From IMG/VR virus record IMGVR_UViG_3300036852_000109, positions 1 through 35,735 of that record: 35,735 nt of DNA. One strand, 5' to 3'. Position 1 is the stretch's first letter. Each line of letters starts with the position of its first letter. The notes below the pieces were generated by a model, which did no database searches, was not told the origin of the DNA, and was given only the letters and a program-made list of their open reading frames with translations. A program made the position numbers and the translations under genes. Shown here in pieces: positions 1 to 35,735 of this stretch. The stretch comes from a virus.

Positions 1-89
1 CCCAAAAATTTCCCCGGGGGGACATTTGGTGAGAACTTTTCGCCCCTGAAAACCCGAGGGAAACTATCCGGAAGGGAGTTGAAAGCCGG
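1..89. other. Left-end non-coding segment; candidate packaging (cos/pac) region
   Basis: This stretch precedes the putative small terminase gene. It begins with an A/T run followed by C4G6 (positions 3-22) and then a short CCCT/AGGG dyad (about 46-60). Position next to small terminase and HNH genes is where cos or pac sites normally lie in HK97-like phages; that placement is inference. A partial copy of the first 20 bases occurs at 23085-23105. The Shine-Dalgarno for the first gene is GAAGGGAG near 71-78. No coding sequence is seen here. Confidence 0.4.
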
Positions 90-440
90 GTGAGGAGGAA
101 GACTAATGATCCTGAACCGCCGACTAGTCGTCGGAAGCCGGCCACAACTTCTGAGGGTAGAGAAACTCAGCTAGTTTCGCTCGCTGAAGATCTCGCTGAG
201 AAGCAGTTGATGGAAGGAACCGCCTCGGCTCAAGTCATCAGTCACTACCTCAAGCTCGGATCATCTCGTGAAAGACTCGAGCAACAAAGAATCGCTCATG
301 AGAACGAGCTAATGAAGGTAAAGATCGAATCGTTCGCTGCACAGAACCGCATCGAGGAACTATATCTCGGAGCGATCAACGCGATGCGATCTTACACAGG
401 TCAGGAACCAATGTTCGAGGGTGCTATCGATGAAGATTAG
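90..440 (+). CDS. Putative terminase small subunit / conserved packaging-associated protein
   Basis: A 116-residue protein with a GTG start and GAAGGGAG upstream. It has a basic, disordered N-terminus (residues 1-28), then a predicted helical region containing the block TASAQVISHYLKLGS, then a charged coiled-coil-like helix. I recognise this pattern from small proteins that sit first in the packaging module of actinobacterial siphoviruses, next to an HNH gene, where they are often called small terminase. Small terminase binds the packaging site and recruits the large subunit. No clear helix-turn-helix is visible, so the role rests on position and general resemblance. Its 3' end overlaps the HNH gene start. 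Confidence 0.5.
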   Translation: MRRKTNDPEPPTSRRKPATTSEGRETQLVSLAEDLAEKQLMEGTASAQVISHYLKLGSSRERLEQQRIAHENELMKVKIESFAAQNRIEELYLGAINAMRSYTGQEPMFEGAIDED

Positions 441-840
441 GACATATTCTGAACTTCGGAGACTCTCGTCGTTGAATGATCGATTCGAATACCTCGCCTT
501 GAATGGTGTGGTGGGCGAGATCACATTCGGATCTGACCGATGGCTGAACCAGATGTTCTACACCTCCTACGAATGGCGCTATGTTCGTCGTCAAGTGATC
601 ATACGCGACAATGGATGCGACCTCGGAGTCGAAGGATGGGACATCCACAAAGGTCTGTATATTCATCACATGAATCCGGTTACCAAAGCGCAACTGGTGA
701 ATGGCGATGAGTCAATCTTCGACCCAGAATTCCTAATCACCGCCAGCCACGCTACGCATAACGCCATCCACTACGGCGACCCGAAGCTTCTGCCTCGAGT
801 GCACGTCGAAAGAAGAGCTGGCGACACGAAGTTGTGGTAG
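430..840 (+). CDS. HNH endonuclease
   Basis: A 136-residue protein. I chose ATG 430 over the in-frame GTG at 421 because GAGG (417-420) is well spaced for 430 and would be adjacent to 421. The region YVRRQVIIRDNGCDLG followed by LYIHHMNPV and then THNAIHYGD is the HNH pattern: the His pair in IHHMNP, a structural Asn/His, and a final NxxH. HNH proteins beside terminase genes in HK97-like phages take part in cos cleavage with the terminase. A similar job here is inferred from the location, overlapping the putative small terminase. The zinc-binding Cys pairs of some HNH proteins are absent (one Cys only). Confidence 0.85.
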   Translation: MKIRTYSELRRLSSLNDRFEYLALNGVVGEITFGSDRWLNQMFYTSYEWRYVRRQVIIRDNGCDLGVEGWDIHKGLYIHHMNPVTKAQLVNGDESIFDPEFLITASHATHNAIHYGDPKLLPRVHVERRAGDTKLW

Positions 841-856
841 AGAAAGGAGAAAGCCC

Positions 857-1633
857 ATGAGGGCAAAGGGCATGCAGGTGCTCACTGACAATGTCAAAGC
901 CAAACGACCGGGGGCGACGATCTATGGGATCGGCGACGCCGCCCACAAGCTCGAAGTGTCCGGTCACAACGAGGACGACACTCCTGGTGTACGCGCCGAA
1001 GACCAGGACCCGGACAACATCCCGGAACATCGCGCAATCGACGTGATGATCGACAGCGCTTTCAGTGCTGCTGACGCCGAGAAGCTGTACGATGACCTCG
1101 GGACCAACGAGGCGAACCAGAAGCGCTTGCTCTACGTCATCTACAACAAGCGAATTCGCTCTCGCTCAAGGGGATGGGAAGAGCGACCCTTCGACGGCGA
1201 CTCCCACGAGAATCACGTCCATGTTTCCGGCGAGGCCGACGAGGACGACAACGAGAACAACTGGATTCTCAGCGACTGGGGCCCTCTGGGGTCTGCTCCG
1301 CCGCCTTCTCCATCCGACGGTCTGCTCCTGGTGGACGGCGTGCTCGGAAAGCACACCATTTCCAAGTGGCAGATGGTCATGGGGACTCCGGTCGACGGAG
1401 TCATCAGCACTCCCTACAGCCAACTGGTCGCAGCTGTCCAGCGTCGTCTGAACCAGGCCTTCAACTTCGGCCTCACGATCGACGGCAACGGCATTTTCCA
1501 AGACAACAGGTGGTATCACACCGCCGGCGCTCTCCAGAAGTACTTGGGGAGTCCTGTCGACGGTCGGATTTCCACGCCGACCTCCGAGTGCATCAAGGCG
1601 CTCCAGCGGAGGCTCAACACGAATCGTTTCTGA
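857..1633 (+). CDS. Endolysin: M15-like peptidase with two C-terminal wall-binding repeats
   Basis: A 258-residue protein with AAAGGAG 9 bases before ATG 857. Residues 1-145 carry the metal-site pattern of M15/VanY-type peptidases: HRAID at 58-62 and HENHVH at 117-122. This predicts cleavage of a peptidoglycan peptide bond. After a Pro/Ser linker (about 146-155) come two related modules (about 158-205 and 211-255), each with PVDG(V/R)ISTP and ending in QRRLN. These look like peptidoglycan-binding repeats of actinophage lysins. There is no signal peptide, so release would need the holin at 22273. It lies inside the packaging module, 21 kb from the holin, which is unusual but known in ReqiPepy6-like phages. 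The exact bond cut is not certain. Confidence 0.85.
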   Translation: MRAKGMQVLTDNVKAKRPGATIYGIGDAAHKLEVSGHNEDDTPGVRAEDQDPDNIPEHRAIDVMIDSAFSAADAEKLYDDLGTNEANQKRLLYVIYNKRIRSRSRGWEERPFDGDSHENHVHVSGEADEDDNENNWILSDWGPLGSAPPPSPSDGLLLVDGVLGKHTISKWQMVMGTPVDGVISTPYSQLVAAVQRRLNQAFNFGLTIDGNGIFQDNRWYHTAGALQKYLGSPVDGRISTPTSECIKALQRRLNTNRF

Positions 1634-1652
1634 GTAGGAGGGAGGGTCCCAC

Positions 1653-2054
1653 GTGGCAACCAGCATTCTCGACAGCGTGAAGAAAGTGCTTGGCATGGAC
1701 GCGTCGTACACCGTTTTCGACGAAGACGTGCTGATGCACATCAACTCGGCATTCTCCACGCTGAACCAGCTGGGTATCGGCCCCCAGAATGGGTTGATGA
1801 TTGAGGATGACAGTGCCACGTGGGATTCCCTCATTGGCACCGATCCTCGTCTCAACTGGGCCAAGAGCTACACATATTTGAAAGTCCGGCAGCTCTTCGA
1901 TCCGCCAGGTACCGCATATTTGGTGGATGCGATGGAGAAGCAGATCCGGGAACTAGAGTGGCGCATGAACACATACCGAGAAGAAACGGCATGGGTAAGC
2001 CCAATCGAAGAACCCCTTCCCGAAGAAGTGATCCTAGATGGAGGTGAGCCGTGA
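1653..2054 (+). CDS. Head-tail connector (gp6/gp15-type adaptor)
   Basis: A 133-residue protein with GTG start after AGGAGGGAGG. It has the helical pattern of connector proteins of the HK97 gp6/SPP1 gp15 type: an N-terminal stretch starting SILDSVKKVLGMD, a central acidic helix and INSAFSTLNQLGIGP, then WAKSYTYLKVRQLFDPP and a closing amphipathic helix EKQIRELEWRMNTYR. These proteins form the ring beneath the portal. Its place upstream of the terminase large subunit rather than after the capsid gene is unlike the standard order. The stop overlaps the next gene's GTG (GTGA), indicating translational coupling. Confidence 0.7.
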   Translation: MATSILDSVKKVLGMDASYTVFDEDVLMHINSAFSTLNQLGIGPQNGLMIEDDSATWDSLIGTDPRLNWAKSYTYLKVRQLFDPPGTAYLVDAMEKQIRELEWRMNTYREETAWVSPIEEPLPEEVILDGGEP

Positions 2055-3259
2055 GGACTATCAAAGCAACACTCATCCTGCGGGATGGGACGGCCTCCGC
2101 TTGGACCGCCAGGAATCCCGTTCTCCGTTTGGGTGAGCCGGGCTTCGAGACGGATACGAACAAACTCAAGATCGGTGACGGCGTTCATTCCTGGGCCGAC
2201 CTTGATTATGTCTCCGGCGAGGGCTTGCAAGGCGATTCCGCTTACGAGGTAGCGGTCGCAAACGGTTTCGTCGGTTCTCAATCTGCCTGGCTCGCGTCTC
2301 TCGTTGGACCAGCGGGCGCAGACGGCGTTGATGGCACCAATGGCACGAACGGAACTAACGGAACCAATGGTTCAGATGGTGCGGATGGGGCTGACGGCCT
2401 ATCGGCATATCAAGTCGCCGTCGCCAATGGTTTCATCGGTTCGCAATCGGCATGGTTAGCCTCGCTAGTCGGTCCGGCTGGTACGAATGGGACCAACGGC
2501 ACTAATGGAACGAACGGAGCGGATGGTTCAGATGGTGCCGACGGAGCAGACGGGACCGATGGTCTCTCGGCTTACCAAGTTGCGGTCGCTAACGGATTCG
2601 TTGGTACCGAATCGGCATGGTTGGCGTCTCTTGTCGGACCTGCGGGCACCAATGGTACCAATGGAGCAGACGGTGCCGATGGCGCAGATGGAGCTGACGG
2701 AGCGCAAGGACCAGTTGGGCCATCCGGAGAGACATATCCGCTAAGCGGTTACGGTTTCTTCTCGGCCAGCATCCCTCTCGAGTCCGCCAGCGGTGACTCT
2801 GACCACGGACCCAACTGGACAACTCGTATTTGGGTTCCTGCAGGGAAAGCAATTACGGCCATCGGCACCTTCGTCACCATATCCGGCGCAGCGGGCACGG
2901 GATACAACGGGTTCGCCGTTTACGACGATGCCGGTAACAAGGTCGACGAAACTCCATCCGATGACAACCTTTGGATCGCCGATCACAACTGGGTTATGAA
3001 GGCGTTGACCACGCCGATCGCCGCTCAAGGCAGTGGGCGGTTTGTCCGTATCGTCAGCGTTGTCCAAGGAAGCGGAAACAATCCTTGGGTTGCGTACTGG
3101 ACCCATGGTGGTATGGATCGAATCATCCAAGGTGGTTACGGGGTTTCGAACCACAAACGTGCCATCGCCGGTGTAACCAATGCGTCTAATCGTCCATCGA
3201 CTTTGGACCTCACCACAGGTAGCACTTTCAACTACCTCCCCGTAATCGTTCTGGCCTAA
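2051..3259 (+). CDS. Collagen-like fibre protein with Mtd-like N-terminus (head or tail fibre)
   Basis: A 402-residue protein. Residues about 1-55, containing RNPVLRLGEPGFETDTNKLK and GDGVHSWADL, match the short attachment module at the N-terminus of many phage fibres (major tropism determinant N-terminal type). Residues 64-222 hold three copies of a 26-residue block (AYxVAVANGF...SAWLASLVGP) alternating with Gly-X-Y collagen-like runs rich in GTN and GAD. Residues about 227-402 form a distinct C-terminal domain, probably beta-rich and possibly receptor- or surface-binding. The collagen runs predict a trimeric shaft. Because it lies between a connector and the terminase it may be a head fibre, but a tail fibre cannot be excluded. 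Confidence 0.75.
   Translation: MRTIKATLILRDGTASAWTARNPVLRLGEPGFETDTNKLKIGDGVHSWADLDYVSGEGLQGDSAYEVAVANGFVGSQSAWLASLVGPAGADGVDGTNGTNGTNGTNGSDGADGADGLSAYQVAVANGFIGSQSAWLASLVGPAGTNGTNGTNGTNGADGSDGADGADGTDGLSAYQVAVANGFVGTESAWLASLVGPAGTNGTNGADGADGADGADGAQGPVGPSGETYPLSGYGFFSASIPLESASGDSDHGPNWTTRIWVPAGKAITAIGTFVTISGAAGTGYNGFAVYDDAGNKVDETPSDDNLWIADHNWVMKALTTPIAAQGSGRFVRIVSVVQGSGNNPWVAYWTHGGMDRIIQGGYGVSNHKRAIAGVTNASNRPSTLDLTTGSTFNYLPVIVLA
2240..2647 (+). repeat. Three 165-base tandem units in the fibre gene
   Basis: Units begin at 2240, 2405 and 2570, an exact 55-codon period. Each encodes a 26-residue AYxVAVANGF block ending LASLVGPAG, followed by Gly-X-Y triplets. The first two blocks differ at only two residues, and the third by a few more. 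Such repeats can expand or contract and change fibre length. Confidence 0.9.
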
Positions 3260-3271
3260 GGAGGGTTAGCT

Positions 3272-4018
3272 TTGAGCACATTAGAAGACGCGCTTGCCCA
3301 CTTCGGCGTTCGAGGAATGAAGTGGGGCGTCCGTAAGTCCATGCCAGGTGGAACTTCGGAAAGGGCTCAGAAGCGGTTGCACAAAGCTCTCGCTTCCAAG
3401 TCCGTGCATCAGACGCGCGCGAAGACGATGCAGACGAAGTTGGACGACATCAACAAGCACGGCGAGAACTCCAAGACCTTCATCGAGAAGTTCGGCAAGC
3501 ACGGAGATCTGACCTTCCTCGCTCTCTACGGGAAGTCGAAAGCTGAAGCTCGCGATGAGATGCGTCGTGATCTGGAGATGGGTATCCGGGATTCAAACTT
3601 CCGGGCCGGCATCCACCAGAAGCGAATCGAGAAGGCCAAGGCGAAGCATTCCGACGAGGTCGACGAGTTCCTCAGCCATTTCGGCGTTCGAGGAATGAAG
3701 TGGGGCGTCCGGAAACAGGCGAAGCTCGATGCCCACCGGAAGCAGTCTTCGGAAGATGCTCGTCGCGCCGGTGACGCTTTCGTCAAGTCCCGCAAGATCG
3801 GCACACACGCGCTAACCAACAAGGAACTTCAAGATCTCGTCACTCGGATGAACCTCGAGCGGCAATTCGCCAGCCTCAAGCCACCATCGAAGAAGAAGCA
3901 AGCGGCAAAGCTCGTCGCAGACGTTCTTCTCAGCGCTGGGAAGCAGCAGGCGACCAAGTTGGCTTCGGATGCTCTTGCAAAGCAGGTTGCTGCAGCGATG
4001 GCACGAGGCGGTCGATAG
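3272..4018 (+). CDS. Unknown structural-module protein with two HFGVRGMKWGVRK motifs
   Basis: A 248-residue basic protein with TTG start and AAGGAGG 7 bases upstream. The 13-residue motif HFGVRGMKWGVRK occurs at residues 10-22 and again at 136-148. Similar HxGVxGMKWGV motifs recur in head-region proteins of many unrelated tailed phages, but I know of no established function. The rest is highly charged and helical. The C-terminal half has ALTNKELQDLVTRMNLE and a Lys/Ala-rich tail. It sits between the fibre and the large terminase. A scaffold-like, internal head or packaging-accessory role is possible from composition and position only. The protein looks like two motif-headed halves, perhaps from duplication or fusion. 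Confidence 0.6.
   Translation: MSTLEDALAHFGVRGMKWGVRKSMPGGTSERAQKRLHKALASKSVHQTRAKTMQTKLDDINKHGENSKTFIEKFGKHGDLTFLALYGKSKAEARDEMRRDLEMGIRDSNFRAGIHQKRIEKAKAKHSDEVDEFLSHFGVRGMKWGVRKQAKLDAHRKQSSEDARRAGDAFVKSRKIGTHALTNKELQDLVTRMNLERQFASLKPPSKKKQAAKLVADVLLSAGKQQATKLASDALAKQVAAAMARGGR
3302..3333 (+). repeat. 32-base perfect direct repeat, copy 1 (encodes the HFGVRGMKWGV motif)
   Basis: This 32-base stretch is identical at the DNA level to 3680-3711, although the surrounding sequences have diverged. It encodes most of the first HFGVRGMKWGVRK motif. Confidence 0.9.
3680..3711 (+). repeat. 32-base perfect direct repeat, copy 2
   Basis: This is the second copy of the 3302-3333 repeat, 378 bases (126 codons) downstream and in the same reading frame. 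Confidence 0.9.
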
Positions 4019-4033
4019 AAAGGAGGGTTGGTA

Positions 4034-5776
4034 GTGAGCTTATCGAATACGGCGACTCCGTATTACTACGGGTTGTTCCGTGACGCGGTTCTTCGCGGTG
4101 AGATTCCGGTCAATCGTGAAGTTGCAATGGAGATGAACCGCATCGATGCGCTAATTGCCAATCCAAACTTCTACTACGATGACCAAGCCGTCGAAGGTTG
4201 GATCAGGTACTGCGAAAACGAACTCACGCTGACTGACGGAAGCGACCTTGTTCTCCTGGACACGTTCAAACTCTGGGGCGAACAGGTCCACTGTTGGTAC
4301 TACTTCGAAACGTTGAGTGTCTATGAGCCATATCCGGACAATCGGGGCGGTAGGTTCGTCAACAAGACGATAAAGAAGCGGCTGACGACCAAGCAGTATC
4401 TAATCGTTGCTCGTGGCGGGGCTAAGTCGATGTACGCCTCTCTGATGCAGAACTACTTCCTCAACGTCGACACGACTACGACCCACCAGATCACGACCGC
4501 GCCGACCATGAAACAGGCCGACGAGGTTATGTCTCCCATACGTACCTCTATCACACGTAGTCGGGGCCCTCTCTTCAAGTTCCTTACGGAGGGGTCGCTC
4601 CAGAACACCACAGGCTCAAGGGCCAACCGGGTCAAGCTCTCCTCCACCAAGAAGGGTGTTGAGAACTTCCTCACTGGTTCCCTCCTTGAGATCCGTCCTA
4701 TGGCCATCGCCAAGCTCCAAGGGCTCCGTCCCAAAGTTTCAACTGTCGATGAGTGGTTGTCTGGAGATCTAAGAGAGGATGTTGTTGGAGCAATTGAACA
4801 AGGAGCTTCAAAGCTCGAAGATTGGTTGATCATCGCTATTAGTTCCGAGGGAACAGTTCGGAATGGTTCCGGTGATACAATCAAAATGGAACTCGCTGAC
4901 ATTCTTAAAGGCGAATACATAGCTCCGCACATCTCCATTTGGCATTACAAGCTGGACGAGCTCGAAGAAGTAGCCAATCCAGCCATGTGGCCGAAAGCTC
5001 AACCGAACATCGGCAAGACCGTTTCTTATGCCACATACCATTTGGATGTTGAGCGGGCCGAAAAGGCGCCTGCAGCTCGAAACGATATCCTAGCGAAGCG
5101 TTTCGGAATCCCGATGGAAGGCTACACGTACTTCTTCACCTATGAGGAGACGCTGCCACATAAGAAGCGACAATTCTGGAATCTTCCATGCTCACTTGGC
5201 GCCGACCTTTCACAAGGCGACGACTTCTGTGCATTCACTTTCCTTTTCCCGCTTCGTCAAGGTTTCGGGGTTAAGACTCGAAGCTACATCACGACTCTTA
5301 CACTCATGAAGTTGCCTTCGGCGATGCGTCAGAAGTACAACGAGTTTCTAGAAGAAGGAAGCCTTCACGTCCTCGAGGGATCGATCCTTGACATGATGGA
5401 GGTCTACGACGATCTAGATGCTCACATAAACGAGAAGAAGTACGACGTTCGAACCCTCGGATACGACCCTTACAACGCTAAGGAATTCGTTACGCGATGG
5501 GAGCAGGAGAACGGTTCCTACGGCATCGAGAAGGTCATCCAGGGCGCTAAGACCGAGTCGGTTCCTCTGGGAGAGTTGAAGATTCTCAGTGGTCAGCGGT
5601 TGCTCTTGTTCGACGAGGCTCTTATGACTTTCGCAATGGGCAACGCGATCACGCTTGAAGACACAAATGGGAACCGTAAACTCTTCAAGAAGAGGTACGA
5701 CGAGAAGATTGATAACGTGGCGGCCATGATGGACGCTTACGTCGCTTACAAGGCCAACAAGGAGGCTTTCGAATGA
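4034..5776 (+). CDS. terL: Terminase large subunit
   Basis: A 580-residue packaging motor. I chose GTG 4034 because GAAAGGAGG lies 8 bases upstream; the in-frame TTG at 4028 would be too close. The ATPase domain has a Walker A-like ARGGAKS at 126-132, then TAPTMKQADEVMSPI, and a Walker B ending VDE at 238-240. The nuclease domain shows acidic residues in GADLSQGDD (D391) and GYDPYNAKEF (D478), as expected of the RNase H-like nuclease. It would package DNA through the portal and cut concatemers, with the protein at 90-440 as likely partner. Its stop overlaps the next start (ATGA). The length is typical for phage large terminases. Confidence 0.95.
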   Translation: MSLSNTATPYYYGLFRDAVLRGEIPVNREVAMEMNRIDALIANPNFYYDDQAVEGWIRYCENELTLTDGSDLVLLDTFKLWGEQVHCWYYFETLSVYEPYPDNRGGRFVNKTIKKRLTTKQYLIVARGGAKSMYASLMQNYFLNVDTTTTHQITTAPTMKQADEVMSPIRTSITRSRGPLFKFLTEGSLQNTTGSRANRVKLSSTKKGVENFLTGSLLEIRPMAIAKLQGLRPKVSTVDEWLSGDLREDVVGAIEQGASKLEDWLIIAISSEGTVRNGSGDTIKMELADILKGEYIAPHISIWHYKLDELEEVANPAMWPKAQPNIGKTVSYATYHLDVERAEKAPAARNDILAKRFGIPMEGYTYFFTYEETLPHKKRQFWNLPCSLGADLSQGDDFCAFTFLFPLRQGFGVKTRSYITTLTLMKLPSAMRQKYNEFLEEGSLHVLEGSILDMMEVYDDLDAHINEKKYDVRTLGYDPYNAKEFVTRWEQENGSYGIEKVIQGAKTESVPLGELKILSGQRLLLFDEALMTFAMGNAITLEDTNGNRKLFKKRYDEKIDNVAAMMDAYVAYKANKEAFE

Positions 5777-6081
5777 ACTCGGCACCAGTTCCGGCTGTAA
5801 TCGCGAGCGATGTGGACTCCCTTCCCGCGAACCGGACCGCCCTTCGAGTCGCTCTCTTCACGGAAGAAGGCGTCGCGGTCACGGCTGTGCAAGAAGTTGT
5901 CGCCTGGGATGACGTCACGGGTAAGCCGTCGACATTCACCCCGTCCACGCACACGCACGTCGGCTCGGCGGTCACTCTGACCGGCTACACATCCGGCTCC
6001 GCCGGCAACGTCTCGGCAACCGACACCGTCAACCAGGCTCTCGCCAAGCTTGAGGCTCGAATCGCGGCACTCGAGGTTTAA
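5773..6081 (+). CDS. Small fibre-like / structural protein
   Basis: A 102-residue protein whose ATG overlaps the terminase stop. It contains WDDVTGKPSTFTPSTHTHVG, a pattern common in phage fibre and head-fibre proteins, followed by a Gly/Ser/Thr-rich stretch and a C-terminal heptad-like helix (NQALAKLEARIAALEV) that probably trimerises. Its position between terminase and portal suggests a head fibre or decoration protein. That is an inference, and no exact family is claimed. Confidence 0.55.
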   Translation: MNSAPVPAVIASDVDSLPANRTALRVALFTEEGVAVTAVQEVVAWDDVTGKPSTFTPSTHTHVGSAVTLTGYTSGSAGNVSATDTVNQALAKLEARIAALEV

Positions 6082-6128
6082 CTCAGGTAGGAGGCGTTTG
6101 ATGAGATATTTGAGAAGGGAGGTGTCGC

Positions 6129-7349
6129 GTGTTCCAAGGTCTCAAACGTAGATTGACCCATGCGTGGAATGCTTTCACGACGAACGATGACCCTAACGCC
6201 CGAATGCATGTCCATCAGGGCGCTAGCTATAGTGTCCGTCCAGATCGGACCCGTCTTCGTTTTTCGAGTGAGCGTTCAATCATCTCCTCGATCTACACAC
6301 GCCTCGCGATGGACGCCGCTGCATTCGATATTCTGCACGTTCGGCTAGACCCAGATGGACGGTACAAGGAAACCATCGACAGTGGTCTGAATACTTGCTT
6401 GACGCTTGAAGCTAACATAGATCAAGCGGCTCGACAATTCCGTCAGGACATTGTAATGACGTTCCTTGACAAGGCCGTCGCCGCAATCGTTCCTATCGAT
6501 ACCACAATTGATCCAACAAAGTCGTCGGGGTTTGACATTAAGACCCTTCGAGTTGGGGAAGTTTGTGGGTGGCATCCCAGACACGTTCGGGTCCGGGTTT
6601 ACAACGATCAACCTGACAAAGGGGTGCGCGAGGAGGTAACACTCGAGAAGAAGTTTGTTGCGATTGTTGAGAATCCACTGTCAGCAGTCATGAACGAACC
6701 GAACTCGACCCTCCAGAGACTCATTCGAACGCTCAACCACTTGGATGCGGTGGACGAACAATCGGCTTCCGGTCGTTTGGACTTGATCATCCAGCTTCCC
6801 TATGTTGTGAAGTCCGAAACGCGGCGAGAAGCAGCTACTCAACGTCTAACGGACATCGAATTCCAGCTCAAGGGAAGCAAGTATGGCATCGCATACGTCG
6901 ATGGCACGGAGAAGGTAATCCAGCTCAACCGACCCGCCGAGAACAACCTCCTCAAGCAGGTCGAGTATCTCACCAACCTTCTCTATACCCAACTTGGTCT
7001 CACCCCAGAGGTCATGAACGGCACAGCCAACGAGGCTGCGATGCTGAACTACTACAACCGGACCATTGAGCCACTCGTGGCGGCCATCGTAGAGGCTATG
7101 CGTCGTGCATTCCTTACCAAGACCGCCATAGCACAGAAGCAGTGGATACTAGCCTTCCGCGATCCATTCAAGCTTGTTCCGCTTAAGGACCTTGCCGAGA
7201 TCGCTGACAAGTTCCGTCGCGGTGAAATCGCAACGCCAAACGACTTCCGTCAAGCAATTGGTTGGAAACCGTTGAGTTCACCGAATGCCGACGATCCGAG
7301 GAATACCAACATGCCGGTTCCGTCGGAACCGATTCCAACCCAAACCTAA
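6129..7349 (+). CDS. Portal protein
   Basis: A 406-residue protein with GTG start after GAAGGGAGG. It begins MFQGLKRRLTHAWNAF, typical of this portal family, then RFSSERSIISSIYTRLAMDAA, a central domain with LTDIEFQLKGSKYGIAYVDG, and the stem-like region LGLTPEVMNGTANEAAMLNYY and TIEPLVAAIVEAMRRAF. Portals form the dodecameric vertex through which DNA enters. It is directly downstream of terminase and upstream of protease-capsid, the standard head order. A 16-codon open frame at 6101-6151 with a better Shine-Dalgarno (AGGAGG) overlaps the start out of frame and may couple translation. Confidence 0.9.
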   Translation: MFQGLKRRLTHAWNAFTTNDDPNARMHVHQGASYSVRPDRTRLRFSSERSIISSIYTRLAMDAAAFDILHVRLDPDGRYKETIDSGLNTCLTLEANIDQAARQFRQDIVMTFLDKAVAAIVPIDTTIDPTKSSGFDIKTLRVGEVCGWHPRHVRVRVYNDQPDKGVREEVTLEKKFVAIVENPLSAVMNEPNSTLQRLIRTLNHLDAVDEQSASGRLDLIIQLPYVVKSETRREAATQRLTDIEFQLKGSKYGIAYVDGTEKVIQLNRPAENNLLKQVEYLTNLLYTQLGLTPEVMNGTANEAAMLNYYNRTIEPLVAAIVEAMRRAFLTKTAIAQKQWILAFRDPFKLVPLKDLAEIADKFRRGEIATPNDFRQAIGWKPLSSPNADDPRNTNMPVPSEPIPTQT

Positions 7350-7370
7350 ATTGTAGGAGGGACAGTCAAA

Positions 7371-9362
7371 ATGGAACCTGATTTCTCAGGTTACGCCACC
7401 AAGGCTGGTCTCAAGTGCTCCGACGGACGAACCATCACGCCTGAAGCGTTCAAGCACATGGACGGCAAGCAGGTTCCGCTCGTTTGGCAGCATGACCACA
7501 CGGACCCCGAGAAGATTCTCGGTCACGTGATCCTTCGGCACGTTGCGGACGGCATGCGAAGCGATGCTTTCTTCAACGAGACAGCAGCCGGCAAGGCCGC
7601 CAAGGCCCTGGTGCTTCACGGAGACGTGAAGTTCCTCTCGATCTACGCGAATCAACTGGTCGAGAAGTCCAAGCAGGTTCTGCACGGAATGATCCGTGAG
7701 GTCAGCCTCGTTCTGGCCGGCGCGAACCCTGGCGCCGTCATCGACAACGTCCGTGTCGCTCACAGTGCTGACGACATCGAGGTTCTCGACGACGAGGCGA
7801 TCATCCACACGGGTCTCGAGATCGAACTTCCCGGAAAGACGGGCGAGGATGGGAAGCCCGACGACTCTGCAACGCATGCGGACGGCCCGACACTTCAGGA
7901 CGTCTACGACTCGCTCAACGACGACCAGAAGGAACTGGTCCACGTGATGGTTGCTGAGGCAATGTCAGCTCAGCAAGAAAGTGACGCCGCCGAGCACTCG
8001 GACGGAGAGAAGCCCGAGGGCGACCTCGAACACAAGGAAGGAACAACCGAAGTGAAGCGAAACGTCTTCGATCAGTCTGCTGCCGGCGGCACCGACACCA
8101 AGCCTGTCATTGCTCACGCAGACGTCGTTGCGATCTTCGAGAACGGCAAGAAACTGGGTTCCTTCAAGGAGGCTATCAACGCCTACTTCCAGGAGCACTC
8201 GGATCTTCTGCAGCACGGTGTGGACAACATCGACTTGCTGTTCCCGGACGCCAAGATGGTCATGGACGCCCCCGAATGGGACAAGCGCCGGACCGAGTGG
8301 GTCTCGACCGTCATCAACGGCACGCACAAGACCCCGTTCTCCCGCATCAAGACCATGGTGGCCAACCTGACGCTCGCGGCCGCGCGCGCGAAGGGTTACG
8401 TCAAGGGTGCGCTGAAGAAGGAAGAGTTCTTCGGCATCACCAAGCGGACCACCGGCCCGACCACCGTCTACAAGAAGCAGTCGCTGGACCGCGACGACAT
8501 CATCGACATCACCGACTTCGACATCGTCGCCTGGCTCTGGGGCGAGATCCGACTCATGCTCGAGGAGGAAGTTGCGCGTGCAATCCTCCTGGGTGACGGT
8601 CGCGACGTCGACGACGAGGACAAGATCGCGGATCCGAACGGCGCCTCTTCGGGCAACGGTATCCGGTCGATCCTCAACGACCACGATTACTACGCCCAGA
8701 CGTTGTACGTCAACCTCGGCGGGACGCCGGACTACCTGCTCTTCATCGACGAGGTCATCGCATCGCGTCGGTTCTACAAGGGCACCGGCCTGCCGACCAT
8801 GTTCACCACCGAGGTTCACATCGCGAAGATGCTGACCCTCCGGAGCGGCCTGACCGGAATGCGGATGTACCGCAACCTGGACGAGCTGGCCTCCGAGCTC
8901 CGCGTTTCGGCGATCGTCGCCGTGGAGCCGATGGAGGAGTACGAAGACGTGATCGCGATCCTCGTCAACCTGACCGACTACAACGTCGGCACCGACAAGG
9001 GCGGCGAGATCTCTCGCTTCGACGACTTCGACATCGACTACAACAAGTTCAAGTACCTCATGGAGACCCGTCTGTCGGGTGCCCTGACCAAGGTGAAGTC
9101 GGCGCTCATCTACCGCTCGGTTGCGAGCACGGACGTTCTCGTGGTTCCGAACGAGCCCACGTTCGTTTCGAGCACCGGTGTCGTGACGATCGTGGCCACC
9201 ACCGGCGTCGTGTACAAGAACAAGGACACGGGCGCGACCCTGTCCACTGGTGCTCAGTCGGCCCTTGCGTCCGGCGCCAGCATCACCGTCGTGGCAACTC
9301 CGGCCTCGGGTTACTACCTGGCCGACAACATCAACGACGAGTGGACCTTCACTCGCGACTAA
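7371..9362 (+). CDS. Fused prohead protease - major capsid protein with C-terminal Ig-like domain
   Basis: A 663-residue fusion with TAGGAGGG before ATG 7371. Residues 1-135 form an HK97-type prohead protease, with a candidate catalytic His in WQHDH (41-43) and Ser112 in IREVSLVLAGANPGA. Residues about 136-227 are an acidic linker. Residues about 228-585 form an HK97-fold capsid protein, including a likely scaffolding (delta) segment. Residues about 587-663 form an Ig-like domain resembling the tail of the tube protein at 9999. The protease would cut itself and the delta segment during head maturation. An internal GTG at 8052 with its own Shine-Dalgarno could give unfused capsid. The capsid part is richer in GC-ending codons than its neighbours, fitting high expression. 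Confidence 0.92.
   Translation: MEPDFSGYATKAGLKCSDGRTITPEAFKHMDGKQVPLVWQHDHTDPEKILGHVILRHVADGMRSDAFFNETAAGKAAKALVLHGDVKFLSIYANQLVEKSKQVLHGMIREVSLVLAGANPGAVIDNVRVAHSADDIEVLDDEAIIHTGLEIELPGKTGEDGKPDDSATHADGPTLQDVYDSLNDDQKELVHVMVAEAMSAQQESDAAEHSDGEKPEGDLEHKEGTTEVKRNVFDQSAAGGTDTKPVIAHADVVAIFENGKKLGSFKEAINAYFQEHSDLLQHGVDNIDLLFPDAKMVMDAPEWDKRRTEWVSTVINGTHKTPFSRIKTMVANLTLAAARAKGYVKGALKKEEFFGITKRTTGPTTVYKKQSLDRDDIIDITDFDIVAWLWGEIRLMLEEEVARAILLGDGRDVDDEDKIADPNGASSGNGIRSILNDHDYYAQTLYVNLGGTPDYLLFIDEVIASRRFYKGTGLPTMFTTEVHIAKMLTLRSGLTGMRMYRNLDELASELRVSAIVAVEPMEEYEDVIAILVNLTDYNVGTDKGGEISRFDDFDIDYNKFKYLMETRLSGALTKVKSALIYRSVASTDVLVVPNEPTFVSSTGVVTIVATTGVVYKNKDTGATLSTGAQSALASGASITVVATPASGYYLADNINDEWTFTRD
8034..8054 (+). 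promoter_or_regulatory. Candidate internal translation start for unfused capsid protein
   Basis: AAGGAAGGA (8034-8042) lies 9 bases before an in-frame GTG at 8052, which encodes VKRNVFDQ. This is the kind of N-terminus seen on stand-alone capsid proteins of related phages. Translation from here would yield a 436-residue capsid precursor without the protease. Confidence 0.45.
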
Positions 9363-9374
9363 GGCGGTGCTCCC

Positions 9375-9698
9375 TTGGCAAAGTTCTACGGGAAAATCGG
9401 GTACGGCTTTGCCACGGAAACGGCTCCTGGAGTCTGGAAGGATGCCATTACCGAACGCACATATTCTGGTGATGTCATTCGAAACTCACGCCAGCTCCAG
9501 GAGTCTGAGACTGTCAACGACGATTTAACCGTTGGCAATTCTGTGAGCATCGTCGCGGATGCGTACGCCTTCGAACACTTCCATCACATTCGTTACGTTA
9601 TTTGGTCTGGGGCTTACTGGAAAGTCACTAACGTGGACGTCCAGAGGCCTCGGCTGACATTGAGGTTTGGAGGTATTTACAATGGGCCGAAGGCTTGA
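9375..9698 (+). CDS. Head-closure / head-tail connector protein
   Basis: A 107-residue protein with TTG start after AAGGCGGTG. It is small and beta-rich, with MAKFYGKIGYG, a central VGNSVSIVADAYAFEHF block and WKVTNVDVQRPRLTLRFGG near the end. This pattern is familiar from stopper/head-closure proteins directly downstream of capsid genes in actinophages. It would plug the portal after packaging and join the tail. It overlaps the next gene by 17 bases. The assignment rests on position and general family look. Confidence 0.6.
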   Translation: MAKFYGKIGYGFATETAPGVWKDAITERTYSGDVIRNSRQLQESETVNDDLTVGNSVSIVADAYAFEHFHHIRYVIWSGAYWKVTNVDVQRPRLTLRFGGIYNGPKA

Positions 9699-9987
9699 GC
9701 TTCAGACTCTTCTCGAAGCTCTTCTGGGTTCGTCCAACGTATATTTCCAGCCTCCCACGAATGTTGAACTTCAATTCCCTGCGATTGTCTACAAACGGGA
9801 CAACGCAAGGACTTCGTTCGCGGACGACTATCCATATACCGTGACCCAACGCTTCTTGGTGACGCTTATCACTGCGGACCCAGACGATCCCACTTGGGAA
9901 AAGCTGTCGCAACTTCCGCTGTGTCTTCACGAACGTTCATTCGCGGCAAACAACCTGAATCACGACGTATTCAACCTCTACTTCTGA
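9682..9987 (+). CDS. Tail terminator / tail completion protein
   Basis: A 101-residue protein. ATG 9682 is preferred because TTTGGAGG lies 8 bases upstream, inside the previous gene's end; an upstream TTG at 9667 has no such site. It has an N-terminal helix (RRLELQTLLEALLG), then PTNVELQFPAIVYKRDNARTS and a strand-rich TQRFLVTLITADPD, which fits tail terminator proteins of the lambda gpU/HK97 gp10 neighbourhood. It lies directly before the tube protein. Such proteins cap the tail tube and join it to the head. Confidence 0.6.
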   Translation: MGRRLELQTLLEALLGSSNVYFQPPTNVELQFPAIVYKRDNARTSFADDYPYTVTQRFLVTLITADPDDPTWEKLSQLPLCLHERSFAANNLNHDVFNLYF

Positions 9988-9998
9988 GGAGAACCCAA

Positions 9999-10871
9999 AT
10001 GACTCGTGCTGTTTGGGACAGCGTCGGCGAGCACCTGTACGAAACGGGTGTGGATCGTGGTGTCCTTTACCAAGTCAACACTTCAACCGGCGAATTTGAG
10101 GACGGCGTCGTCTGGAACGGTCTGACCACCGTCACTGAGTCGCCTTCCGGTGCTGCGGCAACTGCGCAGTGGGCCGACAACATCAAGTACCTCAACCTGT
10201 ACTCGTACGAAGAATTCGGTGGGACCATCGAGGCCTTCACCTATCCGGACGAGTTCGGTCAGAACGACGGAACGGCCAGCCCGGAGCCTGGTGTCAACAT
10301 CGGTCAGCAGACGCGCAAGGCGTTCGGTTTCGCCTACCGGACACGCGTCGGAAACGACCTCGAGGCTCAGGACTTCGGCTACAAGTTGCACCTCATCTAC
10401 AACGCGACCGCATCTCCCTCGGAGAAGGCCTACGAGACGATCGGCGACACCCCGTCCCCGATCAACTTCAGCTGGGAGTTCGCAACGCTTCCGGTGGCCA
10501 TCACCGACTACAAGCCGACCTCGTACATTTGCATCGACTCGACCAAGGTCGACGCGGATGCTCTGGCGGCTCTCGAGGACATGCTCTACGGCACCGTCAG
10601 CGACGACCCGCGCCTGCCGTCTCCGGACGAGGTCCTCGGGCTCTTCGCCGGCACCATCACGTCCGTGACGCCCGGCACCCCCACCTACGACTCGGGGACC
10701 GACCTGGTCACCATCCCGGGCACCGTGGGTGTCGTGTACAAGCTCAACGGCGTCGTCACCACCGCTGGAACCCACGCCATCACGGCGAATGCCGTCGTCG
10801 ACGCCAAGCCGGCGGTTGGCTACAAGTTCCCGACCGGTGCACAAGATAAGTGGTGGTTCACCTTCGCCTAA
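9999..10871 (+). CDS. Major tail (tube) protein with C-terminal Ig-like domain
   Basis: A 290-residue protein with TGAGGAGAA before ATG 9999. The core (1-215) is shared with the products at 11471 and 12129: GVDRGVLY near the start, a YEEFGGTIEAFTYPDEF-type block, FAYRTRVGND, YKLHLIYN, FSWEFAT and YGTVSDDPRLPSPDEV. Residues about 218-290 form a beta-rich tail that aligns with the end of the capsid protein (VTIxxTxGVVYK ... PAxGY ... WxFT). It would polymerise into the tail tube. Among the three paralogues this one has the most capsid-like codon choice and the Ig-like domain, so it is the likeliest main subunit. Confidence 0.85.
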   Translation: MTRAVWDSVGEHLYETGVDRGVLYQVNTSTGEFEDGVVWNGLTTVTESPSGAAATAQWADNIKYLNLYSYEEFGGTIEAFTYPDEFGQNDGTASPEPGVNIGQQTRKAFGFAYRTRVGNDLEAQDFGYKLHLIYNATASPSEKAYETIGDTPSPINFSWEFATLPVAITDYKPTSYICIDSTKVDADALAALEDMLYGTVSDDPRLPSPDEVLGLFAGTITSVTPGTPTYDSGTDLVTIPGTVGVVYKLNGVVTTAGTHAITANAVVDAKPAVGYKFPTGAQDKWWFTFA

Positions 10872-10914
10872 ACAGCGGCTAGTTCGCTCTACACAATTGA
10901 GAGGAGGCCAGAGG

Positions 10915-11457
10915 ATGCTTAAACTTCAAGTGAAAGTTCAGGAATTGTTCGACGAGAAGACTAGCGAGTTCAGTTACCTGACTTTTGATCTGGAGCTAGA
11001 GCATTCTCTGGTCTCACTGTCAAAATGGGAGTCACAATTCGAGAAAGCCTTCTTGGGCAAACAAGAGAAGACTGACGATGAGACTCTTTGGTACGTAAAG
11101 GCGATGATTCTCACTCCGGATGTTCCTCAGATAGTCTTTGACAACATGGAAAAGGAACATTACGACGAGATCAATCGCTATATCAACGCAAAAATGTCTG
11201 CCACGGTACTCCGTGACCCCCCAGGACAAGCTCCTATGCGAGACACGATTACAGCGGAACTGATCTATTACTGGATGATCAGCATGAGTATCCCGTTCGA
11301 TCCTTGTCAGAATTGGCATCTCAATCGCCTGCTGACCTTGGTTCGTGTCTGCAATCTAAAGAACAAACCTGCAAAGAAGGTTTCGCACCGAGAGGCAGCG
11401 AAGCAACAGAGGGATCTTAACGCACAACGCCGGCAGCAATTCGGCACAAGAGGCTGA
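10915..11457 (+). CDS. Putative tail assembly chaperone
   Basis: A 180-residue protein with ATG 10915 after GAGAGGAGG. It contains LTFDLELEHSLVSLSKWESQ, a conserved charged block (GKQEKTDDETLWYVKAMILTPDVP), YINAKMSATVL, and a basic C-terminus. I recognise this as a recurring actinophage protein coded just after the tube gene and usually called a tail assembly chaperone. In most siphoviruses the chaperone is followed by a frameshifted second reading frame and then the tape measure. Here there is none, and tube paralogues follow instead. Chaperones of this kind coat the tape measure during tail assembly. Confidence 0.55.
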   Translation: MLKLQVKVQELFDEKTSEFSYLTFDLELEHSLVSLSKWESQFEKAFLGKQEKTDDETLWYVKAMILTPDVPQIVFDNMEKEHYDEINRYINAKMSATVLRDPPGQAPMRDTITAELIYYWMISMSIPFDPCQNWHLNRLLTLVRVCNLKNKPAKKVSHREAAKQQRDLNAQRRQQFGTRG

Positions 11458-11470
11458 AGGGAGGGATCTA

Positions 11471-12109
11471 ATGACAAGACTGCTTTGGGATGATCGAGGA
11501 GAACGTTTCTTCGAGATGGGTGTGGACCGAGGGGTTCTGTATGTCTCTTCCTCGGCTGGTGTTGCGTGGATGGGTCTCACTTCCGTCGCAGAGAACATCA
11601 CAGGCGGAGAACCGAGGCCCTATTACTTGGACGGCGAAAAGTACTTGAATCTCCTCAGCGCAGAGGAGTTCGAGGCGACAATCGAGGCATTCGGTTGTCC
11701 GGATGAGTTTGGAGTGTGCGATGGAAATGTCGAAATCCACACCGGACTTATTGCGACTCAGCAGCCAAGACAGCCCTTCGGGTTCTGTTACCGAACCCGC
11801 GTTGGAAACGAGATCTCCGGGCCCGATCTTGCCTATAAACTCCACCTTGTTTACAACGCTCTTGCGGCGCCAACGCAAAGAAACAACACGACGCTTGGTG
11901 GCTCTGCGGACCCTACGAAGTTCAGCTGGTCGATAACCACGAAGCCGCCGGCCATCACGGGCTACAAGCGGACAGCGCATCTGGTCATTGACTCTCGGAC
12001 CACAGATCCGGATGTTCTCTCGGACGTCGAGGACGCTCTGTATGGGACAGTTTCAACAGATCCATATCTTCCTGATCCCGATGACTTGATCGCCATGTTT
12101 ACGCCCTGA
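11471..12109 (+). CDS. Tail tube protein paralogue 2
   Basis: A 212-residue protein with GAAGGGAGGG before ATG 11471. It is clearly homologous along its length to the core of the 9999 product: MTRLLWDDRGERFFEMGVDR, EEFEATIEAFGCPDEFG, FCYRTRVGNEI, YKLHLVYN, FSWSITT and YGTVSTDPYLPDPDDL. It lacks the Ig-like C-terminal domain and stops shortly after the shared core. It may be a minor tube component, for example at one end of the tail, or a second tube subunit. That role is inferred from homology and order. It is separated from the first paralogue by the chaperone-like gene. Confidence 0.75.
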   Translation: MTRLLWDDRGERFFEMGVDRGVLYVSSSAGVAWMGLTSVAENITGGEPRPYYLDGEKYLNLLSAEEFEATIEAFGCPDEFGVCDGNVEIHTGLIATQQPRQPFGFCYRTRVGNEISGPDLAYKLHLVYNALAAPTQRNNTTLGGSADPTKFSWSITTKPPAITGYKRTAHLVIDSRTTDPDVLSDVEDALYGTVSTDPYLPDPDDLIAMFTP

Positions 12110-12128
12110 GTGAGGAGGTGGCCCTAAA

Positions 12129-12851
12129 ATGACTAAGTTAACCTGGACAGATGAGAGAGTGTACGAACACGGAATCGATCGAGGTGTTTTCTACCCTCCC
12201 GTCGGTCCTGGCGAAGCTTGGAATGGGCTTATTTCCGTTCAGGAAACACCAGAGGATTTCGGAGTCAACTTCCGTTATATCGATGGTGTGAAAGTTGCCA
12301 TGAACCGCCACCCAGGCGAGTTCTCGGGCGTTATCCAAGCTTTCACGTATCCCGACTCGTTCTTCGAGGATATTCTGACTCAGCGAAGAGCTCGAGTTTT
12401 CGGTATGAGCTATCGGGTGACGGGTGGAGACAATTACAGGATCCACTTAGTCTACAACCTTGTCGTCCAGCCCTCCCAAGCGAAATATGAGCAGAAAGAG
12501 GCCACGAACTTCAGTTGGCCTTTCACAACTTCCCCTGTGACAACACCGGGAGCGAAGAAGACTGCCCATCTGATCGTCGACACTCGTCTCGCATATTCCT
12601 GGACCTTGCAAGCTATCGAGGACATTCTCTACGGGACGGATGGCGAAGATCCTAGACTTCCTACGCCCCAAGAGGTCTGGGATATTGTCGAGGAGAACTC
12701 CATTGTCATCGTGACGGACCATGGAGACGGGACGTTCACAATTACAGGTCCCGATGACATAATACTTGATCTCGGTTCTAACGAATTTGAGATCACATGG
12801 CCTTCGGTGATAAACATCAGCGCCGATAACTATCAGATCAGCTCTCTTTAG
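12129..12851 (+). CDS. Tail tube protein paralogue 3
   Basis: A 240-residue protein with GTGAGGAGG before ATG 12129. It shares the tube core in shorter form: HGIDRGVFYPP, GEFSGVIQAFTYPDSF, YRIHLVYN, NFSWPFTT and YGTDGEDPRLPTPQEV. It ends with a different, acidic beta-rich tail of about 45 residues (TDHGDGTFTITGPDDI and onwards). It lacks the 'YRTRVGN' insert length of the other two. The distinct C-terminus suggests a specialised place, such as the distal end near the tip. No experiment supports this. Confidence 0.7.
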   Translation: MTKLTWTDERVYEHGIDRGVFYPPVGPGEAWNGLISVQETPEDFGVNFRYIDGVKVAMNRHPGEFSGVIQAFTYPDSFFEDILTQRRARVFGMSYRVTGGDNYRIHLVYNLVVQPSQAKYEQKEATNFSWPFTTSPVTTPGAKKTAHLIVDTRLAYSWTLQAIEDILYGTDGEDPRLPTPQEVWDIVEENSIVIVTDHGDGTFTITGPDDIILDLGSNEFEITWPSVINISADNYQISSL

Positions 12852-12862
12852 GAGGGAGAAGC

Positions 12863-13720
12863 ATGGCTACCGTTCAAAGCATGAATCTAGCTCGTTTGCT
12901 AGCCCTCGAGGCTGACACGGTTATCGGTGGTCACATGGACGGATCGGGCCACTTGATCCTCGAGCAACACGATGGTTCCACGATCGATGCCGGGTCTGCT
13001 CTACCTGCGCTTCCCACGGCTTCCGACACAGTCTCCGGGATCGTTGAGCTCGCTACGGACGCTGAGACCATCACTGGGACCGATGCGACTCGCGCAGTAA
13101 CACCACACGGACTTTTTGCAGCAAGCACGACCCTCGTTCCGCAATCCACTACCTCAGTCCAAGGCCGAGTCGAGCTCGCCACGACAACTGAAGCAACTAC
13201 GGGCACCGACACAGTTCGTGCAGTAACGCCGGCGGGTTTGAAAGCGGCTATCGATGCAGCCATGCAACTCATCTACCCTGTTGGTTCTTACTATATTTCG
13301 GACAGCGTTTCGACCAACCCGAACTCCCTTCTGGGCTTCGGAACCTGGTCCGCTGTGCAAGGTCGCGTTCTTATCGGCGATGACGGAAGCACTTTCGTTC
13401 ACGGGAACACCGGTGGCGGTCAGACTCACACGTTGGCGACCGGGGACCTCCCGGCTCACAACCACGCGGTAGGTACGCTGGCGAACGACAGCCAAGGAAC
13501 ACACTCTCACTCGGTTTACCGTGACTTCGATGCTGCCTCTGGTACGGCCAGATGGTCCTTCCACACCTCTGGCGGCACGGGCGGCGGAGCTAACACGTCA
13601 AGTAGCGACGGAGCACACACGCACACCATTTCGGGGAGCACCGCCAACACTGGTTCAGGTAATGCCGTGAACCACATGAATCCCTGGCGCGCAGTCTACA
13701 TGTGGCGCCGTACCGCATAA
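12863..13720 (+). CDS. Tail fibre / receptor-binding protein with HxH motifs
   Basis: A 285-residue protein with AGGAGGGAG before ATG 12863. Residues 60-84 and 103-126 are two copies of the tail-fibre repeat VELAT...GTDxxRAVTPxGL. Residues about 137-172 (IYPVGSYYISDS ... GRVLIGDD) begin a tip domain common in phage fibres and collars. This is followed by Gly/Ser/His-rich sequence with HxH pairs at 199-201, 214-216 and 252-254, more His at 189 and 271, and the end NPWRAVYMWRRTA. In T4-type fibre tips HxH pairs bind iron; similar metal sites are inferred here. It probably contacts the host surface. It is placed before the tape measure, which is unusual. Confidence 0.8.
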   Translation: MATVQSMNLARLLALEADTVIGGHMDGSGHLILEQHDGSTIDAGSALPALPTASDTVSGIVELATDAETITGTDATRAVTPHGLFAASTTLVPQSTTSVQGRVELATTTEATTGTDTVRAVTPAGLKAAIDAAMQLIYPVGSYYISDSVSTNPNSLLGFGTWSAVQGRVLIGDDGSTFVHGNTGGGQTHTLATGDLPAHNHAVGTLANDSQGTHSHSVYRDFDAASGTARWSFHTSGGTGGGANTSSSDGAHTHTISGSTANTGSGNAVNHMNPWRAVYMWRRTA

Positions 13721-13735
13721 CTGTGAAGGAGTGAA

Positions 13736-14041
13736 ATGTACGAGAACATGTGTTTCGGAGTATCTCCTTATTTGGTGTATGACGGAACAAATTCGGAAGC
13801 GATTCGAGACAAAGCCGAGGATCAATACGGAACTTGGACTGTCTCCGAAGCTGATGGTGTTCTTACGATCACAAAGACGTACGTCGAAGTGGATGAAAAC
13901 AACGTTCCGTTCCATGACGACTGGGCTGCTAACGAAGGAGACTTCGTGGTCTTTGGGAATTTCGGAGGAATGGCTGGTGTCTACACACCCGAGAATTTCC
14001 CTTTGGTCTTTGCGCCTGTTTCAGACGTGTTGAACCAATAG
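13736..14041 (+). CDS. Unknown small acidic tail-module protein
   Basis: A 101-residue protein with AAGGAG before ATG 13736. It is acidic, has no membrane segment and looks beta-rich, with WTVSEADGVLTITKTYVE and GDFVVFGNFGGMAGVYTPE near the end. I do not recognise a family. It lies between the fibre and a gp10-like gene and is probably translated with them, so a fibre-associated or assembly role is possible. A short dyad (CTTCG/CGAAG, 14044-14060) follows its stop. Confidence 0.6.
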   Translation: MYENMCFGVSPYLVYDGTNSEAIRDKAEDQYGTWTVSEADGVLTITKTYVEVDENNVPFHDDWAANEGDFVVFGNFGGMAGVYTPENFPLVFAPVSDVLNQ

Positions 14042-14077
14042 AGCTTCGGTCGTAGCGAAGAGAAGAACTAGTTTCTC

Positions 14078-14521
14078 TTGGCGGTGGGCGGGTTCTACTC
14101 AGAAACTAACGACCGGGAGTTCTTGAAGGAGCCAAAGGTGATTTCTTTAACATCTAGCGGCTCCTTCAAGAACACGGAGTCGTATCTCAGAGCTATGCAA
14201 AGAGTGGATAAGACCATCATGCAAGTTCTGAATTCTGCCGGTCGCGATGGCGTTACAGCTCTTGCAAGGGCTACTCCGGAAAACAGTGGTCTCGCAGCGG
14301 ATTCCTGGAACTACAAGGTCGGCGCCAAGAATGGCGTATATTCCATCGTTTGGACCAACTCCGACACAGAGAATGGCTTCCCCGTGGCCATCATGCTCCA
14401 ATATGGATACGCGACCGGAACGGGCGGATACGTCCAAGGTCGAGACTACATCAACCCGGCTATTCGTCCGATATTTGACGACATCTCAAACAAGGTTTGG
14501 AAGGCGGTGACCTCAGCATGA
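14078..14521 (+). CDS. HK97 gp10-like tail/neck protein
   Basis: A 147-residue protein. The best start is TTG 14078 after AAGAGAAG, although a GTG at 14084 is also possible. It contains TIMQVLNSAGRDGVTALARATPENSGLAADSWNYKV then SIVWTNSDTENGFPVAIMLQYGYATGTGGYVQGRDYINPAI, the pattern of the HK97 gp10/minor tail completion family. Such proteins usually lie between head and tail genes, but here it directly precedes the tape measure, and its stop overlaps that gene's start (ATGA). A near-palindrome, AAGAGAA...TTCTCTT (14058-14079), overlaps the start region and could affect initiation. Confidence 0.6.
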   Translation: MAVGGFYSETNDREFLKEPKVISLTSSGSFKNTESYLRAMQRVDKTIMQVLNSAGRDGVTALARATPENSGLAADSWNYKVGAKNGVYSIVWTNSDTENGFPVAIMLQYGYATGTGGYVQGRDYINPAIRPIFDDISNKVWKAVTSA

Positions 14522-17500
14522 GCGGTATCGAAGAACGCGTTGTCGGTATGAAGTTCGACAACAAAGAGTTCGAAGCGAACGTAAAGCAAACCCTAGCTTC
14601 CCTCGAAGCGCTCAACAAGGGTCTGAAGCTCGAAGGAGCTACCAAAGGCCTTACCGACCTTAGTGCTGCCAGCAAGAACGTCTCTCTGTCGAACATCGAG
14701 AGTGGAGTTAATTCACTCGTCGATAAATTCAGAACGCTCTCTGTAGTTGGAATCACGGCTCTCGTGAACATTGCCGATCGAGCCTTCACTGCAGGATTGA
14801 GCATCGCGAAGTCTTTGACTGTGGACCCAATCAATGCGGGTCTGCAGGAATACCAGACGAACATCAACTCGATTCAGACCATTCTCTCCAACACCCGTTG
14901 GCAGAACACAGGTTTGAACGATGTTATTGCTGCCTTGGACGAGCTTAACCACTATGCCGACCTTACCATCTATAACTTCACGGAGATGGCGCACAACATC
15001 GGCACGTTCACCGCAGCGGGTGTGAAGCTGGATGTGGCTACGAATGCGATCAAGGGTATCGCTAACCTGGCCGCAGTTTCGGGATCAAGCGCTGAGCAAG
15101 CCTCAGTCGCTATGTATCAGCTCTCTCAAGCCATTGCAACGGGTACCGTAAAGCTTATCGACTGGAACTCGGTCGTTAACGCAGGTTTGGGTGGCAAGGT
15201 CTTCCAGGACGCGCTTATCCAGACAGCGAAGGTTCACCACGTCGCTGTCGATCAGATGATCAAAGATGCGGGAAGCTTCCGTGGCTCTCTCGAAAAGGGT
15301 TGGCTCACAGCCGGTATCCTCACGGAAACCTTGTCGCACTTCACCTCCGATCTGAACGAGCAACAGCTCATCTCGATGGGATATTCCCACCAGCAAGCCC
15401 TCGACATCATCGCGATGGGCAAGGACGCTACGGACGCCGCGACCAAGGTGAAGACCCTGAGTCAGCTTCTCAGCACCTTGCAAGAGGCAGCCGGTTCGGG
15501 CTGGACTCAGACGTGGCAGCTAATATTTGGTGACTTCGACGAAGCACGGAACTTGTTCACGAGCGTCTATACAACTCTGGACGGGTTCATCTCGAGATCT
15601 GCCGACAGTCGTAACGAGTTGCTAAGGACGTGGAAGGATCTCGGCGGCCGCGATATTCTGATCCAATCCATCGCGAATGCCTTCAATGCTCTTCTTGCGG
15701 TCATCAAACCGATCCGCGAAGGTTTCCGGGAGATCTTCCCCAAGACGACAGCGCTCGATCTCTACAACATCACTTATATTCTCCGTCAGTTCACGGAGAC
15801 CTTGACTATCAGTGGTACAACGGCCGATAAGCTCCGGCGGACATTTGCTGGAGTGTTTGCGATCTTCGGAATCGCTTACGACTTGGTCAAGGCTGCAGCC
15901 AAGGAATTCTTCCAGCTCTTTGGAATACTGGGTGGTGGGGCTGGAGACTTCCTCGAGATCACAGCCAACATAGGCGATTTCTTGGTCGAGCTAAGAAAGG
16001 CGATCCAAGAAGGTAAGGGGTTCGAGAAGGTATTCGGTGCGATCGGTGCAGTTCTCAAGGTTCCGATCGATCTGATCAAGGCTATCGTTCATTACTCTGC
16101 TGGGCTGTTCAAGAATTTCGACGCCGGCGCAGCTGTCAACTCGCTTGCTGGATTGATCGGAAAGCTCGAACCTCTCACAAGGTTAGGCCAAATCATATCC
16201 ACGGTTTGGTCCAGGGTGATCGATGTCCTTGGGCAGGTGGCAAACGATGCCTCCAAACTTGGTCCGAAGATCCTCGATGCGTTCGGTCCTTTCGGGGACT
16301 ATATTCAGAAGGCCGTTCAAGACCTTAACTTCGATGATCTGTTCAAGGGTCTCAACACAGGTCTCTTCGGTGCCTTCATCCTGACTATCCGCAACGCATT
16401 CGGTCGTGGTGGGGTCACGGGTCTTATCCACAACTTGACTCAGACCTTCGGTCAATTGACCGATACATTGCAGACGATGCAGAACACTCTTCGGGCCGCA
16501 ACACTTCTCGAGATCGCCCTTGCGATTGGCATCCTTGCCGTCGCAGTCAAGGAGATTTCGAAAATCAGTCCGGAGGATCTGACCAAGGCTCTGACCGCGC
16601 TAACGGTGATGTTCGGACAGCTCCTCGGAGCCTTGTCGTTGTTCAACACCGTTACCGGAACTAAGGGAATCGCTAAGATCCCTCTGATCACGGGCGCCCT
16701 CATATCCCTTGCAATCGCTGTCGACCTTCTGGTTATCGCCGTAAAGAAGCTTGGCGAGATGGACATGAAGCAGCTCCGTAGGGGCCTGACGGCAGTCACG
16801 ATCATCATAGGCGACCTTGTCGCTGCAGTCCGATTGATGCCGCCTTCTCCAGGAATCATTGCAACAGCAATAGCGATGAATCTCCTGTCGGGTGCGGTAA
16901 TCATTCTCGCTCAAGCGGTTCAACAGATTTCTGCCCTTAGCTGGGGAGAGATCACCAAGGGGCTTACGGGAGTCGGTTCACTACTTCTAGCATTGGCTCT
17001 GTTTACCAAATTCGCTGCGGTCGAGAAGGGCGGTGTTCTGGCTGGCGCCGGGATCGTTCTTATTTCGGCTGGAATCAAGATCCTTGCAAGTGCCATGGCG
17101 GATTTCGCCAAACTCTCTTGGGAGGACATGGCTAAGGGTCTTTCGGCTATCGCCGGCGGACTCATCGCCATGGGTGTGGCTCTGACACTTATCCCACCAA
17201 CTGCACCTCTCGTTGGTGCTGGAATCTTGATCGTTGCCCTTGCTTTGAAGCCCTTCGCAGAGGCTCTGAAGATATTGGGTGGTATGAGTTGGGCTGATAT
17301 CGGAGCTGGGTTGACTGCTCTTGCAGTCGGTCTTACCGAGATCGGTCTTGCTCTTACATTGATCCCGCCCTATGCTCCTTTGACTGCTGCTGGAATCTTG
17401 ATCGTCGCTGCGTCCCTAGGGATGATTGTTGAGGCGCTCAAGGGCATCGGTTCTATGACTTGGGTGGAGATCGCAAAGGGTCTTATCACACTTGGTGTGG

Positions 17501-18936
17501 CTTTGGGAATCATCGCGGTGGCAATCACCCTGATGTCCGGAGCTCTTCCAGGTGCAGCAGCCATATTGATCGTTGCCGGCGCTTTGGCAATTCTGACCCC
17601 CGTATTACTTACATTGGGCAACATGTCCTGGGGCGAGATAGTTAAGGGGCTAGTCACCCTAGCCGGCGTATTTGTGGTGTTGGGTCTTGCGGGTCTTCTC
17701 TTGACGCCAGTTATTCCAACACTGCTGGGTCTAGGAATCGCGGTTGCCCTCATTGGCGTTGGTTTGCTAGCGGCCGGTGTAGGTATATTGGCGTTCTCAA
17801 TTGCCGTGACCGCTCTTAGCGTTTCTGGCGCAGCTCTGACAACCACTCTGGTTGCGATAGTCTCGGCGGCTATCGGTTTGATACCAACGATCATTAAGGG
17901 CCTTGGTGTGGCTCTAGTGACGTTGGCTGCGGTTCTGGGTAACTCTATCCCAGCACTTACCGAAGCAATCGCTGCAATCCTCATCGCACTTCTCAACGCG
18001 ATCATCAAGATCATACCGAAGCTCGAAGAAGCCATCATCGTTCTTATAGATGCGCTTATTCGAATCATGGAGAAAGAAACTCCTAAACTTGTAGAGGCTG
18101 GGTTCAATGTCCTTACAGCCATCCTGCAAGGCGTTTACGACCACGCTGGTGGGATCATTGCCACCGCCGTGTTCATCCTTGCCCAGTTTATCCGGGGGCT
18201 AGGGTACGCACTTCCGGACGTCCTTCAGGCTGGAGCCGAGTTCATTATCGACTTCATTAACGGCTTGGCTGACACCATCCGGAACAACTCGGAGGCTCTT
18301 GGTAAGGCCGGCGGAAACCTCGCCACGGCAATCATCGAAGGTATGGCGAAGGGACTTCTAGGAGGTTCTAGCGTCATCGCCGATGCGGCCAAGAAGGTCG
18401 CTAAGAACGCGCTTCAGTCGGCGAAGGAGTTCCTAGGGATATCCTCGCCCTCGAAGGAATTTGAAGAGGTTGGTAAATTCTCTGCACAAGGTATGGCTGT
18501 GGGTCTGGACAAGTACTCGCACGTCGTTTCTGGGGCAGCTGAGGAAGTTGGTAAGAGCGCGGTTTCGTCTCTTGCTCGTTCCCTGTCCGACTTCTCATAT
18601 TTGATGAACAAAGACATCGAGATGCAGCCGACCATCACGCCGGTTATCGACCTTACCAACGTGAGGAAGAGCGCCAGCGAAATCGGGACCATTCTCAATC
18701 CTCGGCCCATATCCGTGGATACATCCTATGAGGGCGCTAAGGACGCTTCTCTTGGATTTGACCAAAATCAAGACGCCGCCTCTGACGGGTCCACCGATTC
18801 CAGTGGTGGAAACATAACGTACAACCAGTACAACACCTCGCCTAAGGCTATATCCGAGGCGGAGATCTACCGTCAAACCAAGAACCAGCTCTCCCAAGCG
18901 AAAGGGGTGGTAACGGCAAATGCTAACCCAAGTTGA
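14518..18936 (+). CDS. Tail tape measure protein
   Basis: A 1472-residue protein, by far the longest structural gene. ATG 14518 follows AAGGCGGTGA and overlaps the previous stop. Residues about 1-150 are helical, followed by a conserved tape-measure domain (TNINSIQTILSNTRW, FTAAGVKLDVATNAIKGIANLAAVSG, VDQMIKDAGSFRGSLEKGW). Residues about 660-1180 are strongly hydrophobic and contain seven tandem repeats of 56-65 residues, each headed by a (S/T)W-E-I-KGL-like block. The C-terminus has the LGISSPSKEFEEVGKF motif typical of tape measures. It sets tail length and may insert in the host membrane during DNA ejection. Confidence 0.95.
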   Translation: MSGIEERVVGMKFDNKEFEANVKQTLASLEALNKGLKLEGATKGLTDLSAASKNVSLSNIESGVNSLVDKFRTLSVVGITALVNIADRAFTAGLSIAKSLTVDPINAGLQEYQTNINSIQTILSNTRWQNTGLNDVIAALDELNHYADLTIYNFTEMAHNIGTFTAAGVKLDVATNAIKGIANLAAVSGSSAEQASVAMYQLSQAIATGTVKLIDWNSVVNAGLGGKVFQDALIQTAKVHHVAVDQMIKDAGSFRGSLEKGWLTAGILTETLSHFTSDLNEQQLISMGYSHQQALDIIAMGKDATDAATKVKTLSQLLSTLQEAAGSGWTQTWQLIFGDFDEARNLFTSVYTTLDGFISRSADSRNELLRTWKDLGGRDILIQSIANAFNALLAVIKPIREGFREIFPKTTALDLYNITYILRQFTETLTISGTTADKLRRTFAGVFAIFGIAYDLVKAAAKEFFQLFGILGGGAGDFLEITANIGDFLVELRKAIQEGKGFEKVFGAIGAVLKVPIDLIKAIVHYSAGLFKNFDAGAAVNSLAGLIGKLEPLTRLGQIISTVWSRVIDVLGQVANDASKLGPKILDAFGPFGDYIQKAVQDLNFDDLFKGLNTGLFGAFILTIRNAFGRGGVTGLIHNLTQTFGQLTDTLQTMQNTLRAATLLEIALAIGILAVAVKEISKISPEDLTKALTALTVMFGQLLGALSLFNTVTGTKGIAKIPLITGALISLAIAVDLLVIAVKKLGEMDMKQLRRGLTAVTIIIGDLVAAVRLMPPSPGIIATAIAMNLLSGAVIILAQAVQQISALSWGEITKGLTGVGSLLLALALFTKFAAVEKGGVLAGAGIVLISAGIKILASAMADFAKLSWEDMAKGLSAIAGGLIAMGVALTLIPPTAPLVGAGILIVALALKPFAEALKILGGMSWADIGAGLTALAVGLTEIGLALTLIPPYAPLTAAGILIVAASLGMIVEALKGIGSMTWVEIAKGLITLGVALGIIAVAITLMSGALPGAAAILIVAGALAILTPVLLTLGNMSWGEIVKGLVTLAGVFVVLGLAGLLLTPVIPTLLGLGIAVALIGVGLLAAGVGILAFSIAVTALSVSGAALTTTLVAIVSAAIGLIPTIIKGLGVALVTLAAVLGNSIPALTEAIAAILIALLNAIIKIIPKLEEAIIVLIDALIRIMEKETPKLVEAGFNVLTAILQGVYDHAGGIIATAVFILAQFIRGLGYALPDVLQAGAEFIIDFINGLADTIRNNSEALGKAGGNLATAIIEGMAKGLLGGSSVIADAAKKVAKNALQSAKEFLGISSPSKEFEEVGKFSAQGMAVGLDKYSHVVSGAAEEVGKSAVSSLARSLSDFSYLMNKDIEMQPTITPVIDLTNVRKSASEIGTILNPRPISVDTSYEGAKDASLGFDQNQDAASDGSTDSSGGNITYNQYNTSPKAISEAEIYRQTKNQLSQAKGVVTANANPS
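16567..17800 (+). repeat. Seven hydrophobic repeats in the tape measure
   Basis: The repeat heads lie at tape-measure residues 684, 749, 808, 867, 924, 981 and 1037, with spacings of 65, 59, 59, 57, 57 and 56. Each starts with a short motif such as SWGEITKGL, SWEDMAKGL, SWADIGAGL or TWVEIAKGL, followed by two hydrophobic segments, several of which contain ALTLIPPxAPL and AAGILIVA. The repeats are conserved at the protein level, not as long identical DNA. Confidence 0.85.
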
Positions 18937-19741
18937 TATTACAAACAGCGCGGGTGCGCTTCTGTCGCTCGAGCTGGAGGATATTTCTGACGGTCTCGTG
19001 CTGCAAGACATCCAGGGTCTTGATCCTGTGAAAGCAACCATCGTGTCTACGGGCTTTGCGAATGCGGATGGCCAACAGTTCCAAGGATCCCGCCGTGAAG
19101 CCCGTAACATCATATTCGTCATAGGTCTCGAGCCGGACTACATCACGAGTTCGGTTCGGGATCTTCGAACCCGACTGTACAAATGGTTCATGCCGAAGGG
19201 CTTCATCCAAATGAAGTTCTACGACTCAGATGGACCAACAGTCACAATCATGGGTTACGTCGAAGACATGGCGGCCCCATTGTTCTCCAAGGAGCCAATC
19301 GCCAATATCTCCGTGCTTTGTCTTGACCCAGACTTCGTGGACATCGATTCTGTCGAGATCGACGGAAACACGGTATCCACTTCTACGGAGACGCTTGTGA
19401 CTTACGCCGGCGATGTTGAGGTTGGGATCAATTTCATCCTTAACGTCGATCGTTCCTTGAGTCAATTCACGATTTACCACAGGGCTCCGGACAACACGGT
19501 AAGATCGCTGCAGTTCGATGCCTCTCTTGTGAATGGTGACGTGGTTGAAATCAACACCGTCTTTGGCAACAAGTTTGCAACCCTCACAAGATCGGGTATT
19601 GAATCTTCGTTGCTCTATGCGGTTTCCCCTCAATCAGCTTGGATTGAGCTTGAGGAAGGAGATAACCATATCCGCGTCTACGCGACAGGAGCAGCGATCC
19701 CCTACGTGATCACTTACACTCCACATTACGGAGGTTTGTGA
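18920..19741 (+). CDS. Distal tail protein (Dit-like)
   Basis: A 273-residue protein with ATG 18920 after AAAGGGGTGG, overlapping the tape measure end by 17 bases. The N-terminal 150 residues have the Dit/phage tail family pattern: GLVLQDIQGLDPVKATIVST, RREARNIIFVIGLEPDY, LRTRLYKWFMPKG and GYVEDMAAPLFSKEP followed by CLDPDF. The C-terminal half is a beta-sandwich-like galectin/CBM-type region. Dit forms the hexameric ring where the tail tube meets the tip and carries the fibres. It is placed directly after the tape measure, as expected. Confidence 0.85.
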   Translation: MLTQVDITNSAGALLSLELEDISDGLVLQDIQGLDPVKATIVSTGFANADGQQFQGSRREARNIIFVIGLEPDYITSSVRDLRTRLYKWFMPKGFIQMKFYDSDGPTVTIMGYVEDMAAPLFSKEPIANISVLCLDPDFVDIDSVEIDGNTVSTSTETLVTYAGDVEVGINFILNVDRSLSQFTIYHRAPDNTVRSLQFDASLVNGDVVEINTVFGNKFATLTRSGIESSLLYAVSPQSAWIELEEGDNHIRVYATGAAIPYVITYTPHYGGL

Positions 19742-20913
19742 TGGAGCTCTATATCCTGGACGATCAACTGCGTCGCGTTCAGGTTGTCGATCGGTTTCAG
19801 TCTCTTATCTGGACGGAGCGGTTTCGTTCTTTGGGAGACTTTCAACTCACCGTCCACGCCACCAACGATAACCGCAAGACGTTCGTAGAGGGCGTCAAGT
19901 TCGCTATGAACGATTCGTGGCGTGTGATGGAAATCGAGACCGTAGCAGATGCCATCGATACAGATGGGCGAGCTACCTTGAAAGTGGTTGGTCCTTCGTT
20001 CGAAAATCTCCTCACTCAAAGGATTGCGCGATATTCTCTGAGTGATGACCTGGATACCAAGTGGATTTCGTCTGATGTGCCAGCTGCCATCGCTCGTGAG
20101 ATCTTCCATCATATCTGTGTGGCTGGAACTCTGTCGGCGAACGACGTCATTCCCTTCATAAACGAAGGAAGTACGTTATTTCCAACAGACACAATTGACG
20201 AACCAACCGGGACTATCGACTACGAGATGGACCCAATGACTGTCTACGACGCAATCAAGAAATTGTGCGACGTCTATGACATGGGTTTCCGTCTCGTTCG
20301 AAACTACGATCTGTCTGAGCTTTGGTTCGATATCTACATGGGGAGCGACCGTACCTCCCAACAGACAGATTATCCTGCGGTGATATTCAGTGCCGCGCTC
20401 GACAACCTTCAGAACACTTCACAGGTGAGTACGAACAATACATACAAGAACGTGGCGTACGTGATCTCTCCTGTGGGTACAAGAGTCGTATATTCCCCGG
20501 ATGTCGACTCCTCTGTGGCTGGCTTCGATCGTCGAGTGATGGTGGTGACGGCTTCGGACATTACAGACGTTGTTCCTGCCGATGCAAACGCTCGAATGGA
20601 TCAGCGTGGGTACGAAGAACTCGCCAAGGCCCGTAGGTTCTCGGGCTTCGATGGTGAGATGAACCAAAATTCTCAATACAAGTATGGCACTGATTACTTC
20701 TTGGGGGATCTGGTTGAACTCCGGAACACCCAGGGTGGTAAGAGTGTTATGCAGGTGACTGAGCAAATCTTCGTCTCCGACAAGGAAGGCGAACGTTCAT
20801 ATCCCACCCTCGAAATCCAGCGGTTCGTTATCCCCGGCTCTTGGGATGATGCTTCGCCAACGCTGGTCTGGGATGATGCACCACCAACCCATCACTGGGA
20901 CGACGGCCTGTAG
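19741..20913 (+). CDS. ReqiPepy6 Gp37-like tail protein (Tal-like tail tip)
   Basis: A 390-residue protein. ATG 19741 is chosen because ACGGAGG is better spaced for it than for the GTG at 19738. Features include MELYILDDQLRRVQVVDRF, SLIWTERFRSLGDFQLTVHA, a VVGPSFENLLTQRIA block, DPMTVYDAIKKLCDVYDMGFRL, and the closing region with YGTDYFLGDLVELRN and VTEQIFV. This is the siphovirus ReqiPepy6 Gp37-like family, the probable baseplate hub equivalent at the end of the tail tube. The C-terminus has three imperfect WDDAxPT-type repeats, also visible as repeated DNA near 20843-20903. Its location directly after Dit supports the call. Confidence 0.85.
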   Translation: MELYILDDQLRRVQVVDRFQSLIWTERFRSLGDFQLTVHATNDNRKTFVEGVKFAMNDSWRVMEIETVADAIDTDGRATLKVVGPSFENLLTQRIARYSLSDDLDTKWISSDVPAAIAREIFHHICVAGTLSANDVIPFINEGSTLFPTDTIDEPTGTIDYEMDPMTVYDAIKKLCDVYDMGFRLVRNYDLSELWFDIYMGSDRTSQQTDYPAVIFSAALDNLQNTSQVSTNNTYKNVAYVISPVGTRVVYSPDVDSSVAGFDRRVMVVTASDITDVVPADANARMDQRGYEELAKARRFSGFDGEMNQNSQYKYGTDYFLGDLVELRNTQGGKSVMQVTEQIFVSDKEGERSYPTLEIQRFVIPGSWDDASPTLVWDDAPPTHHWDDGL

Positions 20914-20923
20914 GGAGGTTAGC

Positions 20924-21157
20924 ATGGCTATTGGAGATGACGCAGCTGCGGCTGGATTCGCGCTTGTGTCTGGATCTTCAGATCTGATTATCGACGGCGA
21001 TCAGGAGTTCAACCGAACTCGGGACTATGTCGCACAGGTCAAGAATCTCATTCCGGTTGGCAAATCCGGCTACCGAACTGCGGCTGGAATCAGCTCAGGA
21101 ACCGCAGACCCGTCCGGTGGGGCTGATGGAGACATCTACTTCAAGATAATCACGTAG
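20924..21157 (+). CDS. Small minor tail protein, unknown
   Basis: A 77-residue protein with TAGGGAGG before ATG 20924. It begins MAIGDDAAAAGFALVSGSSD, a pattern I have seen in short tail proteins of actinophages. It contains NRTRDYVAQVKNL and ends with a Gly/Ser-rich stretch and DGDIYFKI. It has no membrane segment. It lies between the hub and a fibronectin-like protein, so a tail-tip or fibre-chaperone role is inferred from position. Confidence 0.55.
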   Translation: MAIGDDAAAAGFALVSGSSDLIIDGDQEFNRTRDYVAQVKNLIPVGKSGYRTAAGISSGTADPSGGADGDIYFKIIT

Positions 21158-21165
21158 GTGACTTC

Positions 21166-21876
21166 ATGACTGATTACACAAGATCAACCGGTAACTCAGG
21201 CACAATGATGATCCGGGACACCGGAACCAACGTGGAGTTCTGGATCAACTCGAACAACTCAACTACCTTCGACCATGAACTTCCTTGGGGATATTCAGTC
21301 AACGGCTCCACAAACAACACCCTGACGGCGAACTACAATGCAGGGGCTGGTTGGGTTCTTCTCGGTTCGTGGTCTGTCACATATTCCCAAACGGTCACTT
21401 TCTATTTGAGGGCGACGGGAACTGCCGGCTTCGGTGGACCGACCACATTCAGTCAGGCAATTGCAAGAGCAACAGTGCCTCCAGCACCAAACAATCCAAC
21501 GTTCACGACTGTCGGACCTACCTCGCTTTATGTCAACTTCACTCCAACTGGAGACGGCGGCTCGGCGATCACTAGTTACGACATTGGATACGGACTCACC
21601 TCTTCGGCTGACAGCACACTTTACACAGGGGCAGTTTCGCCTCAGTACATATCTGGTCTAACTCCTGGCACGACCTATTACTTCAGGGTTCGCGCCAATA
21701 ACGCGGTGGGAAACGGGACTTGGTCGACCATTGTCTCGCAACAAACCGTTGCTGGAGTTCGCGTAAGAGATGGTGGGACGTGGAAGATCGCTGTCCCATA
21801 TGTGAAGGTTGCGGGGATTTGGAAGGTTGCAGTTCCATATGTGAACGTCTCCGGTGTCTGGAAAGGAACGGTATAG
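21166..21876 (+). CDS. Minor tail protein with fibronectin type III domain
   Basis: A 236-residue protein with AGGTGAC before ATG 21166. Residues 1-100 form a beta-rich Ser/Thr/Asn-rich domain. Residues about 105-195 are a fibronectin type III domain (PTSLYVNFTPTGDGGSAITS ... LTPGTTYYFRVRANNAVGNG). The C-terminus has three short repeats of the form VxVxGxWKxAVPYV, seen in DNA as repeated blocks at 21766-21870. It is probably an adhesin-like part of the tail tip that touches host surface sugars. Repeats like these at the ends of actinophage tail proteins are common. Confidence 0.75.
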   Translation: MTDYTRSTGNSGTMMIRDTGTNVEFWINSNNSTTFDHELPWGYSVNGSTNNTLTANYNAGAGWVLLGSWSVTYSQTVTFYLRATGTAGFGGPTTFSQAIARATVPPAPNNPTFTTVGPTSLYVNFTPTGDGGSAITSYDIGYGLTSSADSTLYTGAVSPQYISGLTPGTTYYFRVRANNAVGNGTWSTIVSQQTVAGVRVRDGGTWKIAVPYVKVAGIWKVAVPYVNVSGVWKGTV

Positions 21877-21886
21877 CAGCACAATG

Positions 21887-21914
21887 TCCTCCCTCGAGGA
21901 GGTAAGGGAGGAGG
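21887..21914 (+). promoter_or_regulatory. Alternative hairpins around the Shine-Dalgarno of the next gene
   Basis: CCTCC (21888-21892) can pair with GGAGG (21898-21902) or, extended to CCTCCCT, with AGGGAGG (21905-21911). The second pairing covers the ribosome site of the gene at 21921. The two pairings exclude each other, a layout compatible with control of translation before the holin. Confidence 0.35.
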
Positions 21915-21920
21915 CCTTAT

Positions 21921-22331
21921 ATGGAACCATGGCTGCAGCTGTTGTTGACAAACGTGTTTGCAATTCTCGCTTCTTCGGGCTTTTGGGCCTATGTCACTAG
22001 CAAGGACAAAAAGAAGGACGCGACTACTCGTCTCCTCATGGGCTTGAGCTACGACAAGCTAATGGCTCTTGGGATGATCTATATTCAACGGGGCTGGATT
22101 ACAAAAGACGAGTATGAGGACTATCGAAAGTACCTCTACGAGCCCTACAAGGCTCTTGGAGGCAACGGTGTGGTTGAGAAAGTCATAGCCGATGTTTCGA
22201 ATCTCCCACTTCGATCGATGATCAAGTACTCGCAAATGGGTCCAGAATCCAGAGATATTAAGGAGTACGACAATGACCGACAATTCACCGAGCTCGCATC
22301 GGGTCGCCATCGAGCCATGGATGACAGATAA
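21921..22331 (+). CDS. Membrane-anchored protein associated with holin
   Basis: A 136-residue protein with AAGGGAGGAGG upstream. Residues about 4-26 are one membrane segment (LQLLLTNVFAILASSGFWAYV), followed by a KDKKKDATTRLLMGLSYDKL block and GWITKDEYEDYRKYLYEPYKALGGNG. I know this pattern from a phage protein coded beside holin genes in Gram-positive phages; its role in lysis is not proven. It overlaps the holin gene by 59 bases, which supports coupled translation. It could be a second holin or an antiholin-like partner. Confidence 0.65.
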   Translation: MEPWLQLLLTNVFAILASSGFWAYVTSKDKKKDATTRLLMGLSYDKLMALGMIYIQRGWITKDEYEDYRKYLYEPYKALGGNGVVEKVIADVSNLPLRSMIKYSQMGPESRDIKEYDNDRQFTELASGRHRAMDDR

Positions 22332-22647
22332 GACGTACAACTCCCTCAAGCAGATCGCTCAGATCTGGCTGCCGGCCATCGGTTCACTATATTTCGGCCT
22401 TGCCGAGATCTGGCATCTTCCCATGGCTCCCGAGGTGGTAGGCACGATCACGTTGCTCGACACATTCCTGGGCGTGGTGCTGGGAATTTCGTCGAAGGTC
22501 TACAACGCCAGTGACGCTAAGTACGCCGGCGCCATGGACGTTCGTCAAGAAGAAGGAAGGAAGAAGTTCACCTTCACTCTCGACACTGATCCCGAGGATC
22601 TCGTAGATCGCCAGGACGTCACATTCCGTGTGAATGCACCTAAATAG
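22273..22647 (+). CDS. Holin, r1t type
   Basis: A 124-residue protein with AGGAGT before ATG 22273. Two membrane segments are visible: IAQIWLPAIGSLYFGLAEIW (about residues 28-47) and VVGTITLLDTFLGVVLGISS (about 55-74), the arrangement of the r1t holin family. It also has a hydrophilic, acidic C-terminus. Holins open the cytoplasmic membrane at a set time so that the endolysin (857-1633) reaches the wall. It overlaps the previous membrane protein gene. It is followed at once by a promoter-like element, marking the end of the late block. Confidence 0.88.
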   Translation: MTDNSPSSHRVAIEPWMTDKTYNSLKQIAQIWLPAIGSLYFGLAEIWHLPMAPEVVGTITLLDTFLGVVLGISSKVYNASDAKYAGAMDVRQEEGRKKFTFTLDTDPEDLVDRQDVTFRVNAPK

Positions 22648-22651
22648 GGGG

Positions 22652-22676
22652 TCGCGGTCAAAACACCGCTTATAAT
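22652..22676 (+). promoter_or_regulatory. Promoter-like element, copy 1 (TCGC-N15-TATAAT)
   Basis: TCGC (22652-22655) is followed by exactly 15 bases and TATAAT (22671-22676), then GAGACCCC. The same arrangement occurs upstream of four other sites. From the base before the last C of the spacer to the ribosome site, 30 bases (22668-22697) are identical to copy 3 at 23322-23351. It lies 4 bases after the holin stop and 26 bases before the next start. Short dyads (GGGGTC/GACCCC and GCGG/CCGC) surround it. Confidence 0.7.
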
Positions 22677-22701
22677 GAGACCCCTACCGAAAGGAACTAC
22701 A

Positions 22702-22989
22702 ATGTTCTTTAAGAAGACCCCAGACCAAGCACAACTCAATGAAGCCATTGACGACCTGTACTCCGATCTGAAAGGTCGGGATGCACACACGAAAGAGTAT
22801 GGCATAGTGTCAGACCAATTGACCAAATTGATGAAACTCAAAGCAGAGATAACTGCTAAGAGTCGAGTCGACGCGAACACAGTTGCGCTGATAGCCGCCA
22901 ACCTCATCGGAATCATCCTGATCCTCCAGCACGAACGTATAAACGTCATTAGCTCCAAAGCGTTGTCCTTCGTCGGAAAGCTTCGATGA
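22702..22989 (+). CDS. Small membrane protein, unknown (cassette 1)
   Basis: A 95-residue protein with GAAAGGAAC before ATG 22702. A charged helical N-terminus (MFFKKTPDQAQLNEAIDDLY ...) is followed by one membrane segment near residues 62-79 (ALIAANLIGIILILQHE) and a short tail INVISSKALSFVGKLR. I recognise this as a common short protein of Gram-positive phages with no known function. It has its own promoter-like element and terminator (23014-23059), so it is likely made from a separate single-gene transcript. Confidence 0.75.
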   Translation: MFFKKTPDQAQLNEAIDDLYSDLKGRDAHTKEYGIVSDQLTKLMKLKAEITAKSRVDANTVALIAANLIGIILILQHERINVISSKALSFVGKLR

Positions 22990-23013
22990 GACATCAAACC
23001 CCACGTAGGCGAT

Positions 23014-23059
23014 GTAGAAGATGTACGAGACACCACGCTTGTACATCTTCTATGTTTTT
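23014..23059 (+). terminator. Intrinsic terminator after cassette 1
   Basis: A 13-base-pair stem (23014-23026 with 23041-23053, one G-U pair) and a 14-base loop are followed by GTTTTT. This is a strong intrinsic terminator. It is followed by an AATTTTT/AAAAATT dyad (23071-23092) and by a partial copy of the window's left end (23085-23105). Confidence 0.85.
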
Positions 23060-23118
23060 GCATGGCCTTTAATTTTTCCCAAGTCAAAAATTCCCCGGGT
23101 GGGATTTTCGAAGAGACC

Positions 23119-23143
23119 TCGCATAAGCTACACGGCCTATGAT
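23119..23143 (+). promoter_or_regulatory. Promoter-like element, copy 2 (TCGC-N15-TATGAT)
   Basis: TCGC (23119-23122), 15 bases, then TATGAT (23138-23143). The spacing equals the other copies, but the hexamer has one change. It drives the small gene at 23173, whose leader also has AAAGGAAC. Confidence 0.55.
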
Positions 23144-23172
23144 GAAAGAGAGCCCCCAAGAAAGGAACTACT

Positions 23173-23256
23173 ATGTTCTTCCTGTTCACCCTCGCCGTCA
23201 TATTCCTGGCCATCGCAACACCCAGGACTGTCAAGAGGATTCAGCAGACCAAGTAA
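23173..23256 (+). CDS. 27-residue membrane peptide (cassette 2)
   Basis: This short open frame runs from ATG 23173, 6 bases after AAAGGAAC, to TAA. It encodes MFFLFTLAVIFLAIATPRTV followed by KRIQQTK: one membrane segment with a basic cytoplasmic tail. It would be missed by usual length limits. The support is its own promoter-like element 5', an intrinsic terminator 3' (23273-23302), and the same ribosome site as its neighbours. The function is unknown; small membrane peptides of this kind could be toxins, inhibitors or lysis/exclusion factors. Confidence 0.65.
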   Translation: MFFLFTLAVIFLAIATPRTVKRIQQTK

Positions 23257-23272
23257 ATCCCTACGACTCTCG

Positions 23273-23302
23273 ACCTAGATCCCTAACACGGATTTAGGTT
23301 TT
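23273..23302 (+). terminator. Intrinsic terminator after cassette 2
   Basis: A 10-base-pair stem (ACCTAGATCC at 23273-23282 with GGATTTAGGT at 23290-23299, one G-U pair) and a 7-base loop end in TTTT. The next promoter-like element starts only 4 bases later. Confidence 0.85.
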
Positions 23303-23305
23303 CCC

Positions 23306-23330
23306 TCGCAGAAATTACAGGGCTTATAAT
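23306..23330 (+). promoter_or_regulatory. Promoter-like element, copy 3 (TCGC-N15-TATAAT)
   Basis: TCGC (23306-23309), 15 bases, then TATAAT (23325-23330) and GAGACCCC. The 30 bases 23322-23351 are identical to copy 1. It abuts the preceding terminator, so the cassettes are insulated from each other. Confidence 0.7.
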
Positions 23331-23357
23331 GAGACCCCTACCGAAAGGAACATCACC

Positions 23358-23507
23358 ATGTCCAAGAACCCTCTCGCCACCGTCAAGGAAAGCAAGACCA
23401 TCGAGGCGTTGAAGACCGCTCGTGACCTAACCGTCGCGCTCGCTCCCACCGCAATCGTAATCGCTGCTACCGTGATCGTCGTGAAGAAGATGACTGAAGA
23501 CAAGTGA
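23358..23507 (+). CDS. 49-residue membrane protein (cassette 3)
   Basis: This small gene runs from ATG 23358, after CCGAAAGGAAC, to TGA. The N-terminus is charged (MSKNPLATVKESKTIEALKT). It is followed by a hydrophobic segment (about residues 24-43: TVALAPTAIVIAATVIVVKK) and a short charged end. It is flanked by a promoter-like element and a terminator (23525-23557). I do not recognise the family. It is one of several consecutive single-segment membrane proteins. Confidence 0.65.
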   Translation: MSKNPLATVKESKTIEALKTARDLTVALAPTAIVIAATVIVVKKMTEDK

Positions 23508-23524
23508 CCCTATCAGCGGAGACC

Positions 23525-23557
23525 AAACCAGAGCCCCCTAACAAGGACTTTGGTTTT
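23525..23557 (+). terminator. Intrinsic terminator after cassette 3
   Basis: A 9-base-pair stem (AAACCAGAG at 23525-23533 with CTTTGGTTT at 23548-23556, one G-U pair) has a 14-base loop and ends in a short T run. Confidence 0.75.
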
Positions 23558-23566
23558 ATGATTTTC

Positions 23567-23668
23567 CTAGACCCACAAACTACTAGCCGACTTTTAAAGT
23601 TCGATTGCCGCGTTTGTTTCAGAAGAGACTGGAGCAGGCGTGATGAGGCTAATAGTTTGTGGGTCTTG
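23567..23668. repeat. 102-base segment bounded by a 20-base inverted repeat and 7-base direct repeats
   Basis: AGACCCACAAACTA... at 23569-23588 is the inverted match (19 of 20) of 23647-23666. The segment is flanked on both sides by GATTTTC (23560-23566 and 23669-23675). The 58 bases inside can form further small stems, e.g. GTTTC-AGAA-GAGAC. It contains no convincing gene. It may be a structured RNA or the scar of a small mobile element; the sequence alone does not decide. Confidence 0.6.
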
Positions 23669-23718
23669 GATTTTCATCTTTGCCGCTGCCCGAGAGGGCC
23701 AAGTAGAAAGGCACCATC

Positions 23719-23976
23719 ATGACTACCCTGATCCTAATCCTGCAAGTGCTCTTGGTCGCCGCGAAGTTGGGCTTCGTTATCAGTGGCTCTCTCCTGGCGG
23801 CATTCATCGGCGGAATGGTTGTCGATGAAATCAAAGAAGCTCGTGAAGAGCGAGATCGCAAGGCCGGCGTGTACCAGGGACGCCATCGTCTTGCCGAGGA
23901 GTTCATCCACGATCTCGTCGTCGAGCTTCGCGAAGAACCTAACTCCCTCTGCTACACCCACGCTGAAAGCTGGTAA
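23719..23976 (+). CDS. Small membrane protein, unknown
   Basis: An 85-residue protein with GAAAGGCACC before ATG 23719. Residues 1-32 form one long or two short membrane segments (LILILQVLLVAAKLGFVISG ...), then a charged helical tail (DEIKEAREERDRKAGVY, HDLVVELREE). No family is recognised. Unlike the preceding cassettes it has no clear promoter of its own; the 102-base inverted-repeat segment lies upstream. It is followed within 5 bases by another membrane protein gene. Confidence 0.65.
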   Translation: MTTLILILQVLLVAAKLGFVISGSLLAAFIGGMVVDEIKEAREERDRKAGVYQGRHRLAEEFIHDLVVELREEPNSLCYTHAESW

Positions 23977-23980
23977 GCAA

Positions 23981-24178
23981 ATGAATCAGGAAGTGTGGGA
24001 CCTGGTGAATCAAATTCTCTGGTGGTCCCTCGGTATCGCAGCCTGCCTCACTGTCTTGAGATGGCTCATGAAACCGGTACCCGAGGGAACCACGCGGCCG
24101 CCACAACCGTGCCGCCATTACAACCCGGCAGAAGACGTCGATGACGATGAGGAAGTGAGAGTCGAAACCCATGCTTAG
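23981..24178 (+). CDS. Small membrane protein, unknown
   Basis: A 65-residue protein. ATG 23981 is the only sensible start between the previous stop and the membrane segment. It has one membrane segment (about residues 10-30: NQILWWSLGIAACLTVLRWL), a Pro-rich linker with a CRHYNP block, and an acidic tail (AEDVDDDEEVRVE). The family is unknown. Its end overlaps the start of the next gene by 8 bases, implying co-translation. Confidence 0.6.
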   Translation: MNQEVWDLVNQILWWSLGIAACLTVLRWLMKPVPEGTTRPPQPCRHYNPAEDVDDDEEVRVETHA

Positions 24179-24956
24179 TTTGCATGCGGTTGCCAAAAAG
24201 GCCGGGAGGTTGGTTACGGATAACTCCCCCGTAATTCTCACCGTGTTCGCGGTAACCGGAACTGTGACCACGGCGTACCTCACCGGAAAAGCAACACTCA
24301 AAGCAGCCGACTTGGTCGGTGATCGTGAATCGGAATTGTCCCATCTCACAAGGAAAGAAGCCCAAGAAGTCTTTGGGCCCCGCGAAAAGGTCGAGCTCGT
24401 CTGGAAGCTGTATGTACCAGCAGCAGTCTCAGGACTGTTGACGATCTTGGCCATCGTCGGATCAAATCGTATCGGCGCGCGCCGTGCGGCAGCAGTTGCA
24501 ACAGCCTTCGCTCTCTCCGAGCGAGCCTTTGAGGAATACCGGGCAAAGGTCGTGGAGAAGCTCGGAGAGAAGAAGGAGCAATCAGTACGCGATGAAATCG
24601 CCCAGGATCGCGTGAACAAGAACCCTCTCGGTAAAGGAGAGGTTGTCATGTTGGGCGAAGGTAGTGTTCTTTGCTACGAGTCGTTCACCGGCCGATATTT
24701 CTTGTGCGACATGGAAACGCTCAGGAAAGCTCAGAACGACATCAACGCGCAAGTCATCAGCGATTCATGCGCATCCCTCACCGACCTGTATGACTTGATC
24801 GGATTGGAACGAACATCGCAGTCCGACGATATAGGTTGGAACTTGGACAAACTACTCGATATGAGATTCTCGGCAGTGCTGACCGATAGTGGCAAGCCGT
24901 GCATATTCGTCGAGTTCCGAACCGCCCCAATCAGGTACTACAACCGACTCAATTAA
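24171..24956 (+). CDS. DUF6353-like membrane protein, copy 1
   Basis: A 261-residue protein. N-terminal KKAGRLVTDNSPVILTVFAV and TGKATLKAADL bracket a first membrane segment. A second lies near residues 83-103 (VPAAVSGLLTILAIVGSNRI), followed by AATAFALSERAFEEYRAKVV and a cytoplasmic C-terminal domain with SFTGRYFLCDMETLRKAQND and DDIGWNLDKL. This architecture matches a widespread phage family of unknown function (DUF6353, by my recollection). The product at 27118 has the same layout. It lies in the middle of the membrane-protein block. Confidence 0.7.
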   Translation: MLSLHAVAKKAGRLVTDNSPVILTVFAVTGTVTTAYLTGKATLKAADLVGDRESELSHLTRKEAQEVFGPREKVELVWKLYVPAAVSGLLTILAIVGSNRIGARRAAAVATAFALSERAFEEYRAKVVEKLGEKKEQSVRDEIAQDRVNKNPLGKGEVVMLGEGSVLCYESFTGRYFLCDMETLRKAQNDINAQVISDSCASLTDLYDLIGLERTSQSDDIGWNLDKLLDMRFSAVLTDSGKPCIFVEFRTAPIRYYNRLN

Positions 24957-24966
24957 GGAAACCAAA

Positions 24967-25212
24967 ATGAAGGACATGAACGTGGTCGTCGAGGAAGCCA
25001 TCGAGAAGGCGACCAAAGGAAAGTTGTTCACCCTCAAGCGCATCGTGATCGCCGGGGCCGTCGCTGCGGCCGTGACTGCCGTCGTGGTGGTGGCGAAGAC
25101 CATCAAGAAGTCTCACGACGACCAGGAGGTCGACCACGAGGAGATCGTCGCGCTCGCGGAGAAGGCGGCGACGGACCGGATCAAGGAGATTCGGGAAAAG
25201 AAGGCTGCCTAA
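24967..25212 (+). CDS. Small membrane protein, unknown
   Basis: An 81-residue protein with AAGGAAACC before ATG 24967. It has an amphipathic N-terminus (MKDMNVVVEEAIEKATKGK), one Ala/Val-rich membrane segment (about residues 28-45: IVIAGAVAAAVTAVVVVA) and a charged C-terminus (KKSHDDQEVDHEEIVALAEK). The codons are richer in G/C than those of neighbouring genes. The family is not recognised. It sits 10 bases after the DUF6353-like gene and is probably in its operon. Confidence 0.65.
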   Translation: MKDMNVVVEEAIEKATKGKLFTLKRIVIAGAVAAAVTAVVVVAKTIKKSHDDQEVDHEEIVALAEKAATDRIKEIREKKAA

Positions 25213-25256
25213 CGCCGGCGGCATATATCAGAAACTAGGCCTGGAAGGCTAACCGC

Positions 25257-25832
25257 ATGCTCAAGAAAACCATCACGTTCAAAGACCTCGACGGGAATCC
25301 GGTCACTCAGGACTTCTATTTCAACCTGAATGACGCAGAGCTCGCCGAGATGCATCTGTCCATGCCTGGTGGAATGGAAGGCTACCTCCGCAAGATCATG
25401 GCGGAGGAGGACGCCGCAGCGATCATCTCCACGTTCAAGGAGATCCTGTGGAAGGCGATCGGCCGTAAGGACGCGGATGGAATCCGGTTCGTCAAGTCGG
25501 ATGAAATCTGGTTCGAGTTCTCTCAGACCGATGCCTACAGTGTTCTGTTCATGGAGCTCCTCACCAACGCCAAGGCTGCGGCCGAGTTCATCAAGGGAAT
25601 CGTCCCGGCCAACCTGGCGGCACGTATTCCAGATTCGGGCACGCTCGAGCTGTCCGAAACCCGACTGAGCGGCGCCATCTTCGGTGAAACTCAAAAACGG
25701 AAGAAACTGGAGGACTACACGGACGAAGAGCTGGTCGCCATGCCGGGACCAGAGCTCGCGGACCTCATCCAGCGCGAGAGTGGGAATGTCCCCAAGAAGA
25801 TCCTTCTCCTCGCGATGAGCAAGATCAAATAA
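25257..25832 (+). CDS. Tail-assembly-chaperone-like protein outside the tail module
   Basis: A 191-residue soluble protein with GGAAGGC before ATG 25257. It begins MLKKTITFKDLDGNPVTQDF and has YFNLNDAELAEM, FKEILWKAIGRK, FEFSQTDAYSVLFMELLTN and IVPANL. This pattern recurs in phages and has been called tail assembly chaperone or structural-like; its function is not firmly established. Its place among membrane-protein genes, 14 kb from the tail genes, is unexpected for a chaperone. A structured non-coding segment follows it. It could equally have another role in this block. Confidence 0.5.
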   Translation: MLKKTITFKDLDGNPVTQDFYFNLNDAELAEMHLSMPGGMEGYLRKIMAEEDAAAIISTFKEILWKAIGRKDADGIRFVKSDEIWFEFSQTDAYSVLFMELLTNAKAAAEFIKGIVPANLAARIPDSGTLELSETRLSGAIFGETQKRKKLEDYTDEELVAMPGPELADLIQRESGNVPKKILLLAMSKIK

Positions 25833-25843
25833 AGATGTGGAGG

Positions 25844-25905
25844 GGATTCGCAAGGCTAAGTAGGGACTTGGGGTTCCCCGAAAAGTCTATTCAGGGTGCG
25901 AATCT
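25844..25905 (+). ncRNA. Candidate structured RNA
   Basis: GATTCGCA (25845-25852) pairs perfectly with TGCGAATC (25897-25904). Inside, GACTT-GGGG-TT-CCCC-GAA-AAGTC (25865-25887) forms a second nested stem. No T run follows, so it is not a normal terminator, and it lacks the anticodon and T arms of a tRNA. The next 50 bases (25918-25955) hold another possible dyad, GAGAG/CTCTC with AGCC/GGCT. The region between 25832 and 26009 contains no gene. Confidence 0.5.
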
Positions 25906-25957
25906 TAAACGACCGCCGGAGAGCCTCCCCCCGTGGGCTGAAAAGGCGCCCTCTCAT

Positions 25958-25982
25958 TCGCGGGAAAAACAAACCCTATAGT
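25958..25982 (+). promoter_or_regulatory. Promoter-like element, copy 4 (TCGC-N15-TATAGT)
   Basis: TCGC (25958-25961), 15 bases including GGGAAAAACA, then TATAGT (25977-25982) and GAGAACC. The spacing and the AAAA-ACA spacer match copy 5 at 35571. It precedes the membrane gene at 26009, whose leader again has CCGAAAGGAAC. Confidence 0.65.
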
Positions 25983-26008
25983 GAGAACCACTAACCGAAA
26001 GGAACCAA

Positions 26009-26269
26009 ATGAAATCGCTCGACAAAGTCGACCTCACCAAGCAGGCCGTATCTGCGATCGTTTGGTTTAGCGTTTCCAAAGTCATTGACCAGATCGTTTC
26101 AAACAACACCAGCCCCGTGAAGTGGCTGGACAAGCCGAGAATCACGATCGGTTCTTATTTTCTCGGTGCAATTCTGGCCCAGGCTTGTAAGCGTTATACC
26201 GACGAGAAGATCGACGACCTCATCGAATGGTGGAAAGAAAACATCCAACCAAAACTCGAGACTCAATGA
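26009..26269 (+). CDS. Small membrane protein, unknown (cassette 4)
   Basis: An 86-residue protein with GAAAGGAACC before ATG 26009. Two moderately hydrophobic helices are seen: AVSAIVWFSVSKVIDQIV (about residues 13-30) and IGSYFLGAILAQAC (about 46-59). A charged C-terminal helix follows (DEKIDDLIEWWKENIQPK). The family is unknown. It has its own promoter-like element and an intrinsic terminator (26275-26309), making it the fourth isolated single-gene cassette. Confidence 0.65.
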   Translation: MKSLDKVDLTKQAVSAIVWFSVSKVIDQIVSNNTSPVKWLDKPRITIGSYFLGAILAQACKRYTDEKIDDLIEWWKENIQPKLETQ

Positions 26270-26274
26270 GCCCC

Positions 26275-26309
26275 AAACTAACTGGCCGATAACTTGGCCT
26301 TTTAGTTTT
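26275..26309 (+). terminator. Intrinsic terminator after cassette 4
   Basis: AAACTAA (26275-26281) pairs with TTAGTTT (26302-26308), and GGCC (26284-26287) with GGCC (26296-26299), separated by a 2x2 internal loop. The 3' arm runs into a T-rich stretch. Confidence 0.75.
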
Positions 26310-26328
26310 CTGACCGGAACGAGGAAAA

Positions 26329-26961
26329 ATGCAATTTCCGCCAAATTCTCAGGCATCTAAGGAGCCTGAAGGCAAAAAGATCGAGAAGGTCGTCACGGGC
26401 GCAGTCAGAACTCGAAAGCCGTCGCTTGGGAAGCGATTCGCCGAGGCTTTCATGGGTGGGGCAGACGCCAAGAGCATTTGGCAGTACGTGATATTCGAGG
26501 TCATCCTTCCGGCCGCGAAAGACACGCTCGCCGATGCCGTGAGCCAGTCCGTAGAACGCGCTCTATTCGGGGAAGCTCGTTCCGCAAGTCGTCGTACAGG
26601 AAACAGGCCGAGCGGATCAACGGGCTACATCAGTTACAACAGGTTCTCTGGTTCTTCTTCGTCCCCCCTCTCGAGCAGGCGGGAAGACGATCGTGTATCC
26701 ATGCGAGGCCAACGGGGCGCACACAACTTGGATGACATCATCCTCGCCACGAAGAGCGAAGTCAGCGAAGTCATCGACCGGATGTATGACATCGTCGCTA
26801 AGTACGACGTGATCACCGTGGCGGATCTGTACGAGATGCTTGGTTTGGCGCCAAGTTCCATAGATCACAAGTGGGGTTGGAGAGATCTGCGTGCGGTCGG
26901 TTCGCAACGGATCACCAATGGCTACTTGTTGGATCTGCCGAAACCCGAGCCCCTAGACTAA
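26329..26961 (+). CDS. Conserved phage protein of unknown function
   Basis: A 210-residue protein with GAGGAAAA before ATG 26329. Residues 1-90 are basic then amphipathic (IWQYVIFEVILPAAKDTLAD). Residues 90-125 are a Ser/Arg-rich linker with STGYISYNRF. The C-terminal domain (about 130-205) has HNLDDIILATKSEVSEVIDR, YDVITVADLYEMLGLAPSSI and DHKWGWRDL, then NGYLLDLPKPEPL. I recognise this C-terminal pattern as common across phages of Gram-positive bacteria, always without known function. It may be membrane-associated through the amphipathic region. Confidence 0.65.
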   Translation: MQFPPNSQASKEPEGKKIEKVVTGAVRTRKPSLGKRFAEAFMGGADAKSIWQYVIFEVILPAAKDTLADAVSQSVERALFGEARSASRRTGNRPSGSTGYISYNRFSGSSSSPLSSRREDDRVSMRGQRGAHNLDDIILATKSEVSEVIDRMYDIVAKYDVITVADLYEMLGLAPSSIDHKWGWRDLRAVGSQRITNGYLLDLPKPEPLD

Positions 26962-26971
26962 TGGCCGCGCG

Positions 26972-27121
26972 ATGGGCCACCCGAATGTACGTGAGGCTCT
27001 GAAGAGCCTATATCCCAAGTCGAAAAAGTGGCTCGCCAAGGTCGATGGGATGACCGATTCTCAGGTAGTTGCCGTCTATTTTCGACTCTTCCAGCAAAAG
27101 AAATTCAAGGAGAAATCGTGA
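26972..27121 (+). CDS. 49-residue conserved small protein
   Basis: This short gene runs from ATG 26972 to TGA 27119-27121. It encodes MGHPNVREALKSLYPKSKKW then LAKVDGMTDSQVVAVYFRLF and a basic end. The 'NVREALKxLYPxxKKW ... MTDxQVxAxYxRL' pattern recurs as a tiny protein in many actinophage and Firmicutes phage genomes next to DUF6353-like genes; its function is unknown. Its last 4 bases overlap the GTG start of the next gene, and the codons are uniformly sensible. The start site has only a weak Shine-Dalgarno. Confidence 0.65.
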   Translation: MGHPNVREALKSLYPKSKKWLAKVDGMTDSQVVAVYFRLFQQKKFKEKS

Positions 27122-28014
27122 AACTCGCAGCCCTTAGGAATTTCGTCACCAGCAAAGCTGGGAGGCAGATTCTCAAAGTTCAAAAGCACTCGCCCGTTCT
27201 TCTCTTCGGAGCCGGCGTTGTGGGTGTTGTGGCAACCGTCGTTCTCGCAAGCCGCGCGACCCTGAAGCTCGAAGAAATCCTGGAAGACCACCAGGACGAT
27301 CTGGACAAGGTCAACTTCGCCCTCGAGGTCCACGGCGAGAAGTACAGCCAGGATGACGCCAAGAAGGACTTGGTGAAGATCTACGCCAAGACTAGCCTCC
27401 GGATCATCAAGATGTATTCGCCGGCAGTGGCTGTGGGCGTTGTCTCGATCGCCGCGTTGACGGGATCGCACGTCATCCTCACTCGAAGGAATCTGGCCCT
27501 GACCGCAGCGTACGCGGCCCTGGACAAGGGGTTCCGGGAGTATCGCGAGCGGGTCGTGAAGGCCCTCGGGAAGGATCAGGACGATCAGTTCCGATACGGT
27601 TGCGACGACGTCGAGATCGTCGAGGAGACCAAGAACGGTCCGGTCATGAAGACCGTCAAGCGGGCCGGCAAGGAGCCGTCGATCTATGCTCGGTGGTTCG
27701 ATGAGAGCTGCCCGGACTGGAACTCGGAGACGTCCTACAACCTGCTCTTCCTCAAGTGCCAGATGCAACATGCCAATGACAAGCTTCGGGCTCGTGGTCA
27801 TCTCTTCCTGAATGAGGTCTACGAGTCGTTGGGCATCAAGCACTCGCGTGAGGGAGCCGTCGTCGGCTGGGTTCTCGGTGGTGAGGGAGATGACTTCGTC
27901 GATTTCGGAATCTTCGATCCCAACAAGCCGGGATATCGCGACTTCATCAACGGCTGGAACAAGACCGTCCTTCTCGACTTCAACGTCGACGGCATCATCT
28001 ACGACAAGATCTGA
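27118..28014 (+). CDS. DUF6353-like membrane protein, copy 2
   Basis: A 298-residue protein. GTG 27118 is preferred because AAGGAG lies 5 bases upstream and the N-terminus then matches the paralogue at 24171; longer upstream extension would run through the preceding small gene. Segments: VQKHSPVLLFGAGVVGVVAT and SRATLKLEEIL, a second membrane span (about residues 101-122, MYSPAVAVGVVSIAALTGSH), ALTAAYAALDKGFREYRERV, then a soluble domain with PSIYARWFDESCPDW and GAVVGWVLGGEGDD. Compared with copy 1 the C-terminal domain is longer and diverged. The function is unknown. Confidence 0.7.
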   Translation: MKLAALRNFVTSKAGRQILKVQKHSPVLLFGAGVVGVVATVVLASRATLKLEEILEDHQDDLDKVNFALEVHGEKYSQDDAKKDLVKIYAKTSLRIIKMYSPAVAVGVVSIAALTGSHVILTRRNLALTAAYAALDKGFREYRERVVKALGKDQDDQFRYGCDDVEIVEETKNGPVMKTVKRAGKEPSIYARWFDESCPDWNSETSYNLLFLKCQMQHANDKLRARGHLFLNEVYESLGIKHSREGAVVGWVLGGEGDDFVDFGIFDPNKPGYRDFINGWNKTVLLDFNVDGIIYDKI

Positions 28015-28023
28015 GGAGCTGCA

Positions 28024-28704
28024 GTGAAGAAGTACCTGATCGCCGGCGGGATCTCTCTGGTCTCGCTGGCTGTTGGGACGCTCGCGGGCTATCAGCTTGC
28101 CGTGCGTCGACTGGAGTCTCGCTACGCCGAGATGATGGAGCGTGAGATCGCGGAGACACGCAAGCACTACGGCGCGAAACTCCTGAACGCTCAGAACGTG
28201 TTCTCCACCCCTGAGGAGGCTGCTGCGGCTCTGCTTCCGACTGAAATCAAGGGGAAGGAATTCCCGGACGAGGTGCCGACACCAGTGCTGGAGAAGATCC
28301 TTGAGGGGTTGAGGTACCACACCCCAAGCACAGCAGTAGCAACAATCAAGACCAACGTATTCACCAACGACGTCACCCCCGCTGAGGGCGATGATTTTAT
28401 GGCGGAGATCGAAGCTCGCGATCCCGAGAAACCATACATCATCAGTCATATCGAGCACCTGCAAAACGAGATGGACTACAGCCAGGTCACCGTCACTTAC
28501 TACGAAGGTGACAACGTTGTCGCGGACAGCCGGGACGATGTGATCGAGGACCACGGCGAAGTGATCGGCCAGGATAACATCCGATTCGGGCACCGATCGC
28601 ACGACCCGAACGTGGTCTTCGTACGAAACGACAGACTCGGTATCGATTACGAGATCCTGCGAAGCACCGGTAAATACTCAGAGGAAGTTCTCGATCTGAG
28701 ATAG
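28024..28704 (+). CDS. Membrane-anchored conserved phage protein
   Basis: A 226-residue protein with GAGGAGC before GTG 28024. Residues about 4-25 form one N-terminal anchor (YLIAGGISLVSLAVGTLAGY), then a coiled helix (RRLESRYAEMMEREIAET), a Pro/Ala linker, and a C-terminal domain with PYIISHIEHLQNEMDYSQVT, VTYYEGDNVVADSRDDVI and HDPNVVFVRNDRLGIDYEIL. The C-terminal pattern recurs in many siphoviruses near DUF6353-like genes, with no known function. It lies 9 bases after copy 2 and probably belongs to the same transcript. Confidence 0.65.
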   Translation: MKKYLIAGGISLVSLAVGTLAGYQLAVRRLESRYAEMMEREIAETRKHYGAKLLNAQNVFSTPEEAAAALLPTEIKGKEFPDEVPTPVLEKILEGLRYHTPSTAVATIKTNVFTNDVTPAEGDDFMAEIEARDPEKPYIISHIEHLQNEMDYSQVTVTYYEGDNVVADSRDDVIEDHGEVIGQDNIRFGHRSHDPNVVFVRNDRLGIDYEILRSTGKYSEEVLDLR

Positions 28705-28713
28705 GAGTAAGCA

Positions 28714-29241
28714 ATGGAAGCGCCGATTGACGAGTTATATTTCACATGGCTCTACGGCGTGGTTGCTGACCCTCGCATCAAAAGAACTTACCGTACATAT
28801 TGGCGGCTATTCAAGCTCCTCTACACTAAGGAGTTCGTTTGGATCGTCCCTAACGATGACAACCGAATTGAAGACGGAAAAGAACTGCGATACGAGTTCA
28901 TCGACCACCAAAAACTCATGGACGTAGATCACGGGTGGATGAATCTGGGTTGCTCCATGCTAGAGCTCTTAATCGGCCTTTCGCGAAGGCTTGCTTTCGA
29001 AACAGATAGTGAGCCTCGCGTTTGGTTTTGGCGGATGCTCGAAAACCTGGATCTCGAGAAGTTCAACGATGGAGCCCATTTCACGAATGAGATGGTTCAG
29101 GAGAAACTAGACGCCGTTATTTGGCGGACATACAAACACAATGGCGACGGTGGACTGTTCCCCCTAAGTCAACCTTGCAAAGACCAACGCGATGTGGAGC
29201 TCTGGTACCAGATGAGCGCCTATATCCTTGAATCCGCCTAG
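28714..29241 (+). CDS. Conserved phage protein of unknown function
   Basis: A 175-residue soluble acidic protein with TAGGAGTAAG before ATG 28714. It has ELYFTWLYGVV, YWRLFKLLYTKEFVWIVPND, DNRIEDGKELRYEF, LGCSMLELLIGLSRRLAFET, and IWRTYKHNGDGGLFPL followed by DVELWYQMSAY. This pattern is widely distributed among siphoviruses of Actinobacteria and Firmicutes without an assigned role. It joins the membrane-protein block to the replication fusion gene 16 bases downstream and is probably co-transcribed with both. Confidence 0.7.
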   Translation: MEAPIDELYFTWLYGVVADPRIKRTYRTYWRLFKLLYTKEFVWIVPNDDNRIEDGKELRYEFIDHQKLMDVDHGWMNLGCSMLELLIGLSRRLAFETDSEPRVWFWRMLENLDLEKFNDGAHFTNEMVQEKLDAVIWRTYKHNGDGGLFPLSQPCKDQRDVELWYQMSAYILESA

Positions 29242-29257
29242 AACGGGGGGAGGTTAA

Positions 29258-32200
29258 ATGGATTTCTTTCAAGTCGCTACAAGAGAAACCAAGAACGGTC
29301 TCGAGATATTTCCCGATTTCACAGTCGGGAGGTCTAAGGACTTGATGGTGCGTGGACGCGCGTTCTACGCCATCTGGGACGAAGAGAGGCAGTTGTGGTC
29401 TACGGACGAGTACGACGTTCAACGTCTTGTTGACCAAGCGCTCTTGGAATACGCCGCGAAAGCAAAGGAAACTGGCGGCACATGTAGCGTCAAAACCCTC
29501 AGTTCTTTTGGAAGCAATGGATGGACCCAATTCCGAAAGTTCGTAGGCAACATAAGCGACAATCATCACCAACTCGATGAATCGCTGACGTTCGCAAACA
29601 GCCAAGTCAAGAAAGGCGACTACGTTAGCCGACGACTTCCCTATGCCCTCGCCCCCGGTTCCTACAAGGCGTGGGATGAGTTGATCGGCACTCTATATAA
29701 TCCAGAGGAGAGGACGAAGATCGAATGGGCGATCGGATCTGTAATCTCTGGAGACTCGAAGAAGATCCAAAAATTCCTCGTTCTATACGGGCCTGGTGGT
29801 ACAGGAAAGTCAACGATCCTCAATGTGATCGGGAAACTCTTCGAGGGCTATACGACTACCTTCGAGGCCAAAGCACTTGTCGGGAACAATAACGCGTTCG
29901 CGACCGAATCGTTTCGTGGTAACCCCTTGGTCGCTATCCAGCACGACGGCGACTTGTCGAAGATCGAGGACAATAGCAAGCTGAACTCGATCATATCCCA
30001 CGAAGCAATGACTATGAACGAAAAGTACAAATCGACCTATACGGACAAGATCAATGCTTTCTTGTTCATGGGTACAAACAAGCCAGTGCGAATCAGTGAC
30101 GCCAAGTCGGGAATTATCCGACGACTGATTGACGCGCACCCAACTGGTACTTTGTTTCAGCCTGCGCATTACCACACTTTGATGGCTCAGATCGATTTTG
30201 AGCTCGGGGCCATCGCGCAACACTGCCTTGACGTATATCGGGAGAAGGGTAAGAACTACTACAACGGATATCGGCCGGTACAAATGATGCTCCAGACCGA
30301 CATCTTCTTCAACTACGTCGAGGCATATTTCGACATCTTCAAATCGCAGGACGGATGCACGCTGAAACAAGCGTACGCGCTATACAAGGAGTTTTGCAGT
30401 GAAACCGGGATCGAGTTCGTCCTCCCGCAATACAAGTTCCGAGAGGAGCTTAAGAACTATTTCCACGAGTTCCATGACCGATTTGTTCTGGATGGGCAGA
30501 CTGTTCGAAGTTACTACAAAGGTTTCACCGCCCAGCCCTTCAAAGCGCCAGCCAATACCAACGGTCACGCTTACTCATTGGTACTGGATGAGACTACATC
30601 GCTCTTGGACCTTGAGTATGCGGAGCAGCCGGCGCAGATGGCGAAAGATGATGGGACGCCTCAGAAACGTTGGTCCGACGTCAAAACTACGCTTGCGGAG
30701 ATTGACACTTCGGAAGTTCACTTCGTAAAGGTTCCACAAAACCATATCGTCATCGACTTCGACCTAGTAGGAGAAGATGGAAAGAAGTCTCTTGAGCGCA
30801 ACCTGGAGGCTGCTTCTCAGTGGCCTGCGACCTACGCAGAGCTTTCCAAATCAGGTTCTGCGGTCCATCTCCATTATATCTTTGATGGTGATACCTCCGA
30901 GCTCGCACGAAAGTACGATGAGGGCATTGAGGTCAAGGTGTTCGCAGGAGACTCTTCCTTGCGGAGGCGGCTGTCCAAATGCAACAACGTGCCTATTTCC
31001 ACGATAAGTAGTGGACTTCCCTTCAAGGAGAGAAAGATGCTCCAGAGCGACACTATCAAATCCGAGAAGGGTCTTCGTGATCTCATTGGCAGAAACTTGC
31101 GCAAGGAGATTCATCCGGGAACGAAACCCTCCATCGATTTCATCGCCAAGATTCTCGACGAAGCATATTTGTCGGGGATGAAGTACGACGTCAGTGATCT
31201 TTACCCCAAGCTGATGGCGTTCGCAAACAACAGTTCCAACCAACCGCTCGTGTGCTTGAAGGTTGTGCAGAAGATGCGCTTCAAGTCCGACGACCCGATC
31301 AACACGCCGGAACCAGAGCCGAAGGACGACCGACTCTCCTTCTATGACGTTGAGGTATATCCCAACCTCTTCGTCGTGTGCTGGAAGTTCCAAGGTTCCC
31401 CCACCACAGTTCGAATGATCAATCCCTCCCCGCAAGAAGTTGAGGCTCTATTCAAGCTGAGGCTTGTTGGCTTCAACAACCGTAGGTACGACAACCATAT
31501 CCTCTACGCGCGGTTCATGGGGTATGACAATGAGCAGCTCTACCGGCTCTCTCAGAAGATCATCGAGGGAAGTGTCGGGTCGATGTTCGGCGAGGCTTAT
31601 AACCTCTCGTACGCCGACATCTACGACTTCAGTTCGGTCAAGCAAGGGTTGAAGAAGTTTCAAATCGATCTGGGTCTTCCTCACGTCGAGCTCGATCTTC
31701 CCTGGGACCAGCTAGTCAAAGATGAGGATATTCCTCGGGTGGTTGAGTACTGCGTCAACGATGTGGAGTCCAGCGAACTCGTGTTCGAGGCTCGGAAGCA
31801 GGACTTCATTGCAAGGCAGATCTTGGCTGAAATTAGCGGCCTGAGTGTCAACGACACCACACAGAAACATACCGCCAGGATCGTCTTCGGTGAAGACAAG
31901 AACCCACAACGAGCATTCGTCTACACCCATCTATCCCAAGAATTCCCCGGCTACATATTCGATCGGGGCCAGAGCACATACAGAGGGGAGGTGACCGGTG
32001 AAGGCGGTTATGTCTACGCTGAACCAGGGATGTACGAGAACGTGGCGCTTCTTGACGTTGCTTCTATGCATCCGACGAGTATCATACAGCTCAACCTATT
32101 CGGGGAGTACACAAGCAACTTCCAAGCTCTCCTCGATACGCGTCTGGCGATTAAGGCTAAGGACTACGAGTCCGCAAGAACTCTTCTTGGAGGCAAGCTC

Positions 32201-33043
32201 GCCAAGTATCTGGGTGATGATGCGGGCGCTAAGGGTCTTAGCGATGCACTTAAGATCGTCATCAATATCGTGTACGGCCTCACTTCCGCGAAATTCGACA
32301 ACCCGTTCAGGGATGTCCGTAACGTCGACAATATCGTGGCTAAACGAGGCGCGCTCTTCATGGTCGATCTCAAGCACGCGGTCCAAGAGCAGGGCTTTAC
32401 GGTTGCGCACATCAAGACGGACTCGATCAAGATACCGGACGCGACGCCCGAGATCATAGAGTTCGTCAAGACCTTTGGCGCTAAGTACGGCTACACGTTC
32501 GAGTACAAACCGGACGAGGACTTCTACGACGCCATGACGTTGGTGAACGATGCCGTCTATATCGCAAGGCGGACGGTTCCGGCCAAGCTGGAGGGTAACA
32601 ACGACAAAGCTTGGACAACTAAGTGGACAGCGGTCGGCGCGCAATTCCAGCACCCATTCGTGTTCAAGACTCTCTTCACTGGAGAGCCAATCGAGTTCGA
32701 CGACTTGTGTGAAACGAAGCAGGTTACACAAGGCGCCATGTATCTCGACTTCGAACACGACCGCCCCATGGCCCTTGCGGAGGGGATGCAATTCGTCGGA
32801 CGCACTGGGCGATTTGTCCCAGTAAAAGAAGGACGAGGAGGTGGCGTTCTATATCGCGTCAAGGACGGTAAGTCATACGCGGTAGCCGGCACGAAGGGAT
32901 ATTTGTGGTTGGAGGCCAGCGTCGCTAAAGGACTGCAGGGTCTCTCCACAGATGCAATCGACATGCGCTATTTCGTTAACCTTGCGGAGGAAGCGCGAAA
33001 GACCATCGACTACTTCGGAGAGTTCACTAGATTCGTGAGGTGA
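29258..33043 (+). CDS. SF3 helicase - primase-like - family B DNA polymerase fusion
   Basis: A 1261-residue replication protein with GGGGGGAGG before ATG 29258. Residues about 20-150 are D5_N-like. The SF3 helicase has Walker A GPGGTGKS (178-185), an acidic QHDGD motif (D230) and a MGTNKP sensor (N274). Residues about 450-600 resemble an AEP primase: DFD at 500-502 and SGSAVHLHY at 532-540. Residues about 690-840 form the proofreading exonuclease: DVE (697-699), NRRYD (D745) and YCVND (831-835). The polymerase motifs are DVASMHP (D933), K999 with NIVYG, and KTDS (D1055). The order helicase-primase-polymerase in one chain is unusual. It could unwind, prime and copy the phage genome. Confidence 0.9.
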   Translation: MDFFQVATRETKNGLEIFPDFTVGRSKDLMVRGRAFYAIWDEERQLWSTDEYDVQRLVDQALLEYAAKAKETGGTCSVKTLSSFGSNGWTQFRKFVGNISDNHHQLDESLTFANSQVKKGDYVSRRLPYALAPGSYKAWDELIGTLYNPEERTKIEWAIGSVISGDSKKIQKFLVLYGPGGTGKSTILNVIGKLFEGYTTTFEAKALVGNNNAFATESFRGNPLVAIQHDGDLSKIEDNSKLNSIISHEAMTMNEKYKSTYTDKINAFLFMGTNKPVRISDAKSGIIRRLIDAHPTGTLFQPAHYHTLMAQIDFELGAIAQHCLDVYREKGKNYYNGYRPVQMMLQTDIFFNYVEAYFDIFKSQDGCTLKQAYALYKEFCSETGIEFVLPQYKFREELKNYFHEFHDRFVLDGQTVRSYYKGFTAQPFKAPANTNGHAYSLVLDETTSLLDLEYAEQPAQMAKDDGTPQKRWSDVKTTLAEIDTSEVHFVKVPQNHIVIDFDLVGEDGKKSLERNLEAASQWPATYAELSKSGSAVHLHYIFDGDTSELARKYDEGIEVKVFAGDSSLRRRLSKCNNVPISTISSGLPFKERKMLQSDTIKSEKGLRDLIGRNLRKEIHPGTKPSIDFIAKILDEAYLSGMKYDVSDLYPKLMAFANNSSNQPLVCLKVVQKMRFKSDDPINTPEPEPKDDRLSFYDVEVYPNLFVVCWKFQGSPTTVRMINPSPQEVEALFKLRLVGFNNRRYDNHILYARFMGYDNEQLYRLSQKIIEGSVGSMFGEAYNLSYADIYDFSSVKQGLKKFQIDLGLPHVELDLPWDQLVKDEDIPRVVEYCVNDVESSELVFEARKQDFIARQILAEISGLSVNDTTQKHTARIVFGEDKNPQRAFVYTHLSQEFPGYIFDRGQSTYRGEVTGEGGYVYAEPGMYENVALLDVASMHPTSIIQLNLFGEYTSNFQALLDTRLAIKAKDYESARTLLGGKLAKYLGDDAGAKGLSDALKIVINIVYGLTSAKFDNPFRDVRNVDNIVAKRGALFMVDLKHAVQEQGFTVAHIKTDSIKIPDATPEIIEFVKTFGAKYGYTFEYKPDEDFYDAMTLVNDAVYIARRTVPAKLEGNNDKAWTTKWTAVGAQFQHPFVFKTLFTGEPIEFDDLCETKQVTQGAMYLDFEHDRPMALAEGMQFVGRTGRFVPVKEGRGGGVLYRVKDGKSYAVAGTKGYLWLEASVAKGLQGLSTDAIDMRYFVNLAEEARKTIDYFGEFTRFVR

Positions 33044-33046
33044 GTT

Positions 33047-33313
33047 GTGGAACTTACTGACGAAGAAAGAGCGGAAGGAGTGCGGGCTTACATGGCCCAA
33101 GACGAAATGATTCTTCCGATATTCCTGGACGACGATCCAACCATCGTTATCGGAAGGACCGAGAGGGGGGAGGACGGTATGGTCAAGTTCTGTCTCTCCC
33201 CAGAGTTCATGGCGTCCTTGGCGCCGAATGTTCATTCGTTCACGGTGACGTCCTTCTACGCAAGGCCATTCGAGGCACCGATCGGAGTCTCGCTCACCGT
33301 CGTACACAACTAG
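33047..33313 (+). CDS. Unknown small protein
   Basis: An 88-residue acidic protein with GAGGTGAG before GTG 33047, 3 bases after the polymerase stop. It has LTDEERAEGVRAYMAQDEM, ILPIFLDDDPTIVIGRTERG and SFTVTSFYARPFE. It has no membrane segment or cysteine pair. I do not recognise the family. It is probably co-translated with the replication fusion. Confidence 0.55.
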   Translation: MELTDEERAEGVRAYMAQDEMILPIFLDDDPTIVIGRTERGEDGMVKFCLSPEFMASLAPNVHSFTVTSFYARPFEAPIGVSLTVVHN

Positions 33314-33320
33314 GAGAAAC

Positions 33321-33563
33321 ATGGCTTGGCATCGGTGCCCCAAGTGTAATGAGTGGCGAAAGGTCGATAACTGCATCGGGCCCGATGGTTGGCATCAGCC
33401 TCCTTGTTTCAGCTGTGGTGATCCAGGATATTTGGAACCACTAGAAACTCCCTTGGAAGAGGAGAATAATGAAGCAGATCGACCTGACTCGAATGATCCG
33501 TTGTCAGACGCTGATTCGGGCGTATATCGACGGGCGCTTCGAGAAGATGGACCCGAGGCCTGA
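33321..33563 (+). CDS. Small zinc-ribbon-like protein
   Basis: An 80-residue protein with GGAGAAAC before ATG 33321. Cysteine pairs CPKC (residues 6-9) and CFSC (29-32) predict one zinc ribbon; MAWHRCPKCNEWRKV is the kind of start seen in small phage zinc proteins. The C-terminal 45 residues are acidic and disordered. Its last 95 bases overlap the next gene in another frame. The real product might be the zinc-binding first half with a tail of little importance. A nucleic-acid-binding role is possible. Confidence 0.55.
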   Translation: MAWHRCPKCNEWRKVDNCIGPDGWHQPPCFSCGDPGYLEPLETPLEEENNEADRPDSNDPLSDADSGVYRRALREDGPEA

Positions 33564-33756
33564 GTACTCGACGAATCTCGTCTGGTTCGCCTATATCCTC
33601 GGCGGATGGAAGGCACTCATCAGCACGACATTGCCTGACGGCATGTACTACGAGGTCACGTACAACAAGGAAAAGGGCGAGACCTACATCGACGCATACA
33701 AGAAGTTCGAGAACGTGTGCATCCCGGACGCTCAAGAAGAGGGCGCCCCTAGCTGA
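33469..33756 (+). CDS. Conserved phage protein of unknown function
   Basis: A 95-residue protein with GAAGAGGAGAAT just before ATG 33469, a strong ribosome site. It has TLIRAYIDGRFEKMDPRPEY, TNLVWFAYILGGWKALISTT, PDGMYYEVTYN and YIDAYKKFENVCI. I recognise this family from many siphoviruses, including those with a similar replication region; no function is known to me. It overlaps the zinc protein gene by 95 bases in another frame. This gene has the better start signal and a recognisable sequence. Confidence 0.7.
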   Translation: MKQIDLTRMIRCQTLIRAYIDGRFEKMDPRPEYSTNLVWFAYILGGWKALISTTLPDGMYYEVTYNKEKGETYIDAYKKFENVCIPDAQEEGAPS

Positions 33757-33768
33757 GAGGGCTAGGAA

Positions 33769-34068
33769 ATGCAGAAGATATACGAACTGATTGTCCCGGA
33801 GACGGTCGAGGCCGTTCAGCTGTCTCCGGAGAATTCGCAGTGGGTAGCTGCGTGGTGCCGAGGCTTCGAGATTAACGAAGTCGACGTCATGAACAAATCC
33901 CTCCATCGGATAGGAATAAGTGTACCCGGTCTGAGGGGGATGCACCAAGCTAGGTACGGGGATTACGTCGTACGCAAACGCTGCGGCGACTTCTATGTCT
34001 TCGAGGCTCACGCCTTTGAAGCGAAATACCGACAGGTGGACGATCAATGGATCACAAAGTCCCAGTAG
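33769..34068 (+). CDS. Conserved phage protein of unknown function
   Basis: A 99-residue protein with CTAGGAA before ATG 33769. It contains VEAVQLSPENSQWVAAWCRG, a central basic stretch, and GDYVVRKRCGDFYVFEAHAF then EAKY. The layout 'VEAVQLTxEN ... WC ... GDYVV ... F' recurs as a small protein in many phages, sometimes in several copies. The truncated gene at the right edge (35652) starts in the same way. The function is unknown. Its end overlaps the next small gene by 22 bases. Confidence 0.6.
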   Translation: MQKIYELIVPETVEAVQLSPENSQWVAAWCRGFEINEVDVMNKSLHRIGISVPGLRGMHQARYGDYVVRKRCGDFYVFEAHAFEAKYRQVDDQWITKSQ

Positions 34069-34223
34069 TTGTCGATATCCCGGGCATGGACCGAATCGTT
34101 GTCGGTGAGGCCATTGTAAATGAGAGTGGCTACGTGATCGCCGAGATCACCGACGAGGCCGGCATCGAACTTCTCAAGCCCAATCTCGACCATATCTCCC
34201 TCGGATTCAGAATCGGAAAGTGA
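34047..34223 (+). CDS. 58-residue small protein, unknown
   Basis: This short gene runs from ATG 34047, after AGGTGG, to TGA. It encodes MDHKVPVVVDIPGMDRIVVG, then EAIVNESGYVIAEITDEAGI and LLKPNLDHISLGFRIGK. The pattern of short strands resembles a small phage protein seen elsewhere near ssDNA-binding genes; I give no family name. It overlaps the preceding gene by 22 bases and lies 7 bases before the ssDNA-binding-like gene. Its coding quality and packing support it despite its small size. Confidence 0.65.
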   Translation: MDHKVPVVVDIPGMDRIVVGEAIVNESGYVIAEITDEAGIELLKPNLDHISLGFRIGK

Positions 34224-34230
34224 GTCAGAA

Positions 34231-34719
34231 ATGACAAGAATCGACGGTAGCGTCACGATCATGGACGCGAAGATCGTCAACAGGAACTTCGCCGGCAAGG
34301 CGGACACCTACAATCCCGAGGGGCGCCGGAACTTCGGCGTTCTCTTGGATGAGACCACGGCTCGTGAGATGCTCAGGGACGGCTGGAACGTCAAGTACTT
34401 CAAGGTCCGTGAAGAGGGCGATGAGGCCCAGGCCTTCATTCAGGTTGGCGTCTCGTTCAAGATTCGTCCGCCGAGGGTCGTTATGATCACTTCGAAGGGT
34501 CGTACCGATCTGGACGAAGATGCGATCGGCATGCTCGACTACGCGGACATCAAGAGCGTCGACCTGATCTTCACTCCCTACGAATGGGAGGTCGGAGAGA
34601 AGACCGGCATAAAGGCATACCTCAAGTCCTTGTACGTCACCATCGAAGAGGACGAATTGGAGTTGAAATACCGCGACCTCGACGAAATCCCCACTCGTTC
34701 CGGAAGGGTGAGTGAGTAG
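34231..34719 (+). CDS. Probable single-stranded DNA-binding protein
   Basis: A 162-residue protein with GGAAAGTGAG before ATG 34231. It has SVTIMDAKIVNRNFAGKADT, RRNFGVLLDETTAREMLRDG, WNVKYFKVREEGDE, IQVGVSFKIRPPRVVMITSK, VDLIFTPYEWEVGEKTGIKA and LKSLYVTIEEDEL. This strand-rich pattern fits phage ssDNA-binding proteins of the OB-fold type that lie near replication genes. Such a protein would coat single strands made by the fused helicase. It is close in position to the replication fusion and is the only SSB candidate in the window. The exact family is not certain. Confidence 0.6.
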   Translation: MTRIDGSVTIMDAKIVNRNFAGKADTYNPEGRRNFGVLLDETTAREMLRDGWNVKYFKVREEGDEAQAFIQVGVSFKIRPPRVVMITSKGRTDLDEDAIGMLDYADIKSVDLIFTPYEWEVGEKTGIKAYLKSLYVTIEEDELELKYRDLDEIPTRSGRVSE

Positions 34720-34904
34720 TGTCCGAGAACCTGTGGAACGCTAGGGACGTCGAAGGCATGAACGCCTACCTCGAGCGTTCCGAAAAAGGGGTTTACCTGA
34801 TCGGGCTCTTCCAAGACCCGAAGACGGAATACCCAATCATCGAACTGCGCATGGGAGACATCCGTGCTCTCCTTCGTGCACTTGTGAAGGAGGTCAACGA
34901 ATAA
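34719..34904 (+). CDS. Small protein, unknown
   Basis: A 61-residue protein. GTG 34719 overlaps the previous stop by one base and follows GGAAGGGTGAG. It has NLWNARDVEGMNAYLERSEK, GVYLIGLFQDPKTEYPIIEL and RMGDIRALLRALVKEVNE. It is soluble and appears to be mixed alpha/beta. No family is recognised. Its stop overlaps the next gene's ATG by one base, so three consecutive genes here are translationally linked. Confidence 0.6.
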   Translation: MSENLWNARDVEGMNAYLERSEKGVYLIGLFQDPKTEYPIIELRMGDIRALLRALVKEVNE

Positions 34905-35566
34905 TGTTCAGGAAGATCGTCAGTTTCAACGCCACGATCGACACCAAGATCGAGGACGTCAACAAGGTCTACGAGCAGTTGTCGCAACTCGCTCTCGACA
35001 CGGCGCACCTCACCGAGCACGTCATGGTCTCTACGTACGATTACGTGGATAAGCCAGACGAGGGTTTCCCGGGTGACTACTACAACGAGATGACCTTGTT
35101 CAGGGTGTATAAAGCCCTGCGCGTAGGTTTCGACGAGTACAGCGCAAACGAGATCATTCGAATCCTTCAGGAGGCCGGTGTCCTCTTCCGGGAGCAGAAG
35201 CCTGAGCCGGGTCACACCGGGATTCTCCACGCCACAAGCGATTGCAAGGAATGCGGTTTGGGCGAGAAGAATCTCACCTTGCAAGATGGCGTCAAGGACG
35301 ATAAGTCCATGCAGGAATACCTTCTCCAGGAGTACAACGCCGGTAGAATGGTTATCATGACGGACGCGGTGAGCAAGCACCCCAAGATTCCGAACGAAAT
35401 GCTTGACCTCAGGCCACACAGTAGGGCGTGTGGGATCGCGGACCACTCACACGGGAAGGCCTGTTCGGAAAACTGTCCGAGCTGCGGCGGTAAGGACGAA
35501 CCGCTCTACAAGCTTCCCGAGGAACTGAACCCGAACATCAAAGTCCCACCCATGTACAACACCTAA
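34904..35566 (+). CDS. Unknown protein with two cysteine-rich zinc-binding sites
   Basis: A 220-residue protein with AAGGAGG before ATG 34904. It begins MFRKIVSFNATIDTKIEDVN with a helical N-terminal half (residues 1-100), including EIIRILQEAGVLFREQKPEP. Cysteine pairs at CKEC (114-117) and CSENCPSC (187-194), with several His nearby (HSRACGIADHSHGKAC), suggest one or two zinc sites. The C-terminus is Pro-rich. I recognise no family. Possible roles include DNA or RNA binding or protein contacts. It is followed by a promoter-like element only 4 bases after its stop. Confidence 0.55.
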   Translation: MFRKIVSFNATIDTKIEDVNKVYEQLSQLALDTAHLTEHVMVSTYDYVDKPDEGFPGDYYNEMTLFRVYKALRVGFDEYSANEIIRILQEAGVLFREQKPEPGHTGILHATSDCKECGLGEKNLTLQDGVKDDKSMQEYLLQEYNAGRMVIMTDAVSKHPKIPNEMLDLRPHSRACGIADHSHGKACSENCPSCGGKDEPLYKLPEELNPNIKVPPMYNT

Positions 35567-35570
35567 GCAC

Positions 35571-35595
35571 TCGCAGGAAAAACAACGCATATAAT
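35571..35595 (+). promoter_or_regulatory. Promoter-like element, copy 5 (TCGC-N15-TATAAT)
   Basis: TCGC (35571-35574), 15 bases including AGGAAAAACA, then TATAAT (35590-35595) and GAGACCC. It lies 4 bases after the previous stop. Only about 9 bases separate it from a perfect terminator stem, so no gene lies between promoter and terminator. Confidence 0.65.
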
Positions 35596-35604
35596 GAGAC
35601 CCAG

Positions 35605-35634
35605 AAGGCGCCCGTAACAAGGCGCCTTTAATTT
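35605..35634 (+). terminator. Intrinsic terminator directly after promoter-like copy 5
   Basis: AAGGCGCC (35605-35612) pairs perfectly with GGCGCCTT (35621-35628), with an 8-base loop, followed by TTAATTT. The closeness to the preceding element implies a transcript of about 30 bases, or control of read-through to the gene at 35652. Confidence 0.8.
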
Positions 35635-35651
35635 GTCCGGGAGGACACAAG

Positions 35652-35735
35652 ATGAATCTGCAAATCGCTCGGTTCGTCCGTAAGCCCCTCTTCGTGAACG
35701 CGGTAGAAGTAACTACCGAGAACATGGAGGCCGTG
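35652..35735 (+). CDS. Partial gene: start of a small conserved phage protein
   Basis: This gene runs from ATG 35652, after GGGAGGAC, to the right edge, with no stop reached. The 28 visible residues (MNLQIARFVRKPLFVNAVEV and on) end with TTENMEAV. They resemble the beginning of the product at 33769 (VEAVQLSPEN) and the 'RKPxxVxAVxVTxEN' start of a known recurring phage protein. The function is unknown. The terminator at 35605 separates it from the upstream gene. Confidence 0.55.
   Translation, partial: MNLQIARFVRKPLFVNAVEVTTENMEAV

Follow-up and report, generated by a model that had tools for sequence, protein, structure and literature searches.

Among family B DNA polymerases (PolBs), the HelPrimPolB group, in which an N-terminal SF3 helicase and a PrimPol are fused to PolB, was placed in the EpsilonN-like clade by Kazlauskas and colleagues (2020), who defined it by this domain organisation and described its divergent motif C and KxY (PMC7544198). 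Purified GP55 of Lactococcus phage 1706 polymerises DNA, degrades it as a 3'-5' exonuclease, unwinds it in a UTP/dTTP-dependent manner and acts as an RNA primase, as shown by Zhang and colleagues (PMC12205980). GP55 forms a dimer via its helicase domain and copies ssM13 de novo, and its priming requires a four-helix domain, aHD (PMC12205980).

The window analysed here, i.e., the whole 35,735-base IMG/VR record of an uncultivated virus, contains one locus matching a replicase protein of this type. Its gene starts with ATG and runs through 1261 codons with no internal stops, in agreement with a first-pass annotation made from the sequence alone (Table 1). The predicted chain is ordered SF3 helicase, archaeo-eukaryotic-type (AEP, PriS-like) primase, exonuclease and family B polymerase; the domain identities and the order proposed in that annotation are right. 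A PHROGs search matched residues 1 to 1260 to phrog_4210, 'DNA polymerase' (2030 bits, E value reported as 0), and such a match over the full length excludes chance for the domain reading. PHROGs also returned separate, weaker matches, to phage primases/helicases for the helicase part and to phage polymerases for the C-terminal part. Residues 1 to 1255 of the replicase aligned with residues 1 to 1298 of GP55, from Lactococcus phage 1706, with 37.4% identity (E value of 0). The replicase very probably belongs to the known HelPrimPolB (GP55-like) group and comes from an uncultivated tailed phage, whose host is probably an actinobacterium, to judge solely from the nearest cultured relatives. The novelty implied by the first-pass annotation does not hold, as both the group (PMC7544198) and the activities of GP55 (PMC12205980) were published before; the window adds new sequence to a known family.

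Table 1. Features of the replicase locus, with window positions and protein residues (aa).
Feature	Position	Strand	Residues or motifs	Basis
Conserved gene, function unassigned, directly upstream of the replicase	28714..29241	+		phrog_4678, 1.8e-69
Very probable HelPrimPolB replicase	29258..33043	+	1261 aa	ATG start, open frame, full-length PHROG match
Putative SF3 helicase region	29702..30571	+	~aa 149-438	Pfam DUF5906, Pox_D5; conservation with GP55
Helicase Walker A			GPGGTGKST, aa 178-186	K184 invariant in 74 non-redundant homologues
Helicase Walker B-like			PLVAIQHDGDL, aa 223-233, with D230
Helicase sensor			FLFMGTNKP, aa 268-276, with N274
Helicase Arg-finger region			GIIRRLID, aa 285-292, with R288/R289
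Predicted AEP (PriS-like) primase core	30596..31033	+	aa 447-592	AlphaFold model, Foldseek, VIA-align
AEP motifs			IDFD (D500, D502); GSAVHLH (H537, H539); GIEVK (E558)
Four-helix domain equivalent to GP55 aHD	31064..31273	+	aa 603-672	Predicted helices; Y643, F655
Predicted 3'-5' exonuclease subdomain	31322..31768	+	aa 689-837	Motifs, model matches, conservation
Exo motifs			ExoI FYDVEV (D697, E699); ExoII FNNRRYD (D745); ExoIII YCVND (D835)
Predicted PolB polymerase subdomain	31769..33040	+	aa 838-1261	Motifs, model matches, conservation
Pol motifs			A, LLDVASMHPTS (D933); B, KIVINIVYG; C, HIKTDSIKIP (K1053, D1055)
Putative phage ssDNA-binding / single-strand annealing protein	34231..34719	+		Pfam PF24083, 1.2e-61; phrog_4787, 1.6e-59

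A tblastn search of phage records returned 423 that match the replicase, 252 of them covering at least 80% of it, with identities of up to 64%. Among the matches listed, those over the full length came from Gordonia, Rhodococcus, Arthrobacter, Streptomyces, Microbacterium, Bifidobacterium and Lactococcus phages, and Enterococcus, 9g-like, crAss-like and Acinetobacter phages matched the exonuclease-polymerase part only. A scan of viral contigs identified 301 stretches encoding relatives, up to 76% identical, of which 80 were kept for comparison. The replicase is one full-length frame in 82 of the 85 sequences compared, the window itself included. If helicase-primase and polymerase were normally separate, the fusion might be put down to misassembly or a frame error, and one relative, Bifidobacterium phage BitterVaud1, does have its replicase in two coding sequences separated by an unrelated ORF. 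However, the single frame in nearly all sequences compared and the same fusion in hundreds of phage genomes leave this explanation with a negligible probability, and we rejected it on the evidence of relatives: because these encode the full-length replicase in one frame, the fusion is genuine. The first-pass annotation had named two outcomes that would speak against its reading, the lack of an AEP fold (see below) and a gene split in relatives, with the fusion an assembly error; neither turned out to hold.

The three sequences without a single full-length frame are BitterVaud1 (L003) and the contigs L024 and L011. In L024, the start of the match is lost at the contig end. In L011 (positions 5177 to 8974), the tblastn match reaches residue 1259 in one frame, but the longest stretch without a stop codon goes no further than about residue 899; this replicase frame is probably interrupted. 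In BitterVaud1 (L003 positions 4001 to 8631), the first coding sequence extends through the exonuclease part as far as residue 921, the second resumes with motif A from residue 924, and the intervening ORF of 213 residues matches no Pfam family. It is possible that this split gene represents a natural two-subunit HelPrimPolB.

The Walker, AEP-type and PolB motifs lie where the first-pass annotation had placed them, and the 74 non-redundant homologues all share the key residues of these motifs. In the N-terminal part, Pfam identified DUF5906, an SF3-type family (E value of 7e-15, residues 176 to 289), and a weak match to Pox_D5 (residues 369 to 405). Sequence comparison showed conservation of the SF3 hallmarks, K184, the Walker B-like region of D230, N274 and R288/R289. 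With Walker A and B, sensor 1 and the arginine finger all legible, this part appears to be an SF3 helicase.

The assignment of the next part rests on motifs, PHROGs and predicted structure, because the sequence-based searches of Pfam and of PDB sequences gave no match: Pfam detected no AEP family in the region of residues 440 to 690, and a profile search against PDB sequences yielded nothing beyond an irrelevant match (E value of 0.7). PHROGs gave a match to phrog_3022 (E value of 0.001). The AEP signatures hhhDhD, sxH and hE/hD are all present, and their residues, D500/D502, H537/H539 and E558, are invariant in the 74 homologues. An AlphaFold2 model of residues 440 to 690, built from 76 aligned sequences, had a mean pLDDT of 91. 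Each of the ten highest-ranking Foldseek matches of this model was to a PrimPol, either from phage NrS-1 or from plasmid pRN1 (E value of 9.5e-6 to NrS-1 PrimPol), and VIA-align superposed it on the NrS-1 structure 7rr3 with a Z score of 9.8 and an rmsd of 3.4 Å over 140 residues, spanning residues 447 to 592 of the protein. The model thus supports an AEP fold of the PriS-like primase type for these residues. The InversePrim AEP family, defined by PriCT-1 ahead of the primase together with a RepA helicase (PMC5862659), was considered and rejected, as neither hallmark was seen in the replicase.

The region that the first-pass annotation had proposed as AEP, residues 450 to 620, resolves into the predicted core, at about residues 447 to 592, and a separate domain after it. 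Four helices follow the core at positions 164 to 175, 183 to 199, 207 to 218 and 224 to 233 of the model of residues 440 to 690. The predicted helices, their position and the mapping of Y643 and F655 support the equivalence of this domain to the GP55 aHD; VIA matches to other helical proteins, with Z scores of 5.1 and below, were uninformative. The Pfam result would fit a primase-dead replicase dependent on another primase, yet every residue of the AEP motifs is conserved, as are those that GP55 requires in its aHD, and the predicted fold matches that of active PrimPols, which makes such a loss extremely improbable.

The C-terminal part gave a sub-threshold Pfam match and nothing stronger. The AlphaFold model of residues 685 to 1261 had a mean pLDDT of 91 and resembled family B polymerases of archaea, bacteria and eukaryotes (best Z score of 16.4, 459 residues, rmsd of 7.5 Å), supporting a predicted PolB fold for residues 689 to 1258. 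Modelling and domain comparison, a check suggested for the full chain in the first-pass annotation, matched these two modelled parts to the AEP and PolB folds. In the 74 homologues, D697/E699, D745 and D835 of the exonuclease, D933 of motif A and N1003/Y1006/G1007 of motif B are invariant. ExoI to ExoIII, motifs A, B and C and the PolB fold of a family B DNA polymerase were all found, the first Asp of motif C being a Lys as in GP55.

Motif C reads KTDS in place of DTDS, as had been noticed at first pass: the second Asp is kept (D1055) and the first is replaced (K1053). That observation had cast doubt on activity. A polymerase half that is inactive or specialised, e.g., for lesion bypass, would have a precedent in archaeal B2 PolBs with a single Asp in motif C, which had been regarded as inactivated and whose activity is weak and of the translesion type (PMC7544198). 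However, GP55 with the identical KTDS rapidly copies 7-kb ssM13 (PMC12205980), and every Exo and Pol catalytic residue checked is invariant in homologues; we regard an impaired polymerase as very improbable. Because K1053-T1054-D1055-S1056 is invariant in the 74 homologues and carried by active GP55, the doubt falls away and, by analogy, KTDS is a family hallmark compatible with activity and no sign of inactivation. That 74 diverse members, including one with demonstrated biochemical activity, all keep it shows a single-Asp motif C to be stable in working polymerases of the group.

All mapped GP55 residues whose mutation is reported to cause loss of activity are identical in the replicase: K189 corresponds to K184 (helicase), D509 to D502 (primase), Y655 and F667 to Y643 and F655 (aHD), D712/E714 to D697/E699 (exonuclease), and D949 to D933 (polymerase). 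We infer that the replicase itself has the four activities, each demonstrated for GP55. By homology, the SF3 helicase would unwind duplex DNA and drive strand displacement, the AEP core and the following four-helix domain would make short RNA primers on the exposed single strand, and PolB would extend them while its exonuclease proofreads. Motif C would operate with one Asp, D1055, and the invariant K1053 in place of the first.

The first-pass annotation had suggested a near-complete replisome in one chain, with a probable SSB gene downstream. The latter prediction was supported, as the downstream gene encodes a protein of a conserved phage family (PF24083, putative phage ssDNA-binding domain; phrog_4787, single-strand annealing protein). 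A single-strand annealing protein is likewise annotated downstream of the replicase in phage 1706, a likeness of the GP55 locus to the window, and in ReqiPoco6. The replisome proposal is only partly right because relatives encode a separate helicase-like gene: GP55 can by itself synthesise DNA de novo from an ssDNA template, yet helicase-like and ssDNA-binding/annealing proteins are also encoded by relatives. The helicase-like gene is annotated further downstream in 1706 and RosaAsantewaa, and four contigs (L010, L015, L002 and L004) have weak, mostly sub-threshold Pfam helicase matches downstream of the replicase; the window ends before this position. The replicase chain may thus not be the sole helicase of these phages. 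Contigs L004 and L005 resemble the window in having genes of similar size directly upstream of the replicase.

Farther upstream, the window encodes two copies, about 2 kb apart, of a DUF6353 membrane-type protein (PF19880; 24171 to 24956, E value of 4.5e-83, and 27028 to 28014, 6.4e-71). Between them lies a match to a family of tail assembly chaperones (PF23803, E value of 5.2e-47; 25257 to 25832), about 6 kb past the tape measure gene, an unusual site for a chaperone.

Compared with GP55 (NC_010576, orf55; PMC12205980), the replicase shares the four-part order, full-length homology, catalytic residues, KTDS and the aHD after the primase. In contrast, GP55 is longer (1317 residues), its Walker A (GAKGTGKGT) and sensor region (LLITASNER) differ, and so does the sequence of its KxY region. 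Because of the Walker A and sensor differences, the UTP/dTTP preference of GP55 need not apply to the replicase. With the KxY region also different, the replicase may depart from GP55 both in the nucleotides that it prefers and in where it primes; the priming site of GP55 is 5'-CCAAC-3'. A different helicase fuel in the actinophage branch was considered because its Walker A is more canonical than that of GP55; that this branch uses another fuel (e.g., ATP) and another priming site, with a defined catalytic role for the motif C Lys, is a tentative and rather unlikely proposal. NrS-1 PrimPol has the AEP core fold in common with the predicted model, but there a single AEP centre both primes and synthesises, a helix bundle domain is present and PolB is absent (PMC12205980). 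The actinophage 'DNA primase/polymerase' proteins of phrog_4210, from Gordonia, Rhodococcus (ReqiPoco6/Pepy6), Arthrobacter, Streptomyces and Microbacterium phages, are collinear with the replicase over the whole length (52 to 64% identity among the matches listed), have a similar gene context and differ by sequence divergence only, although their product names omit the helicase part. In organisation and divergent motif C, the replicase is like the HelPrimPolB group (PMC7544198), with no difference found. It represents a well-conserved environmental addition to the self-contained phage replicases, whose best-studied enzyme primes itself and copies ssDNA de novo.
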